Positions 1-64,000 of a stretch of 64,000 nucleotides of DNA are shown piece after piece. This DNA comes from Acidithiobacillus ferridurans. Its GTDB lineage: Bacteria > Pseudomonadota > Gammaproteobacteria > Acidithiobacillales > Acidithiobacillaceae. The notes beneath the pieces were generated by a model. That model was given only the letters and a program-made list of their open reading frames with translations, ran no database searches and was not told the origin of the DNA. Position numbers and translations under genes: made by a program. Where the stretch lies: contig NZ_AP018795.1 of the NCBI RefSeq assembly GCF_003966655.1, forward strand, positions 2,125,501-2,189,500. Direction: 5' to 3'. The stretch's first letter is position 1. Every line of letters starts with the position of its first letter.

Positions 1-1588
1 TGATGATGGTTTTGCGGCCGTGGAGAGCGCTGAGGGTCTCTGCGATGTGTTCTTCACTTTCGCTGTCGAGGTTGCTGGTGGCCTCGTCGAGGACCAGTAC
101 GGGGCGATCCAGATAGAGCGCGCGGGCGATGGCAAGCCGCTGGCGTTGTCCCCCGGAAAGATTGCCGCCATTACCCTTGATCAGCGTGTCCAGCCCGCCG
201 GTCTTGGCCAGAAAATCCCAGGTATGGGCCTGCCGTGCGGCGGCCTCGGCGCGTTCGCGATCCGGTTGCGCGTCGGCGTAGGCGATATTGCTAAGGGCGC
301 TGCCGGTGAAAAGTACAGGCTCCTGGGCTACAAAGGCGAAATAGCTGCGGTAATCGCCGGAAGGAAGTTCGCGGATGGATTGCCCCGCCACGGTGATGTC
401 TCCCCCACTGGGCGGCAGAAGGCCGAGCATCACCCGCGCCAGACTGGTTTTTCCACCACCGCTAGGACCGACTATGGCGGTCGTGCTCAACGGTGGTATG
501 GTGAACTGCAGTCCGCGCAAAATCGCTTCACCACTCATCTGCAGTTGGAGGTCGTGGCACTGCCAGGTGCCCCAGGGGCGCGGGATGGCGGAACGGGTAC
601 CGGATTCTGCGGGCTGATCCAGCCAGGCGAAAAGGCGATCTGCGGCCGAGAATCCCTGCTGCAGTTGATTGTTGGCCGAGGAAAGCTGGCGCAGCGGCTC
701 GTAGACCATCCCGAGCGCTGTCAGGAAACTGAAAAAGGCTCCGGTCGTCATGCCGCCGTTCACCACCTGACTGCCGCCCAGATAGATGATGGCCCCGATG
801 CCCAGTGCGGCGATCATTTCCATGATAGGGACGGTCGCCTTCTGGATACGGGCGATCTGCATCATCAGGTCGAAATAGCGTCGCGCCTGAACACCGAACC
901 GTTGCGCCTCGAAGGCTTCACTGCCCTGACTTTTGATGACCTCGGCGCCACGCAGGCTCTGGGAGAACTGATCCATGATCTGGCCCATCTGCTCCTGCTG
1001 GCGCTCGCCGCGCTGGCGCAATTTATGCCCGAAACGAATCAGGGGATAAAATGCGATGGGCAGGGTGACGAAGCTGATGAGCGCCAGCTTCCAGCTCATG
1101 TAAAACACCACCGCCATCAGCGCGATGATCTGGAAGGTGGATAGAAAGAAGCGCGCCAGCACCGACAACCCCTGCTGCAACAAGGTCAGGTCCAGACTCA
1201 TCCGGGACAGGGTGCTGCCGTGACTGTTATCGATCAGGACGCCGAGGGGCAGACGCAGGGTGTGGGCGAACAGACGTTCGCGCAGGTGTCGCAAAATGTC
1301 TTCTTCCACCCGGGCGAGGGTGATGGCCTGCAGGTAGTCGGCGCTCCCCTTGACCGCGTAGATCGCGATGACACCCAAGGGCAGCCAGATAAGCATGTCG
1401 GCGTTGCGGTCGATGAATATCCGGTCGAGGACCGGCTTGATCATGTAGGCCACTCCGCCCGTGGCCGCGCCCGAAATCACCATGAACAGCATGGCGACGG
1501 CGACGCGTCCCCGGTACGCGCGAACCAGGCTGAGCAGGCGGTAAAAGCTGGGAGAACGGAGCGCGGCGCGCGCGCCGGCGTCACTCAC
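1..1588 (-). CDS. msbA: MsbA-type lipid A/phospholipid flippase ABC transporter (3' end outside window)
   Basis: About 529 residues are visible; the C-terminus runs off the left edge. MsbA is a homodimeric inner-membrane exporter that flips lipid A-core across the inner membrane. The N-terminal half is a six-helix ABC exporter domain. The C-terminal half carries Walker A GPSGGGKT (about residue 373), signature LSGGQRQR (about 474) and Walker [10 protein letters not shown] (about 494). The chosen start is GTG at 1588, which overlaps the fdxA stop as GTGA, so translation is probably coupled to fdxA. No break is seen. A related multidrug exporter of the same family is possible, but the N-terminal sequence favours MsbA. 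Confidence 0.88.
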
Positions 1589-1908
1589 TCTTCGAGCAGT
1601 CCCCGTTTATCCTTGACGTTCAGCCAGGCATCGGCATCTTCCGGCGCGGCCTTTTTCTGGATGATGGCCGGCCAGATCTTGGCAAGACGGGCGTTGATTT
1701 CTTCAAATACTTTCTGACCATCCGGCAAGTCGTCATCGCGGAAAATGGCGCCCGCGGGACATTCCGGTTCGCAGAGGGTGCAATCGATGCACTCGTCGGG
1801 GTCGATGACCAGGAAATTCGGCCCTTCGCGGAAACAGTCCACCGGGCAGACGTCCACACAGTCCGTATATTTGCACTTGATACAAGATTCAGTCACCACA
1901 TAAGTCAT
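1585..1908 (-). CDS. fdxA: FdxA-type 7Fe-8S ferredoxin
   Basis: A 107-residue soluble electron carrier. The cysteines are C9-x2-C12-x4-C17-x3-C21-P and C40-x2-C43-x2-C46-x3-C50-P, the pattern of the ferredoxin family holding one 3Fe-4S and one 4Fe-4S cluster. A C-terminal tail of about 55 residues is usual for FdxA. The ATG at 1908 was chosen because GAGGAG lies nine bases upstream; a GTG six codons earlier lacks such a site. It is the first gene of a two-gene unit with msbA, to which it is joined by a 4-base overlap. Electron partners cannot be read from the sequence. Confidence 0.93.
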
Positions 1909-2119
1909 GGGGGCGGAGCTCCTCACGGTTGAGTCTGATGAATTATAGCCGGGTGTGCCGGCGGGTTGCGGGTCTATTCTAGCCTAAGGCGGCAGTGCTG
2001 CCCACTAGTTAGGGGGCGGATTCGGGAAAGGCAGACTAGCAGGAATAGCTGCCCCGGAGGTGGGTTGGAAAATAGATAAAATTAGACTAATATTACATGG
2101 CGTCGCAAGCTAAGGGCGT

Positions 2120-2150
2120 TTGGCAGGGTGCGAAAAACTTCTGCTATAGT
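2120..2150 (+). promoter_or_regulatory. Candidate sigma-70 promoter of the peroxiredoxin gene
   Basis: TTGGCA at 2120 and TATAGT at 2145 lie ahead of the peroxiredoxin gene; the 19-base spacer is long, or 17 if GCTATA at 2143 is used. No clear OxyR or Fur box was recognised. The divergent fdxA promoter must lie in the same 287-base gap. Confidence 0.35.
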
Positions 2151-2195
2151 GAAAACCCAGACTTTGTCCCGTCGTTTCAACAGAGGAGAAACCCA

Positions 2196-2798
2196 ATGGC
2201 CGTATTAGTAGGAAAAGCTGCCCCCGATTTTGTAGCCCCCGCAGTCATGCCAGATAACAGCATCAATGAAAAGTTTCAGTTTTCTCAGCATATTAAGGGA
2301 AAATATGCGGTTCTGTTCTTTTATCCCCTCGATTTTACCTTTGTCTGCCCCTCGGAAATTCTGGCGTTCAATCACCGCCTGAACGAGTTCAAATCCCGCA
2401 ATACGGAGGTCATCGCCTGCAGCGTGGACTCCCATTTCACCCATCTGGCCTGGAAGAACACGCCGGAAGAGAAGGGCGGTATCGGCCATATCCAGTTGCC
2501 TATGGTCGCCGATCTCTCCAAGAGCATCGCCCGCAACTACGATGTCCTGATCAACGATGAAGTTGCCCTGCGCGGTTCCTTTTTGATCGACCGTGAAGGC
2601 ATCGTGCGTCACGAGGTGGTCAATGACCTGCCCCTGGGCCGCAACATCGACGAAATGATCCGGATGGTGGACGCACTGCAATTCTCGGAAGAACACGGCG
2701 AAGTTTGCCCTGCCCAGTGGCAGAAGGGTAAAGCAGGCATGAAGCCGACCAGCGAAGGTGTCGCCGACTTTCTGGCGCATCACGGCAAAGAGCTCTGA
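2196..2798 (+). CDS. Typical 2-Cys peroxiredoxin (AhpC/TSA family)
   Basis: A 200-residue cytoplasmic thiol peroxidase that reduces H2O2 and organic hydroperoxides. The peroxidatic cysteine C51 sits in FTFVCPSE and the resolving cysteine C171 in EVCPAQW, so it is a typical 2-Cys enzyme working as a dimer or decamer. The start ATG at 2196 follows AGAGGAGA by five to six bases; an upstream in-frame ATG at 2097 would add 33 unconserved residues lacking a ribosome site. It is monocistronic: it diverges from fdxA and is closed by a strong terminator. A role against metal- and oxygen-driven oxidative stress is inferred. Confidence 0.92.
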   Translation: MAVLVGKAAPDFVAPAVMPDNSINEKFQFSQHIKGKYAVLFFYPLDFTFVCPSEILAFNHRLNEFKSRNTEVIACSVDSHFTHLAWKNTPEEKGGIGHIQLPMVADLSKSIARNYDVLINDEVALRGSFLIDREGIVRHEVVNDLPLGRNIDEMIRMVDALQFSEEHGEVCPAQWQKGKAGMKPTSEGVADFLAHHGKEL

Positions 2799-2859
2799 CT
2801 GCCGGTCACTGTTGAGGTCCCCGGTCTGGACGGACGCGGGGATGTGCCGAAGTGAGAAG

Positions 2860-2889
2860 AGCCCGGACGCCAGTCGTCCGGGCTTTTTT
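2860..2889 (+). terminator. Rho-independent terminator after the peroxiredoxin gene
   Basis: A 10-bp perfect stem AGCCCGGACG/CGTCCGGGCT with a 5-base loop is followed by six T. The opposite strand lacks an equally good T run, but the hairpin lies just beyond the end of the converging gene and may serve both. Confidence 0.85.
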
Positions 2890-2896
2890 CCGGGTC

Positions 2897-3622
2897 TCAG
2901 TGCAGGCCGTGTCCGGCCCCTTCCGCCGCTTCCATCATCACCGCCCTTACCGCGTCGGGAAAATCCCCCTGTGCCATCTGCTGTGTTCCCTCCTGAAAGA
3001 AGCGGGGGGCATCGGCGGGCAAGTGGTGAATGATGGCCGCAAAAGCCTTGCGCATTTCCACAGGGTCATGGGCACGCGTCGCGGTAATCCCCCAGTTCAG
3101 CAGCAGGATGCGCCAGGGGCGGTGCGGGTCTGCGCCTTCCAGATCGGCAGCGTAGTCCGCTGCGGCGGCTTCTTTCACCTCGCCCGTCAAGCGAGCGAGG
3201 GGCCGCAGTTCGGCGGGCTCGGCGCGGCCGTTGGCCAGAATGGCCAGACCGTTGACCACCGGTTCCAAGGTATGGATGAGGCCGTGTTGATGGCATACCC
3301 ACGCGGCGATACTGACGGTGATCATTTCCAGGGCGGTTTTCGCCGGGCGTTCACCCAGACGGTCGGCCCAGGTGGCGAGATCCATCAGCAAACCGATGGC
3401 AAGGTCACCGACGCGCTCCGCTTCGTCGTCGGGCAGGGTAGGATCCCAGGAGGCCACATCCGTCGTCAGCACCTTGAAAAGCTGGCGCAGGGCGTCCACG
3501 ATGAGCGGCGGGGTGATCTGTTCTCCGGTGGCAATGCCGCTCGCCGCAAAGGCACCGAGAACGGGTTTGGCGTATTGTTCAAAGCGCTGTTGTGCGCCCG
3601 CTATGTCCAGAATGAGAGCCAC
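2897..3622 (-). CDS. Conserved-looking hypothetical protein
   Basis: A 241-residue soluble, alanine-rich and probably all-helical protein with no signal peptide or membrane segment. No family was recognised. The GTG start at 3622 is supported by GGAGG five bases upstream. It faces the peroxiredoxin gene across the shared terminator and diverges from the PHP phosphoesterase gene. Histidines and tryptophans are scattered without an obvious catalytic motif. Codon use and GC match the neighbours, so it is probably a resident chromosomal gene. Confidence 0.7.
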   Translation of the reverse strand: MALILDIAGAQQRFEQYAKPVLGAFAASGIATGEQITPPLIVDALRQLFKVLTTDVASWDPTLPDDEAERVGDLAIGLLMDLATWADRLGERPAKTALEMITVSIAAWVCHQHGLIHTLEPVVNGLAILANGRAEPAELRPLARLTGEVKEAAAADYAADLEGADPHRPWRILLLNWGITATRAHDPVEMRKAFAAIIHHLPADAPRFFQEGTQQMAQGDFPDAVRAVMMEAAEGAGHGLH

Positions 3623-3726
3623 TGCTGCCTCCGATATGCCCCGATGAAGTTGAGCATGTTATGCTAGCACGGAATGTCGCCAGGTTTTGCAAAGGGCGAC
3701 TCCCCATTTTATCCAGGAACTTCCTC

Positions 3727-4587
3727 ATGGCGCAGCAATATCCTGTTTCTCCGGTCGATTTGCATATGCACTCCATGGCCTCCGATGGCACCATGACGCC
3801 TGCTGGCTTGGTGCAGCGGGTGCATGGGGCGGGAGTGCGTGTCATGGCACTGACGGACCATGACAACACGGCGGGGTTGGAGGAGGCCGCGTTAGAGGCC
3901 GAGGCACTGGATATCCGACTCATCCCCGGCGTGGAAATCTCCAGCGAATGGGAAACCCAGGGCATCCATATCGTCGGTCTCTTCGTTGATCCGAAAAACA
4001 GCGTCTTACAGGAAGGACTGAGCCGGATCATGGCGTTCCGCGACTGGCGCGCCATGGAGATCGACCGCTTGCTGGCAAATGCCGGTATTCCCGGCGCAGA
4101 AGCCGGAGCGCGGGCGATGGCGGGCAGTCGGATGGTGGGGCGCAGCCACTTTGGGCGCTGGCTGGTGCGCGAGGGGCGTTGTGCAGACGCGAATGAGGCC
4201 TTTGGCAAATATTTGGGGCGTGGTTGCAAGGCCTATGTGCCCAGTGACTGGATTCCCATGACCGAGGTGGTCGGCTGGATCCATGCAGCGGGCGGATATG
4301 CCGTTCTCGCCCACCCCGGTCGCTATAAGCTCAGCGGAACCAGATTGCGCGCTCTGCTCAGCGCATTTCGGGACGCGGGCGGCGTCGGTCTCGAGGTCTG
4401 TACCGGCAGTCAGGCAGCCGGTGATCGTGAGCATCTCGGGCGCCTGGCACAACAGTTGGGCATGGCCGGTTCCGTGGGTTCCGACTTTCATGGTCCGGAC
4501 GCCGGCCACGCGGCCATCGGCCATCTGCTACCCCTGCCCGACGGTGTGGAGCCAGTCTGGGAGCGCGCCGGTATTCACCTTTACTAA
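3727..4587 (+). CDS. PHP-domain phosphoesterase (RNase AM / nucleoside 3',5'-bisphosphatase type)
   Basis: A 286-residue protein opening with the PHP metal-binding signature DLHMHSMASDG (residues 12-22) and TDHDN (about 44-48), with later histidines at LAHPG and DFHG. These are the metal ligands of the YciV/TrpH family, which removes phosphate from nucleoside 3',5'-bisphosphates and trims RNA 5' ends. The start at 3727 follows AGGAA at 3713; the upstream ATG at 3661 has no ribosome site. In other proteobacteria this family often sits near trp or tRNA-modification genes; here a permease gene follows after about 100 bases. Confidence 0.85.
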   Translation: MAQQYPVSPVDLHMHSMASDGTMTPAGLVQRVHGAGVRVMALTDHDNTAGLEEAALEAEALDIRLIPGVEISSEWETQGIHIVGLFVDPKNSVLQEGLSRIMAFRDWRAMEIDRLLANAGIPGAEAGARAMAGSRMVGRSHFGRWLVREGRCADANEAFGKYLGRGCKAYVPSDWIPMTEVVGWIHAAGGYAVLAHPGRYKLSGTRLRALLSAFRDAGGVGLEVCTGSQAAGDREHLGRLAQQLGMAGSVGSDFHGPDAGHAAIGHLLPLPDGVEPVWERAGIHLY

Positions 4588-4686
4588 GCGGCCAATCCTG
4601 CAAGGGTTTTTGGGCGCTCCGCGCATTTTCAACGGCAGGGTACTGTGGTAGCTTTGCTCTCCATTGCGGATTCACATCAGGGGAAG

Positions 4687-5727
4687 ATGGTGCAAAACAG
4701 TCAAAAGTCAACCAGCTACGCCAATTTGGGCACGTTCGTGTTGCTGCTGGTCTACGCTGGCGCCGCATACACCCTCAGCCCCTTCGCAGGTCCCCTGCTG
4801 ATGGGGGCGGTGCTGACGACGGTGGGCTGGCCCTGGCAATTGCGTCTGGAGCGTGCCTTCCACATGCCGCGCTGGCTGGGTTCCCTGGTCCATGCCCTGG
4901 TGTGGGTGGCGATCATCATCATTCCGGCGGTCATTATTGTAGATTCGGTCCTGCCCCAGTTGGCACTGCTGATTTCCCGCTGGCAGTCGGGTGGTCCCCT
5001 TGTCGTCGTGCCGCCGGAGGTGATGAAAATTCCCTATGTGGGTCACTGGTTGCTCGGCCACCTGCGCGGGCTGAACGGTGCCTACCTCTCCGCGCTGGTG
5101 AGCACGCATTCCGGCATCATCACCGATTCTCTGAGCCAACTCTGGATATTCACCCTGCACACGTTTTTTGCCGCGCTGACGGTGTTTGCGCTGGCCCTCC
5201 ACGGTGAACGTCTGACGGAGGCGTTGCGCCTTGGGGCCGGACAAATATGGGGCAGTGATCGCGGCAATCGTTTTTTGGCCGCCAGTCGGGATGCGGCGCG
5301 CTCGGTGCTGATCGGCCTCATCGGTGTAGGTGTGGTAGAGGGCATGTTTATCGGTATTGCCTACGCCGTTGCCGGACTGGGTATGTGGCCCCTCTGGCTG
5401 GTTGCCACGGCGCTGATATCCCCTATCCCTTTCGGGGCGACGGCGGTAGTCGGCGCTGCCACCCTGTGGCTCGCTTTTACGGGGCATTGGTTTGCCGGTC
5501 TGCTCGTCCTGATCTGGGGGCTGATCGTGATTACCGCAGCGGACCTGGTGGTTCGCCCGCTGCTCACCGGTTCGCAGACGCAAGCCCCTTTCTTTCTGGT
5601 GTTCTTCAGCATCCTTGGCGGCGCCGAGGCGTTCGGTCTGATTGGCCTGATTATCGGACCCATTCTGGTGCTGCTGGCGCGTGGCGTGTGGCGCGCATGG
5701 GAGCGGCGCGTTCGCCTTCAGGAGTAG
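4687..5727 (+). CDS. AI-2E family (PerM/YdiK-like) integral membrane transporter
   Basis: A 346-residue polytopic inner-membrane protein with about eight hydrophobic segments and the family C-terminal glycine-rich region (VFFSILGGAEAFGLIGL). The AI-2E family includes permeases proposed to export autoinducer-2 or act as Na+/H+ antiporters; the substrate here is unknown. The start is uncertain: ATG 4687 has AGGGG very close upstream, while GTG 4645 would add 14 residues. The segments around residues 75-95 and 215-330 match the usual two blocks of helices. No operon partner is clear; a separate small gene follows 105 bases later. Confidence 0.82.
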   Translation: MVQNSQKSTSYANLGTFVLLLVYAGAAYTLSPFAGPLLMGAVLTTVGWPWQLRLERAFHMPRWLGSLVHALVWVAIIIIPAVIIVDSVLPQLALLISRWQSGGPLVVVPPEVMKIPYVGHWLLGHLRGLNGAYLSALVSTHSGIITDSLSQLWIFTLHTFFAALTVFALALHGERLTEALRLGAGQIWGSDRGNRFLAASRDAARSVLIGLIGVGVVEGMFIGIAYAVAGLGMWPLWLVATALISPIPFGATAVVGAATLWLAFTGHWFAGLLVLIWGLIVITAADLVVRPLLTGSQTQAPFFLVFFSILGGAEAFGLIGLIIGPILVLLARGVWRAWERRVRLQE

Positions 5728-5832
5728 CTGGCCAATCTGGGTGATTGGGGAACTGTACAGGCTTCCCGTCTATCCAACCAATGGGTATTATCTTTACGAC
5801 GGCTATCACTGCAGTTACATCAGGAGCGAATC

Positions 5833-6255
5833 ATGGACTACTCAATGTTGGATCAACAATACAATCAGTTGCAGCAACAGACCCAGAATAACCTACAGGC
5901 CTTGCAGCAGGTGGCCGGACGGGTGAACGCCATGGCGCCCGATAATATCACCGGGCGCGAGATCAGTATGGAATTGCGCGGCCTGGCCATGAATTTGCAG
6001 CAACAGCAACAGAATGTAGGGATGATGCTGCAGCAGATGGCGCAGCATATCCAGCAACTGGAAATGCAGATGCAGGCGATGGGACAGGGTGGAATGAACC
6101 CCAATATGGGACAGCAGCGTCCCTGGAATGCACCAATGCAGGGGCAGCCAGGTATGGGGAGCGGTTTCCTGGGTAATGTCATGACCGGTTTGGGGTTGGG
6201 TGCCGGCTTCGCGGTGGCGGACAATATCGTTGATGATATCTTCGACAGCTTCTAG
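5833..6255 (+). CDS. Gln/Met-rich small protein of unknown function
   Basis: A 140-residue protein with a clear ribosome site (AGGAGC, 7 bases before ATG). Residues 1-85 are Gln-rich with heptad-like spacing and probably form coiled coil. Residues 85-115 are Gly/Pro/Met/Asn-rich. The C-terminus has a short glycine-rich hydrophobic stretch (GFLGNVMTGLGLGAGFAVAD) resembling glycine-zipper tails of DUF2076-like periplasmic proteins, and ends in acidic DDIFDSF. No signal peptide is visible. The function is not recognised; membrane association through the tail is an inference. Confidence 0.72.
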   Translation: MDYSMLDQQYNQLQQQTQNNLQALQQVAGRVNAMAPDNITGREISMELRGLAMNLQQQQQNVGMMLQQMAQHIQQLEMQMQAMGQGGMNPNMGQQRPWNAPMQGQPGMGSGFLGNVMTGLGLGAGFAVADNIVDDIFDSF

Positions 6256-6308
6256 GTCGAAATGTGGATTGCTCGTTTTGACGGTTTTCTGCAGATAGCG
6301 TCCTGCCC

Positions 6309-6776
6309 ATGACGCTACCGTTGCCGGTCTATCTGGATCTGGAATCGCGGATTCTTGCCTGGGCCGCAGGGCAGGGGTGGAGGTTGCAGCGTACCGGCCC
6401 TTTGCGGCGGGATGAATGGCCGCTGCCGCGCCTGGAGTTTCTGCGCGAGGGGAGGTTGGCCTCGGACGAGTGGGACGTTGCGTTGGCTGCCTGTCCCCTG
6501 TTCGCAAGGGCTGCCTCCGGGCAACGGGAGGCATGGAGTCCTGAAGGCATCAGGATTAAATTTTATCAGGCCCCGACTGAGTTTCTGGGGTTTGCGCAGA
6601 TCGCCCACACCGGACCGGCTGGGTTTGTCGCTGCCTGTCGCCAACTGCCCGGCTGGGATGAGGCACCGGCACCCGACGAGGTAACTGCATTTGCTCGCGT
6701 CGGACTGCCTTATATACCACCCTCCCGGCGTCCTCTGGAAGGGCTTGCGATGTTGGCTGGAGCTGCGTGTGAGTAA
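6309..6776 (+). CDS. Hypothetical protein upstream of and overlapping rlmB
   Basis: A 155-residue soluble protein rich in Trp, Pro and Arg, with no recognised domain. No good ribosome site precedes ATG 6309. Its stop overlaps the rlmB GTG start by 8 bases, so the two are probably co-translated. A reading frame that ends exactly over the next start argues that it is a true gene. Its neighbourhood of RNA-methylation and nuclease genes gives only a weak hint of function. Confidence 0.62.
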   Translation: MTLPLPVYLDLESRILAWAAGQGWRLQRTGPLRRDEWPLPRLEFLREGRLASDEWDVALAACPLFARAASGQREAWSPEGIRIKFYQAPTEFLGFAQIAHTGPAGFVAACRQLPGWDEAPAPDEVTAFARVGLPYIPPSRRPLEGLAMLAGAACE

Positions 6777-7536
6777 AGAATCCCTTTATGGAATCCATGC
6801 GGTCAGCGCGGCACTGGATGCGGAAGAGTTGCTGGAACTCTGGGTTGCCGTCGAGCGGCGGGCAGATGAGCGCATTGCACTTTTGGTGCAGAAGGCTGCA
6901 GAACAGTGTCTGCCGGTGCAGGAATGGCGGAGTTCGGCGCTAGGACGGAAACTGAACACCGGCCGGCACCAGGGCGTGGGCGGTTTGCTGCGCGACTTTC
7001 CCGGACAAGATTTGGAGACGATCCTCGCGCAACTGAACGACCGTGGTTTTTTGCTGGTGCTGGATGGTGTGCTCGATCCCCATAACCTTGGGGCATGCCT
7101 GCGCAGTGCGGAGGCAGCAGGGGTCGACGCGGTGATTCTGCCCGGGGATAACGCCTGCCCGGTCAATGCTACCGTACGCAAGGCGTCCGCCGGATCGGCG
7201 TCACGCGTTCCGGTCTGTACTGTGACTAATCTGTCGCGCACTCTGTCCTCGCTGCAGGAGGCGGGATTCTGGCTGGTCGGGATGGCAGGGGAGGGTTCCC
7301 GGAGTCTTTATGCGCTGGACCTCGATATGCCGCTGGTGATGGTGATGGGGGGTGAGGAGAAGGGCTTGCGCCGCCTTACCCGGGAACATTGCGATTACTT
7401 GGCGCATATTCCCATGATGGGAGCCATCGAAAGCCTGAACGTGTCCGTAGCTACCGGGATCTGCCTCTTCGAGGCGGCCCGGCAGAGGCGGAATCTGTCC
7501 CCCGCGCGGCCTGCCGGGCAGGAAAAATCCGCTTGA
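6769..7536 (+). CDS. rlmB: 23S rRNA 2'-O-ribose G2251 methyltransferase (SpoU/TrmH family)
   Basis: A 255-residue SPOUT methyltransferase. The N-terminal substrate-binding domain (1-75) starts SKESLYGIHAV. The SpoU domain carries DPHNLGACLRSAEAAG (motif 1), MGGEEKGL (motif 2) and ESLNVSVA (motif 3), which form the knotted S-adenosylmethionine site. RlmB methylates G2251 in the peptidyl-transferase P loop. The start is GTG at 6769, preceded by GGAG at six bases and overlapping the upstream gene. It heads a tightly packed run with tatD and a metallohydrolase. Confidence 0.93.
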   Translation: MSKESLYGIHAVSAALDAEELLELWVAVERRADERIALLVQKAAEQCLPVQEWRSSALGRKLNTGRHQGVGGLLRDFPGQDLETILAQLNDRGFLLVLDGVLDPHNLGACLRSAEAAGVDAVILPGDNACPVNATVRKASAGSASRVPVCTVTNLSRTLSSLQEAGFWLVGMAGEGSRSLYALDLDMPLVMVMGGEEKGLRRLTREHCDYLAHIPMMGAIESLNVSVATGICLFEAARQRRNLSPARPAGQEKSA

Positions 7537-7559
7537 ACCCGCTGGAAGGCCATTCCTAT

Positions 7560-8333
7560 ATGCTGGTAGATTCGCATTGTCATCTGGATTTCGAAGATTT
7601 TGACGCAGACCGATCTGAGATCCTGGCCCGTGCCCGGGCGGCGGGCGTGGGGGAAATGCTGATCGCTGCCGTCGTCGAGGCGCACTGGCCGCGGGTGCAG
7701 GCCCTTGCCGCCGGGCACGCCGGCGTATGGGCGGCAGTGGGAGTACACCCCAACGAACCGGTTGGGGCAGGGCCGGAATGGGAGCGTCTGCTGGTCGCGC
7801 TGGCCGCCGATAAGGTGGTCGCCGTCGGGGAGACCGGGCTGGATTATTACCGCAGTGAAGGGGACTTGTCCTGGCAACGGGAACGCTTTGCCCGGCATAT
7901 AGCGGCGGCCAAGGCCACAGGAAAGCCGTTGATCGTGCACACCCGAGCGGCGGCGGCAGACACCCTTGCCATGCTGCGCAGTGAAGATGCGGCGGCCGCC
8001 GGCGGCGTCATCCATTGCTTTACCGAAAACCAAGATTTTGCGCGGGCGGCCCTGGATATGGGTTTTTATATCTCCTTTTCCGGCATCGTGACGTTCAGGA
8101 AGTCCGTCGAATTGCAGGCGGTGGCCAAGATGCTGCCGGCGGATCGCCTGCTGGTGGAGACGGATGCGCCTTATCTGGCTCCCGAGCCGCGGCGCGGCAG
8201 GCGCAACGAGCCGGCTTTCGTGGCCCATGTCGCGGCCTTTCTCGCAGCGTTGCGGGGCGAGGCGCCGGAGGCCGTCGCCACGCAGACCACCGCCAATTTC
8301 CACGCCCTGTTCAGACACGCGGTGGCGTCATGA
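7560..8333 (+). CDS. tatD: TatD-family metal-dependent deoxyribonuclease
   Basis: A 257-residue TIM-barrel hydrolase. Metal ligands are seen in DSHCHLD near the N-terminus, GETGLDYY (Glu), IVHTRAA (His), IHCFTE (His) and VETDAPYL (Asp), the full TatD set. Family members are 3'-5' exonucleases or tRNA/DNA repair enzymes; YcfH/TatD subtypes cannot be told apart here. ATG 7560 is used, but a TTG at 7533 overlaps the rlmB stop and has AGGAAA upstream, so a nine-residue longer form coupled to rlmB is possible. The stop overlaps the next start as ATGA. Confidence 0.9.
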   Translation: MLVDSHCHLDFEDFDADRSEILARARAAGVGEMLIAAVVEAHWPRVQALAAGHAGVWAAVGVHPNEPVGAGPEWERLLVALAADKVVAVGETGLDYYRSEGDLSWQRERFARHIAAAKATGKPLIVHTRAAAADTLAMLRSEDAAAAGGVIHCFTENQDFARAALDMGFYISFSGIVTFRKSVELQAVAKMLPADRLLVETDAPYLAPEPRRGRRNEPAFVAHVAAFLAALRGEAPEAVATQTTANFHALFRHAVAS

Positions 8334-9088
8334 AGGTGGTCTTCCTCGGTACGGGATCCAGTGCCGGAACCCCCGTAATTGCCTGCCACTGCCCGGTTTG
8401 TCGTAGCGACGACCCGCGCAATCACCGCCTGCGGGCCAGCATCCTGGTGCGGGATGAAGGCGTTGATCTGCTGGTGGATACCGGTCCTGACCTGCGTCAG
8501 CAGATGCTGCGTGCCGGCGTGCAGTCGCTGACGGCCGTGCTCTATACCCATTTTCACGCCGATCATATCAACGGGGTGGACGATCTGCGCGCCTTCAATT
8601 TTGCACAGGAGGTGGTGATCCCCTGCTATGCGGATCAGCGCACGGCAGCGGAGCTGGAGAGCCGTTTCCGCTACTGTTTTCTGCCGCCGGATCTGGCCTG
8701 GGCGAAACCTTCCCTGTCCATGCACCGGATCGTATCGCCGCAGACCTTTGGCGGGGTTCGAGTGACGCCCATACCCGTGTTGCACGGTGATCTACCCATA
8801 CTCGGGTACCGTTTTAATGATGTGGCGTATCTGACGGATCTGAAAACGATTCCAGACGCCAGCCTGGATCTGCTGCGGGGTTTGAAAGTGTTGGTCCTGG
8901 ATTGTCTTCGTTATGAATATCACCCCACCCATCTGCATGTCGAAGAGGCCCGGTACTGGGCGCGCCGGATCGGCGCGGAACGAACCATTCTTACCCACAT
9001 GACCCATGACGTGGATTACGCGACATTGGCGACGGAGTTGCCGGAGGGCGTCATTCCCGCCAGTGATGGTATGGTCCTGGACCTTTAG
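8330..9088 (+). CDS. Metallo-beta-lactamase-fold phosphodiesterase (PhnP-like)
   Basis: A 252-residue protein with the MBL motif THFHADHINGVDD (near residue 73) and the N-terminal GTGSSAGTPVI typical of the PhnP/RNase Z-like branch. CHCPVC near the N-terminus may bind a structural zinc, as in PhnP. PhnP hydrolyses 5-phosphoribosyl 1,2-cyclic phosphate, but no C-P lyase genes are present, so the substrate is open. It is the last gene of the rlmB-tatD unit and starts by an ATGA overlap. Confidence 0.85.
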   Translation: MKVVFLGTGSSAGTPVIACHCPVCRSDDPRNHRLRASILVRDEGVDLLVDTGPDLRQQMLRAGVQSLTAVLYTHFHADHINGVDDLRAFNFAQEVVIPCYADQRTAAELESRFRYCFLPPDLAWAKPSLSMHRIVSPQTFGGVRVTPIPVLHGDLPILGYRFNDVAYLTDLKTIPDASLDLLRGLKVLVLDCLRYEYHPTHLHVEEARYWARRIGAERTILTHMTHDVDYATLATELPEGVIPASDGMVLDL

Positions 9089-9137
9089 CATCGGCATCTG
9101 CAGGACCGGCGCGTGCAAAGAGACACCCAGAAAAGGT

Positions 9138-9166
9138 TTGACATCATCCGCATGAATCCATATATT
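9138..9166 (+). promoter_or_regulatory. Near-consensus sigma-70 promoter of tRNA-Ala
   Basis: TTGACA at 9138-9143, a 17-base spacer and TATATT at 9161-9166. Transcription should begin just before the tRNA at 9177. The following bases are GC-rich (ACGCCGC), as expected for a stringently controlled stable-RNA promoter. Confidence 0.85.
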
Positions 9167-9176
9167 ACGCCGCATC

Positions 9177-9252
<76 letters not shown>

Positions 9253-9256
9253 AATC

Positions 9257-9279
9257 AAAAGGCTGACCAGCCTTTTTTT
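9257..9279 (+). terminator. Terminator of tRNA-Ala
   Basis: AAAAGGCT/AGCCTTTT forms an 8-bp stem around a GACC loop, followed by a T run, five bases after the tRNA CCA end. Confidence 0.82.
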
Positions 9280-9389
9280 CTCCCCGAAACGCAAAGCATG
9301 CATCTCACCTGTTCCTGACAGGACGCAATTCTTACAGGTAAAACTGATGGCGATATGGTGGCTGATTCTTTTGCTGACGAGGTTTTCCC

Positions 9390-10499
9390 TTGCAAGATGA
9401 TCGGCTTTTTCCCTATGGCCATGCCCGCGATGTAGATTGGCGCGAGGCATTGTTCCGCGCTGTGGAGATGGCTGGTCCGCGGGTGCGGGGCGGTACGCTG
9501 GGCTTTCTCTACGTCACCGATAGCTTTGAGTCCGATTTGCCGGATATCCTGAGCGCTGTGCGGGAGCAGACCGGGGTGCCCCACTGGACGGGATGCGTGG
9601 GGAGCGGCATCTGCGCGACCGCGCAGGAATACCTGGACGAACCGGCACTGGCTTTTATGGTGACGGATTTTCCCGAAACGGAATTTCACCTCTTTGCCGG
9701 TATGGACGCTTACCGGACCGGCAAGAGTTGGCCGACCGGACCGGGTCGTCCGCCCTACTTTGCTATTGTTCATGGTGACTCTCAGACACCGGATCTGCCG
9801 GATCTGGTCCGTGATTTTGCCGGGCAGATGGGCAGCGGTTTCATTACCGGGGGAATATGCAGCAGTCGCACCGACGGCGCGCAACTGGCGGATGAAGTCG
9901 TGCATGGCGGATTGAGCGGGGTGACGTTCAGCGAAAATATCGCTGTTGCTACCCGTCTGACCCAGGGCTGCAGTCCCATCGGTCCGACTCATCACATCAA
10001 CGAAGCCCGCAACAATGTAATCTCCCGTCTGGATGACCGTCCGGCGCTGGATGTGTTTAACGACGAGACCGGCGACATCCTCTCCCGGGATTTGCAGCGG
10101 GCGGCGGGCTTCATTTTTGTTGCGATGCCGGTGAAGAATGATGACTGTGGCGACTACATGGTGCGTACCCTGGTGGGCATTGACATCGAGCGCAAGCTGC
10201 TGGCGATTGGCGAATATGCAGAGGCCGGTCAGTCCCTGATGTTCTGCAAGCGGGATAGCGGCACGGCGCGCGAGGATCTCGAACGTATGCTCTCGGACAT
10301 CAGCCGCCTGGCGGGCGGAAGGAGGATCCGTGGGGGTCTGTATTTCAATTGTGTGTGGCGCGGTCAGAACCTGTTTGGCCCCGATTCTGCGGAATTGCGG
10401 ATGATCCGGGCCGGTCTGGGTGACTTCCCGTTGGTGGGTTTTTTTGCCAATGCCGAGATTTCTCATGATAAAATATACGGTTATACAGGAGTACTCTAG
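9390..10499 (+). CDS. FIST-domain sensor protein, 3' end replaced by IS insertion
   Basis: A 369-residue soluble protein with FIST_N (about 35-215, with GTLGFLYVTD and WTGCVGSGI) and FIST_C (about 220-365, with DDYMVR-like and GGLYFNCVWRG segments). FIST domains are predicted to bind small ligands such as amino acids in signalling proteins. The start is TTG 9390, with GAGG seven bases upstream. The frame ends in GYTGVL followed by a TAG made from the IS tip. The family usually continues TLF(L) after GVL, and codons for LTLFLDTPTS plus a stop lie at 19561-19593. The protein has therefore lost about ten C-terminal residues and may still fold. Confidence 0.85.
   Translation: MQDDRLFPYGHARDVDWREALFRAVEMAGPRVRGGTLGFLYVTDSFESDLPDILSAVREQTGVPHWTGCVGSGICATAQEYLDEPALAFMVTDFPETEFHLFAGMDAYRTGKSWPTGPGRPPYFAIVHGDSQTPDLPDLVRDFAGQMGSGFITGGICSSRTDGAQLADEVVHGGLSGVTFSENIAVATRLTQGCSPIGPTHHINEARNNVISRLDDRPALDVFNDETGDILSRDLQRAAGFIFVAMPVKNDDCGDYMVRTLVGIDIERKLLAIGEYAEAGQSLMFCKRDSGTAREDLERMLSDISRLAGGRRIRGGLYFNCVWRGQNLFGPDSAELRMIRAGLGDFPLVGFFANAEISHDKIYGYTGVL
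10486..10495. repeat. Left 10-bp target-site duplication (CAGGAGTACT)
   Basis: CAGGAGTACT, the last intact bases of the FIST gene, is repeated exactly at 19553-19562. The two copies bracket the whole IS-bounded element. Nine to thirteen base duplications are normal for IS4-family transposases. Confidence 0.85.
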
Positions 10500-10642
10500 T
10501 TTAGACATTCAGCCCGGCCCCGCCGGATTTTTTATTGCCACTTTCTCCGGAAAAAATGCTTGGCACTGTGACTGTGCCGTGCGGCCGACCCTTGAAAAAA
10601 AGGGTCGGCCAATGAGAAGCGTTTTAGGCTTCTCGGAATCAC
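10496..10642 (+). repeat. Left IS4-type end: inverted repeat plus transposase leader without transposase
   Basis: From 10507 the sequence matches the leader upstream of the transposase (18028-18162). The last 60 or so bases are nearly identical, while the first half shows scattered differences and small gaps. Both copies hold two hairpins: GGCCGACCCTT/AAGGGTCGGCC (10582-10610) and GAGAAGC/GCTTCTC (10614-10634). Such leader stems can shield a transposase from outside transcription. The match stops at 10642, where the cargo begins. Confidence 0.82.
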
Positions 10643-10670
10643 TGATGCGTGATCTGTAACCTTTACATTT

Positions 10671-11720
10671 TTATGATGCCCTGGGCAAATCGATAAGCGG
10701 CTGTCCGTAAGCCCGTCCAGATGCCTGAGCCACAGCCGCCACCTGTCGAGTTAAGGCATGGAGCTCTTGTGGCGTGAGCGCCTGCTCTCCATCGGACCAT
10801 GCCTGTGCGGGGTTCGGATGGCACTCAATCATTAGCCCATCTGCGCCAGCAGCGATAGCTGCCAAACTCAGGGCCGGCACCATCCATGCCGCACCTCCCG
10901 CATGACTTGGATCCGCAATCACTGGCAGATGTGTTTCCCGTTTCAGGTAAGGAATAGCACTTACATCCAACATGTTACGATAAGCAGGTTCGAAGCTTCG
11001 AACCCCACGCTCGGCGAGAATAATATTCAAATTTCCTTGCGCAGCGATATATTCTGCCGCCATGAGCCATTCCTTGATAGTGGCAGAGAGTCCACGCTTC
11101 AAAATTACCGGGACCTGCAGTTGCCCAACTTCTTTCAAGAGCCGAAAGTTTTGCATGTTGCGGGTACCGATCTGGATTACGTCTACACCATATTTTAAAA
11201 AAAGATCAATATCGCGAGGATCCATAAGTTCCGTTACCACCGGCATGCCATAGGGACGGGCGGCATCTACCAAATATTTTAGGCCATTTTCTTCCATGCC
11301 TTGGAAAGAATATGGACTAGTACGCGGTTTGAATGCCCCTCCGCGCAATAGACTGGCACCAGCAGCCATTGCGCCAGCAGCAGCCGCAATCATCTGCTCT
11401 GGCGTTTCCACAGAGCAAGGTCCCGCGATGACCTGGATGGCATCACCACCGATAGGAATATGCCGCACCGATACCACACGATTGTCAGGATGAAATTCTC
11501 GCGATGCGAGCTTGTATGGTTTATGAATTGGTAGAACATGCTCTACGCCAGGTAACGACTCAATGAGTCCATTAGGGGCTACGTCCTGGTCGCCTATGGC
11601 TGCAATGGCTAGCTGCCTGCGGATCCGTGACTCTATCGCCCGCAGGCCGAGGTCTTCAACACAGGACTTGATAGCCGCAACTTGCGCCTCATCGACGTTG
11701 GGTTTAATCATAATCAGCAT
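10671..11720 (-). CDS. aroF: 3-deoxy-7-phosphoheptulonate (DAHP) synthase, class I-beta with N-terminal regulatory domain
   Basis: A 349-residue enzyme that condenses phosphoenolpyruvate and erythrose-4-phosphate, the first step of the shikimate pathway. Residues 1-70 form the ferredoxin-like (ACT-related) domain that gives feedback control in the Thermotoga type. The TIM-barrel catalytic domain shows IAGPCSVE, LRGGAFKPRTSPYSFQG, QIGTRNMQNF, LKRGL, DPSHAGG and IECHPNP, so metal and substrate residues look intact. The start has AGGAGG seven bases upstream. It is the last gene of the cargo operon, 30 bases beyond the TIM-barrel gene. It lies inside the mobile element, so it may be a second DAHP synthase serving a dedicated product. 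Confidence 0.92.
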   Translation of the reverse strand: MLIMIKPNVDEAQVAAIKSCVEDLGLRAIESRIRRQLAIAAIGDQDVAPNGLIESLPGVEHVLPIHKPYKLASREFHPDNRVVSVRHIPIGGDAIQVIAGPCSVETPEQMIAAAAGAMAAGASLLRGGAFKPRTSPYSFQGMEENGLKYLVDAARPYGMPVVTELMDPRDIDLFLKYGVDVIQIGTRNMQNFRLLKEVGQLQVPVILKRGLSATIKEWLMAAEYIAAQGNLNIILAERGVRSFEPAYRNMLDVSAIPYLKRETHLPVIADPSHAGGAAWMVPALSLAAIAAGADGLMIECHPNPAQAWSDGEQALTPQELHALTRQVAAVAQASGRAYGQPLIDLPRAS

Positions 11721-11750
11721 GGCATTTCCTCCTGACCTTAAATTTGCGAA

Positions 11751-12641
11751 TCAATTGGCAACACGGTGATCGTGATCGCCGCAGTCGATACAAATAGCAC
11801 CGAATTCCTGTCTAGCTTCAGTAAGGTGGTGAATAGCCGCCTCCTTATCTGTTCTCGGCGTCAGGAAATCCTCCATGGCATAATCTCCTCCGTAGCCAAT
11901 TCCCTGTAGCAACGACACGAGTTCCCACCAATCCACCATACCTTGTGTCAACCCTGTCCATTCCCATGCCCAATCCTCCTTGGTTTGTTTCCATCTCATG
12001 TTTTTGACATGCACGTTAGCGAGATACGGGCGGATAAGATTGATGCCGAACTCCCAGTCCTCCTTTCCCTCAACCATCATATTGGCAGGATCGAAGGTGA
12101 TGCCGATGGACTCTGGATCGAGATCTTGCACTAAAGCATAGGCACCACTAAAGCTGCTCATCACTGTACCCCAGTGCAGTTCTAACAGGAGTTGCACCCC
12201 TGCCCGAAAGGCCTTGCGCTCCAATATTCTCAGTTTCCGCCTTAATGCGCCCATCAGAGGTTGCGGATCCTGACTTGCGTCATACGACGGAATGATCTCA
12301 TTTATATGCGCACGTTTGACTACTGCCGCATGACATCCGCGTGGTAGTACAATGCGCGCCTTAGGCACCTCCATGAGCTGTGCTACGCGTATAAGGCGAT
12401 CTACGGATTCATCGTCTTCCATGGGAAGGTAGGATGTAAGGACCGGGACATCAAGCCCGATATGCTGAATCCGGCGCCGAAGAAATTGGCCGCTGGTGAG
12501 CAGATCGTCCAATGCTATATGATGATCATCATTGACACGCAACTCGATGCCTTTAAATCCGGACGTTGTGGCAATTTCTAAAACCTCATCAAAGCTAAAT
12601 TGAGGCAAAATTGCCGTACAAAGATTCATGCCAGTCCACAT
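11751..12641 (-). CDS. Xylose-isomerase-like TIM barrel, candidate 3-dehydroshikimate dehydratase
   Basis: A 296-residue protein of the sugar phosphate isomerase/epimerase (AP endonuclease 2) superfamily. The expected divalent-metal ligands are present: E154 (LLELHWG), D184 (TFDPANMM), H211 (NVHVKNM) and E257 (YAMEDF). This fold includes AsbF/QuiC-type 3-dehydroshikimate dehydratases, which make protocatechuate, as well as many sugar isomerases. The family cannot be resolved by eye. The dehydratase reading comes from its position between a DAHP synthase and a protocatechuate/gallate-type decarboxylase. The start has GGGAGA seven bases upstream. Confidence 0.75.
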   Translation of the reverse strand: MWTGMNLCTAILPQFSFDEVLEIATTSGFKGIELRVNDDHHIALDDLLTSGQFLRRRIQHIGLDVPVLTSYLPMEDDESVDRLIRVAQLMEVPKARIVLPRGCHAAVVKRAHINEIIPSYDASQDPQPLMGALRRKLRILERKAFRAGVQLLLELHWGTVMSSFSGAYALVQDLDPESIGITFDPANMMVEGKEDWEFGINLIRPYLANVHVKNMRWKQTKEDWAWEWTGLTQGMVDWWELVSLLQGIGYGGDYAMEDFLTPRTDKEAAIHHLTEARQEFGAICIDCGDHDHRVAN

Positions 12642-12705
12642 GGGTTGTCTCCCTAACGTAGCGGTACCATAAGAAATTAAAGTTAGTTACATGTGATAAT
12701 ACGTG

Positions 12706-14190
12706 TCACGACTCTGTATCCATATCCACCTCCATAAATGGTGCCCGTCGAAACCGCTCCCGTAATGCAAACGGGACAGTACAGTCGAAAATGGTCTTAC
12801 AAGAAATCCCGTCTTCCAGGATAGATGGGCTGAAATCTGGTGATTGCGAAGGATCCAGGGGATGGCATCGTACCCCTTGAATAAACACGGTGCTGACGTC
12901 GCCTTGGTAGCGCGTGGTCATAGCCCATAGAACATCATTACTGTTAAAAATGTCGACGTCTTCGTCGACCAGAATTACATGCTTGAGCTCCGAGAAGGCA
13001 GCGAATGCGGTGAGCGCGGCTTGGCGCTGGCGCCCTTCGTCACGGATGGAACCCTTTTTGAATTGCAAGATGGCTAGGTACTTTCCGCCCCCAGCAGAGT
13101 GAGCGTAAACATTTAGGAGGCGTCCTGGCATACTATTTTCCACCAAACGTAAAATACTTGCTTCCGTAGGGATCCCGGCGAGATTGACGTGCTCTTCCCC
13201 AGGGCCAACGATAGTTTGCAGAATGGGGTTAAATCGGTGGGTTACCGCCGTGACCCGAATCACCGGACAGGACTGGGCCTGGCCTAGATAACCAGGAAAT
13301 TCAGGCATGGCGAAACCTGTTCCCGTATTGATGTCTTCCCGCATGCGCTCTCCTGGTAGAATCTCCCCTTCGATAACGATCTCTGCACGGGCAATGGCCT
13401 TGGCGGGCACCGATACGCAATCAACCAGCTCCACAGGCCTTTGTCGTAAGCCTCCGGCTATGGTTAATTCGTCAAAACCCAAGGGCGTAGTAGGTGGCTC
13501 GAAACAAGCAGCGAGATAAATGGCCGGATCGAGCCCCATACTAATGGAGACTGGCAACGGCTTTCCCTGTCGCTCAGCCTTAATGCGGAACTGGTCGATG
13601 TGGCGGCCGGGTACGAAGTAGACGGTGAGCCGGTCAGAGCCTTGTACACATAGCCGATGAATCGTGACGTCCGCCTCTCCAGTCTCCGGATCTTCCGCAC
13701 GCAAAAGCCCAAGGTTGAAATACGGTCCAGCGTCAAACAAGGTGTTGGTTGGAGCCGGCAACAAGCTTCTGATATCCAGTGGCGCACGATGCACAACTTC
13801 CTGACAAGGCGCCCCTTCTGGGAAAGAAACAGTCATTGGGGCGATACGGCGGTCCAAGGCGCGAAGCAAGGTAAATGGAAGCTGTTCTACCGTGCTGCCT
13901 AACAATAAGGCAGTCCGTTCCCTGCTGGCCAACATTCCGACCAGCACCCGAACGTCAGGGTAGCCTTTGACATTTTCAAAGAGCATGGCGGGGCCGATTC
14001 TGGTCGGCGGCGCAACCGGGGTACCAGCCCCAATGCGTTTGTAGATCCCCGCCAATTCGGCATGGGCATCGACAGCTTTAGATGTAGTGCTGAGATGGCC
14101 CGGTAGTGTTGAGAGAAATGCCAAAGCATCTCGCAGATCCCGGATATTTTGGGCCGACGATACGGTTGTTGACGACAAAGTTCGGTGCAT
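12706..14190 (-). CDS. UbiD-family non-oxidative decarboxylase, gallate/protocatechuate type
   Basis: A 494-residue prenylated-FMN-dependent decarboxylase. It shows the conserved segments GPAMLFENVKG, APTNT..DAGPY, VTIHRL (R179), SMGLDPA, FEPPTTPLG, EIVIEGE (270-276), GERMREDINT and LVDEDVDIFN. This arrangement, including the near-500-residue length, resembles LpdC/AroY decarboxylases (gallate to pyrogallol, protocatechuate to catechol) more than quinone-pathway UbiD. The ATG at 14190 has AGGAGA upstream; a longer frame from 14388 would run over the VOC gene without support. The prenyl-FMN maker UbiX is not in the window and must come from elsewhere. Confidence 0.88.
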   Translation of the reverse strand: MHRTLSSTTVSSAQNIRDLRDALAFLSTLPGHLSTTSKAVDAHAELAGIYKRIGAGTPVAPPTRIGPAMLFENVKGYPDVRVLVGMLASRERTALLLGSTVEQLPFTLLRALDRRIAPMTVSFPEGAPCQEVVHRAPLDIRSLLPAPTNTLFDAGPYFNLGLLRAEDPETGEADVTIHRLCVQGSDRLTVYFVPGRHIDQFRIKAERQGKPLPVSISMGLDPAIYLAACFEPPTTPLGFDELTIAGGLRQRPVELVDCVSVPAKAIARAEIVIEGEILPGERMREDINTGTGFAMPEFPGYLGQAQSCPVIRVTAVTHRFNPILQTIVGPGEEHVNLAGIPTEASILRLVENSMPGRLLNVYAHSAGGGKYLAILQFKKGSIRDEGRQRQAALTAFAAFSELKHVILVDEDVDIFNSNDVLWAMTTRYQGDVSTVFIQGVRCHPLDPSQSPDFSPSILEDGISCKTIFDCTVPFALRERFRRAPFMEVDMDTES

Positions 14191-14245
14191 AATCTGTCTC
14201 CTGAGCTTACTGTTTATTTGATTATATTCATTTTCCCATGCGGGC

Positions 14246-14698
14246 TTACCCGGACAATTTCCGCCCATCAGCGAGCGACAGGAGATTTGGATAGGCCACA
14301 TCGCGTCCAAAGGGATTCGGCCATGGTCCCCACTCGGATTGGGGGACATCCACCCCCAGTTCCACAATATGGTCATCGGGATCGACAAGGTAAAAAGCCC
14401 GCATGACTGTATGGTCCACGGGCTCTAATATTCGCGCCCCGGCGGCCCGGCAGCAGGCATAAATCGCGGCCAGACTTTGTTCGTCCTCCACGTCGAGACA
14501 AAAATGCGAGAAACCGGAGACCGGGAATAGCGCCCCAGTTTCCATCAAGGCCAAATCGTGGTGGTGCAAGCCCGCAGTGTAGAATTTCATGCCGGGCCGC
14601 TCGCCGACGGCGCGTAACCCCAGGATTCCGCGATAAAAGCGGTCAGAGACATCCAGACTGCGGACCGGCAGGGCTATGTGGTTGATGCCATGTAACAT
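14246..14698 (-). CDS. Single-module VOC-family protein, extradiol dioxygenase-like
   Basis: A 150-residue protein with the two beta-alpha-beta3 halves of the vicinal oxygen chelate fold. The likely metal triad H7 (INHIALPV), H65 (FSHFCLDV) and E113 (HIVELGVD) has the His-His-Glu order of extradiol ring-cleaving dioxygenases. AFYLVDPDDHIVEL also fits that branch better than glyoxalase I. Catechol cleavage is an inference from the neighbouring decarboxylase; lactoylglutathione lyase or resistance-type VOC roles remain possible. Its start lies 31 bases after the membrane gene, with GAGG upstream. Confidence 0.8.
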   Translation of the reverse strand: MLHGINHIALPVRSLDVSDRFYRGILGLRAVGERPGMKFYTAGLHHHDLALMETGALFPVSGFSHFCLDVEDEQSLAAIYACCRAAGARILEPVDHTVMRAFYLVDPDDHIVELGVDVPQSEWGPWPNPFGRDVAYPNLLSLADGRKLSG

Positions 14699-14729
14699 TA
14701 CTTCACCTCGTTTTCCTGAAAACTATCCA

Positions 14730-15608
14730 CTAATAACCGCCGCCACTCGCCATATAGGTCTGTAGAGCCATCCACCCGGCTACGGCCATGGGCAGGGAAC
14801 TGATCAATCCTGGCGCAAGCACCGTCCAGTGACCGGAATGGCCTCGGTGCTGAAGAATGCTGGCAACACCTGCTCCCGCGGCAAGCGATACGAGTAGCCA
14901 TACCATGACAACCATTGAAGCACCCGCGTAGAAGCGCAAATCCACCATTAGGGTACCCAGGATCAGCACTCCCACATCGGCACTCGGCGAATCCCAACGC
15001 GAACTGCGTACCAAGAGGGAAAAAAGAAGAGCCACGGCCAACACAACGGCCAGCGCTGCCCCAAACTGAGCCAGCAGGATACTGCCCAACAATGGCGCGA
15101 CGAGAGCTAGCCCGACAGCCCCGACAAGCAGCGTGATTCCTGCGGGTTTTTGATCTCGGTGGTCAGGGGTGAGGGCAAACCACAGTACGGACCACAGCAC
15201 CGCTACCGTCAGCCAAGCAACGAAGGCGGCGAGCACGGTTTCCTGGCGCAGGACTGGCCACAGCAAAATGAAAGCAGCGGCTCCTGCGATCAACCCCCTC
15301 GCCCCATAGCGCCACCATTGGTGTCTACGGTGATCGGCAATAGCCGCTACTGTCCCGCCCACGAGGGCTAGCCAGGGCAACCAGGACAACACGGTACGTG
15401 GCGGGAAGGAAAAATCGCGATAGGTCAGTGCATAGCCAACTAGAAAACCAGCCAGTATGGCCGCCGCCCAAAATGTAGAACGCCAGCCGGGATATTTGCA
15501 GGTTTTGTAATACGCAGCGACCACCATGAGCATGGTGACAGCAGCGGGAAACAGGGCACTATCCAAAATCAAGGACCGAACGAAACTGGATTGCCAGAGA
15601 TTCCACAT
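14730..15608 (-). CDS. Polytopic membrane protein of unknown family
   Basis: A 292-residue protein made almost wholly of hydrophobic segments, about eight or nine helices, with short charged loops (DHRRHQWWR near 110 and TPDHRDQ near 170). No transporter signature was recognised. The ATG at 15608 has GGGAGG nine bases upstream. It sits in the middle of the cargo operon, so export or membrane anchoring of the aromatic product is a reasonable guess and no more. Confidence 0.75.
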   Translation of the reverse strand: MWNLWQSSFVRSLILDSALFPAAVTMLMVVAAYYKTCKYPGWRSTFWAAAILAGFLVGYALTYRDFSFPPRTVLSWLPWLALVGGTVAAIADHRRHQWWRYGARGLIAGAAAFILLWPVLRQETVLAAFVAWLTVAVLWSVLWFALTPDHRDQKPAGITLLVGAVGLALVAPLLGSILLAQFGAALAVVLAVALLFSLLVRSSRWDSPSADVGVLILGTLMVDLRFYAGASMVVMVWLLVSLAAGAGVASILQHRGHSGHWTVLAPGLISSLPMAVAGWMALQTYMASGGGY

Positions 15609-15670
15609 AAAGATTGCCTCCCAACGGGAAGGAGGCGCCGGCCTTGCTGGTCGGCACCCCAAAAGGCCGC

Positions 15671-16315
15671 TCAGCCAGCCGTGCGAACACCCTCGATGTT
15701 CACATGCAGGTGCACCCGGTTGGCGATCATGCCCGCATAGGCATCCATGCCGAAGTCGCTGCGCTGGATGGTGGTGGTGGCCTCATAGCCGGAGAGATAA
15801 CCACCCCAGGGCTTGGGCAACGCCGGCACCGGCCCGGCACCGATTTCCCGCACCTGGAAGGTCACCGGCCGCGTCACGCCATGAATAGTCAGTTTCCCAT
15901 ACAGTTGTCCGCTCTCCTTACCCGTGGGTTGATAGCGTGTACTGACGAATGTGATGTTCGGAAACTCCCGGACATTGAAAAAGTCCGGACCCCGCAAGTC
16001 GTGATCCCTTAGGGCGAAATTGGTATTGATGCTGGCTGCGGGAATGCGGATATCCGCTTTGTCCCCTGCAGGACTTGCGGGATTGAAGGTATAGCTGCCG
16101 GACAGCTTGTCGAAACGGCCTACCACCACCGCCACCCCGGCATGGCCGATGGTGAACCACGCCAGAGAATGGTCCGGATCAATCCGGTACGAGCCAGCCG
16201 GGCTGGCGTCCAGTTGGTGGTATGTCGCTGCGTCAGCGAGTGACACCAATGATGTGGACAATGCGACGGAAAGGATGGCGGTCCTCAGTGCAATGGAAAC
16301 TTTGTTCTGTAACAT
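15671..16315 (-). CDS. YceI-family periplasmic lipid/quinone-binding protein
   Basis: A 214-residue protein with a Sec signal peptide (cleavage near ADAA, residues 27-30) followed by a YceI lipocalin-like barrel. Family marks include SYRIDPDHSLAWFTIGHAG, the DFFNV..FP element, and RSDFGM near the C-terminus. YceI proteins bind polyprenyl chains such as ubiquinone in the periplasm and are often induced by base or redox stress. It is 63 bases upstream of the membrane gene on the same strand. Confidence 0.9.
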   Translation of the reverse strand: MLQNKVSIALRTAILSVALSTSLVSLADAATYHQLDASPAGSYRIDPDHSLAWFTIGHAGVAVVVGRFDKLSGSYTFNPASPAGDKADIRIPAASINTNFALRDHDLRGPDFFNVREFPNITFVSTRYQPTGKESGQLYGKLTIHGVTRPVTFQVREIGAGPVPALPKPWGGYLSGYEATTTIQRSDFGMDAYAGMIANRVHLHVNIEGVRTAG

Positions 16316-16348
16316 GGCAATGCTCCTCTATCAATTCGGGAGAAACGG

Positions 16349-16576
16349 TCACTCAGCCGCTAGGCTTTTATGAGTGCCGTCGCAGAAGGGGCGGTTGGCG
16401 GATTGGTGACAGGCACAAATGGCCACCGTTCGCGGCTCGGCGATATCCACGGCGAAGGGCTCCACGCCGCTACCCTGGTGCGTCCCATCGCAGAAAGGCA
16501 AGTTTGCGGAGCGCCCGCAGGCGCAGAAATAGTGGCTGCCTGGTTCCAGGCTCATCACGTAAGGTGTCGGGTTCAT
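16349..16576 (-). CDS. CDGSH iron-sulfur domain protein (tandem domains)
   Basis: A 75-residue protein with two CDGSH motifs, CACGRSANLPFCDGTH and CACHQSANRPFCDGTH. Each offers three Cys and one His to a labile 2Fe-2S cluster, so one chain can carry two clusters. Of three nearby ATGs, the one at 16576 has the best spacing to GGAGG. Such small tandem CDGSH proteins are thought to act in redox or cluster transfer. It is the first gene after the MarR gene and lies directly downstream of an inverted-repeat operator candidate. Confidence 0.9.
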   Translation of the reverse strand: MNPTPYVMSLEPGSHYFCACGRSANLPFCDGTHQGSGVEPFAVDIAEPRTVAICACHQSANRPFCDGTHKSLAAE

Positions 16577-16609
16577 CATGACCTCCATAAAATTAAGCAT
16601 CTCATCTGA

Positions 16610-16640
16610 TACGCATCCATATAGTTACAATGCGTACTAT
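16610..16640. promoter_or_regulatory. Inverted-repeat operator candidate for the MarR protein
   Basis: Two nested inverted repeats occur between the MarR and CDGSH genes: TACGCAT (16610) with ATGCGTA (16630), and ATAGT (16621) with ACTAT (16636). On the minus strand a possible promoter, TTGCAT then 17 bases then TATCTA, ends beside them. A related ATAGTTCTATATAG stretch lies ahead of the MarR gene near 17205. Binding by MarR at both places, giving autoregulation and control of the operon, is inferred. Confidence 0.45.
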
Positions 16641-16682
16641 ATAGATAGCACAACAAATGTTCGTATGCAAACTATGTGGGAT

Positions 16683-17189
16683 TTACTCCTGAAATCGGCT
16701 TCGCAGTGCGCGTAGGGTACGGCGCACCTGTTCCAAATCACCCGCATCCACATTCGCGAAGACCCGACTGAGATAGGCGATATGGGCTGGGAATACTCGG
16801 GAAAAAATGACTTCGCCTTCGGGGGTCAGAACGGCACGGAAACTGCGTCGATCACCCACCGGGACCTCCCTACGAACCAAGCCTTTTTCATCGAGGCGAT
16901 CGATGATACCAGTCAGGGTTCCCTTGGTGATTAAGGTTTTTTGGGCAAGCTGGGTGAGGGGCATTCCCTGGGTGTTGCCTAATGTTGCGATGACGTCAAA
17001 CTGCGCTGGCGTGAGGCCCAGTTGCCGGACGTGGGCGGCGGAGTAGGCGGAAAAGGCATGGTAGGCTTGGGCAAGCTCTCGCAGGACGGCGAGAAAAGGC
17101 TCCTGGGTTGTGGCCTTCGGCGTAGCCGTGTAAGAAAGCAACATCGTTGATTCCCCGGTCGTTCCGTCACGCATCCTTATCCTCACCAT
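16683..17189 (-). CDS. MarR-family transcriptional regulator
   Basis: A 168-residue winged-helix regulator. The DNA-binding part is seen as LTPAQFDVIATL, LAQKTLITKGTLTGIIDRLDEKGLV and the wing VPVGDRRSFRAVLTPEG. MarR proteins usually repress a local operon and release DNA when they bind phenolic ligands or are oxidised. The ATG at 17189 follows GGAAA by six bases; a second in-frame ATG at 17144 is possible. It is the most upstream gene of the cargo, which fits a local regulator responding to aromatic compounds. Confidence 0.9.
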   Translation of the reverse strand: MVRIRMRDGTTGESTMLLSYTATPKATTQEPFLAVLRELAQAYHAFSAYSAAHVRQLGLTPAQFDVIATLGNTQGMPLTQLAQKTLITKGTLTGIIDRLDEKGLVRREVPVGDRRSFRAVLTPEGEVIFSRVFPAHIAYLSRVFANVDAGDLEQVRRTLRALRSRFQE

Positions 17190-17220
17190 GATGTTTCCAG
17201 TTAGAAAGTCCTATATAGAA

Positions 17221-17948
17221 CTATTTGGGACGGACGTCAAAGGGAGCCGTAGGAGAATGTTCGGTGTCAGCAGAGGTCGTTGTCACGACTGGCCCCACTC
17301 CAGGGAGTGCCACCAGGCGTGTGACCATCTCATCCTTGAGCATGTGCATAATCATATGGTCGTACTTTGCCAAACGGTCTTCTAATGCCAGCAAGTGTCC
17401 GCGCAATTCGGCCAAGACCTCCACTGCATCCAGGGGAAATTCTCTGCTTCCACAACCTCAAGGAATCTCTTGGAAAAAGTGGAAGCGCCTTTGGCTAGAA
17501 TGATACCAAACTCTTGGAGTAGTCCACGAATTTGGTTGATTAATGCGGTGCGCTCTGTATTGATAGATGCCCGCACCCGATGAACCATTAATGCACTCTG
17601 CTGCGCTTCTGTTTTGACCGCTACAAAGCGCATGTGTGGGCGGCTGACCGCTTCGCAGATAGCCTCGGCATTGTTGAGATCGTTCTTGCCGCTCTTGCGA
17701 TAAGGAGCCACGAAGTGTGGAGCCATAATGCGCACATCGTGGCCCAGCTTGATCATTTCGCGTGCCCAGTTATGAGCACAACCGCAGGCTTCCATGCCAA
17801 TCAAGCAGGGTGGCAAATTCACCAATGCCTCCATCAATTTGCGCCGACTAACTGCCTTGCGCAGCACAGGTTTGCCAGCGGCGTCTACGCCATGAAGCTG
17901 AAAAATATTCTTGGCAAGGTCAATACCCAATATCTTGATCTCTTTCAT
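17221..17948 (-). pseudogene. IS110/IS1111-type transposase remnant, frameshifted and 3'-truncated
   Basis: The N-terminal 180 or so residues show the DEDD-type start (ILGIDLAKNIFQLHGVD), GMEACGCAHNWAR and KNDLNNAEAICEA. The frame then shifts at about 17435, where one extra C in a C run would restore VEVLAELRGHLLALEDR. The restored frame continues to LVALPGVGPVV and then departs from the family, so most of the C-terminal domain is gone. It is a dead fragment at the right of the cargo. Its insertion may have removed the left inverted repeat of the downstream IS. Confidence 0.85.
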
Positions 17949-18027
17949 GATGTAAATCTCCTTTGCAGAATGAATCCCTCAGAATGGCATTGGACCACGC
18001 CTTAGGGAAGGAGAGGTTCATCCCATT

Positions 18028-18162
18028 ATTCGACCCGGCTCCGCCGGGTTTTTTGTCGCCTTTCTTCCGGCGAAAGTGCTTGACACGGTGATGGGGCCGT
18101 GCGGCCGACCCTTGTTAAAAAGGGTCGGCCAATGAGAAGCGTTTTAGGCTTCTCGGAATCAC
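18028..18162 (+). repeat. Right copy of the IS4-type transposase leader
   Basis: This is a diverged copy of 10507-10642 placed directly before the transposase start. It contains the same pair of hairpins (18102-18154). Unlike the left copy it has no terminal inverted repeat; bases 5' of 18028 are unrelated. Confidence 0.82.
18033..18055 (+). terminator. Terminator hairpin inside the IS leader
   Basis: ACCCGGC/GCCGGGT with a TCC loop is followed by six T. It would stop outside transcription from entering the transposase gene. The left leader copy has a weaker version. Confidence 0.75.
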
Positions 18163-18166
18163 ACCC

Positions 18167-19474
18167 ATGCCCTTTCATCGTCTCGTTGCCCTCCGCCTCT
18201 CAGAGTGGATTTCCTACTTTCTGACGGTCGTGCCGCCCCGCTCGCGGCGCAGCTTCCTCGAACTGCTCTGTGGCTGCCTGGTCTCGCCCGAAGGCTGGGT
18301 CACCCGCGCCCTCAGCAGCATCTCCCTCCGCTGCCACTGGACCACCTATTACAAACTTCTGGAGCGCGAGTCATTGCGCACCCAGGCGTTGGCCATTGCC
18401 CAGGTACGATGGATCCTGCAGTCCTTGCCCAGGCTACTGATCGTCGAGATGGTCATTGACGATACGATGGTCCTGCGACACTCTACCAAGGCCCCCGGGG
18501 CGGCCATCCGCTTCGATCACAGCCATAAACACAATCGCCCCAGTTATGTCCTCGCCCAGAATTGGGTGGGCCTGGCGTTGACCCTGCGTACCCGATCCGG
18601 CAAAGCCATTTCCTTTCCCATCCGCTTGCGCTTGGTACCCAGCACCGGCAACATCCACAAGCTGAAAATCGCTGGGGCATTACTGCGGGCTTTTATACCC
18701 CACATTCCTGTACCCGTCCGTCTGCTGACGGATGCTTGGTTCATGCGGCGGCGCCTGCTCTTGCCCCTGTTGCGTCAGCACGGCCAGTTCATTGGCCAGG
18801 TGCGCAAAGATACCGTGCTGCTCCAGGACCCGCCGCCGAAAACATCCAAACGCGGACGTCCCCGGATATATGGAGATAAGTACACACCGGAAGAGATGGC
18901 CGCACTGCCCACCGAAACCGTCTCTCTGCATGTCTATGGGAAATGGCAAAAGGTCCGTCTCCAATCCATCATCGCCAATGCACGATTCATGAAAGGCCAT
19001 CCGGTCCGGGCTGTCTGGAGTGCAATCTACGACGAAAAGCATCGTCGATGGTCTCCCACCCGCCTCTATCTCGCTTCCGAGACCCACTTGACCGCCAGCG
19101 AAATCGTCTCCCTCTACAGCAACCGCTGGCAGATCGAACCAATCTTCCATAACCTCAAACGCTGGTGGGGCATCAATAATCTCTGGCAGCAAAAACGCAC
19201 GGTTTTGGAACGCTGGATGCAAATCCGCTGCATCGCCTGGTCCATGGTGCAGCTCCTCGCCGAAACCCTAGCTGAGGACTTCCCCATGGCCGCCATAGCG
19301 CCCTGGCGCATCGCCACCCCCGTCACCGCAGGTCTCATGGCCCAATGGCTCCATCTGCAATTTCTGCGGGTTCCCTTCTGGAAGGGTTTCGACCCGAAGT
19401 CCGGGAAATTCCAGTGCCCCACCCCCGCCTTTTGGGCCGACGCCGATGACCCGCCCTGCAAAAAGGCCGCCTGA
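18167..19474 (+). CDS. IS4-family DDE transposase
   Basis: A 435-residue transposase, apparently intact. Catalytic acids are D98 or D99 in VIDDTMVLRH, D189 in LLTDAWFM and E324. The IS4 signature Y-(2)-R-(3)-E-(6)-K is exact: Y317, R320, E324, K331 in YSNRWQIEPIFHNLK. The protein starts at ATG 18167, four bases after the shared leader. It is the only complete transposase of the 9-kb element and could act on both outer inverted repeats. Confidence 0.92.
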   Translation: MPFHRLVALRLSEWISYFLTVVPPRSRRSFLELLCGCLVSPEGWVTRALSSISLRCHWTTYYKLLERESLRTQALAIAQVRWILQSLPRLLIVEMVIDDTMVLRHSTKAPGAAIRFDHSHKHNRPSYVLAQNWVGLALTLRTRSGKAISFPIRLRLVPSTGNIHKLKIAGALLRAFIPHIPVPVRLLTDAWFMRRRLLLPLLRQHGQFIGQVRKDTVLLQDPPPKTSKRGRPRIYGDKYTPEEMAALPTETVSLHVYGKWQKVRLQSIIANARFMKGHPVRAVWSAIYDEKHRRWSPTRLYLASETHLTASEIVSLYSNRWQIEPIFHNLKRWWGINNLWQQKRTVLERWMQIRCIAWSMVQLLAETLAEDFPMAAIAPWRIATPVTAGLMAQWLHLQFLRVPFWKGFDPKSGKFQCPTPAFWADADDPPCKKAA

Positions 19475-19552
19475 CTCACTTCTGACCCAAATTTACCAAG
19501 CCATAACGCCACCCAGAGGGGCTGGCGAGGAGGCTGTATGTCTAAACTTCAG

Positions 19553-19562
19553 CAGGAGTACT
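19553..19562. repeat. Right 10-bp target-site duplication (CAGGAGTACT)
   Basis: Exact copy of 10486-10495. It follows the right IS tip by a few bases and leads straight into the detached FIST codons. Confidence 0.85.
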
Positions 19563-19593
19563 TACCCTGTTTCTGGATACACCCACTTCCTGA
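19561..19593 (+). pseudogene. Detached 3' end of the FIST gene
   Basis: Joining base 10495 to base 19563 restores GTA CTT ACC CTG TTT CTG and so on, encoding VLTLFLDTPTS and a TGA stop. FIST_C domains usually end in GYTGVLTLF or similar, which supports the reconstruction. The fragment has no start and cannot be expressed alone. Confidence 0.8.
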
Positions 19594-19671
19594 ACCGTCA
19601 GTGGACTTTCCGCCATGGTGATCAGGCGCCCGCTCTGTGCTAGAGTACACCGCTTATATTAGAGGTTGATA

Positions 19672-22600
19672 ATGGCACAGATACCGGCGCAGCGGATGGA
19701 TCAGAGGTTGATGCAGGAAGGGCGGCGCACCCGGGGCACGCTCTATTTCGGCATCGGACTGGGGCTGGCGGCTGGCCTGCTAATCATTCTCCAGGCCTTT
19801 CTGTTGGCGCACATCGTCGATGATGTCTCTTTTCATGGCTGGAATCTGGCGGCCGTGATGCCGCTGCTCTGGGTCATGCTCGCTCTTTTCGTCGTGCGTG
19901 CGGGATTTTCCTGGGCGAGCGAACTGGTTGCCTTTCGCGCCAGCGCGCGTATCAAGACCTACCTGCGCGAGCGCCTGCTTTCCCACCTTCTGAACCTGGG
20001 ACCGGTGGCCGTGGCGGGTGAGCGCAGCGCCGACATCGCCAGTACCATGATGGAAGGTGTTGAGGCGCTGGAGCCTTACTTTTCGCGTTACCTGCCGCAA
20101 ATGGCCTTGGTCAGCCTCATACCGCTGGCCATCCTCGTGTTCGTTTTCCCCGCAGACTGGATCAGCGGCCTGATTCTCCTCGTCGCCGGGCCGCTCGTGC
20201 CTTTCTTCATGGTGCTGGTGGGTTACAAGGCGGAGGCCATCAACCAGCGTCAGTGGCGCAAGATGCTGTTGATGAGCGCCCATTTTCTGGATATGGTGCA
20301 GGGCTTGACCACGCTGAAAATCTTCGGCCGCGCCAAGGACGAGATCGAGATCGTCGCACGTATTTCGGATGACTACCGGCGCACCACCATGGCTGGGTTG
20401 CGGGTGGCCTTCCTGACGTCGGCGGTGCTGGAATTTTTTGCGAGCGTGTCCATCGCGCTGGTGGCGGTATCATTGGGTGCGCGTCTGCTGGAAATCCCTC
20501 CCCCGGTCACCTTTTATACTGCCTTCTTTGTCCTTTTACTGGCACCGGAGTATTTCAACCCTCTGCGTGGCCTCGCCACCCATTATCATGCGCGGATGAG
20601 CGCCATTGCCGCCGCCAGACGCATCTTCGACATCCTCGACATGCCGCTGCCGGCACAGGGTACGCAGATGATGGCGTACCCAGACACCCAGTCCGTCAGT
20701 CTCTCGGTGCGCGACCTGCATTTCTCCTATGAGGAGGGCCGGGTGGCGCTGGCGGGAATCAATGCCGAGTTCCCGGCGGGCAAGGTCACCGCGCTGGTGG
20801 GCGCCAGCGGGGCGGGCAAGAGCACCCTCGCCAGTGCGTTGCTCGGCTTTGTGCAACCGGATTCGGGAGAAATCCTGATCAATGGCCGGATCCCTTTGGC
20901 CGTCCTGGATCGGGAAAGCTGGTGGCGGCAACTGGCCTGGGTACCGCAGAATCCCCGCCTGTTTCACGGTACCATCGCCGAAAATATCCGCATCGGCCGC
21001 CCTGATGCGGATATGGCCGCCCTGCGGGAGGCCGCGAAAAATGCTCACGCGCTGGAATTTATCGACGCTTTGCCGCGGGGCTTCGATACCTCGGTGGGTG
21101 ATCTGGGGCAGGGCCTTTCCGGCGGGCAGATTCAGCGTGTCGCCCTGGCCCGCGCCTTTATCAAAAACCCACCGCTCTTCATTCTGGATGAGGCTACGGC
21201 GAGTCTGGACATGGAGAATGAATCGCTGGTCCTGGACGCCATGCAGCGGCTGATCCAGGGACGAACGGCGATCGTTATTGCGCACCGCCTGGCGATGGCA
21301 GAGCGCGCCGATCACATCCTGGTCATGGACGCCGGGAAAGTGGTCGAAGCCGGCACCCATGATGCACTTTTGGCGGCCGGCGGTGTCTACGCAAGGCTGG
21401 CGGCCGCCTATCGGGGGAGCATGCGTGATCTTTACCGGCTGCTGAAGCTGTTTGGGCCCTTTAAGTTCTGGATGCTGGGGGGCGCCTTTCTGGCGCTGCT
21501 GACCATTCTTTCCAATTTCGGTCTGCTGGCCCTTTCCGGCTGGTTCCTGGCGAGTGCGGCGCTGGCCGGACTGGGTGGTTACGCCACCATGAATTTGTAT
21601 AACTTCTTCCTGCCGGCTGCCGGGGTGCGCGCTTTCGCGACGATTCGGGTCATCTCGCGTTGGCTGGAGCGCATTGTCACCCATGAGGCGACGTTCCGTC
21701 TGCTGGCCCAGTTGCGCACCTGGTTCTACACCCGCCTCGAGCCGCTCGCGCCCGCCGGGCTGCAAGATTATCGTTCCGGCGATATTCTTTCGCGCCTCGT
21801 CGCCGATATCGATACCCTGAATAACTTTTACCTGCGGGTGTTTACGCCGTTTCTGGTGGCCGGGGTGGCGACGCTCACAATGGCGGGCGTCTTCGCTTTT
21901 TTCTCCTGGCGGTTGGCCATTGCACTCTTTCTTTTCCTCGCAGTTACCGGTCTGCTTCTACCGTTCCTCACGGAGCGGCTAGGTGCGCGCAGTGGCGCCG
22001 AGATGACCGGCATCCAGTCGGACTACCGGGTACAGGTGGTGGACGGCATGCAGGGCATGGCGGAACTGTTGACCTACAATGCCGGACCAGAGATTCTGCG
22101 ACGCACGGGTACACTCAACGATGCGCTGCTCCGGCGGCAGGCCCGCATGGCGCAGATCGCCGGTTTCGGCAGCGCCGGCATGGGATTCATGGGCAACTTG
22201 GCGATTTGGGTTGTCGTGGTGCTGGCCATTCCTCTGGTCCATGGCAAGGTCCTGGGCGATTCGGATCTGCCCCTCCTTGCCCTCGGCGTGATGGGTTCCT
22301 TCGAGGCCATCGCCGCCTTGCCGCTGGCCTTTCAGTTTCTGGGGCAAACCCGCGCGGCCGCGCGCCGTATTTTTGAGGTGGCGGATACGCCCTTGCCTTT
22401 TCCGGATGCACCGGGACCCGCACCGCAGGTGGGTCGGCCGGATCTGGAGCTCAAGGGTCTGCACCTGCGCTATCCCGGCGCTCAACGCGACGCCCTGGCA
22501 GGCGTGGACCTCAGCGTGTCGGCGGGCACACGGGTTGCGATCCTGGGGGCGACCGGGGCTGGCAAGAGCAGCCTCGCCAACCTGCTGCTGCGTTTCTATG

Positions 22601-23178
22601 ACTATCAGTCGGGCCACGCGTGTCTGGGCGGCCATGAGTTGCGGGATTTCCCGGCAGACAATCTGCGCGCATATTTCGCTGTCGTATCTCAGCGCTCATA
22701 TCTCTTTCACAGTACGATCCGCGACAACCTGCTGGTGGCCAAGGGCGAGGCGGAGGAGGATGAGCTCTGGGCGGCGCTGGCCACGGCACAGCTTGCGGAG
22801 TTCGTGCGCAGTCAGCCCCAGGGCCTGGATACCATTGTCGGCGAAGGCGGCGTGAAACTCTCCGGTGGTCAGGGCCGAAGAGTGGCCATTGCCCGGGCTA
22901 TTCTCAAGGACGCTCCGTGGCTGATTCTGGATGAGCCGACCGAAGGGCTCGATCCGGTGACCGAGATGGAGTTCCTCAAAGATCTGCGCCAGATCATGGA
23001 AGGTCGCACCGTGCTCTATATTACCCACCGTCTGGTGGGTCTGGAGCACATGGACTGCGTTCATATTCTCGACGAGGGGCGGATCGTGGAGTCGGGAACC
23101 TATGGGGAGCTTTTACAGCGGGATGGACAACTCAGCCATTTCGCCACGTTCCGGCAGGCTATTCCGGAGGTTCACTAA
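19672..23178 (+). CDS. cydDC: CydD-CydC single-chain ABC exporter (cysteine/glutathione export for cytochrome bd)
   Basis: One uninterrupted 1168-residue chain. Residues 1-583 are a complete CydD: exporter domain, Walker A GASGAGKST (about 376), signature LSGGQIQRVALAR and LDEATASLD. Residues 584-1168, beginning MRDLYRLLKLFG, are a complete CydC: second exporter domain, Walker A GATGAGKSS (about 959), signature LSGGQGRRVAIAR and LDEPTEGLD. In E. coli these are two proteins forming a heterodimer that exports thiols needed for cytochrome bd and c assembly. The start ATG 19672 has AGAGG six bases upstream. A GGGGGAG before Met584 may be a relic of, or a live, internal cydC start. No cydAB is in the window. 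Confidence 0.9.
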   Translation: MAQIPAQRMDQRLMQEGRRTRGTLYFGIGLGLAAGLLIILQAFLLAHIVDDVSFHGWNLAAVMPLLWVMLALFVVRAGFSWASELVAFRASARIKTYLRERLLSHLLNLGPVAVAGERSADIASTMMEGVEALEPYFSRYLPQMALVSLIPLAILVFVFPADWISGLILLVAGPLVPFFMVLVGYKAEAINQRQWRKMLLMSAHFLDMVQGLTTLKIFGRAKDEIEIVARISDDYRRTTMAGLRVAFLTSAVLEFFASVSIALVAVSLGARLLEIPPPVTFYTAFFVLLLAPEYFNPLRGLATHYHARMSAIAAARRIFDILDMPLPAQGTQMMAYPDTQSVSLSVRDLHFSYEEGRVALAGINAEFPAGKVTALVGASGAGKSTLASALLGFVQPDSGEILINGRIPLAVLDRESWWRQLAWVPQNPRLFHGTIAENIRIGRPDADMAALREAAKNAHALEFIDALPRGFDTSVGDLGQGLSGGQIQRVALARAFIKNPPLFILDEATASLDMENESLVLDAMQRLIQGRTAIVIAHRLAMAERADHILVMDAGKVVEAGTHDALLAAGGVYARLAAAYRGSMRDLYRLLKLFGPFKFWMLGGAFLALLTILSNFGLLALSGWFLASAALAGLGGYATMNLYNFFLPAAGVRAFATIRVISRWLERIVTHEATFRLLAQLRTWFYTRLEPLAPAGLQDYRSGDILSRLVADIDTLNNFYLRVFTPFLVAGVATLTMAGVFAFFSWRLAIALFLFLAVTGLLLPFLTERLGARSGAEMTGIQSDYRVQVVDGMQGMAELLTYNAGPEILRRTGTLNDALLRRQARMAQIAGFGSAGMGFMGNLAIWVVVVLAIPLVHGKVLGDSDLPLLALGVMGSFEAIAALPLAFQFLGQTRAAARRIFEVADTPLPFPDAPGPAPQVGRPDLELKGLHLRYPGAQRDALAGVDLSVSAGTRVAILGATGAGKSSLANLLLRFYDYQSGHACLGGHELRDFPADNLRAYFAVVSQRSYLFHSTIRDNLLVAKGEAEEDELWAALATAQLAEFVRSQPQGLDTIVGEGGVKLSGGQGRRVAIARAILKDAPWLILDEPTEGLDPVTEMEFLKDLRQIMEGRTVLYITHRLVGLEHMDCVHILDEGRIVESGTYGELLQRDGQLSHFATFRQAIPEVH

Positions 23179-23522
23179 TTCTGGCGGCCGCCGCGGAAGC
23201 CGGAGAGCAGTTTCCGTTCCGTGGCCCCAGCTTGCCGCACGCTGGACTGGCAGGCTGCGCCGGAGGGATTTCGTATGCACTTCCACTCGTCATTCAGCAC
23301 CGCGGTGCCCGCTTTTTGCAACTGTGCCTGGCTGCTGCGGCTCCGAGGGGTGCTGGTTATCCACGACACCCCGTAACCGAGCGCCGAAGAGAGCAGTGTA
23401 GCCACCAGAAACACCAGCATCATACGGGTGAAACCGCGTTCTAGCCCCTGCTCGTCAAGGTAACGCCTGCTGTACCAAGCGAATAGCGGATAACTGACAG
23501 TACCCGCGACCAGCCCCCACAT
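23175..23522 (-). CDS. Small membrane protein downstream of ygfZ
   Basis: A 115-residue protein with two hydrophobic segments (GLVAGTVSYPLFAW at 3-16 and MMLVFLVATLLSSALGYG at 34-51), then a basic soluble tail with two cysteines. It starts three bases after the ygfZ stop and ends overlapping the cydDC stop on the other strand by four bases. Function unrecognised. The tight fit to ygfZ suggests a real gene. Confidence 0.6.
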   Translation of the reverse strand: MWGLVAGTVSYPLFAWYSRRYLDEQGLERGFTRMMLVFLVATLLSSALGYGVSWITSTPRSRSSQAQLQKAGTAVLNDEWKCIRNPSGAACQSSVRQAGATERKLLSGFRGGRQN

Positions 23523-23525
23523 AGG

Positions 23526-24491
23526 TCATTCCTCGCTGGCGATGTCCAGAGGCAGGGTGTAGGGAAGTCTCCTCAGAGTCAGAGGCGTGCCGCCCGGCGC
23601 CCCGGCCATCAACGACTCCCCGGCGTTGGCAGCACGTAAAACGGCCAAGGCGGCAAAACCGCCGAGGGGATCCTGTGCGGCGTTGATAACGATGCCGATG
23701 CTCTGTGCACCCATGCTGGTGCAAAAGATTTCTTCGCCCGCCCGCAGTGGCGCCGACGCCGCGACCCGGTAGGTCTGGTTCTTGAGTTTGCCGAGATAGT
23801 GGGAGCGGGCGACGATCTCCTGCCCAGGATAGCAGCCCTTCTTGAAATTGATGCCCCCCAGCACCTCCAGATTCAGTTCCTGGGGAATGACTTTTTCCGT
23901 GGTGGCGCGGCTGATCATGCCGACACCCGCCTGTATAGCCCACCGGCGCCAGTCCTCCGCGGCGTCAGCCCGCGCGCCCGCTGCCCCCAGCTTAGCGCTC
24001 AGGGCCTCCAAACGGGATGCGGGCAGAATGATCAGGAAGGCCTCCGCATCCGCCCAGGGCAGGCGGGTAATGATGCTGTCGTCATGAACCACCCCGCTGT
24101 TGCCACTTTTTCCCAATGCGACACCCAGGGCGCGGCCGAGCAGTTCCCCCGCACCGTTGCCATAGACGGCCAGCAATGTGAATTCCGGCTCCCCCCGTTT
24201 GATCTCCAGCTTGGCCATCATCCGGAACTTGCGCAGACGCTCGATGACCGTATCGGCCATATCGTCGGCCAGACTCAGCCAAAAGTCGTTGCCATCGCGT
24301 TGCACGTAAAAATTGGCGATCATACGTCCTTTGGCCGTGCTGTAGCTACTCCATTGTCCGTGACCACTGGCCAGGGTCCGCAGATCGTTGGAGAATTGCC
24401 CCTGTAAAAACTTTTCGGCATCCACGCCACTGGCGTGAATCAGGCCCAGTTCCGTATGCAGGGGGACAAAGGTAATGACGGCTGAAGACAT
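23526..24491 (-). CDS. ygfZ: YgfZ/GcvT-type folate-binding iron-sulfur maintenance protein
   Basis: A 321-residue tetrahydrofolate-binding protein of the GcvT fold. The signature KGCYPGQEIVAR sits near residue 216, with its conserved cysteine. YgfZ helps keep Fe-S enzymes such as MiaB active under oxidative conditions. It is divergent from the ygfX-like gene, as in several gammaproteobacteria, and is followed by a small membrane protein gene. No anomaly seen. Confidence 0.9.
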   Translation of the reverse strand: MSSAVITFVPLHTELGLIHASGVDAEKFLQGQFSNDLRTLASGHGQWSSYSTAKGRMIANFYVQRDGNDFWLSLADDMADTVIERLRKFRMMAKLEIKRGEPEFTLLAVYGNGAGELLGRALGVALGKSGNSGVVHDDSIITRLPWADAEAFLIILPASRLEALSAKLGAAGARADAAEDWRRWAIQAGVGMISRATTEKVIPQELNLEVLGGINFKKGCYPGQEIVARSHYLGKLKNQTYRVAASAPLRAGEEIFCTSMGAQSIGIVINAAQDPLGGFAALAVLRAANAGESLMAGAPGGTPLTLRRLPYTLPLDIASEE

Positions 24492-24540
24492 GCGGATCGA
24501 CTCCCGTTTGCAGAAACAGTATGGCCCCGATCATACCCGC

Positions 24541-25005
24541 ATGGCCGACGGCGACAAAGTCCTGCCGGATCTATTCTTCGGCAGTGCCGGGCGACAACGC
24601 TGGTTGCAAAGTATTCCCTGCATCCTGGCTTTGCTTTGCGCGGGCTTGACGATGCCGCAGGACTGGCGCTGGGGCCTGGTGCTGCTCGTCGTGCTGCTGG
24701 CATGGCTGGTCTGGCGCTGCCCCTGGAGTCTGCGCACGAATCAGGACATGCCGAAGGCCTTGTTGTCCGGCAGGGACGGCGGTCTGCAGGTACGGATGGA
24801 CAGCGGCAGCGTGCTACCCGTTCATCTGCGCGCCCGGCCATTTCTGCACCCGCGCCTCGGCATGATCCCCCTGCGGAGCGGCGATGGCCGTCGCGCGGTG
24901 CTGATTGGTCTGTTTGCTGCCGGGAACGATCCCTGGCGACGCTGGCGCCTCAGGCTGCGCCAGGAATGGGACGCAAAAACGGAGACTGCTGATCCCGCTG
25001 GCTGA
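24541..25005 (+). CDS. YgfX (CptA)-like inner-membrane protein
   Basis: A 154-residue protein with two close transmembrane segments (about 22-60: IPCILALLCAGL and GLVLLVVLLAWLVW) followed by a soluble basic domain, the layout of the YgfX family. Divergent placement next to ygfZ supports that reading, though YgfX is normally paired with SdhE (YgfY), which is absent here. The start is unsure: ATG 24541 is used; ATG 24490 would overlap ygfZ. Its 3' end overlaps the converging nadB by 56 bases. Confidence 0.6.
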   Translation: MADGDKVLPDLFFGSAGRQRWLQSIPCILALLCAGLTMPQDWRWGLVLLVVLLAWLVWRCPWSLRTNQDMPKALLSGRDGGLQVRMDSGSVLPVHLRARPFLHPRLGMIPLRSGDGRRAVLIGLFAAGNDPWRRWRLRLRQEWDAKTETADPAG

Positions 25006-26539
25006 TACTGTCCGCCGCGACGGCACGGCGTTGCGGGTGATCACTGTTGAAATGACAGCCACGGGATTCTTCGCGCAGCAGCGCGGCACAGGTGAGGATT
25101 TCCGCACATTGGTAGAGGTTGCGTAGTTCCTGATACGGCTGCGGTCCACACCGGCTGTCGCTGATACGCGTGCTCCGTTCATCCCAATACGCGCAGGCGG
25201 CGCGCAAGCCCTCGTCGTTGCGGACGATGCCGGCCGCCTGCCACATATTTGCCTGCAGGTTCTGCCGCAGGGCGCTGATGTCCGTCTGGTGTGCGGCAGT
25301 GGTTGTGCACCCCGGCGATCGCCCCGGCATTTGCCGCGGTCTGTCGGGCAGGCGCCCTTGCCCTTCCAGGTCCGCAACAATGGCCGCCGCACCCACCACA
25401 CATTCCAGCAGTGAGTTGCTGGCAAGACGATTAGCGCCGTGCAGTCCGGTAGAACTGACCTCGCCCGCTGCATAAAGGCCCGGAATGGTACTGCGCCCCG
25501 CCCCATCCACGACCACGCCACCACAGGTGTAATGGGCAGCAGGAACCACTGGAATTGATTCCCGTGTAAGATCATAGCCTTGTGCGCGGCAGTGTGCAAA
25601 GATGGCGGGGAAATGTCGGCGCACCAAGGTGGCCGGCTGTGCGCTGATATCCAGAGTGACATAGTCGAGTTGATGCTGCTTCATCTCCGCATCGATGGCG
25701 CGCGCGACGATATCCCGCGGCGCCAGCTCGGCACGCGGGTCGTAACGCTCCAGAAAAGTGCTGCCATCCGGTAGACGCAGGACGGCACCCTCGCCCCGTA
25801 AGGCTTCAGACAACAGGAAAGGTTGGCTACCCGGCTGGTAAAGCGTCGTGGGATGAAACTGGATAAATTCCAGATTGGCAATTTCCGCACCCGCCCGCCA
25901 GGCCAGCGCGATGCCGTCTCCGGTAGCCACCAGCGGATTGCTGGTGTGCAGATACAACTGTCCCGCCCCGCCGCTGGCGAGCACCACTGCCCGTGCCGTC
26001 CACAACTCGGGCTGGTCGCCCTTTGGGGGGAGCACCCAGGCGCCTTGGCAACGGTCCCCGGTGAGCCAGAGATCGCTGGCATAGTGTCCCTCGGCCATGT
26101 GGATGGCGGGCTCCGCCAGCACTCGGCACAGCAGGGTGCTCTCGATAACGTGGCCCGTGGTATCGGCGCTGTGCAGTACCCGACGGGCCTGGTGTCCACC
26201 TTCACGGGTGAGATGCCAGCTTCCATCCGGCTGGCGGTCAAAGGGTACCCCCCAGTCGATTAATTGGCGCACGGCGTCCGGACCCCGACCAATGATCTGC
26301 CGGACTGCCTGCGGGTGACACAGTCCCGCTCCGGCTCCCAGGGTATCTTCGACATGCAGGGCAATGCTGTCGTGGTCCATATCCATGACCGCGGCGATGC
26401 CGCCCTGCGCCCTGTCACTGGCGGAATCTTCCGCCCGCCCTTTGCTCACGAGGCCGACACGGCCGAGTCGGCTGAGCCCCAGAGCCGTGCTGAGTCCGGC
26501 GGTGCCGGAGCCGATAACCAGAAAGTCGAAAGAAGGCAT
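24950..26539 (-). CDS. nadB: L-aspartate oxidase
   Basis: A 529-residue FAD enzyme that oxidises aspartate to iminoaspartate for NAD synthesis. It has the dinucleotide motif VIGSGTAGLSTALGL at the N-terminus, RAQGGIAAV, EFIQFHPTTL, HYTCGGVVVD and GLHGANRLASNSLLE, followed by the C-terminal helical domain with the active-site arginines of this family. Its partners nadA and nadC are not nearby. It is divergent from rpoE, an arrangement found in many gammaproteobacteria. Confidence 0.94.
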   Translation of the reverse strand: MPSFDFLVIGSGTAGLSTALGLSRLGRVGLVSKGRAEDSASDRAQGGIAAVMDMDHDSIALHVEDTLGAGAGLCHPQAVRQIIGRGPDAVRQLIDWGVPFDRQPDGSWHLTREGGHQARRVLHSADTTGHVIESTLLCRVLAEPAIHMAEGHYASDLWLTGDRCQGAWVLPPKGDQPELWTARAVVLASGGAGQLYLHTSNPLVATGDGIALAWRAGAEIANLEFIQFHPTTLYQPGSQPFLLSEALRGEGAVLRLPDGSTFLERYDPRAELAPRDIVARAIDAEMKQHQLDYVTLDISAQPATLVRRHFPAIFAHCRAQGYDLTRESIPVVPAAHYTCGGVVVDGAGRSTIPGLYAAGEVSSTGLHGANRLASNSLLECVVGAAAIVADLEGQGRLPDRPRQMPGRSPGCTTTAAHQTDISALRQNLQANMWQAAGIVRNDEGLRAACAYWDERSTRISDSRCGPQPYQELRNLYQCAEILTCAALLREESRGCHFNSDHPQRRAVAADSISQRDQQSPFLRPIPGAA

Positions 26540-26654
26540 TTAGGATCCTGAGAAGGTGTCGGGTGCGGGCGTTGCGAGAATTGGAATGGGTCATGATACG
26601 ATGGTCGACGGATAAGGTGAATAACGGCACCCCAAGAAGAAAGGAAACGGCCGA

Positions 26655-27281
26655 ATGGGTAAAATCATGGGACACAGCACGGCGGGTGGTCAGGAACATG
26701 GCGCACCCAGTGACCTGCTCCTCGTCCAGCGCGTACAAAAGGGAGAAAAGGGGGCATTTGATCTCCTGGTACGCAAATACCAGCACAAGGTGATTTCCCT
26801 GGTCGGGCGTTTTGTGCGCACGCCGGAGGAGGCCGAAGATGTGGCCCAGGAAGCCTTTGTCAAAGCCTACCGCGCGCTTGCCAATTTTCGCGGCGATAGC
26901 GCGTTTTACACCTGGCTGTATCGTATCGCCGTCAATACGGCAAAAAATCACCTCGTAGCCCAAGGCCGGCAGGTTCCCATTGTGGATGTGGAAACGGAAG
27001 ATGCGGAACAATTTGCCAGTGGCGATGGACTAAGGGAGTACGATACTCCGGAAGGGTTGTTACTCAGTAGGGAGTTAGCGGAATATATCAACAAGGCATT
27101 GACGGCGTTGCCGGAAGATTTGCGCATGGCGGTCACCTTGCGGGAGTTTGAAGGCTTGAGTTACGACGAAATTGCCCAGGTCATGGAGTGCCCGGTGGGG
27201 ACGGTGAGGTCCAGGATTTTTCGGGCGCGTGAAGCAATTGCCAGGGTTCTGGCCCCTTTGTTGGAGCAGGAAAAGTCATGA
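26655..27281 (+). CDS. rpoE: Extracytoplasmic-function sigma factor RpoE (sigma-E)
   Basis: A 208-residue ECF sigma factor. Region 2 is seen as FDLLVRKYQHKVISLVGRFV, TPEEAEDVAQEAFVKAYRAL and FYTWLYRIAVNTAKN; region 4 as YDEIAQVMECPVGTVRSRIFRARE. These match RpoE/AlgU. The start at 26655 has AGGAAA upstream. It overlaps the anti-sigma gene by ATGA and is followed by a DegP-type protease, the classic envelope-stress operon. Confidence 0.94.
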   Translation: MGKIMGHSTAGGQEHGAPSDLLLVQRVQKGEKGAFDLLVRKYQHKVISLVGRFVRTPEEAEDVAQEAFVKAYRALANFRGDSAFYTWLYRIAVNTAKNHLVAQGRQVPIVDVETEDAEQFASGDGLREYDTPEGLLLSRELAEYINKALTALPEDLRMAVTLREFEGLSYDEIAQVMECPVGTVRSRIFRAREAIARVLAPLLEQEKS

Positions 27282-27940
27282 ACGATGAAACGCAAAAAGA
27301 ACTGATGGCGTTCATGGAGGGCGAGCTCAGTGGGCTGCGCGCCAGCCGTCTTGCCGCACGTATACAGCGTGAAAGCGGTTTGCGTGAGGCTTGGGAGTCT
27401 CAGTACCGCGTTTCTTTTCTTCTGCAAAATGATGGGAAAGGGGTTCGCCTGGCATCGGCTGGTTTCGCCGATCGGGTAGCCTGGGCGATCGTGAACGAAC
27501 CCGGCATCCTCGCGCCGCAACGCCCGCTGCGGCAGGGTAGTTCAAGAAGTTTCTGGGTGAAGACCGGTTCTGTCGCTGCGGTGCTGGTGGTATCAGTGAC
27601 CCTGGTAGGTCTCCTGCCCCATCAAGGAGTGGGGCCATCCGTTGCTGGCGGCGGATCTGGTCATTATGCGCAGACCGCCGTGCTGAGGGGGTTTTCAACC
27701 CGTGGCGAAGAATTTCATCTGAGCCCCGTAGCGGATTTTGCGTCGCCGCCTGTCGGCACAAACGTGGTTATCCAGAGAGATATTCAACGGTTGTGGGTGC
27801 CCGGTGGTGGTAACTACCTCGTTTCCTCGCGGATTCCTTCCGCCTACGCTTCGGGGCAGTCTGATCTGGAAAGTGCGGCCTATACGCCCGCGGCGGGGAT
27901 CAGTGCGGCTTCCATGGCTTTTCCTGCAGGTTATCCCTAG
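27278..27940 (+). CDS. rseA: RseA-type anti-sigma-E factor
   Basis: A 220-residue membrane protein. The N-terminal 85 residues (ETQKELMAFMEGELSG) match the RseA cytoplasmic domain that holds sigma-E inactive. One transmembrane segment at about 97-113 (SVAAVLVVSVTLVGLLP) precedes a periplasmic domain without recognised motifs. Start and stop overlap with rpoE as ATGA. Cleavage by DegS/RseP-like proteases is expected from the family; those genes are not in the window. Confidence 0.86.
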   Translation: MNDETQKELMAFMEGELSGLRASRLAARIQRESGLREAWESQYRVSFLLQNDGKGVRLASAGFADRVAWAIVNEPGILAPQRPLRQGSSRSFWVKTGSVAAVLVVSVTLVGLLPHQGVGPSVAGGGSGHYAQTAVLRGFSTRGEEFHLSPVADFASPPVGTNVVIQRDIQRLWVPGGGNYLVSSRIPSAYASGQSDLESAAYTPAAGISAASMAFPAGYP

Positions 27941-28074
27941 AATCAGCATTGGTCAGAACGTGTGCCGATACGTATCGGCACGGTGGCGCGATGCCTGTTG
28001 CCAAGTGCTGCAGATACCGAGATGATAGATACGGTCTTGAATTGAGCAGCAAATCGGATGGTTGGGGAGGGGTC

Positions 28075-29549
28075 TTGAAAAATTGTGTGCTGGGTGGACA
28101 GCGCCTTGTGGTGGCGCTTTGTATGGGTTTGGGATGGAGTATCGGGGCGATGACGCCTGCTTGGGCGGATTCCGGTGCCAGCGGCCAGGCGCTGGTGGGG
28201 CTGCCTGATTTTACGCCCATCGTCAAACAGTATGGACCTGCAGTAGTGAACATCAGCACGACGGAGACCAGGGTGGCGCGTGGTACGGCCTCCCCTTCCC
28301 GCCGAACTCTCCCCTGAATCAGTTTTTCGCCCCCTTCTTTGGCGCACCGGGGCAACCTGGAGCGCCTGGTGGCGGAGCCGGACAGAAATATCAGGTGCAA
28401 TCCCTGGGGTCCGGTTTTGTCGTCAGCTCCGACGGCTATATCGTGACTGCGGCGCATGTAGTGAAAGGGGCGCAGAAGATCATCGTCAGTCTCACCAATC
28501 ACCATCAATACGCGGCTCACCTGGTGGGCCTGTCGGCGCGTATGGATGTGGCGTTGCTCAAAATTGACGCGAAGAATCTGCCGGTGGTACAGATTGGTGA
28601 CTCCAGCAAACTGGAAGTCGGACAGTGGGTGCTGGCGGTGGGTTCGCCCTTCGGCTTTGAGAACAGCGTCACCCAGGGTGTGATCAGTGCGACCTCGCGG
28701 CCTTTGCCGGATGATCCCTACATCCCGTTCGTTCAAACGGATGTGCCGATCAACCCTGGTAACTCCGGTGGCCCGCTATTCAATATGCGCGGCCAGGTCA
28801 TTGGTATCAACGACCAGATCTATACCAATAGCGGTGGCTACATGGGCTTGTCTTTCTCCATCCCCATCAATGTCGCCATGGATGCGGTCAAACAGTTAAA
28901 ACTGCATCAGAAAGTGCATTTTGGCTGGCTCGGGGTCATGATTCAGGATGTCAGTATGGATCTCGCCAAGTCCTTCCACATGAAAGAGCCGGTAGGCGCG
29001 CTGGTGTCACAGGTTGTGCCTGGCGGCCCGGCTGCCAAGGCAGGGTTGCGTCCGGGAGATGTCATCGTCTCCTTTGACGGTCAGGCCATCTATAACTCTG
29101 GCCAACTACCGCCGCTGGTAGGGGTATTGCCCGCCGGCTTCAAGGCGAAGCTGGGGGTTATCCGTGATGGCAAGCCCATGAGCCTCAACATCGTGGTGGA
29201 GAGCCTGCCCGGCAACCTGGAGAATACGGTGGAATCCGCCGCATCCAGCGGTCCGGCGCAGGAAGGTGAAGTCAAACGACTGAATGTGCAGGTGGGTCCG
29301 CTGACCGCGGAGGCACGTAAGCAACTGCACGTGAATACTGGTGTCCTGGTCCTCGGGGTTGGTGTGGGGTCGGCGGCGGAAGCCGGTATTCGTCCCGGTG
29401 ATGTGATCTTGCAGGTGGCTCAACAGCAGATTACCAGTGCCGCCGACTTGCAGAAGCTGGTGGCTGCCTTGCCGGCGGGTCAGCCGATCCCGGTGCTGGT
29501 GCGACGTGGTGAGGGGAGTTTCTATCTGGTGCTTTCGCTGCCGCATTGA
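28075..29549 (+). pseudogene. degP: DegP/MucD-type periplasmic serine protease, one frameshift
   Basis: The first frame (TTG 28075, GGAGG four bases upstream) encodes a signal peptide and the mature start DFTPIVKQYGPAVVNISTTE. It then runs to a stop at 28317. Adding one base in the CCCC run near 28294 moves it into the frame FPPNSPLNQFFAPFFG and on through the protease. Catalytic His (TAAHVV), Asp (ARMDVALLKID) and Ser (NPGNSGGPL) are intact, followed by two PDZ domains. As written, only a fragment from an internal GTG at 28395 without signal peptide could be made. Sequencing error is a serious alternative to a true pseudogene, given the intact remainder. Confidence 0.85.
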
Positions 29550-29566
29550 AGCAGGCGATCACCGCG

Positions 29567-29596
29567 AAGGGCTGGGCGCTTATACCAGCCCTTTTG
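29567..29596 (+). terminator. Terminator of the sigma-E operon
   Basis: AAGGGCTGG/CCAGCCCTT, a 9-bp stem with a 9-base loop, followed by TT. It lies 17 bases after the degP stop and before lepA. Confidence 0.75.
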
Positions 29597-29653
29597 GTAT
29601 TGCATCCGGCGGGGTGGTAGTGTCCGCCCGGCGCCCAGGGATTGACAGGCCAG

Positions 29654-31456
29654 ATGACTGAACAGCAGCATATTCGCAATTTTTCCATTATTGCCCATGT
29701 GGATCACGGAAAATCCACTCTGGCGGATCAGTTCATCCGTCTTTGCGGGGCGTTGACCGAGCGTGAAATGTCCAGTCAGGTGCTGGATACGATGGATATC
29801 GAACGCGAACGCGGCATTACCATCAAGGCACAGAGTGTGCGCCTGCAGTTTCGCGCCGCAGATGGGCAGGAGTACCAGTTCAACCTCATCGATACGCCGG
29901 GCCATGTGGATTTTTCTTACGAAGTGAGCCGTTCCCTGGCTGCCTGTGAAGGCGCGCTGCTGGTCGTGGATGCATCGCAGGGGGTGGAGGCGCAAAGCGT
30001 CGCCAACTGTTATACGGCGCTGGAACACAACCTGGAGATCCTGCCGGTCTTGAATAAAATCGATCTGCCGGCTGCCGATCCGGAGCGGGTGCGCAGGGAG
30101 ATTGAAGCAATAGTCGGGCTGCCTGCTGACGATGCCGTAGAGGCCAGTGCCAAGGAAGGTACCGGTATCCGGGAGATTCTGGAACGGGTGGTGGAACGCA
30201 TCCCGCCTCCCCAGGGCGACTCGGACGCTGCGCTGCAAGCCCTCATCATCGACTCCTGGTTCGACAATTATCTGGGGACGGTGGTATTGGTGCGGGTGAT
30301 GAACGGTTCCATCCGTCCCGGTCAGCGCATCCTGACGATGGTGGGTCAGAAACCTTATGTGGTAGAAAAGGTTGGTGTTTTTACCCCAAAATCGCTGATG
30401 GTCCCCGCCCTGGAAACGGGGGCGGTGGGCTTTGTCATTGCGGGCGTGCGGACCATTGAAGGCGCCCGGGTGGGAGATACCCTGACCGAGCAGGACCGCC
30501 CCGCCAGTGCGCCTCTGCCCGGTTTTCGCGAGGTGCAGCCACAGGTATTCACCGGGCTCTATCCGGTGGACTCGGCGGATTACGAAAACTTTCGCGAGGC
30601 GCTGCAAAAGTTGCGCCTGAACGACGCGGCCCTGCAGTTCGAGCCGGAGACTTCACAAGCCCTGGGTTTTGGTTTCCGGTGCGGATTTTTGGGGCTTTTG
30701 CATATGGAAATCGTGCAGGAGCGTCTCGAACGCGAGTACCAACTGGAACTGATCAGTACGGCACCCACCGTGATCTATGAGGTGCTTACCACCGACGGCC
30801 AGGTGCTGAAGATTTCCAATCCCGCCGAATTGCCTCCGGCACAGAAGATTGCGGATATTCGCGAGCCGGTGATTACGGCGAACATTCTGGTGCCGGAAAC
30901 GTATCTCGGCCCGGTAATCGCTCTTTGTGAAGAGCGGCGTGGACGACAGAAGAATATGCAGTTCACCGGTGGGCAGGTAATGTTGCGCTATGAGTTGCCG
31001 CACAATGAGGTGGTCCTGGATTTTTTTGATCGCCTCAAATCAGTGAGCCGGGGTTATGCCTCCATGGACTATGAATTTGCACGTTTTGAGAGTGGGCCGC
31101 TGGTGAAAATGGACATTCTCATCAACGGGGAAAAGCTGGATGCACTGTCCTGGATCGTGCATCGTGATGTGTCCGAACGGCGCGGTAGGGAACTGGTGGT
31201 TCGTTTGCGTGATCTGATTCCCCGACAGATGTTCGAGGTGGCTATCCAGGCGGCGATCGGCGCCAGAGTCATCGCCCGGGAGTCGGTCAAGGCCCTGCGC
31301 AAGAATGTGCTGGCCAAGTGTTATGGTGGCGATATTTCGCGCAAACGTAAATTGCTGGAGAAGCAGAAGGAAGGCAAAAAACGCATGAAGCAGGTTGGTC
31401 ATGTGGAGATTCCCCAGGAAGCTTTTCTGGCGGTGCTGAAAAGTGACAAGAGGTAA
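29654..31456 (+). CDS. lepA: Elongation factor 4 (LepA), back-translocating GTPase
   Basis: A 600-residue ribosome-associated GTPase. G1 AHVDHGKST, the switch segment ERERGITI, G3 DTPGHVDF and G4 NKIDLPAAD are all present, followed by EF-G-like domains and the LepA-specific C-terminal domain ([18 protein letters not shown]). ATG 29654 has AGG upstream. It begins the conserved lepA-lepB-rnc-era-recO-pdxJ-acpS run. Confidence 0.96.
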
Positions 31457-31522
31457 AACGCGCACCGCGCAACTTGTGCGGAGGCTGATTTTGGGCGCAT
31501 TCACAATGAAGGACAGGTACTG

Positions 31523-32314
31523 ATGGATTTTACCTTGGGATTGTTTCTGGCGGTTGTGCTTTCCGGCCTGATCTGGCTGGGCGATCTGCTGTTTTTGCGA
31601 AGGAAACGGCCTGCGGGAGCCAGGGAATCCGTCGTTGTCGAGTATGCCCGGAGTTTTTTTCCGGTATTGCTGATTGTTTTTTTGATCCGTGCATTTCTGT
31701 TTGAACCCTTTCAGATACCGTCCGGATCCATGATACCAACCCTGCGGGTGGGCGATTTCGTGCTGGTCAATAAATTCCAGTGGGGATTGCGGCTACCGCT
31801 GATCCACACACCCATTACCCGTGGCAGTCCGGTGGAAGCGGGTGATGTCATGGTGTTCCGTTATCCCAAAAATCCGCGTGTGGACTACATCAAGCGGGTC
31901 ATCGGCCTGCCCGGCGACACGATTGAGGTCAGGGGAGATGCGCTCTACATCAACAACAAGCTAGTGCCACAAAAATTTATCGGTACTTTTAATTACCGGC
32001 CGGAAGGACAGGGCGCCGAGGGTATGGTTATCCCTACCAAAGAGTATGAGCAGGAACTCGGTGGCCATAAATTCCATATTATTGAATTTGCCACGCCCGA
32101 AGCCCAGATGAATTTCGGTCCCTACAAGGTGCCGCCTCATTCTTATTTCATGATGGGGGATGACCGGGATAATAGTAATGACAGCCGTTTCTGGGGCGTG
32201 GTGCCGGAACGCAATATCGTTGGGAAGGCAATGTTCGTGTGGTTCTCCTGGGATGCCGAGAATTGGTCCATCCGTTGGAACCAGATCGGCCGCGCACTGG
32301 ATGGGGCTTCCTGA
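31523..32314 (+). CDS. lepB: Signal peptidase I
   Basis: A 263-residue inner-membrane protease that removes Sec and Tat signal peptides. Two N-terminal hydrophobic segments (2-24 and 46-61) anchor it. The catalytic dyad is S69 in PSGSMIPTL and K124 in DYIKRVIGLPGD; box E appears as GDDRDNSNDSR. The gene follows lepA by 66 bases, as in many proteobacteria. Confidence 0.95.
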   Translation: MDFTLGLFLAVVLSGLIWLGDLLFLRRKRPAGARESVVVEYARSFFPVLLIVFLIRAFLFEPFQIPSGSMIPTLRVGDFVLVNKFQWGLRLPLIHTPITRGSPVEAGDVMVFRYPKNPRVDYIKRVIGLPGDTIEVRGDALYINNKLVPQKFIGTFNYRPEGQGAEGMVIPTKEYEQELGGHKFHIIEFATPEAQMNFGPYKVPPHSYFMMGDDRDNSNDSRFWGVVPERNIVGKAMFVWFSWDAENWSIRWNQIGRALDGAS

Positions 32315-32396
32315 GTCCGGAGGCTGCACTTGCAAAATCCCTGTTCAGGACTAAGTAGGGAAGAGGGATGAATGCAGAGATCCGGGAGGGTTCGAA

Positions 32397-32831
32397 ATGG
32401 GTAACCCCATATCAGAGCAACAAGCCATAAGGACTTGTTCAGGCCAGCGTAGCGGGTGGGCGCGGTCCCTGATCACGCGGCGTCCGGATGAGGCAGGGCT
32501 TTCATTGGTGGGTGCGATCTTGTGGCTGTTGATCTTGGTCTTTGTCGTCGCCTTTGTCGTGAAGGTGATGCCGTCCTACTATGATTACTGGTCTCTGAAA
32601 AATATCGTCAACCAGCAGGAGCAGCAGTCCGTGCCGGGAGAGTCCGCTGCCCAGATTCGCCGCGACCTCAATGCCCGCCTGGAGGTGGCCATGATCCATA
32701 TCCCGCAGAAAGGCATCCAGATCGAAAAAGCGGGTGCCGGACCGGTGCTGATCACCGTCAGTTATGACAAGATCGTGCCATTGGTTGGCAATGTCAGTTT
32801 GTTACTGCATTTTGACGCCGCAGGGCATTGA
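32397..32831 (+). CDS. DUF4845 single-pass membrane protein
   Basis: A 144-residue protein with one transmembrane segment (LSLVGAILWLLILVFVVAFV, about 35-54) and a periplasmic domain, matching DUF4845. This family lies between lepB and rnc in many beta- and gammaproteobacteria. Its role is unknown. GGGAGGG precedes the ATG by seven bases. Confidence 0.82.
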   Translation: MGNPISEQQAIRTCSGQRSGWARSLITRRPDEAGLSLVGAILWLLILVFVVAFVVKVMPSYYDYWSLKNIVNQQEQQSVPGESAAQIRRDLNARLEVAMIHIPQKGIQIEKAGAGPVLITVSYDKIVPLVGNVSLLLHFDAAGH

Positions 32832-32891
32832 AAACCTTTTTGGTATACCATGCAGTTTTTTCCTGTTTTTAATGACTGAGTCGATGGGTTT

Positions 32892-33572
32892 ATGGATGCT
32901 TTAGAATCTCTGCAACAATCGGTCGGCTATCATTTCCGTGAGCAGCCCCTGCTGTTGCAGGCGCTGACACATCGAAGTGCGGGCGCTCGACACAATGAAC
33001 GGCTGGAGTTTCTTGGGGATGCGGCACTGAATTTTGTGGTAGCGGCAAAGCTCTTCGCCCGCTTTCCCAAGGTGAGTGAGGGGGATCTGTCGCGGATGCG
33101 GGCACGGCTGGTTCGGGAGGAAACCCTGGCGGAGATCGCCGGAAAAATCGCTTTGGCCGACTCCCTGATCCTCGGCCCCGGAGAAATACGCAGCGGCGGC
33201 GCCCGGCGGGACTCCATCCGCGCCGATGCCTTGGAGGCGGTGATTGGCGCGGCTTTCCTGGATGGCGGCTTTAGCGCGGCGGAGCGTATCGTGGCACAAC
33301 TGGTCGAGCCCTTGATGACGGATGACCTGGGTGGCGAAGAGTTGCGCGATCCCAAAACGCGCCTGCAGGAATTCCTGCAGGGACAGGGACGTCCTGTTCC
33401 TGTCTATACGTTGGTGGCGGAAAAAGGACAGGCCCATGAGCGGCGTTTCGTGGCGCGTTGCAGTGTGCCTGGCGCCGAAGCTACCGAAGCGGAGGATGGC
33501 AGCCGGCGGAAAGCCGAACAGCAGGCGGCGGCGCTGATGCTGGTACAACTGCAGGTTGCCGTGCGTGGATGA
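32892..33572 (+). CDS. rnc: Ribonuclease III
   Basis: A 226-residue double-strand RNA endonuclease used in rRNA maturation and mRNA decay. The RNase III signature ERLEFLGDAAL (36-46), metal-binding DALEAVIGA and the C-terminal dsRNA-binding domain (DPKTRLQEFLQGQGRPVPVY to the end) are complete. Its stop overlaps the era start. Confidence 0.96.
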   Translation: MDALESLQQSVGYHFREQPLLLQALTHRSAGARHNERLEFLGDAALNFVVAAKLFARFPKVSEGDLSRMRARLVREETLAEIAGKIALADSLILGPGEIRSGGARRDSIRADALEAVIGAAFLDGGFSAAERIVAQLVEPLMTDDLGGEELRDPKTRLQEFLQGQGRPVPVYTLVAEKGQAHERRFVARCSVPGAEATEAEDGSRRKAEQQAAALMLVQLQVAVRG

Positions 33573-34479
33573 GATCAAGAGTGGCGTTCCTGACGAAGGG
33601 TACCGCAGCGGATATGCGGCGCTGCTCGGGCGTCCTAATGTGGGTAAATCCACCCTGCTGAATCATCTGGTCGGGCAAAAAATCAGCATCACGGCGCCGC
33701 GTCCGCAGACTACCAGGGATCAGATTCTCGGGATATTGACCCGCCCCGACGGACAACTGCTCTTTCTGGATACGCCGGGTGTGCATGGCGGCTATCGCAG
33801 CCTGAACCGGCACTTGCTGCGGGCCACCCGAGGGGCGCTGGAATCTGCGGATCTGGGCGTGCTGGTGGTAGAGGCGCTGCTGTGGACCCATGACGACGCG
33901 GAGGCCCTGCGCTGGTTGCAGCGGGCCGGTATTCCGCTGGTGGCCGTGGTAAACAAGGTGGATCGGATTGCGAGCAAGGGGCGTCTGTTTCCCTATCTGC
34001 AGGCATTGGCGGAGCGTGGAGAATTCGCGGCGATCATACCACTCTCGGCGCGCAGGGCGGCGGACGTGGAGCGTCTGGCTGATGCCCTGGTGCCGCTATT
34101 GCCACCGGCTCCGGCGGCTTTCCCGGAGGATCAGGTCACCGATCGCAATCTGCGGTTTATGGCGGCAGAAATCATTCGCGAGCAGATATTCCGGCAACTC
34201 GGTGCGGAACTGCCCTACGACACGGCCGTTGCCATTGAAAGCTATCAGGTGGAAGGCGGCCAGCAGCGCATAGAGGCGACCATTTATTGCCGGAAGCCGG
34301 GGCAGAAAGCCATTATTCTGGGCGACGGTGGCAGCCGTCTGCGGGTGATCGGCAGCCGGGCGCGGGAGGCACTGCAGCAATTGACCGAAGAGCGGGTCTG
34401 GCTGGGATTATGGGTCAAGCAGAAGGAACAGTGGTCGGAAGACCATCATATCCTGCGCGAGTTGGGGTATGACGACTGA
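33565..34479 (+). CDS. era: Era GTPase
   Basis: A 304-residue GTPase that binds the 3' end of 16S rRNA during 30S assembly. G1 GRPNVGKS (22-29), G3 DTPG, G4 NKVD and a C-terminal KH domain ([18 protein letters not shown] onward) are present. The start is taken as GTG 33565, overlapping the rnc stop; a TTG nine bases upstream is possible. It overlaps recO by 11 bases. Confidence 0.95.
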
Positions 34480-35236
34480 ACCCGGTGATCGCGCCTGGGT
34501 GCTGCATCACTACCCTTACGGAGATACCAGCCTGATAGTGGAATTGTTTACCCGGACACAAGGCCGGCTGGGGGTGCTGGCCAAAGGTGCCCGACGCGCG
34601 CGTTCTGCGCTGGCGCGGATCGAGGCGGGACGCCCCCTGTGGGTGCGCTGGCTGGGACGGGGGGAATTACCGGTACTGGCGCAGGCGGAAGAACTGGGTC
34701 CGTTTCTGCCACTCAATCCCCTACAGAATCTCAGCCTTTTTTATGTCAACGAGCTGCTGTTGCGGCTGACGCAGCGTGGAGATCCCTTCCCCGATCTCTT
34801 TCAAGTCTATGAAGAAACCATCGACGCGTTGCGCAGTGAACCGGGAGAAGGCTGGTATCTGCGGCGTTTCGAACGGCGCCTGCTGGAAAATCTGGGTTGG
34901 GCACCTGATCTAGCGCGTTGCGCGGAGTGTGGCCGGTCTCCCGATGCGGCATCTTCAGAACACTGGTTATACCAGGCCGCACGCGGTGTATTCTGTCCGG
35001 CCCATGCGCCCGATGCTGCGGTGACCATCGAGGCGGCGGCCCTGGTCTGGTTACGGGGGGCGATGCAGACACGCCATATGCCAGTCTGGAATTCCTCCCT
35101 ACGGCGTTGTCTGGAACAGGAGTTGCGGATCCATCTGGGCGGACGCCCACTGGAGAGTCGCCGCCTCCTTACGGCATACTTGCGCAGAACACCGCCTGCG
35201 ATGACGATACAGAAAAGGGAGGAGCACAGCGAATGA
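34469..35236 (+). CDS. recO: DNA repair protein RecO
   Basis: A 255-residue mediator that loads RecA with RecR. It has the N-terminal OB fold ([20 protein letters not shown] and KGARRARS) and a C-terminal part with CAEC and a later Cys/His pair (FCPAH) likely to bind zinc. The gene overlaps era at its start and pdxJ by four bases at its end. Confidence 0.93.
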
Positions 35237-35958
35237 TTGCCTTGGGGGTGAATATCGATCACGTCGCGACGTTGCGGCAGGCGCGCGGCACCCGTTACCC
35301 GGACCCGGTGGAGGCGGCCTTCGTCGCCGAACGCGCTGGCGCCGACGCCATTACCGCGCATCTGCGCGAGGATCGACGGCACATCGTGGAGCGGGATGTG
35401 GAGATTCTCAGCCAGACCCTGCGTACCCGCCTCAATCTCGAAATGGCCGTTGAGGAAAGTGTCTTGCGTGTGGCGGAGCGCCTATCCCCTAGCGAATGCT
35501 GTCTGGTGCCGGAACGCCGTGCGGAGCTGACCACCGAGGGTGGACTGGATGTTGCCGGACAATTGTCTCGTATCAAAGAGGCCTGCCAGCGTCTGGCCGC
35601 CGCCAAGGTCAGAGTATCGCTGTTTGTCGACCCCGATCCTTTTCAGCTGGAGGCGGCGATGGAAACCGGAGCGCCCGTGGTCGAGCTGCATACGGGCCGT
35701 TATGCCAATGCCGTTGATACGGCGACGCGCGCTGAAGAACTGGGCCAGATCACCAGCGCGGTAAGCTTTGCCGATAGCCTTGGCCTGCGGGTGAATGCCG
35801 GGCATGGGCTCGATTACCACAACGTGCAGGCAGTGGCAGCGATCCCCCATATCCGGGAGTTGAATATCGGCCATGCCATCGTCGCCCATGCCGTATTTGT
35901 CGGTATGGCGACGGCGGTGGCGGATATGAAACGACTCATGCTCGAGGCGCGTGGATGA
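35233..35958 (+). CDS. pdxJ: Pyridoxine 5'-phosphate synthase
   Basis: A 241-residue TIM-barrel enzyme joining 3-amino-2-oxopropyl phosphate and deoxyxylulose 5-phosphate into pyridoxine phosphate. Family segments include [30 protein letters not shown] and [13 protein letters not shown] 35233 has GGAGGAG eight bases upstream. It overlaps recO and acpS by four bases each. Confidence 0.96.
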
Positions 35959-36344
35959 TCGTGGGAATGGGGACGGATATCGTTGCCGTCGAGCGGATGG
36001 CCCGTCTCCATGCCCGCTTCGGGGAACGTCTGGCCGAGCGTCTGCTGGGGCCTTTGGAGGTGGCGGACATGCCGACGGAAGCCGCGGCCGGCGCCGCTTT
36101 TCTGGCGCGGCGTTTCGCGGCCAAGGAGGCCACATTCAAAGCCTTGGGTAGCGGCATGACCAATGGGGTGCGCTGGATGGACGTGCAGGTGGGCCACGAT
36201 TCGGGCGGACGTCCGCAATTGGTGCTGGGCGGTCGCGCGCAACAGATCCTACAGGGGCTCGGGGATGGCGTGCGCAGTTGGTTGTCCATCAGCGATGAAC
36301 GTCGCTATGCCATGGCGGTCGTGGTGCTGGAACGGGGAGGGTAG
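35955..36344 (+). CDS. acpS: Holo-[acyl-carrier-protein] synthase
   Basis: A 129-residue transferase that puts 4'-phosphopantetheine on acyl carrier protein. [10 protein letters not shown] (Mg-binding Asp8) and [14 protein letters not shown] (Glu) are the diagnostic motifs. It starts by ATGA overlap with pdxJ and closes the lepA-acpS run. Confidence 0.94.
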
Positions 36345-36347
36345 GCG

Positions 36348-37670
36348 ATGAAGGTAACGGTGGTGGGAACCGGATACGTGGGGCTGGTCACTGGCGCCTG
36401 TCTGGCGCAGGTGGGTAATCAGGTGCTGTGCGTGGACGTGGACGCCGACAAGGTGGCGCGGTTGCAGACCGGAGATGTGCCCATTCACGAACCGGATTTG
36501 CCCGCCATGGTACAGGAAGGCATTGCCGGCGGGCGCTTGCGCTTCACTACGGAGGTTGCCGAGGGCGTAACCCATGGGGATTTCCTGTTCATCGCCGTGG
36601 GGACACCGCCCGATGAAGACGGTTCTGCCGACTTGCGTCATGTGTTGGCGGTGGCCGGCGACATCGGCCGACATTTGCAACGGCCGGTCACGGTGATCAA
36701 TAAATCCACGGTACCGGTAGGCACTGCAGAAAAAGTCCGCGCCCGAATTGCTGCTGTTTTGCAGGACCGGGCGGCGGATATTGTCTTCGATGTGGTCTCC
36801 AATCCCGAGTTCCTGAAGGAAGGAGCGGCGGTGGCGGATTTCATGAAGCCGGACCGGATTATCATCGGTGTGGATAACGTGGCGGCAGCGGAGCGGATGC
36901 GCGTCCTCTATGCCCCGTTCAACCGCAATCATGACCGCCTGATCATCATGGACCCGCCTTCCGCGGAACTCACCAAATATGCCGCCAATGTCATGCTCGC
37001 CACCAAAATATCGCTGATGAATGAACTGGCGGGACTGGCGGAGCGGATGGGAGCGGACATCGAACAGGTACGGCGCGGAATTGGCGCCGATCCCCGCATC
37101 GGTTATGACTTCATATACCCGGGTTGCGGCTATGGCGGATCGTGTTTCCCCAAAGATGTGCGGGCATTGGAACACAGTGCGCGGCAGTATGATTTTGATG
37201 CGCCTCTCCTGGCTGCGGTGGAGAAGGTGAACGATCGTCAGAAGGGGCTTCTGGAGCAGAAAGTGGTGAGCGCTTTGGGCGAGGATCTTACGGGCAAAAC
37301 CATTGCCGTGTGGGGACTGGCTTTCAAACCCAACACCGATGACATGCGCGAGGCCCCCAGCCGGGTACTCATGGAAGCCTTATGGCGGCGCGGTGCGCAG
37401 GTGCAGGCCTATGATCCGGTGGCCATGGAGGAAGCCCGACGGATCTATGGAGGAGAACACGCCTTGCGGCTCTGCTCGGACCCCTACATGGCCTGTGAAG
37501 GGGCCGAAGCGCTGGTGATCTGTACCGAGTGGCAGCAATTCCGCAGCCCCGACTTTGTACAGATGCACAGCCTGCTCCGTCGGTCTCTCATCGTCGATGG
37601 GCGCAATATTTACGATCCGGCGGTCGTGCGTGCCGAAGGGTTTGCTTATCATGCCATTGGACGCCCCTGA
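36348..37670 (+). CDS. ugd: UDP-glucose 6-dehydrogenase
   Basis: A 440-residue NAD-dependent enzyme making UDP-glucuronate for capsule, LPS or exopolysaccharide. It shows the Rossmann start [16 protein letters not shown], the substrate region [12 protein letters not shown], catalytic cysteine in [10 protein letters not shown] (about 266) and the C-terminal domain [13 protein letters not shown]. It lies three bases after acpS and overlaps hldA, suggesting co-transcription with an LPS heptose gene. Confidence 0.95.
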
Positions 37671-38622
37671 TATGGCCGGGGATTTGCACAGTCTGGCGCG
37701 GGCGCAGGTGGCTATCGTCGGTGACGTGATGCTCGATCGTTACTGGTTTGGCAAAGTCGAACGTATCTCGCCCGAAGCGCCGGTGCCGGTGGTGCAGGTG
37801 CGGCGAGAAGAAGAACGTCCCGGCGGCGCCGCCAACGTCGCCCTGAATGTGCTGGCGCTGGGGGCGCAGGCACGCTTGCTGGCCCTGGTAGGGGATGACG
37901 GAGCGGGTGAGCGTTTGGGAACGCTGCTGACGGAAGCCGGGATCAAGACGTTGCTGATTCCTGACAAGGCCTGTCCAACGACGGTGAAGTTGCGCGTCAT
38001 TGGTCACCAGCAGCAGCTCCTGCGCATGGATTTTGAAGCGCAGCCCAGCCAGGCCCACAGCGACGCCTTGCGTGAGCAGGCGCCGGCCTTACTGATCAAC
38101 GCCAAGGCGTTGCTGCTGTCCGATTACGGCAAGGGCGCCTTGCGGGAAGTGGAATATCTGGTGGCACTGGGGCGCAGTCTGGGTATTCCAGTGCTGATCG
38201 ACCCCAAGGGTAGGGATTATCGCCCGTACCAGGGGGCGACCATCATCACCCCCAATCTCGGCGAATTTCAGGCAGTGGCGGGCACCTGGGCGAATGAAGC
38301 GCAGTTCCGCGCGTTGGGTGAGCAGTGGCGGGTATCTCTGCAACTGGAAGCACTGCTGGTGACGCGCGGTGAAGAAGGAATGACCCTTTTTATGGAGAAT
38401 GCCATCCATCACCATCCGGCTCAGGCCCGGGAGGTTTTTGATGTAACGGGTGCTGGAGACACGGTCATCGCAACTCTGGCGACGGCCCTCGCAGCGGGCT
38501 GGGCGATGGATCGTGCGGTGGAACTGGCCAACCGCGCAGCAGGAATCGTCGTTGGCAAGCTGGGGGCGGCCGTCGTGACGGTGGAAGAGTTGGCCGCGAC
38601 GGAATCCATGCGTGAAGGCTGA
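37651..38622 (+). CDS. hldA: D-glycero-beta-D-manno-heptose-7-phosphate kinase
   Basis: A 323-residue PfkB-family kinase matching the kinase half of HldE/RfaE. Marks are [33 protein letters not shown] and the catalytic DVTGAGDTV. It makes heptose-1,7-bisphosphate for the LPS inner core. The adenylyltransferase half is missing, so a separate HldC is expected elsewhere. ATG 37651 (GAAGGG upstream) overlaps ugd by 20 bases; ATG 37672 is the alternative. Confidence 0.9.
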
Positions 38623-38623
38623 G

Positions 38624-39394
38624 ATGGTGACGACTCTGCCGCGGCTACCCGTACCGAAGCTTTTACAGCGCAGGACCGGCCGGGCGGTTGCCGATTTTCG
38701 CATGATTCAGCCGGGGGATCGCGTCCTGCTTGGTCTGTCCGGTGGCAAGGACTCCCTGACCCTGCTGCACCTGTTGCGGACCATGCAACGGCAATCCCCG
38801 GTGCCATTTGACTTGGGCGTGGCCACCGTCGACCCCATGAGTCCGGATTATGATCCACAACCGCTGGTACCTTACCTGCGGGAGCTGGGTATCCCGTATT
38901 TTCTGGAGCGACAGAATATTTATGAGCGTGCACAAAAGCACCTTCTACGGCCTTCTTATTGCAGTTTTTGTGCGCGCATGCGGCGAGGCGTTTTGTATCG
39001 CTGCGCGCGGCGCGAAGGCTATCAGGTCCTGGCGTTGGGGCAACATCTCGACGATTTCGCCGAAAGCTTCTTCATGTCCATGTTTTATAATGGCGAGTTG
39101 CGCACCATGAAGGCCCATTACCGAGTGCGGGAAGGCGACTTACGGGTGATTCGCCCGCTGGTGTACTGCCGGGAAAGACAAACGCGCCAGTTCGCCACGG
39201 AGCAAGCCCTGCCGGTGATTCATGAAAATTGTCCGGCCTGTTTCGGCAAACCGACGGAGCGCCAGCACATGAAAGAACTCCTTGCCACGCAGGAAGCATA
39301 CGATCCCCGGCTGTTCAAACAACTCCAGCGTGCCTTGCTGCCGCTGATGGGGCAGGGACTGGAAGGTTTGGAATTTGAGGAAACACATGACTGA
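38624..39394 (+). CDS. ttcA: tRNA 2-thiocytidine-32 synthetase TtcA
   Basis: A 256-residue ATP-dependent Fe-S thiolase. PP-loop LSGGKDSLTLLH near residue 39, CSFCARMRRG and CPACFGKPTER give the P-loop and the cysteines that hold the 4Fe-4S cluster. It thiolates C32 of certain tRNAs. It starts two bases after hldA and overlaps hslO by eight bases. Confidence 0.94.
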   Translation: MVTTLPRLPVPKLLQRRTGRAVADFRMIQPGDRVLLGLSGGKDSLTLLHLLRTMQRQSPVPFDLGVATVDPMSPDYDPQPLVPYLRELGIPYFLERQNIYERAQKHLLRPSYCSFCARMRRGVLYRCARREGYQVLALGQHLDDFAESFFMSMFYNGELRTMKAHYRVREGDLRVIRPLVYCRERQTRQFATEQALPVIHENCPACFGKPTERQHMKELLATQEAYDPRLFKQLQRALLPLMGQGLEGLEFEETHD

Positions 39395-40229
39395 TTTTTC
39401 GCAGAGTTTTTATTGGGAGACCTTGCCATTGCGAGGGGCGCGCTGTCGCCTGGATGATATTTACGCGCGGGTGCTACGGGATTTCTCCGGACCAGAAGGC
39501 GTGGCTAAGCTGCTGGGCGAGGTGTTGGTGGGTCTGGCGCTAATGGCTACCACCCAGAAAAACTATGAACGCTTGATCATGCAGACGCAGAGCAAGGGGC
39601 CGTTGAAACTGCTGGTGGCGGAGATGACGGCGGCGGGTGGCATGCGGGCTTATGGTCGCTGGGAGGAGGGCGCTACGGTGGATTTCTCGAACCTGCCCGA
39701 TGCCCTGCTCGCCATCACTGTGGACATGGGAATGGATCGGTATCGCTATCAGGGTTTGGTGGCATTACGGGAAACACTGACGGCATCCCTGAACGCCTAT
39801 TTTACAGAGTCGGTGCAGTCGCCCGCCTATTTCCGATTGGCGGTGGACGTGGCGGCGCAGCAGGCCGGAGGTTATTTCCTGCAACGGCTACCAGGTGTAC
39901 TCCGTGTCGAGGATTGGCGGGTGGCTACCCAGTTTATCGCCATCGGATCGGACCAGTCTCTGCTGAAGGCGCAGCCTGAGCAGTTTCTTCCGGAGATTTT
40001 CCCGGAGGAATCGGTGCGTTTGCATACGGAGCAGCCTTTGACCTTTTCCTGTTCCTGTTCCCGTAAGCGGGTGGAGCGGATGCTGGTGTCGTTGGGGCAG
40101 GCGGAAGCGGAAGAAACGTTGGCCACAGAAGGTGCGGTCATCGTCACCTGTGAATACTGCCATGAGGTCTATCGTTTTGCGGATACGGATATCGCGCTGC
40201 TGTTTGCTGCGGGCAAACCGCTGCATTAG
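39387..40229 (+). CDS. hslO: Hsp33 redox-regulated chaperone
   Basis: A 280-residue holdase activated by oxidation or by hypochlorous-type stress. The C-terminal zinc switch is present as FSCSCSRKR (CxC) and CEYC (CxxC). The N-terminal fold segments look complete. It is the last gene of the unit before the tmRNA gene. Confidence 0.94.
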   Translation: MTDFSQSFYWETLPLRGARCRLDDIYARVLRDFSGPEGVAKLLGEVLVGLALMATTQKNYERLIMQTQSKGPLKLLVAEMTAAGGMRAYGRWEEGATVDFSNLPDALLAITVDMGMDRYRYQGLVALRETLTASLNAYFTESVQSPAYFRLAVDVAAQQAGGYFLQRLPGVLRVEDWRVATQFIAIGSDQSLLKAQPEQFLPEIFPEESVRLHTEQPLTFSCSCSRKRVERMLVSLGQAEAEETLATEGAVIVTCEYCHEVYRFADTDIALLFAAGKPLH

Positions 40230-40290
40230 CACAGTTTGTAGCATAGTCAGGCGGATGGTTCTCCTGTAGTATCGGGGGCGGACGAGAGAT

Positions 40291-40320
40291 TTGGCTTGCG
40301 CAACTTTTAGGTCGTATTCT
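40291..40320 (+). promoter_or_regulatory. Candidate promoter of tmRNA
   Basis: TTGGCT at 40291, an 18-base spacer and TATTCT at 40315 lie 19 bases ahead of the mature tmRNA 5' end, allowing for a short precursor trimmed by RNase P. Confidence 0.5.
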
Positions 40321-40338
40321 TGTCCAACGAAGTGAATA

Positions 40339-40702
40339 GGGGGCGACCGGCTTCGACGCAGGTCGCGAAGCCTTCGGTGCATGCAGAGCTGCGGTTCGCT
40401 CTTAAAACTGGTCGCAGATTCATAATTGCCAACGACAGCAATTACGCTCTCGCTGCTTAAGCAGTGAGCCCTCTGCCCGGATTTGTCTGTGGATCCGGAG
40501 CTGAAAGGCGCGCGGAGGGTCATGAAACACGGAATCGTGCGCATTCTAGTCTGTGGGGTGCGTGCTAAATTAAAGCAGAATCGCCATGTCGTCATCCTGT
40601 CTGTCGGAGGGCGGTGCGGTTAAAGCCAAAAGACAAACTACGCATGTAGATCCGGTGGTCTAGGTACTGCGGACGCGGGTTCAATTCCCGCCGCCTCCAC
40701 CA
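40339..40702 (+). ncRNA. ssrA: Transfer-messenger RNA (tmRNA)
   Basis: A 364-base one-piece tmRNA. The 5' GGGGGCG pairs with 3' CGCCTCC followed by A and CCA, and the T arm is GGACGCGGGTTCAATTCCCG-like. The tag frame begins at GCC 40428 and ends TAA 40458-40460, encoding ANDSNYALAA; the final ALAA is the usual protease signal. It rescues stalled ribosomes together with SmpB. Its 3' end is a frequent integration site for islands, and accessory genes start right after it here. Confidence 0.96.
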
Positions 40703-40714
40703 ATCACGGTAAGT

Positions 40715-40747
40715 AAGCCCCTGATATTTAGGGGCTTTATTTTTTTA
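40715..40747 (+). terminator. Terminator of tmRNA
   Basis: AAGCCCCT/AGGGGCTT, an 8-bp stem with a 7-base loop, followed by a T-rich tail, 12 bases after the CCA end. Confidence 0.88.
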
Positions 40748-41263
40748 CTCTTGGCCGCGTCTTACTTTTCGTCTTACCCTTGGTTCTCGGTAGGTATCAC
40801 CCCCACCCAAAGAAAAACCCCTGCATCCGAAGATCCGGCATGACGCGGCACGGGGCGATATGGTCGGCGGTTTTCGGGTCCAGGTGTCACGGTGGCCGGA
40901 GATACGCGATATTCAGCGGCCAGCCCGTCAGCCCGTCAGCCCGTTTCGCGCCGCATTCCACTCTCTCCTGGCTATTTCTCGCTCCGACCTCGCTCCCTGG
41001 AACTGGCCCGAAGACCGCAAAGACCGCAACTCATCACCATACAGATCAATGGCTTACGAGCTTACGAATCAAGCGGTTGGATCGCAGCATCGGGTGGCAA
41101 AGGAAACGCCGTCGTTGCGTTTTGTCGGTAGTTATCGATCGCTACCGACAGATTGCAACACGGATGTATGTGCCTGGATGAGGACCAAGGGGAGAAACAC
41201 CTTGTCGGGACAGTGTCCGGACGACTACAGTAAGGGCATCCAAGATCAGTCCGGAGGGGCACC
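40748..41263. other. Non-coding accessory DNA with tandem microduplications
   Basis: No convincing gene is seen in about 500 bases; the open frames here have no ribosome sites, no family features and overlap one another. Three perfect short tandem repeats occur: CAGCCCGT three times (40921-40944), AGACCGCAA twice (41012-41029) and GCTTACGA twice (41052-41067). A hairpin with stem GTCGGTAG/CTACCGAC spans 41124-41149. It may be decayed island DNA. Confidence 0.5.
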
Positions 41264-41542
41264 GTGAGCACCCTGAATCTTTCCAAGACCGAACGCATTG
41301 ACGTTCGTGCCAGCACGCCGGTCAAGCAATTGCTGCAAGAAGCCGCACGCGCCTGCCATAAGAACGTCAGCGAGTTCCTGCTCGACGCAGGCGTGACGGC
41401 GGCCGCGCAGACGCTGGCAGATCGTCGTCAATTCGTGCTGGACGACACGCGGTGGCAGGCGTTCCAGGAAGCGCTGGACCGTCCGGTGCAAAGCAAACCG
41501 CGCCTGAAAAAATTGCTGCGTGAGCCCGGGGTTCTGGATTGA
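41264..41542 (+). CDS. DUF1778 (TacA-like) antitoxin
   Basis: A 92-residue protein with an N-terminal ribbon-helix-helix look (KTERIDVRASTPVKQLLQEA and NVSEFLLDAG) and a C-terminal stretch (FVLDDTRWQAFQEALDRP) that usually wraps around a GNAT acetyltransferase toxin. GTG 41264 follows GAGGGG. The usual TacT toxin gene does not follow; a Fic gene does. It may be an orphan antitoxin, a regulator of the Fic gene, or paired with a toxin elsewhere. Confidence 0.82.
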   Translation: MSTLNLSKTERIDVRASTPVKQLLQEAARACHKNVSEFLLDAGVTAAAQTLADRRQFVLDDTRWQAFQEALDRPVQSKPRLKKLLREPGVLD

Positions 41543-41550
41543 GCGGTGTG

Positions 41551-41622
41551 AATGGGTGTAATTGGGCGTCTAAATGGATGCACCTCAGAAAATGGGTGTA
41601 AATGGGTGTGTTTTTGGTGTAA
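41551..41622. repeat. Direct repeats AATGGGTGTAA ahead of the Fic gene
   Basis: AATGGGTGTAA occurs at 41551 and 41591, a variant AATGGGTGTG at 41601, and a shorter TGGTGTAA at 41615. They fill the leader just before the Fic ATG at 41633. Spaced direct repeats there suggest an operator for the DUF1778 protein or for the Fic protein's own C-terminal DNA-binding domain. Confidence 0.55.
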
Positions 41623-41632
41623 AGTGTGGTTC

Positions 41633-42682
41633 ATGCTGAAAACCGTCACCCTCCAGATTACCCCCGAAATCCTCAGCCTCATCGCCAGGATCGACGAGTT
41701 CAAGGGCGCCTGGCGCGCCCTGGGCACGCTCGCGCCCGATCGACTGTCGGCCCTGCGCCGGGTGGCCACCATCGAGAGCATCGGCTCCTCCACCCGCATC
41801 GAAGGCAGCAGGCTGTCCGACCGGGAAGTGGAGCAGTTGCTGTCGAACCTGGAAATCAAGTCCTTCGCCACCCGCGACGAGCAGGAGGTAGCTGGTTATG
41901 CCGAGCTGATGGACTTGGTATTTTCGTCCTGGCAGGGCATCCCCTTCACCGAGAACCACATCAAGCAGTTGCACCAAATCCTGCTGCGCCACAGCGAGAA
42001 GGATGCCTGGCATCGCGGCAACTACAAGACCAACTCGAACAGTGTCGCCGCCTTCGACGAAACCGGCGCGCGGATCGGTATCGTGTTCCAGACAGCCTCG
42101 CCCTTCGATACGCCCCGCCTCATGACGGAGTTGGTGGCCTGGGTGAACCAGGAGCGCGAAACGGCCCGGCTACATCCCCTGTTGATCATCGCCCTGTGCG
42201 TCGTCGTGTTCCTGGAGATCCATCCCTTTCAGGACGGCAACGGACGGCTCTCCCGGGTGCTGACCACGCTCCTGCTCCTACAGACCGGGTACGCTTACGT
42301 GCCGTACAGCTCGCTGGAGAGCGTGGTCGAACAGAGCAAGGAAGCCTATTACTTGGCGCTGCGGCAGACGCAGGGCACGATCCGCACGGAGTCGCCGAAC
42401 TGGCAGCCGTGGCTGGTTTTCTTCCTGCGCTCGCTGGCTGAACAGGTTCGGTGCCTGGAGAAGAAGGTCGAGCGCGAGAAGATCGTGCTGGCGGCCATGC
42501 CGGAACTGCAGCTACAGATCGTCGAGTTCGCCCGGGAGCACGGCCGCGTCACCATCGGCGAGGCCATCAAGCTGACTGGGGCTAGTCGCAACACGCTGAA
42601 GCAGCATTTCCGTGCGTTGGTCGAGCGCGGCACGATGAACCAGCGCGGCAGTGGCCGAGGGGTCTGGTACGCCCTGCGCTGA
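41633..42682 (+). CDS. Fic-domain AMP-transferase with C-terminal winged helix
   Basis: A 349-residue protein. The N-terminal inhibitory helix motif STRIEG (S-x3-E-G) near residue 46 marks a self-inhibited class II Fic. The active-site motif HPFQDGNGRLSR near residue 197 is canonical and complete, so nucleotidyl transfer (AMPylation) is likely. The C-terminal 70 residues (ARE.GRVTIGEAIKLTG.SRNTLKQHFRAL) form a winged helix-turn-helix. ATG 41633 is used; an in-frame ATG at 41552 lies inside the repeats. The target protein is unknown. It lies between the tmRNA and a T-arm repeat. Confidence 0.9.
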   Translation: MLKTVTLQITPEILSLIARIDEFKGAWRALGTLAPDRLSALRRVATIESIGSSTRIEGSRLSDREVEQLLSNLEIKSFATRDEQEVAGYAELMDLVFSSWQGIPFTENHIKQLHQILLRHSEKDAWHRGNYKTNSNSVAAFDETGARIGIVFQTASPFDTPRLMTELVAWVNQERETARLHPLLIIALCVVVFLEIHPFQDGNGRLSRVLTTLLLLQTGYAYVPYSSLESVVEQSKEAYYLALRQTQGTIRTESPNWQPWLVFFLRSLAEQVRCLEKKVEREKIVLAAMPELQLQIVEFAREHGRVTIGEAIKLTGASRNTLKQHFRALVERGTMNQRGSGRGVWYALR

Positions 42683-42688
42683 CAGTAA

Positions 42689-42705
42689 CGGACGCGGGTT
42701 CAATT
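42689..42705 (+). repeat. Partial copy of the tmRNA T-arm (att-like remnant)
   Basis: CGGACGCGGGTTCAATT matches bases 40670-40686 of the tmRNA exactly, then diverges. The copy begins seven bases after the Fic stop. This is the pattern left by integration into a tmRNA 3' end, though the match is short and lacks the CCA side. Confidence 0.55.
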
Positions 42706-42970
42706 GCGCGTTTGGAACTGAACCTGGATCGACGCTGAGCGCAGCAAGGCCTTCGATGCACTGGCGGTCAGCACCTTGGTCTATGCCCCCGCTAGCGCCT
42801 GACCCACCTGCCTGAGGTTACCCATATGGCCCCAACGGATCGCGTCCGGATCGTGGCCGATCAAGCTCGACCAAGCAATCGCGGGTATCTCAAGGTGGTC
42901 GCCAATACGGCCGTCTGGTAGACTGATAACGATTTAAAACGACTTTGAGATATCCTTGAACGTCAATGCC
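42706..42970. other. Spacer between the Fic module and the restriction operon
   Basis: No gene is supported. The stretch just before 42970 is locally AT-rich (GATAACGATTTAAAACGAC) and may hold the promoter of the restriction operon. Confidence 0.4.
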
Positions 42971-43036
42971 ATGAGTACTGAACCTTGGGTTACCGCAATC
43001 GGTGTTGCTCGGTATTGGGAGGGCGGTAACTCATGA
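42971..43036 (+). pseudogene. Truncated excisionase/HTH-like leader peptide ahead of hsdR
   Basis: A 21-codon frame starting MSTEPWVTAIGVARYW and ending in a TGA that overlaps the hsdR ATG (ATGA). The opening resembles the start of excisionase-family helix-turn-helix proteins that precede some type I hsd operons, but the rest of the domain is missing. It could still act as a coupled leader for hsdR translation. Confidence 0.4.
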
Positions 43037-45843
43037 CCAAATCCGAGGCGCAAACCCGGTCAGAGATCATTGACCAACAACTCTCACAAGCTGGCTGGAA
43101 TGTCAAAGACCCCACGCAGGTCGTCGAGGAATTCGACATCCTCACCGCCTTGCCCGAAGGTGTTGCCGAAGCACGTACCCCCTATGAGGGCCACCAATTT
43201 AGCGACTATGTCCTGCTGGGCAAAGACCGCAAGCCACTGGCAGTGATCGAAGCCAAAAAAACCAGCCGCGATGCCGCCATCGGCCGCGAGCAAGCCAAGC
43301 AGTACTGCTACAACATCCAGAGGCAGTTGGGCGGTGAGTTGCCGTTCTGCTTCTACACCAATGGCCACGAAACCTATTTCTGGGATCTGGAGAATGCCCC
43401 GCCGCGCAAGGTCGTCGGCTTTCCCACTCGCGACGATCTGGAACGCTTCGCCTACATCCGTCGTAATCGCAAGCCACTGACGCAGGAGCTCATCAACACC
43501 TCGATTGCCGGCCGTGATTACCAGATCCGCGCCATTCGCTCGGTACTCGAAGGCATCGAACAGAAAAAGCGCGATTTCCTGCTGGTGATGGCCACCGGCA
43601 CCGGTAAGACCCGCACCTGCATTGCCATGGTCGATGCACTGATGCGCGCAGGTCATGTCGAAAAGGTGCTGTTTCTGGTCGACCGCATTGCACTGCGCGA
43701 GCAGGCGCTGGCGGCCTTCAAGGAGCACATGCCCAACGAGCCGCGCTGGCCGAATGTGGGTGAAAAGCTGATTGCCACAGATCGCCGCATCTACGTTGCC
43801 ACCTACCCGACGATGCTCAACATCATTCGGGACGAGGCGCAGAGCCTGTCCTCGCACTTCTTCGATTTCATCGTCGTCGATGAAAGCCACCGCTCCATCT
43901 ACAACACCTTCGGCGAGGTGCTCGACTATTTCAAAACCATCACCCTGGGTTTGACGGCCACACCGACCGACATCATCGATCACAACACCTTCCGGCTTTT
44001 CCACTGTGAAGATGGCCTGCCGACCTTTGCCTACACCTATGAAGAAGCCGTGAACAACGTGCCGCCTTACCTCTGCAATTTCCAGGTCATGAAAATTCAG
44101 ACCAAGTTTCAGATGGAAGGCATCAGCAAGCGCACCATTTCGCTGGAAGACCAGAAAAAGCTGATCCTGCAGGGTAAAGAAATCGAGGAGATCAACTTTG
44201 AGGGCACCCAGCTCGAAAAGCAGGTGATCAACAAGGGCACCAACACCCTGATCGTCCGCGAATTCATGGAAGAAGCCATCAAGGACGCCAACGGCGTGCT
44301 GCCGGGCAAGACCATTTTCTTCTGCGCCACAAAGGCCCACGCCAGGCGCATGGAAGAAATCTTCGACAAGCTCTACCCGCAATACCACGGCGAGCTGGCC
44401 AAGGTGCTGGTGTCCGACGATCCACGCGTCTACGGCAAAGGCGGCCTGCTCGATCAATTCACCAACAACGACCTGCCGCGCGTCGCCATCAGCGTGGACA
44501 TGCTCGACACCGGCATCGACGTGCGCGAGATCGTCAACCTCGTGTTCGCCAAGCCAGTCTATTCCTATACCAAGTTCTGGCAGATGGTCGGACGCGGCAC
44601 GCGTTTGCTGGAAGCCAGCAAACCCAAGCCCTGGTGCTTGGAAAAAGACGTGTTCCTGATCCTCGACTGCTGGGACAACTTCGAATACTTCAAGCTCAAC
44701 CCCAAGGGCAAGGAACTCAAGCCACAGTTGCCGTTGCCGGTGCGGCTGGTGGGCCTGCGACTGGACAAGATCGAAAAGGCCAATGACAGCGGCCATGCCG
44801 AAGTCGCTGCGCGGGAAATTGCCAAGCTCCGCCAGCAGATTGCCGCACTACCGAAAGAATCGGTGGTGATCCAGGAAGCCGCCGCCGCGCTGGCGCGGCT
44901 GGACGATGACAACTTCTGGATCAGCCTCAGCCACGAACGGTTGGAGTTCCTGCGCGCTGAAATCAAGCCGCTGTTCCGTACTATGTCCGAGACCGACTTC
45001 AAGGCCATGCGTTTCGAGCGTGACCTGCTGGAATATTCGCTGGCCGTTCTGAATCAAGACATGGAACAAGCCGAAACTCTCAAGGAAGGCATCGTCGAAC
45101 AGATCAGCGAACTGCCGCTTACGGTCAGTTTCGTGAAGCAGGAAGAAACCCTGATCCGCGCCGCTCAGAGCAACCACTACTGGGGTAAAACGGATACTGG
45201 CGAGATGGAAGATGCCCTTGACGAGCTGAACATGCGCCTTGGTCCGTTGATGAAATTCCGTGAGCAGCAGACCGGCCCCGGACCAACGCACCTCGACCTG
45301 AAAGATGAAATCCACCGCAAAGAAATGGTCGAGTTCGGCCCCCAGCACGAAGCGGTCAGCATCAGCCGCTACCGCGAGATGGTCGAAACCATGATCGCGG
45401 AACTGACCGCGCACAGTCCCATCCTGCAAAAGCTCAAGAATGGTCAGGATGTCTCGGCTGACGAGGCCCTTGAACTGGCTGAACTGCTCCATGCTGAACA
45501 CCCCCACATCACCGAAGATCTGCTGCGCCAGGTCTACAAGAACCGCAAGGCCTGCTTCATCCAGTTCATCCTCCACATCCTCGGCATCAAGACCCTGAAG
45601 AGCTTCCCCGAAACGGTCAGCGAAGCCTTCGACCAGTTCATCGGGCAGCACACGCACCTTTCCAGCCGTCAACTGGAGTTCCTGAACCTGCTCAAAGGCT
45701 TCATCATCGAGCGCGAGAAGGTCGAGAAGAAAGACCTTATCAATGCGCCGTTCACGGTCATCCACCCACAGGGGATTCGTGGCGTCTTTAGCCCGGCCGA
45801 AATCAACGAAATCTTACAGCTTACGGAACAGTTGGCGGCTTGA
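43033..45843 (+). CDS. hsdR: Type I restriction enzyme, R subunit (HsdR)
   Basis: A 936-residue motor-nuclease. The PD-(D/E)xK nuclease is at D58 and E73-A-K75 (FSDYVLL and AVIEAKK). The SF2 translocase follows with Walker A ATGTGKTRT (about 192), VDESHRS and LGLTATP, a helicase C domain with VGRGTRL, and a C-terminal helical region for binding the methylase. All motifs look intact. GGAGGGCGG lies upstream of ATG 43033. Confidence 0.95.
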   Translation: MTKSEAQTRSEIIDQQLSQAGWNVKDPTQVVEEFDILTALPEGVAEARTPYEGHQFSDYVLLGKDRKPLAVIEAKKTSRDAAIGREQAKQYCYNIQRQLGGELPFCFYTNGHETYFWDLENAPPRKVVGFPTRDDLERFAYIRRNRKPLTQELINTSIAGRDYQIRAIRSVLEGIEQKKRDFLLVMATGTGKTRTCIAMVDALMRAGHVEKVLFLVDRIALREQALAAFKEHMPNEPRWPNVGEKLIATDRRIYVATYPTMLNIIRDEAQSLSSHFFDFIVVDESHRSIYNTFGEVLDYFKTITLGLTATPTDIIDHNTFRLFHCEDGLPTFAYTYEEAVNNVPPYLCNFQVMKIQTKFQMEGISKRTISLEDQKKLILQGKEIEEINFEGTQLEKQVINKGTNTLIVREFMEEAIKDANGVLPGKTIFFCATKAHARRMEEIFDKLYPQYHGELAKVLVSDDPRVYGKGGLLDQFTNNDLPRVAISVDMLDTGIDVREIVNLVFAKPVYSYTKFWQMVGRGTRLLEASKPKPWCLEKDVFLILDCWDNFEYFKLNPKGKELKPQLPLPVRLVGLRLDKIEKANDSGHAEVAAREIAKLRQQIAALPKESVVIQEAAAALARLDDDNFWISLSHERLEFLRAEIKPLFRTMSETDFKAMRFERDLLEYSLAVLNQDMEQAETLKEGIVEQISELPLTVSFVKQEETLIRAAQSNHYWGKTDTGEMEDALDELNMRLGPLMKFREQQTGPGPTHLDLKDEIHRKEMVEFGPQHEAVSISRYREMVETMIAELTAHSPILQKLKNGQDVSADEALELAELLHAEHPHITEDLLRQVYKNRKACFIQFILHILGIKTLKSFPETVSEAFDQFIGQHTHLSSRQLEFLNLLKGFIIEREKVEKKDLINAPFTVIHPQGIRGVFSPAEINEILQLTEQLAA

Positions 45844-45922
45844 TGAATTGGCACCAAAACGAAACCGCAGATGGTCGCAGATTATATCCGTGTCGACTTC
45901 GAGACGGTTGAATGGAGAGGCC

Positions 45923-46222
45923 ATGAAGCAGAACTCTAAAATATCGGTAAAAGGCACAGAGATAACGGTCTATTCGGATGGCGACCTTGATTTCATTTCC
46001 CTGACCGACATGCTCCGTGCCAAGGACGGAGATTTCTTTATCTCGGACTGGCTGCGGAACCGGAACACCGTCGAGTTCCTCGGAATTTGGGAACAGGTGC
46101 ATAACCCTGCGTTTAATTATGGCGAATTCGCCACAATTAAAAGTCAATCCGGTCAGACCGCCATTCACCAGATGAAACTCCTGCTTGCCGATAGAAACGT
46201 CAAGCAGTTGGAGGAAAAATAA
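45923..46222 (+). CDS. Shortened KilA-N domain protein
   Basis: A 99-residue protein. Residues 20-65 (FISLTDMLRAKDGDFFISDW and LGIWEQVHNPAFNYGEF) match the start of the KilA-N DNA-binding domain. After IKSQSG the frame changes abruptly to a short tail TAIHQMKLLLADRNVKQLEE that looks like the C-terminal end of the same kind of protein. The expected middle part, well over 100 residues, is absent while the frame is kept. GGAGAGG precedes the ATG. KilA-N genes are common passengers between hsd genes. Activity is doubtful. Confidence 0.7.
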   Translation: MKQNSKISVKGTEITVYSDGDLDFISLTDMLRAKDGDFFISDWLRNRNTVEFLGIWEQVHNPAFNYGEFATIKSQSGQTAIHQMKLLLADRNVKQLEEK

Positions 46223-46224
46223 CC

Positions 46225-47883
46225 ATGCTACAGAACAACCCCGAACTCAAAAGCAAGATCGGCCAGCTCTGGGACAAATTCTGGAGTGGCGGCATCAGCA
46301 ATCCGCTCACCGCCATCGAGCAGATCACCTACCTGTTGTTCATGAAGCGGCTCGACGAGCTGGACCAGAAGCGTCAGGCCGATGCCGACTGGACGGGCGA
46401 GAAGTACGTCTCCAAATTCGAAGGCAACTGGATTCCGCCCGAATACCGCAATCAGCCGGAGCCGGAAAAATTCGCTATCGACAAGCGCAGCCTGCGCTGG
46501 AGCGAATTCAAGCGCATGCAGGCCGAAGGGATGCTGCAGCACGTGCAGACCAAGGTCTTCCCCTTCCTCAAGGACCTGAACGGCACCGAATCCAATTTCA
46601 CCCACCACATGAAGAACGCCGTGTTCATCATCCCCAAGCCGGCCCTGCTGGTGGAAGCGGTGAAAACCATCGACGACATCTTCGAGATCATGGAGAAGGA
46701 CTCACAGGAAAAAGGCCAGGCTTTTCAGGACATCCAGGGCGATGTCTATGAGATGCTGCTGTCCGAGATCGCCACCGCCGGCAAGAACGGCCAGTTCCGC
46801 ACCCCGCGCCACATCATCAAGCTGATGGCCGATCTGGTGCAGCCGCAAATGGGCCACCGCATTGCCGATCCGGCCTGCGGCTCTGGCGGCTTTTTGCTCG
46901 GTGCCTACCAGTACATCGTCACGCAACTGGCCATCAAGGCCGGTACCAAAGGCCTCACACCTGATGAAGACGGCTTCGTGCGCACTTCGGTCGCTGCCTC
47001 CCTGACCAAAAAAGCCCAGGCGATTCTATCCAGCTCACTCTGGGGCTACGACATCGACGCCACCATGGTGCGCCTGGGGCTGATGAATCTGATGATGCAC
47101 GGCATTGACGAGCCGCACATCGACTACAAGGACACCCTCAGCAAGAGCTACACCGAGGAATCCGAATACGACATCGTAATGGCCAATCCGCCCTTTACCG
47201 GCAGCATCGACAAGGGCGACATCAACGAAAACCTGCGACTGGGCACCACCAAGACCGAACTGCTGTTCGTCGAGAACATCTACCGCCTGCTCAAAAAAGG
47301 CGGCACCGCCTGCGTGATCGTCCCGCAGGGTGTGCTGTTCGGTTCCGGCGGAGCGTTCAAAAGCCTGCGCCAGTTGCTGGTGGAACGTTGCGACCTCAAG
47401 GCCGTCATCACCCTGCCCAGCGGCGTGTTCAAGCCTTATGCCGGGGTCAGTACCGCCATCCTGCTGTTCACCAAGGTCTGGGGGCCAAAGGACAAAGTCA
47501 CCCAACCCGCCACCGAACACGTCTGGTTTTATGAAATGGCCGCCGACGGCTATTCGCTGGACGACAAGCGCAGCAAGCAGGAAGGCTTTGGCGACCTGCA
47601 GGACATCATCGCCAGCTACCACGCCCGCAACCCCGCCACCGACACCGACCGCACGGCGAAATGCTTTATGGTGCCACGCGCCGAGATCGAGGCCGAGAGC
47701 TACGACCTTTCGCTCTCCCGCTACAAGGAAGACGTGTTCGAGGAGGTGCACTACGACGCGCCGGGCGTGATTCTGGAGCGACTGATTCAGGCGGAGGTGG
47801 GTGATGTGGACGAAGCGGAACTCGCCAAGGTGCAGAGCGGCATCGTGCGCGAGTTGCTGGAGTTGAAGAGGATGGTGGGATGA
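46225..47883 (+). CDS. hsdM: Type I restriction-modification methylase (HsdM)
   Basis: A 552-residue N6-adenine methyltransferase. The N-terminal helical HsdM domain starts KSKIGQLWDKFWSGGISNP. The SAM motif DPACGSGGFLLGAY and catalytic NPPFTGS (motif IV) are intact. It starts two bases after the KilA-N stop and overlaps hsdS by ATGA, so methylase and specificity subunit are produced together. Confidence 0.95.
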   Translation: MLQNNPELKSKIGQLWDKFWSGGISNPLTAIEQITYLLFMKRLDELDQKRQADADWTGEKYVSKFEGNWIPPEYRNQPEPEKFAIDKRSLRWSEFKRMQAEGMLQHVQTKVFPFLKDLNGTESNFTHHMKNAVFIIPKPALLVEAVKTIDDIFEIMEKDSQEKGQAFQDIQGDVYEMLLSEIATAGKNGQFRTPRHIIKLMADLVQPQMGHRIADPACGSGGFLLGAYQYIVTQLAIKAGTKGLTPDEDGFVRTSVAASLTKKAQAILSSSLWGYDIDATMVRLGLMNLMMHGIDEPHIDYKDTLSKSYTEESEYDIVMANPPFTGSIDKGDINENLRLGTTKTELLFVENIYRLLKKGGTACVIVPQGVLFGSGGAFKSLRQLLVERCDLKAVITLPSGVFKPYAGVSTAILLFTKVWGPKDKVTQPATEHVWFYEMAADGYSLDDKRSKQEGFGDLQDIIASYHARNPATDTDRTAKCFMVPRAEIEAESYDLSLSRYKEDVFEEVHYDAPGVILERLIQAEVGDVDEAELAKVQSGIVRELLELKRMVG

Positions 47884-49481
47884 CCCCAATGAAGCAAACC
47901 CCGCTGAGTCAACTTGCTATCGTTTCAGCAGGGCAGGCAGCACCTAAGGACGATGAATTTTCTGACCACGGAATACCGTTTGTTCGTGCCGGCAGCTTGG
48001 ATAGCCTGCTATCGGGGAAAAGCGAGTCTGATCTTGAGCTTGTCAGCGACGAAACAGCAAAGCTGCGGAAGCTGAAAACTTACCCAAAGGGCACAATTCT
48101 GTTTGCAAAGAGTGGCATGTCTGCCACCAAGGACAGAATTTACGTACTTGATAATCCTGCTTATGTCGTCAGCCATTTGGCAACGCTGATCCCGAACGGT
48201 AGTGCTCACGCGGACTACCTTCGTTTGGCCCTAAAGCGCTTCCCGCCTTCGGTGCTGATTAAAGACCCTGCCTATCCGGCAATCAGTCTCGGTGACATTC
48301 AGAGCTACGAAATTCCTGTGCCTGAACAGCGCGACGACCAAATCCGCATTGCCCATCTGCTCGGCAAAGTGGAAGAACTGATCGCCCAGCGCAAACAATA
48401 CCTGCAACAACTCGACAACCTGCTCAAGAGCGTGTTTCTGGAGATGTTTGGCGATCCAGTGCGGAATGAGAAGGGGTGGGATATTCATCCCTGCGAAAAA
48501 GCAGTTTTTGATATTTCTTCAGGTACGAGCTACGGGGGTGAAGACAGGGCCTTCGCGAGCCCTGACGAAGTCGGAGTGCTAAAAATTAGCGCAGTAACGA
48601 AGGGCACGTTTGATCCGACTGAGTTTAAAGTTGTTAATCCAGCACAGATAACGAAGGCAGTTCGGTTTGTTAAGCGTGGGGATTTCCTGTTTAGTCGCGC
48701 AAACACAGTCGAGCTGGTGGCTGCATGTTGCATTGTTCCTCATGATTACAACCAGCTATTCCTACCAGATAAGTTATGGGTTCTGACGCTCAATACAGAA
48801 TTTATTAACGCACAGTTTTTCAATTACTTGCTGAAAAATGAGCGATATAGAGATGTGGTAAGAAGTCTGGCAAGTGGCGGACATGATTCGATGCTGAATA
48901 TTTCTATGAAGAAGTTCATGACGATTGATGTGCCATGCCCGCCGGTTCGCATTCAGAAAAATTTCTCTGCCGTCGTCGAAAAAATCGACGGCATCAAATC
49001 CCGCTACCAGCAGAGCCTCACCGATCTCGAAGCCCTCTACGGCGCACTGAGCCAGCAGGCATTCAAGGGCGAGCTGGATCTGTCGCGCGTGCCCATGCCA
49101 GGCATACAAACTGAGGAAGAGAAAAGCGTGGCAGCAGAACCCTTACACACCCCCGCCGAACAGGGCCTGGCCATCAACTTGCCCGACACCGACAACTTGC
49201 TGGCGGTGCTGGAGAGCGCTGAGGCGCGCGAGGGTTTAATCTCGCAGTGGCTCGAGGCCTACTGCGGCCAACTGGGCAACGCACCGTTTTCGGTGCAGCA
49301 CCTCATGGCGGCGGCGCAAACCCGGCTGGCGGAACTGCACCCGGATAACGATTTCGTACTGGGCGCCCACGACTACGAGCACATCAAGGCCTGGGTGTTC
49401 GAGGCACTTGCCGCTGGCACGCTGTCGCAGGCGTTTGATGACGCAGGCAACCGCATCCAGCTCAAGGCCGTGCAGGCATGA
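47880..49481 (+). CDS. hsdS: Type I restriction-modification specificity subunit (HsdS) with C-terminal extension
   Basis: A 533-residue protein with two target-recognition domains (about 1-155 and 195-355), each followed by a helical spacer (RIAHLLGKVEELIAQRKQYLQQL and NFSAVVEKIDGIKSRYQQSL). After the second spacer comes an extra domain of about 120 residues (from about 412) ending QLKAVQA, longer than in classical HsdS. The DNA for both recognition domains is less GC-rich than the surrounding spacers, a usual sign of domain swapping. It overlaps both neighbours by ATGA. Confidence 0.92.
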   Translation: MTPMKQTPLSQLAIVSAGQAAPKDDEFSDHGIPFVRAGSLDSLLSGKSESDLELVSDETAKLRKLKTYPKGTILFAKSGMSATKDRIYVLDNPAYVVSHLATLIPNGSAHADYLRLALKRFPPSVLIKDPAYPAISLGDIQSYEIPVPEQRDDQIRIAHLLGKVEELIAQRKQYLQQLDNLLKSVFLEMFGDPVRNEKGWDIHPCEKAVFDISSGTSYGGEDRAFASPDEVGVLKISAVTKGTFDPTEFKVVNPAQITKAVRFVKRGDFLFSRANTVELVAACCIVPHDYNQLFLPDKLWVLTLNTEFINAQFFNYLLKNERYRDVVRSLASGGHDSMLNISMKKFMTIDVPCPPVRIQKNFSAVVEKIDGIKSRYQQSLTDLEALYGALSQQAFKGELDLSRVPMPGIQTEEEKSVAAEPLHTPAEQGLAINLPDTDNLLAVLESAEAREGLISQWLEAYCGQLGNAPFSVQHLMAAAQTRLAELHPDNDFVLGAHDYEHIKAWVFEALAAGTLSQAFDDAGNRIQLKAVQA

Positions 49482-51274
49482 AACTGTTGCGCCTCAAGAT
49501 CACCGACCCGGCGGGCTTTCGCAGCCTGCCCTGTGGTTTTGAGCATCACTTTCGCACTGAATGGAGCTTGCAGGACGAACTGGCCCAGCCCGACGGCTTT
49601 GCGCCCTTCGTCTGCGCCGGCCCCAATGGCAGCGGCAAGTCCAATCTACTCGAAGCGCTGGCGGCAATCTTCTTTCAGATAGAAATTCTGCGGGGGCGCC
49701 GCAGTTTTCTACCCGAGGAGTTGCAGAACGCCGATCAGGAGTTTTCGCCGGTGGCGTTTGAGCTGGATTACCTGATTCAGCTCCCCGCAGACTATGTGCA
49801 ACCGGGCAGCCCCGACTGGGCCAAAGTGTGCCTGAGAAAGAAAACGGGTAAACGGTTCGCATTTTATTGGGAGGAGGGCTGGACCGATTTCAATACAGAT
49901 ATATACCGAGATCCAAGTGTTGATCCTCTTGCTCTCTTGACGCCCCAGTATGTGCTGGGTTATTCGTCGGGCGAGAACGAAATCCTCAGTTTGCCCTTCT
50001 TCAAGTTGCGTTTCGTGCAGTTCGACGAATACTGGAATGTGCTGACCCAGCAACTGCCGTACCCCGGCCACCCGGAAACACGGATGGCTTACCACCTCGA
50101 CAATGGTTTCAGCCAAGCCATATTGCTGTGCAATCTGCTGTTTCAAGACGAGGCCACGCTTCAGCCCTTCCACGAGGATGTGGGCATCGAGGTATTGCGG
50201 GAGTTCCGCATCATCATCCGCCGCAGCGTTCTGCTTGCGCCCGAGCAATTGGCCGCCTTCGCCAGCGAGGACCAGAATCAGCGCCAGTCGCTTGATGACA
50301 TCGTCAAGAGCAACCCCGCCTTGCGCGCAGAAACGGACGACGCAGGCAGCACCCGTTACCGCCTGAACCTGATGTATGTGCTGGAAGGCGACGAGAAATC
50401 CTCTCTGGTGGTGAGCGCCCTCAAGCGCTGCGCGAGCCTGCATTACCTTGATGAGGCCACGGATACGCTGGTGCTCGACTACTGGGTGAATGACGACACC
50501 CGGCAGGCGTTCCGCGAGAACTTCGATGGTTCGCCGCTGGCGCTGTTCCAGGCCTTTCAGGTGTTGTTGACACTCAATCTATATTCCGTGAGCGATGCGC
50601 TCAAGGCCGATCTGTATCAATCCACCAGCCACTACGTCAGCGAAACGGTGCCGACGCTGGCTTCCGATGAACGCATCATGTGTTTCGAGTTTGTGCGCTT
50701 CAGCAAGCAGGGTGTTGAGCAGTCGATGATGTTGAAAGATTTGTCAGACGGTGAGCACCAGTTGCTGCACAGCCTCGGCTTGTGCCTGCTGTTTCGAGAG
50801 ACCAACAGCCTGTTCCTGCTCGACGAGCCAGAAACTCATTTCAATCCCGATTGGCGCTCCAATTTCATCACCCGCCTGCGCCAGTGCCTGCCTGGTACGG
50901 GCAATGTGGGGCAGGAAATGCTGATCACCACCCATTCGCCGTTCCTGATCTCCGACAGTAAGCCGGACAAGGTGCTGGTGTTTGCCAAGGACAAAACAAG
51001 CGGCGCGGTCAGCATCAGCCGCCCGGATTACAACACGCTGGGCGCCTCGATCAACAAGATCACCATGAACACCTTCGGCAAGCGCGAAACCATCGGTGGC
51101 CATGCGCAGATCGAGTTGGAGAAGTTCCGAGCCCGCTTTGAACAGGGCTCCGAAGACAAGGAAGCGTTGATCACGGCGATTCACCAGCAACTCGGCGACT
51201 CGGTGGAAAAAGTGCTGCTGATCAATACCATCCTTGGCAGCGATCAGTCGGGCACTGGGGAGGCGCAGGACTGA
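49478..51274 (+). CDS. Restriction-associated AAA ATPase (PtuA/RloA-like)
   Basis: A 598-residue ABC-type/SMC-like ATPase. Walker A GPNGSGKSN lies near residue 48 and LSDGEHQLLHSLGLCL with LFLLDEPETHFNP (Walker B, about 445) near the C-terminal part, separated by a long insertion, with THSPFLI after it. This is the layout of defence ATPases that pair with nucleases, such as PtuA of Septu. It starts by ATGA overlap with hsdS and ends by TGATG overlap with an HNH nuclease gene, so all should be made together. Confidence 0.85.
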   Translation: MKLLRLKITDPAGFRSLPCGFEHHFRTEWSLQDELAQPDGFAPFVCAGPNGSGKSNLLEALAAIFFQIEILRGRRSFLPEELQNADQEFSPVAFELDYLIQLPADYVQPGSPDWAKVCLRKKTGKRFAFYWEEGWTDFNTDIYRDPSVDPLALLTPQYVLGYSSGENEILSLPFFKLRFVQFDEYWNVLTQQLPYPGHPETRMAYHLDNGFSQAILLCNLLFQDEATLQPFHEDVGIEVLREFRIIIRRSVLLAPEQLAAFASEDQNQRQSLDDIVKSNPALRAETDDAGSTRYRLNLMYVLEGDEKSSLVVSALKRCASLHYLDEATDTLVLDYWVNDDTRQAFRENFDGSPLALFQAFQVLLTLNLYSVSDALKADLYQSTSHYVSETVPTLASDERIMCFEFVRFSKQGVEQSMMLKDLSDGEHQLLHSLGLCLLFRETNSLFLLDEPETHFNPDWRSNFITRLRQCLPGTGNVGQEMLITTHSPFLISDSKPDKVLVFAKDKTSGAVSISRPDYNTLGASINKITMNTFGKRETIGGHAQIELEKFRARFEQGSEDKEALITAIHQQLGDSVEKVLLINTILGSDQSGTGEAQD

Positions 51275-52332
51275 TGCTGTTTCCGTACACCTATGTGCCA
51301 CACAAAATGGAAAAGATGCAGGCGTTCATCGACTTCATCTTTTACGAGGTGTGGTGCAAGGCCCCGGCAAGGGTCCCCTTTGGCCTGCACCTGTTCGACG
51401 CCAACGCAGAGTTGCGCGAAGTGATGGAAGCGTTCTATTACTCCGACGCGCAAGGTGCCGATTTCTTTTATGGCCATGTGGAACGAATCTACGGTCTGTT
51501 TTCGGCACTGTCCCCCTCCCAGATCAACCAGTTTCAGCAGTGGTATCAGGGCAATAACGATCTAGAAAAAGTGTGCGCCAATGATCCGGCTACACACCTC
51601 GTCCGGTACGCCGACATCGCTGTTCCCCACAAAGACCTTGCCGAGCAACTTGCCGTCTTTTTCAAGGGCTTGTACTCACAGTCGCTGCTGGACCTCGCTG
51701 CACTGCGCGCCAAGATCGGTGACATTGACGATCACTATCAAACCTTTGTGTCCACCAATAAGGAAGGAAAATGCCCGTTTTGCGGCATCGGCGATATCAG
51801 AGGCACGCATCACAGCAAACGGGAGGCCTACGACCATTACTTGCCCAAGGCGCTGTACCCATTCAACTCGATCAACTTTCGCAATCTGGCCCCGGCCTGC
51901 CATGAATGCAACAGTACTTACAAGTTAAGCAAGGATCCCGCGCGCAACGATGCCGGGCGGCGCAAAGTCTTCTACCCGTACGCTGCTGCGGGCCAAGCCA
52001 TTGATATCCAGGTGACCTTGCGGCACTCAGATATCGACAATCTGACGCCGGCGGACATCATGCTGCAATTCGGCCCTGCTGACATTAGTCAGGAAATCGA
52101 CACCTGGAAGGACGTGTACGGCATTGACGAGCGCTACAAAGCCAAACTCTGCGGAGAAAATGACGGCAAGTACTGGCTGACCCAGGTGCTCGATGAATGC
52201 CAGGCTTACGATAAACAACCCGACGACATCTTGAACATGCGCGCCCAGCAGGCGCAAAGCCGACCGTACGCCGACTGCAATTTCCTTAGACAGCCTTTTC
52301 TCGAGGCGTGCCGGCAGATCGGCGTTCTTTGA
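51274..52332 (+). CDS. HNH endonuclease (PtuB-like) coupled to the AAA ATPase
   Basis: A 352-residue protein. The HNH core shows KCPFCGIGDI (CxxC), YDHYLPKALYP (His), NFRNLAPACHECNSTYKL (Asn and second CxxC) around residues 167-220, the two-zinc-knuckle HNH form used by PtuB-type effectors. The N- and C-terminal regions are not recognised. Its start overlaps the ATPase stop. Together they look like a Septu-like module appended to the type I operon; whether they act with HsdRMS or alone is unknown. Confidence 0.82.
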   Translation: MLFPYTYVPHKMEKMQAFIDFIFYEVWCKAPARVPFGLHLFDANAELREVMEAFYYSDAQGADFFYGHVERIYGLFSALSPSQINQFQQWYQGNNDLEKVCANDPATHLVRYADIAVPHKDLAEQLAVFFKGLYSQSLLDLAALRAKIGDIDDHYQTFVSTNKEGKCPFCGIGDIRGTHHSKREAYDHYLPKALYPFNSINFRNLAPACHECNSTYKLSKDPARNDAGRRKVFYPYAAAGQAIDIQVTLRHSDIDNLTPADIMLQFGPADISQEIDTWKDVYGIDERYKAKLCGENDGKYWLTQVLDECQAYDKQPDDILNMRAQQAQSRPYADCNFLRQPFLEACRQIGVL

Positions 52333-52755
52333 GAATTTCTGCAGTAATCGGCACCAGTGCTCATAATCTCGGGAGGCCAGTTGGCACATGGTCAACGGTC
52401 CGCCACCAACGACATGGCGTAATAAAATGATATTTATGGACTTTATTTTTCGTCCCAGCCTTTGTCTATCTTCTGGTCTTACTCTGGGATTTTGCCAGTC
52501 TGGCTGGTGCAGCCTATCTCCAATCGGCCGGTGACAGGTGTAGGCGGTTCGTGAAAGTCGCGTTATTGACGTGGCGGGTCGGACAAGGTCATCGTCGCTC
52601 AGCACCGGATTTTTCAGATATCACGGGATGGCGGCGTTCGCCTCCAGCCTCGATGAGCTCGACAGCCTCACCGTGAGTTGGCGAAGTACGTCGTGTCACG
52701 TGATTACCTAACTGTGGCCGATGTGCTCCGGCTGGTTCCGAGACATATGGGTACC
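52333..52755. other. Gene-poor right border of the defence region
   Basis: No supported gene in about 420 bases. A more AT-rich patch (52415-52460) and broken frames in several registers suggest degraded mobile DNA. I found no second copy of the tmRNA end here. Confidence 0.45.
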
Positions 52756-53577
52756 TCAATGCCGGGGGACCTGGGATTCCCCATCCCAATGCACCAGTTC
52801 CAGGCGCCCCGTTGCGTGTTCCACGAGCGCCGTGCAACTCTCCACCCAGTCGCCGTCGTTGTGATACAGGATGCCCTCGATTTCCTTGATCTCCGCATGA
52901 TGAATATGGCCGCAGATGACCCCTTCGTAGCCCTCCCGGCGGCATGCCTGCGCCAAGACCTGTTCATAGTCGCCAATGAACTGCACCGCCTGTTTGACGC
53001 GGCGTTTGATGGTCGCGCTCAGGGACCAGCGGCTATGCAGACCGATGCGGCGTACTGCCCATTGATACCGGCGATTGATGAAAAGGAGCAGCGTATAGCC
53101 GTGATCCCCGAGCCGGGTAAGCCAGGGGGCGTACCGCATCGTCACATCGAATTGATCCCCATGGATCACCCATAGGCGGCGGCCGTCGACTGTCTCGTGA
53201 ACGCATCTGTCCACGATCTGGATATCTCCCAGCAGGATACGCTCCCCCTCTACGGGGACGAGATCGGAAAGCATTTCAAAAACCGGGTCATGGTTGCCCC
53301 GTACATAGCGCACCTGCACCCCATGCCGGGCGAGACGAAGGATCTTTTGTACCACCGTATTGTGCGTGGGCGGCCAGTACCAGCGGCGCTTGAGTTGCCA
53401 GAGGTCGAGTATGTCTCCCACCAGATACAGGTATTCGCAGTGATAATGACGCAGAAAGGAGAGCAACGCCTCCGCCTGGCAGCCTCGAGTGCCCAAATGA
53501 ACATCGGAAATAAAAATGGCGCGGCAGGAGACACCGAGCGGCTCCTCAGCATTCTTCGGCGGAGTGTGCGACGGCAT
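52756..53577 (-). CDS. LpxH-like UDP-2,3-diacylglucosamine diphosphatase / metallophosphoesterase
   Basis: A 273-residue calcineurin-fold phosphoesterase with the full metal set: SDVHLG, GDILDLW, GNHDPVF, HGDQFD and GHIHHAE. The length and the insert LKRRWYWPPTHN place it in the longer LpxH-like branch often found beside glycosyltransferase genes. It may act in lipid A synthesis or in another sugar-lipid phosphate step. AGGGGG precedes ATG 53577. It diverges from the DUF2934 gene. Confidence 0.85.
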   Translation of the reverse strand: MPSHTPPKNAEEPLGVSCRAIFISDVHLGTRGCQAEALLSFLRHYHCEYLYLVGDILDLWQLKRRWYWPPTHNTVVQKILRLARHGVQVRYVRGNHDPVFEMLSDLVPVEGERILLGDIQIVDRCVHETVDGRRLWVIHGDQFDVTMRYAPWLTRLGDHGYTLLLFINRRYQWAVRRIGLHSRWSLSATIKRRVKQAVQFIGDYEQVLAQACRREGYEGVICGHIHHAEIKEIEGILYHNDGDWVESCTALVEHATGRLELVHWDGESQVPRH

Positions 53578-53777
53578 GAGACCCCCTGGTCAGGTCGAGG
53601 TTGAGGATTTTTGCCCCGGTAGTATAGCCGCAAACCTGGGAAGAGATGCACTAGGTCGACATCAGACCGAGCGCAGGTCAGGTATTCCGCAGACGTTCAC
53701 GAAACTGTCACATTCGCTCGGTATGATTCACGATGACACTTTGCTGTCGCCCATCTACGGATATTCAGGAGAATGCC

Positions 53778-54023
53778 ATGACCTCCATGCACGAAACACC
53801 GGATAGCCATGAACAAGCCCCGTTCAGTCCCGTTCCGCTCCCCGAAACGCCTGCTTCCGTAGTCGCACCGATGGTGAGTGACCCCGAGCTTCGGCATCGC
53901 CGGATCGCCGAGGCCGCCTATTTTCTGGCGGAACAGCAAGGATTTCCGGCCGACCAGACGGAAGCCTGTTGGTTCGCCGCCGAACAGGACATAGACCGGG
54001 AAGGGCTTGCCGCTGGCCAGTAG
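53778..54023 (+). CDS. DUF2934 small protein
   Basis: An 81-residue protein whose C-terminal half RIAEAAYFLAEQQGF with CWFAAEQDI matches the DUF2934 motif. The N-terminal half is Pro/Ala-rich and probably disordered. ATG 53778 follows AGGAGA by six to seven bases. Function unknown. It lies between the phosphoesterase and two glycosyltransferases. Confidence 0.8.
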   Translation: MTSMHETPDSHEQAPFSPVPLPETPASVVAPMVSDPELRHRRIAEAAYFLAEQQGFPADQTEACWFAAEQDIDREGLAAGQ

Positions 54024-54232
54024 GGTGGTGACGCTCAACAGCACCCGTCCGTGGGTAAGAAACCTTTCTCACAGTAGCTTGGAGGGCACGCCTTGCGCTG
54101 GTATGGGCAGGTACTGAATATGGCCGTAGCGCATGGAATGGCGGGAGCAGCTCTGATGGAGATGCTGGTATGCACGCCGATCACGGCTGTCCGGTTCTCG
54201 CCCGAGACCAGCGGCGCATGACGGAAACCGCG

Positions 54233-55354
54233 ATGCGGATCACCCTGGTTACGGAGACCTACCCGCCCGAGATCAATGGGGTGGCCATTACCCTGGGGCG
54301 CGCCGTCGAGGCCTTGCAGGCCCGAGGTCATGAGGTCACCCTCATCCGTCCACGGCAGGCGGGGGAATCCCCGAGTCCGGGCCTCATGCCCGCGCTGCCC
54401 CTCTTTTTTTACCGCCAGGTGCGCATCGGGTGTGCCACCCCTATCATCCTGCAGCGCTGCTTGCGGGATTGGGGCAGCGAGATCGTCCATATTGCTACGG
54501 AAGGTCCTTTGGGCCTCGCCGCCCTCATCGCCGCACGGCGTCTGCACATTCCCGCGGTAACCAGCTTCCATACCAATTTTGATCAGTACGCCGCACATTA
54601 CGGGTTATCCCTGCTGGGCCACGGGGCGAGAATTTATCTTCGCGCCTTTCATAATGCGGGCAAACTCACGCTGGTGCCCAGCCAGAGCACCTTGGATCGT
54701 CTGCAGGCCCAAGGATTTCAGCAAGTACGCCGTTGGGGTAGAGGCGTGGATACCGTGCGTTTTCATCCCCAATGGCGGGACGATGCGCTGCGGGAAAGCT
54801 TGGGCCTGGGGCCGGAGGGCCGACTCTTGCTGTATGTGGGGCGACTGGCTCCCGAAAAGAATCTCACGCCGCTCATCACCGCCTTTCGCACGCTGCGCAG
54901 GAACGGTCTTAGAGCGGTGCTCGTGCTGGTGGGCGACGGTCCCTTGCGCCCAGGGTTCAGCCGCCTCTCCGAGGAAGGCATTCTCTGTATCGGCATGCAG
55001 CGGGGCATGGATCTGGCGCGCTGGTATGCCAGCGCCGATCTGTTCTGCTTCCCCTCCTGCAGTGAAACCTTCGGGAATGTGGTGCTCGAAGCCGAAGCCA
55101 GCGGCTTGCCGATCCTCGCTTATGATTGCCCTGGGGTAAACGAACAGGTGAGTGATGCTGTTCATGGATTGCTCCTGCCCCCGGGCAGTGACTGGGCCCC
55201 CATGTTACAACTCCTCAGCAAAGATTCCGGTCTCCGCCAAAAGTTCGGTGCGGCCGGTCGTCTGCGGGCCGAATCCCAGAGCTGGATGCACAGTTTCGAC
55301 GTGCTCGAAGCCGCCTATCGCGAACAACTAGGATCCGAACTCGCTCCGCCGTGA
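54233..55354 (+). CDS. GT4-family glycosyltransferase, first of a tandem pair
   Basis: A 373-residue GT-B fold enzyme. The N-terminal half starts MRITLVTETYPPEINGVAIT; the C-terminal nucleotide-sugar half shows YVGRLAPEKNL and the E-x7-E type segment CSETFGNVVLEAEASGLP. No signal or membrane helix is seen, so it is likely a peripheral inner-membrane enzyme. ATG 54233 (GGAAA upstream) is used; ATG 54218 is also possible. The donor and acceptor are unknown. It resembles diacylglycerol or phosphatidylinositol-type glycosyltransferases. Confidence 0.85.
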   Translation: MRITLVTETYPPEINGVAITLGRAVEALQARGHEVTLIRPRQAGESPSPGLMPALPLFFYRQVRIGCATPIILQRCLRDWGSEIVHIATEGPLGLAALIAARRLHIPAVTSFHTNFDQYAAHYGLSLLGHGARIYLRAFHNAGKLTLVPSQSTLDRLQAQGFQQVRRWGRGVDTVRFHPQWRDDALRESLGLGPEGRLLLYVGRLAPEKNLTPLITAFRTLRRNGLRAVLVLVGDGPLRPGFSRLSEEGILCIGMQRGMDLARWYASADLFCFPSCSETFGNVVLEAEASGLPILAYDCPGVNEQVSDAVHGLLLPPGSDWAPMLQLLSKDSGLRQKFGAAGRLRAESQSWMHSFDVLEAAYREQLGSELAPP

Positions 55355-55387
55355 TGACACTTGAATCACTTTCGCAAGGATACTCCG

Positions 55388-56602
55388 ATGCGCATACTGA
55401 TGCTCTCCGATACCTATATCCCCCGCATCAGCGGGGTCGCCACCTCGATTCGCAGCTTTCGTAGCGGGCTGCAGGGACTTGGACACACGGTGGATCTGCT
55501 GGTCCCCGATTATGGGTCTTCCGTGCCGAGCGATGATTCCGGCATCATGCGTGTGCCGGCTTGGAAAACGGGTTTTTATCCCGAAGAGCGATTGATGCGG
55601 CCTTGGGCACTCCTGCGCATGACCCGTGAGCTGGCATCCCGTGGCTATGACCTGCTGCATGTCCAAACCCCCTTTGCCGCCCATTATATGGGTACCCATC
55701 TGGCCCGTAGGCTGGAGATACCGGTCCTGAGCTCCTACCACACCTATTTTGAGGCCTACATCGGTCACTATTATGCAGGCATACCCAAAATCCTGCGTCT
55801 CGCCCTGGCCCGGATCCCCTCACGTCAGCAGTGCCAGGCGGTGGATGGTGTGATCGTGCCCTCCATGGCCATGGCGACTGTGCTCTGGGGCTACGGCGTC
55901 AATACCCCGATCCGGGTCATCCCCACCGGCATTGATCTGACTGCCCAGACAACGGGGGACCGGTCCGCCTTTCGCGATCGCCACGGCATCGCGGCAGACC
56001 GTTTGGTGCTGCTTTATGCCGGGCGGATCGCTCCCGAAAAGAACATCGCCCTGCTGGTGGAAGTGGTCGGGCACCTGCGCGCGATTTTTCCGGGTATCCT
56101 CTTGCTGCTGGCGGGCGACGGCCCTTTCAGGGAATCCCTGGAACAGCAGGTCGTCGAAAAGGATTTGACGGAGCAGGTTCGTTTTCTCGGCTATCTGGAC
56201 CACGACACGGCCCTGCGGGATGCCTATGCCGCCGCCGATCTTCTGGTGTTCGCCTCGGAAACCGAGACGCAGGGCATGGTATTGCTTGAAGCCCTGGCGG
56301 CGGGGCTACCCCTCGTCGCCATTGCGGCCATGGGTGCTGCGGACTTTGTGACCAGTGGCCGCGGCACACGAGCCGCACCGGCCCAAGCGTCCGGTTTTGC
56401 CGAGGTCTGCGCCGGCATTTTGTCCAATGACGTGCTGCGCGCGCGGATGGCGCAGGAAGCCAGAGAACTGGCCACCCAATGGGCCGAGCCGGCCATGGCT
56501 GAACGCCTGCAGGCGTTTTACGCTGTTGCCGTCGCGGGCGGCAAGTCTGCTTCGAACCCCGCGGGTACATCATCCGTCCCTCATCGCACCAGCTCCAGAT
56601 GA
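55388..56602 (+). CDS. GT4-family glycosyltransferase, second of a tandem pair
   Basis: A 404-residue GT-B enzyme related to the preceding one, starting MRILMLSDTYIPRISGVATS. The sugar-nucleotide half has YAGRIAPEKNI, AGDGPF and ASETETQGMVLLEALAAGLP. AAGGA lies eight bases before ATG 55388. The pair, 33 bases apart, could add two sugars in turn to a lipid; the nearby ugd (UDP-glucuronate) and LpxH-like genes fit envelope glycolipid work, but this is inference. Confidence 0.86.
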   Translation: MRILMLSDTYIPRISGVATSIRSFRSGLQGLGHTVDLLVPDYGSSVPSDDSGIMRVPAWKTGFYPEERLMRPWALLRMTRELASRGYDLLHVQTPFAAHYMGTHLARRLEIPVLSSYHTYFEAYIGHYYAGIPKILRLALARIPSRQQCQAVDGVIVPSMAMATVLWGYGVNTPIRVIPTGIDLTAQTTGDRSAFRDRHGIAADRLVLLYAGRIAPEKNIALLVEVVGHLRAIFPGILLLLAGDGPFRESLEQQVVEKDLTEQVRFLGYLDHDTALRDAYAAADLLVFASETETQGMVLLEALAAGLPLVAIAAMGAADFVTSGRGTRAAPAQASGFAEVCAGILSNDVLRARMAQEARELATQWAEPAMAERLQAFYAVAVAGGKSASNPAGTSSVPHRTSSR

Positions 56603-57174
56603 TCATCCAGATATGCAACGGATACCGCGCGGTCCTCCTCCCGGTCCTCATGATTAGTTAGCGGTTTTTCGAGTTGGTGCCCAAGCACGAATCCCAATAT
56701 TAAATGATGTGTCCATAGAATAATTTATTAATCATTTATCTAATTGATTATTATCCTATTTAATAGCATGGCGAATCTGTTGCGGATCAATCCTGTCGAT
56801 TGGTTGACATTCGGCTGAAAAAGAATTACATCTGCAGCATACAAAACGATAAACGCATGTTAACATATTCGTTACATGCATCTGTTCGGCATCGAGTACT
56901 GATGGAGATGGGTTTTCCATACGCTCTGGTCCCAATCAGGCGGAGTGCCTGTGCGGTGGTCGCAGGACTGCGTATTGCGGTCAAAGGCGAGCAGCGCGAT
57001 GGCCGTAGTTCTTTTGTGAATATGTATCAGTTAGTTACCATGTTTGTGAATGCTAACAAGGCAAGTCGCAGTTCGTAATATTTGGGATATTTCGATGTCG
57101 GGGGATTTATCTTTCGGCGCGAATTGCTAACGAAGTGGCAACAAAGGCAGAAACATCAAAAAGGGAGATCAAAT
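56603..57174. other. Long AT-rich leader before the cytochrome-porin gene
   Basis: About 570 bases without a convincing gene; the one short frame (56800-57078) has no ribosome site or family features. Bases 56690-56770 are strikingly AT-rich for this genome. A possible promoter is TTGACA at 56804 followed 17 bases later by TACATC. The region between could be a long untranslated leader or regulatory region for the cytochrome operon. Confidence 0.45.
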
Positions 57175-58610
57175 ATGAAAATTCAGTCGCGGAGCAGCAT
57201 GCAGTGGAAGCACAAAATTCGTTGGGCTACATGCGCTACATTTATGGTTGGGGCGGCCGCATGTTCGGGCAATGCGCTGGCATTGCCGACATTCGCCCGT
57301 CAGACTGGCTGGTCGTGCGCAACGTGCCATACATCCTATCCTCAACTCACCCCCATGGGTCGTATGTTCAAGCTGCTGGGATATACCAGTAATAATGTTC
57401 AGCGGCAGCAGAAGCTGGAAGCAAAGTTTGGAAAAAGCACCGCACTTCTGCTGATGCGTGTGTCACAGTTTTCGATTTTTTTTCAGGCGAGCTATGCCAA
57501 TGTGGCCGGGGCCAGGAGGCCTTTAATGGGGCGGGGGTATCCAACCCGCCGGGTAACCAGAATGACATTCAATTTCCGCAACAGGTGAGTTTATTCTATG
57601 CGGGGGAAATCACCCCCCATATCGGTGCATTCCTGCATCTGACATACAGCGGCCGAGGCGGTTTCGGTATGGATGACAGCGACATCCGTTGGGCGCACCC
57701 ATGGAACCTGGGTCCCGATCAACTGCTGATCACCGGTGTCGAAGTGAATAATACACCGACCGAGCCGGACATCTACAACACGGTACCAGACTGGTATGCG
57801 CCATTCTCGAGTTCCAAATATAGTGCCATCCGGCAGATACCCACCACCTTTATCGAAGGGGCGCATGGCGCCGGTTATCCTCTTGCGGGTATCGGCACTT
57901 ACGAAGCCTATATTTTTGGGCAGGATAAGGCCAACTGGCTCTACTTCGAGGCGGACGGATACACCAACGCGGACGGTATTGGTGTACAGCCGAACTCCGG
58001 AGGAGCATTCGGATATGCTAATGACGGCAGAATGCAGGGTGTCGCCCCCTATGTTCGTCTGGCCTATCAGCGCGACTGGGGTAACTGGAACTGGGAAGTC
58101 GGTACCTATGGGATGTGGAGTCGCCTGTACGATAGTCCCAACACCAAAGGCGGTCCGGTAGACAGTTTCGATGATTATGATCTGGATAGCCAATTGCAAT
58201 GGCTGGATACGGCGGACAACAGCAATGTCACGCTGCACGCGGACTGGATACACGAGGACCAGACATTTGGTCCAGGTACTACTCTTTCAAGTTCTACAAC
58301 TGGAAATCTCAATTCCCTCAATATAAATGGTTCCTACTGGTACCATGATCATTATGGTGTATCTGGTGGATATCTGGACACCTGGGGTTCTGCCAACCCT
58401 GATCTCTGGGGAACGAGCTATTCCGATAACGGATCTCCGGATACCAACGGAGAATGGATCGAGGCGTCTTATTTGCCCTGGTGGAACACCAGATTCTCGT
58501 TGCGGTATACCATGTTTAACCAATTTCGCGGGCTGACGAACAGTACGGCCACGAGTTTCGGCGCTTCGGCATACAATACGCTTGAGCTGCTGACCTGGAT
58601 ATCATTTTAA
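57175..58610 (+). pseudogene. Cyc2-like outer-membrane cytochrome-porin, one frameshift
   Basis: The gene encodes a signal peptide (to about residue 36), one haem site GWSCATCHTSY (C48, C51, H52) with the follow-on PMGRMFKLLGY, and then about 400 residues of alternating, aromatic-rich beta-strand sequence ending in LLTWISF, typical of an outer-membrane barrel. Length after repair is 478 residues, close to Cyc2-type proteins. The frame breaks near 57520 in GGGGCC; one added base restores AQEAFNGAGVSNPPGNQ and joins the rest. GGGAGA precedes ATG 57175. Cyc2 family members oxidise Fe(II) at the cell surface; the donor here is not known. A sequencing error may explain the break. Confidence 0.78.
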
Positions 58611-58624
58611 GGAGGGGGTGGGCT

Positions 58625-59266
58625 ATGTATCTTGTATTATCATCGAATCGTTTCGCTCCTTCCAAAAAGAAGGGTGTCATTCGCAGTGCCGCCGTAGCGT
58701 TGGCGATATGGAGCGCCGGTCCAGCACTGGCGCAGGTGCCACAATCTGTCCATCAGTCATGTATGATCTGCCACGGCCAGACCGGCGAAAATACCATCTA
58801 TCCGATGGTTCCGCGCCTGAGTGGTCAGCAGGTGCAATATCTGGCATGGCAACTGAAGCAGTTCAAGGCGCATACCCGTGCGGATCAAAATGCGCAGATT
58901 TACATGTGGCCTGTCGCGCAGGCCATGAGTCAGAAGGAAATCCAGTCAGTTGCGAAGTATTATGCGGCGCAATCGCCCATGCACAGCGCATCCTCGCCAC
59001 GTCCCGGAGTCTCCGCGGGTAAGCAGATATTCCTGCAGGGCATCGCTGCGCAGGGTGTTCCCGCGTGTATGGCCTGCCACGCCGTGAACGCGACAGGTCG
59101 AGGGATATTTCCGCGATTGGCCGGGCAGCGATACGCATATATCGTTCAGCAGCTAAGCTATCTGCATGATGGAAACCGGGTGAATCCCATCATGCAGCCA
59201 GTGGCAGAAAAGCTGACAAACCGGCAAATGCAGGATGTGGCGGCTTATCTGTCCGGTCTGCATTGA
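58625..59266 (+). CDS. Dihaem cytochrome c4-type periplasmic protein
   Basis: A 213-residue protein with a signal peptide (cleavage near ALA-QV) and two homologous cytochrome c domains carrying CMICH and CMACH. Distal methionines are available in each domain (VAQAMSQKE and IMQPVAEKL). This is the c4 layout, the class that takes electrons from Cyc2 in Acidithiobacillus. It starts 14 bases after the cytochrome-porin stop with GGAGG upstream, so the two genes form an operon and probably an electron path from surface to inner membrane. Confidence 0.9.
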   Translation: MYLVLSSNRFAPSKKKGVIRSAAVALAIWSAGPALAQVPQSVHQSCMICHGQTGENTIYPMVPRLSGQQVQYLAWQLKQFKAHTRADQNAQIYMWPVAQAMSQKEIQSVAKYYAAQSPMHSASSPRPGVSAGKQIFLQGIAAQGVPACMACHAVNATGRGIFPRLAGQRYAYIVQQLSYLHDGNRVNPIMQPVAEKLTNRQMQDVAAYLSGLH

Positions 59267-59337
59267 GATCAATGAGATGCGGTGGAGGCGCAGATTCTGG
59301 CACGCCCGGTGTGGGCCATGTCAGGTCTGCCGCCATC

Positions 59338-60304
59338 TTATACCAGATGCTCCCCGGCCAGCTTGCAGGGATGGCCCGGATCGCCTGTTTCCACTTGCAA
59401 GGTAGGATGGACGATCTGAAAATGCGCGCGCAATTCCTCACCGATTTCATGGAGCAGCGCATCGCCGGGATAGCAGTCGGGCATGACCAGATGCGCAGTC
59501 AGCGCAGTTTCGGTGGTGCTCATGGCCCAGATATGCAGGTCGTGCACGGCCGTGACGTTGGGTATCCCAAGCAAATAAACCCGTACTGCGTCGATGTCGA
59601 TACCCGGGGGACGCCGTGCAGCGCCAGATGGGCGGAGTCACGCAATAAACCCCAGGTAGCCATCACAATCAACGCGCTGATCAGCAGACTAGCTGCAGAG
59701 TCCAGCCAGAACCAGTGGGTGAACAGCATCACGATCCCCGCCACCACTACGCCCAAAGAGATCGCTGCGTCGCCTGCCATGTGCAAAAACGCCGCACGGA
59801 TATTCAAGTCGCCTTTTCGTCCCGACATGAAGAGCAGGGCCGTCCCCGTGTTGATCACTACCCCGAAGGCCGCCACACCGATTACGACGACACTTGCTAC
59901 GGAGGCCGGGTGCAGCAGCCGCTCAATGGCTTCCCAGGCGATGCCGCCGGTGACCACCAACAGAAAGACGGCGTTCGCCAGCGCCGCGAGAATGGACGAA
60001 CTGCGTAGTCCATAGGTAAATCGCCCCGAAGGGGGCGGTTGGCGAGGGCACTCGCTCCCCAGGCCATGAGCAGCCCCAGAACGTCACTGAGGTTATGGCC
60101 GGCATCTGCCAGCAGCGCGAGGGAATGCCCAAGCACCCCGAACACCGCCTCGGTCAATACGAAGCTCAGATTGAGTCCAATGCCGATCGCAAAAGCACGG
60201 CCATTCACGGGGGCATGACCATGTGCTCCATGGCGGTGCCCGTGATCATGAGGGGGCGCATGGGTATGCGGGGATTCTGCATGATCGGTGTGGTTGTGTG
60301 CCAT
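59338..60304 (-). pseudogene. CzcD-type cation diffusion facilitator, two frameshifts
   Basis: The His-rich N-terminus (HNHTDHAESPHTHAPPHDHG), FVLTEAVFG, LADAGHNLSDVLGL (metal-site HxxxD), the later AAFLHMAGDAAISLG (second HxxxD) and the C-terminal cytoplasmic domain ending KLAGEHLV are all recognisable. The frame breaks at about 60037 (C run) and about 59607 (CCCCCGGG). One added base at each place gives a 322-residue intact CDF exporter for Zn, Co or Cd. GGAGG precedes the ATG at 60304. With two single-base losses in G/C runs and otherwise sound sequence, read error is plausible. Confidence 0.82.
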
Positions 60305-60436
60305 ATGGCATTCCTCCGCGTTTTGGTTGAATATGACTCATTAAAAGCCCTGGCGCCACTGCCGGGATCTGGATATGCCTCTGGCCGATAGTCAGCGCCT
60401 TTTGCATCTGCTGGATCATCCTATGGAGGGAGACGT

Positions 60437-60934
60437 ATGAAAAAATCAGGTTTCGTGGTCATGGTCGGCTTGCTTCTCGGGGCGGGCGCGGGTTGCGCCG
60501 TATACCCCACCGGCTATGATTATTATGCTTATGGGGGCCAAGGGTATTACAGCGGTTACCCTGCGGTTGGCTACTGGTATCCACCTGGTGCTTACGCTCG
60601 GTACTACACCCCGCAATTATATTTTCAGACCCAACTGTGGAACTACTATCCACGGTCCTATTATTACCGTTATTTTGCGGCGCCGCCGCCCCTGCGCCGC
60701 GGCATACCGCTGCCGCCCAGACCGCCCGTGGGTGTACCTTTGCCGCCGCCACCGCGCGTACCCATGGGTGCGCCGGGGGGATTCGTTTCACCTCCTCCGC
60801 AGGCTTTCCCAGGGTACAGGGCGCCGGGCCCGGAAGGGCAGCGGCCACGCTTCGCGCCACCTCCACAGCGCCCCGGGCAGCATTCAGATCGGGGGCCTCC
60901 GGACAAGTCGCGGCGGCCACAAGGCGGTCCCTGA
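60437..60934 (+). CDS. Tyr/Pro-rich putative lipoprotein
   Basis: A 165-residue protein with a lipoprotein signal (VVMVGLLLGAGAGC, lipobox GAGC at about 19). The mature part begins with about 60 residues rich in Tyr, Gly and aromatic pairs, then about 80 residues rich in Pro, Arg and Gly. Likely an outer-membrane-attached, largely unstructured surface protein. GGAGGGAG precedes the ATG. Function unknown. Confidence 0.75.
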   Translation: MKKSGFVVMVGLLLGAGAGCAVYPTGYDYYAYGGQGYYSGYPAVGYWYPPGAYARYYTPQLYFQTQLWNYYPRSYYYRYFAAPPPLRRGIPLPPRPPVGVPLPPPPRVPMGAPGGFVSPPPQAFPGYRAPGPEGQRPRFAPPPQRPGQHSDRGPPDKSRRPQGGP

Positions 60935-61026
60935 TGTCCTTCTGGATAGCCCAGTGCTTTGTCTGGACATGGCCGTCACCATTTGTCACTCGTAATGGGT
61001 AATCTGTTCTGTTAGAGTGCGCTTGC

Positions 61027-61050
61027 CGTCATGCCTCAGTCTGCATGACG
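61027..61050 (+). promoter_or_regulatory. Hairpin in the rhlE leader
   Basis: CGTCATGC/GCATGACG forms a perfect 8-bp stem with an 8-base loop about 90 bases before rhlE. No T run follows, so it is not a typical terminator. It could be a leader structure that affects helicase expression, or part of the end of the preceding transcript. Confidence 0.35.
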
Positions 61051-61136
61051 CGCGTCGCACTGGTCCCTACCTTTATGAAGCGTCTGCCATAGACTGGCGC
61101 CCTTGTGGCGAGGCCGGTGTTTTCGGAGTAAAACTT

Positions 61137-62393
<1,257 letters not shown>

Positions 62394-62512
62394 GAACATG
62401 ATTCTTCCCATCCTGTACTGACGGGGTTATTTTGGTGTGCAACGCCTTGGCATTCCGCCAGGGCTTGCGCCACAATAAGCGGACGATGGGCGTGTCCGGG
62501 CAAAAGGCAGGT

Positions 62513-63244
62513 ATGGACGAAGACAAGGTATCCTCCCGTGTCCTGGTAGTGGAGGATGAGGAAGGCATTCAGGAACTTCTGCGCGTTACCTTGGAGCGTA
62601 ATGGCTTTGACGTTCGCTGTGAGGGCAGCGTCGAATCGGCGGAAGCGGTACTCCAGACCTGGGGGCCGCAGTTGCTGGTGCTCGACTGGATGCTTCCCGG
62701 CAAAAATGGCTTGGTATGGTGCCGTATGCTGCGCCGTCGTGAAGAGACCCGGAAGCTGCCCATCATCCTCCTTACCGCACGCGGTGAAGAGGGTGACAGG
62801 GTGCATGGTCTGGAGTCAGGTGCGGATGATTATCTGGCCAAACCCTTTTCTCCGCGGGAACTGGTGGCGCGGGTCAATGCCCTGCTGCGGCGCAGTTACG
62901 GTGGCACGGCGGCGGGCCGGGTACGGCTTGGCGATCTGCAGGTGGATCTGCGCGCGCATCGGGTCTACGCCGGTGAGGTACAGGTTCATCTCGGGCCTAC
63001 CGAGTTTCGTCTTTTGCGTCTTTTTGTGACCAACCCGGAACGGGTCTTTTCGCGGGATATGCTACTCGATCAGATCTGGGGGCGGCAGAGTTTTGTCGAA
63101 GAGCGTACGGTCGACGTCCACATTCGCCGCTTGCGTCGGGGGCTGGAGCACCACGGTTACGCCCAGATCATCGAAACTGTCAGGGGCGAAGGCTATCGCT
63201 GTAGCGCCTTGGGTTTTCAGCGAGAAGTGGTGGACGAGCGATGA
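62513..63244 (+). CDS. phoB: Phosphate-regulon-type response regulator PhoB
   Basis: A 243-residue OmpR/PhoB-class regulator. The receiver domain has acidic pocket VVEDEEG, acceptor Asp in LLVLDWMLPG and Lys in AKPFSP; the C-terminal winged helix ends TVDVHIRRLRRGLE and TVRGEGYR. ATG 62513 was chosen because the preceding 27 residues are not receiver-like. A PAS-containing histidine kinase follows, matching PhoB-PhoR. Confidence 0.88.
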   Translation: MDEDKVSSRVLVVEDEEGIQELLRVTLERNGFDVRCEGSVESAEAVLQTWGPQLLVLDWMLPGKNGLVWCRMLRRREETRKLPIILLTARGEEGDRVHGLESGADDYLAKPFSPRELVARVNALLRRSYGGTAAGRVRLGDLQVDLRAHRVYAGEVQVHLGPTEFRLLRLFVTNPERVFSRDMLLDQIWGRQSFVEERTVDVHIRRLRRGLEHHGYAQIIETVRGEGYRCSALGFQREVVDER

Positions 63245-63305
63245 CTGGTGTGGCGGCTTTCGCGCATTCAGCAGGCCGCAGCACACCCCGGCATATCTTT
63301 CCGGC

Positions 63306-64000
63306 GTGAAGTACCTCCGTGCCTGGTTTTACCCCTTGGCGCTCTGGGCGTTGATTCCGATTTTTCTGGCCGCCGATGATCTGCACGCCTGGTCCTACCT
63401 CCCACTGGTGATCATCGCTTTCTTGCTAGCGCTCTGGGTCGGCTGGCATCGCCAGCAATCCCTGAATTTCAGCGCTTGGTTCCGTAACCCGTATACCTCG
63501 TTGCCACCGCTGGCGGGGGGGATATGGGAGGAGACCTTTGCCGAGGGCTACCACTGGCGGCGTGATCAGGAGGCGCAGCACCGCCAGCTCAGTGCCCAGA
63601 TCGTACAGTTGCGTGACGCCTTGCAGGCGATGCCCGACGTTGTGGTATTGATGGACGAGCGTGGCCAATTGCTCTGGGTGAATCCTTCGGGTATCCGCTT
63701 GCTGCAACTGCAATGGCCCGATGACGCGGGTAAGCCGCTGGCTTTCTGGCTGCGAACTCCGCATCTGCGCGCCTTTCTCGCCGGCGAAGGGCCACCCAGC
63801 CTGCAGCTCCCGGCCCCGGCAGATGCACAACAGATTTTGGAGGGCATGCGCTATCCCCTCGCCGATGCGGGTGCTTTGGTTATCTTCCGGGATGTGACCC
63901 GTATCCGTCAGCTTGAACAGGTCCGTCAGGACTTCGTAGCCAATGTCTCCCATGAGTTGCGCAGCCCGCTGACGGTAGTGCGCGGTTTCCTGGAAAACAT
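63306..64000 (+). CDS. phoR: Sensor histidine kinase PhoR (3' end outside window)
   Basis: About 231 residues are visible. Two hydrophobic segments (YPLALWALIPIFLAA and YLPLVIIAFLLALWVGW) anchor the N-terminus, then a PAS domain (MPDVVVLMDERGQLLWVN) and the HisKA box FVANVSHELRSPLTV with the phosphorylated His. The start is GTG 63306; no ATG is available in frame and the ribosome site is weak. The catalytic ATPase domain lies past the right edge. Confidence 0.87.
   Translation, partial: MKYLRAWFYPLALWALIPIFLAADDLHAWSYLPLVIIAFLLALWVGWHRQQSLNFSAWFRNPYTSLPPLAGGIWEETFAEGYHWRRDQEAQHRQLSAQIVQLRDALQAMPDVVVLMDERGQLLWVNPSGIRLLQLQWPDDAGKPLAFWLRTPHLRAFLAGEGPPSLQLPAPADAQQILEGMRYPLADAGALVIFRDVTRIRQLEQVRQDFVANVSHELRSPLTVVRGFLEN

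Follow-up and report, generated by a model that had tools for sequence, protein, structure and literature searches.

The genome of Acidithiobacillus ferridurans JCM 18981 contains a complete rus operon (cyc2-cyc1-ORF-coxBACD-rus) with an intact cyc2, and it carries a further cyc2-like gene followed by a cyc1-like gene, which raises the question of what this second pair is connected to and in which direction it may carry electrons. The pair lies in the window, i.e. the whole stretch of 64,000 bases that was analysed (positions 2,125,501–2,189,500 of a host genome of one contig and 2,921,399 bases; Table 1). The initial annotation described it as a candidate surface conduit, in which a single-haem N-terminus fused to a beta-barrel would pass electrons from Fe(II) to a dihaem cytochrome in the periplasm. 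Cyc2 is present in 11 of the 29 genomes of the family. A search of a plasmid collection gave no match.

Table 1. Coordinates of the cyc2B-cyc1B pair and of related features in A. ferridurans JCM 18981 (window positions, except for the last two lines, which give genome positions)
Feature	Position	Strand	Remarks
32-base leader block common to the petII leader; candidate regulatory/promoter element	57026–57057	+	ATCAGTTARTYACCANGTTNGYGNATGCTAAC
cyc2B 5' piece (signal peptide, Cyc2 motif, single haem site)	57175–57588	+	137 codons; out of frame after 57511; stop 57586–57588
CATCH haem-binding site of Cyc2B	57316–57330	+	ALPTFARQT before, PQL after (direct reading)
Frame break in cyc2B	57508–57511	+	run of 4 G, A. 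ferrooxidans has 5; probable assembly error
cyc2B 3' piece (beta-barrel/porin part)	57510–58610	+	second frame; stop 58608–58610; ends in Phe
cyc1B, dihaem c4-type cytochrome	58625–59266	+	intact; CMICH and CMACH sites; starts 14 bases past the barrel stop
rus operon (Cyc2A/Cyc1A)	G000:C1:1.382–1.389 Mb	minus	
Rusticyanin gene of the rus operon	1,381,867–1,382,292		

The single-haem N-terminus is borne out, as the frame opened at 57175 has, by direct reading, a signal-peptide-like start followed by the motif ALPTFARQTGWSCATCHTSYPQL. Cyc2 proteins are defined by AXPXFAR[QK][TY] five residues before CXXCH and by PXL four residues after it (PMC8406198), and both elements are found in ALPTFARQTGWSCATCHTSYPQL, in agreement with the Cyc2-like nature first proposed. 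The fusion of this N-terminus to the barrel does not hold for the deposited sequence, where cyc2B is divided between two frames that had been joined unnoticed. A further mark of Cyc2 is one frame totalling at least 365–400 residues; the deposited gene is split, and its intact orthologues (481–482 residues) are single frames of 482 codons in A. ferrooxidans and 481 codons in A. ferruginosus. Over the full length, cyc2B shares 95.6% nucleotide identity with the A. ferrooxidans gene. The phenylalanine that closes the barrel piece is typical of outer-membrane proteins, and strand predictions for the unbroken A. ferruginosus orthologue alternate along the barrel region, giving a porin-like secondary structure. 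The best Foldseek matches of a structure model of this orthologue are also outer-membrane barrels, where the model, built from 11 sequences, is of low confidence (mean pLDDT 47.9) and is counted as weak support only. No Cyc2 model in Pfam or NCBIfam recognises either cyc2B piece, a profile search of solved structures with Cyc2 returned chance matches only, and sigma-70 and terminator scans around cyc2B-cyc1B gave nothing above chance. Phylogeny, the check first suggested for the barrel, yields one clade (96/98) of 16 rows, including A. ferrooxidans Cyc2A, against three distant homologues, in a tree without sequences from Clusters 1 and 3. Cyc2B falls in this clade together with the A. ferrooxidans Cyc2 encoded in the rus operon, which is assigned to Cluster 2 (PMC8406198).

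The adjoining gene cyc1B encodes a dihaem c4-type cytochrome, as first described, with two CXXCH sites, about 180 residues in the mature protein, a match to Pfam Cytochrom_C (1.7e-14) and a clear relationship to the c4 cytochrome of A. ferrooxidans (PDB 1h1o; E 6.5e-63). Neither a rusticyanin nor an oxidase gene follows it, again as initially stated. The second haem site is CMECH in all rus-operon Cyc1 examined and CMACH in all Cyc1B and petII-linked Cyc1 examined, where the variable residue is Glu121 (1h1o numbering). Cyc1B thus has alanine in place of the glutamate that characterises rus-operon Cyc1, and it keeps Tyr63. Glu121 has been described as crucial for recognising rusticyanin and Tyr63 as linked to the oxidase side (PMC3561395, with reference to Malarte et al. 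2005).

The pair is identified by orthology as the published Cyc2B-Cyc1B, and the genes were therefore already known. Norris et al. 2018 is the primary paper on the two proteins. Cyc2B-Cyc1B is a named two-gene cluster of A. ferrooxidans, which is homologous to Cyc2A-Cyc1A and is found in Fe(III)-respiring cells (PMC7735108; PMC8790237). The A. ferrooxidans genes (DN052_01245-DN052_01250; Norris et al. 2018, Kucera et al. 2020) are orthologous to those described here (97% identity for Cyc2B and 95% for Cyc1B) and occupy the same syntenic locus, with the same gene order, a glycosyltransferase gene upstream and a cation-efflux gene downstream. They differ in that cyc2B is frame-broken in the JCM 18981 assembly, and in that the A. 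ferrooxidans leader has a 28-base segment immediately upstream of the ribosome-binding site which is missing from the A. ferridurans leader (window 57150–57151). The rus operon likewise encodes a single-haem cytochrome-porin with the Cyc2 motif followed by a dihaem c4 cytochrome, and within A. ferridurans Cyc2B is 64% identical to Cyc2A and Cyc1B about 52–54% to Cyc1A. However, its Cyc2 has CAACH instead of CATCH, its Cyc1 has Glu121, and coxBACD and the rusticyanin gene follow. The resemblance of Cyc2B to A. ferrooxidans Cyc2B and to the rus-operon Cyc2 of its own genome is far beyond chance. The candidate first put forward is thus a real cytochrome pair, although both its frame break and its earlier publication had been missed. 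A recent horizontal gain of an unrelated operon was considered separately and rejected, as the gene neighbourhood and the sequence are in accord with those of A. ferrooxidans and A. ferruginosus.

The frame break coincides with a run of G that is one base shorter than in A. ferrooxidans, and at this junction the A. ferruginosus sequence differs slightly and stays in frame. The JCM 18981 genome was assembled by HGAP from PacBio RS II reads at a reported coverage of 283-fold, and no second technology is mentioned (PMC6256440). One-base losses in G/C runs of at least 5 number five in A. ferridurans and none in A. ferrooxidans over ~108 kb aligned, a tally from which the segment holding cyc2B is omitted by the overlap rule, its break being listed separately; the same comparison of A. 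ferruginosus with A. ferrooxidans gives none in 52 kb. A three-way polarised strict count, which does not include cyc2B as its flanks failed the match limit, gives four losses in A. ferridurans, two losses and one gain in A. ferruginosus, and no change in A. ferrooxidans. These statistics cover stretches of about 50–110 kb. Since the excess of losses in the three-way count is only suggestive, the argument for an error leans on which genes are broken: cyc2B and the gene for a DegP-like protease are each broken by an assembly-specific one-base run loss, a cation-efflux gene is hit by two such losses, and a further one joins two ABC-transporter genes into a single frame.

Despite the high reported coverage, the two parts of the deposited cyc2B do not share a frame, and it may be asked whether the break is real, in which case cyc2B would be a recent pseudogene in JCM 18981, Cyc2A of the rus operon would be relied on, and cyc1B would survive alone. 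The intact rus-operon cyc2, as well as A. ferrianus, which manages without Cyc2B, are in line with such a loss. However, the other one-base run losses break or fuse genes of which both sister species have intact copies (among them the DegP-like protease gene and, twice, the cation-efflux gene), and in a further A. ferridurans strain (DSM 583) rus-like Cyc1/Cyc2 proteins have been observed (PMC12053936). The dN/dS ratio versus the sister species is 0.12–0.15 on both sides of the break, so that the codons look constrained, which also speaks against a pseudogene, although such values fit an error or a very recent break alike. A genuine break is accordingly rated as unlikely, though a serious contender. 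As similar one-base run losses are found elsewhere in this long-read-only assembly, a sequencing error is the probable cause of the frame break, with about double the likelihood of a true pseudogene, a reading that is argued rather than proven. For the A. ferridurans type strain, cyc2B and several other genes are probably given wrongly in the deposited genome. Programmed frameshifting is rejected, as there is no conserved slippery site and the A. ferruginosus sequence at this place is different and in frame.

The other loci with run differences can be described as follows. The cation-efflux (CDF) gene just 3' of the pair (window 59341–60304, minus strand) is out of frame, with runs one base short at 59605 and 60030; both short G/C runs were judged against A. 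ferrooxidans and A. ferruginosus and are probably assembly errors. A C run near 28295 that is short of one base interrupts the gene for a DegP-like trypsin-PDZ-PDZ protease (window 28112–29546, plus strand); both sister species have this gene intact. A 1168-codon frame (window 19672–23175, plus strand) contains two complete ABC transporter halves, which are encoded by two genes in the sister species, with a one-base G-run difference near 21417.

The gene order in relatives points to a partner for the pair. The petII operon (cycA2-sdrA2-petA2B2C2-hip) is headed by cyc2-cyc1 in three Acidithiobacillus genomes (G011, G012 and G014), where the order is NMO-like gene, cyc2, cyc1, cycA2, SDR, petA2 and petB2; petC2 and a Hip homologue are also present where the contig reaches, and the flanks are those of the petII operons in A. 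ferrooxidans and A. ferridurans. In two genomes of another genus (G023 and G024), cyc2-cyc1-cycA2 lies upstream of petA2B2C2. The petII products are a Rieske protein, a cytochrome b and a cytochrome c1 by Pfam, and the Hip homologue shows weak similarity to PioC and HiPIP, while cycA2 is named by its position in petII, its A. ferridurans orthologue (666,777–667,490) being followed immediately by the SDR and pet genes. In A. ferridurans and A. ferrooxidans, petII lacks the pair, which lies elsewhere in both genomes, and the sequences on either side of the gap are again homologous. The petII site of A. ferrianus is also without the pair, and that of G004 has a 3' remnant of cyc1B (~123 bases, 86% identical) without haem sites. 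The glycosyltransferase locus, the present site of the pair, is without it in G004, G012 and G014. In view of the absences and the remnant at petII sites and of this unoccupied locus, the likeliest history is that the pair originally stood at the head of petII and was then moved or lost in several lineages. No match to rusticyanin was found in G012, G014 and G023, all of which have petII-linked cyc2-cyc1, and none to a rus-type CoxA (type assigned by score and frame length) in the same three genomes, where each single absence is weak because the genomes are 85–91% complete. In G024, which is only 61% complete, rusticyanin is present despite the lack of Glu121 in the petII-linked Cyc1.

The two loci also have a leader sequence in common. 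With up to 3 mismatches allowed, the block given in Table 1 occurs at exactly two sites in the 2.92 Mb genome, namely before cyc2B and at 666,341–666,372 before petII, and a reversed control pattern has no match genome-wide. As the pattern was drawn from these two loci, their match is by construction, and the informative part of the search is that there is no third matching place in the genome; the block is hence not at rus. It is part of a wider block of about 50 bases, which precedes not only cyc2B but also petII in A. ferridurans and A. ferrooxidans and, in G011, G012 and G014, the petII-linked cyc2; the block is conserved in the cyc2B leaders of A. ferrooxidans and A. ferruginosus. This candidate element suggests a common regulation of cyc2B and petII.

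Cyc2B-Cyc1B is interpreted, with somewhat better than even confidence, as a second outer-membrane/periplasmic conduit that most likely works outward in anaerobic Fe(III) respiration and without rusticyanin, the break in JCM 18981 being a sequencing error and the living strain making Cyc2B. Electrons would pass from quinol to the bc1 complex II (petA2B2C2), from there to CycA2 and/or the HiPIP Hip, on to Cyc1B and to the haem of Cyc2B in its barrel, and would finally reach Fe(III) outside the cell when oxygen is absent, with rusticyanin bypassed. We infer the direction of flow, the single electron-transfer steps, the rusticyanin bypass and the error at the break; the homology, the intactness in relatives, the placement at petII, the leader block and the loss of Glu121 are read from the sequences themselves. 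In A. ferrooxidans, Cyc1B and Cyc2B rise on S0 or H2 with Fe(III) (PMC7735108), and in A. ferridurans DSM 583 the rus-like Cyc1/Cyc2 are upregulated together with petII (PMC12053936), the inducing conditions being ferric-reducing or oxygen-limited (PMC7735108; PMC12053936). The A forms are considerably more abundant than the B forms in H2-grown A. ferrooxidans (PMC7735108), which counts against an outward role of the pair. Moreover, A. ferrianus grows on H2 with Fe(III) (PMC7040056) and has rus-type Cyc2 copies only and no Cyc2B; ferric respiration in the genus can thus do without Cyc2B.

The similarity to Cyc2A and Cyc1A, together with a published model that pools the A and B variants of Cyc1 and Cyc2 with rusticyanin (PMC7735108), might indicate that the pair is a redundant copy of the rus-operon conduit, working with the same rusticyanin partner in either direction. 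This is considered rather improbable, as Glu121 is replaced by alanine in every Cyc1B examined, petII-linked cyc2-cyc1 occurs in three genomes without a rusticyanin match, and the leader block is common to petII and is not at rus. The initial proposal of a second conduit with another donor or acceptor stands in so far as there is a second copy with a likely different partner (Glu121 lost, linkage to petII), but not as a second Fe(II)-oxidising route, since an outward direction is better supported. The transfer of electrons from Fe(II) in acid media to quinone is thermodynamically uphill. An inward conduit, in which Fe(II) or another donor is oxidised and a different acceptor is fed, e.g. by reverse flow into the bc1 complex II, is improbable. 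In its favour are the Fe(II) oxidation for which Cyc2 proteins are known (PMC8406198) and the possibility of flow in both directions through a conduit. Against it, Fe(III)-reducing conditions induce the pair (PMC7735108; PMC12053936), and in the genomes that have petII-linked cyc2 but no match to a rus-type CoxA, electrons starting from the potential of Fe(II) in acid media would need to take this uphill path. The inward flow from Fe(II) to the periplasm assumed at the outset is thus replaced by outward Fe(III) reduction with the bc1 complex II as the best-supported direction.

In a 2022 review, the 2018 data are taken to support a role of the petII proteins, while the final reductase of the petII branch is called unknown (PMC8790237). 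The gene order in relatives, the lost recognition residue and the two-locus leader block point to Cyc2B-Cyc1B as the Fe(III) reductase of this branch. There is an even chance that Cyc2B is the 'still unknown reductase', connected to the bc1 complex II via CycA2/Hip and Cyc1B independently of rusticyanin, and derived from a cyc2-cyc1-petII cluster that has since been split in A. ferrooxidans and A. ferridurans with the shared leader block kept. This wiring to petII, which we infer, is the new and testable part, as arguments from the gene order, the leader block or Glu121 did not turn up in the literature searched, which did not take in Norris et al. 2018. If it is true, Cyc2 conduits can serve opposite purposes within one cell.

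Two further observations concern Cyc2 in related genomes. The petII-linked Cyc2 of G014 (L071 5686–7224) and G012 (L072 5985–7523) looks chimeric, with a B-like leader and CATCH site and a rus-like barrel that is 78–92% identical to rus-operon Cyc2, while the adjoining Cyc1 is B-like, which suggests gene conversion between paralogues. As the barrel of these petII-linked proteins resembles the rus type, the Cyc2 barrel would not be specialised for its wiring in every lineage. A. ferrianus has two rus-type cyc2 regions (L008 and L009 on contigs 30 and 38; G002:C24 and G002:C32). They encode identical Cyc2 proteins and have corresponding matches to Cyc1, rusticyanin and CoxA, and they may be either a duplicated rus operon or an assembly duplicate.
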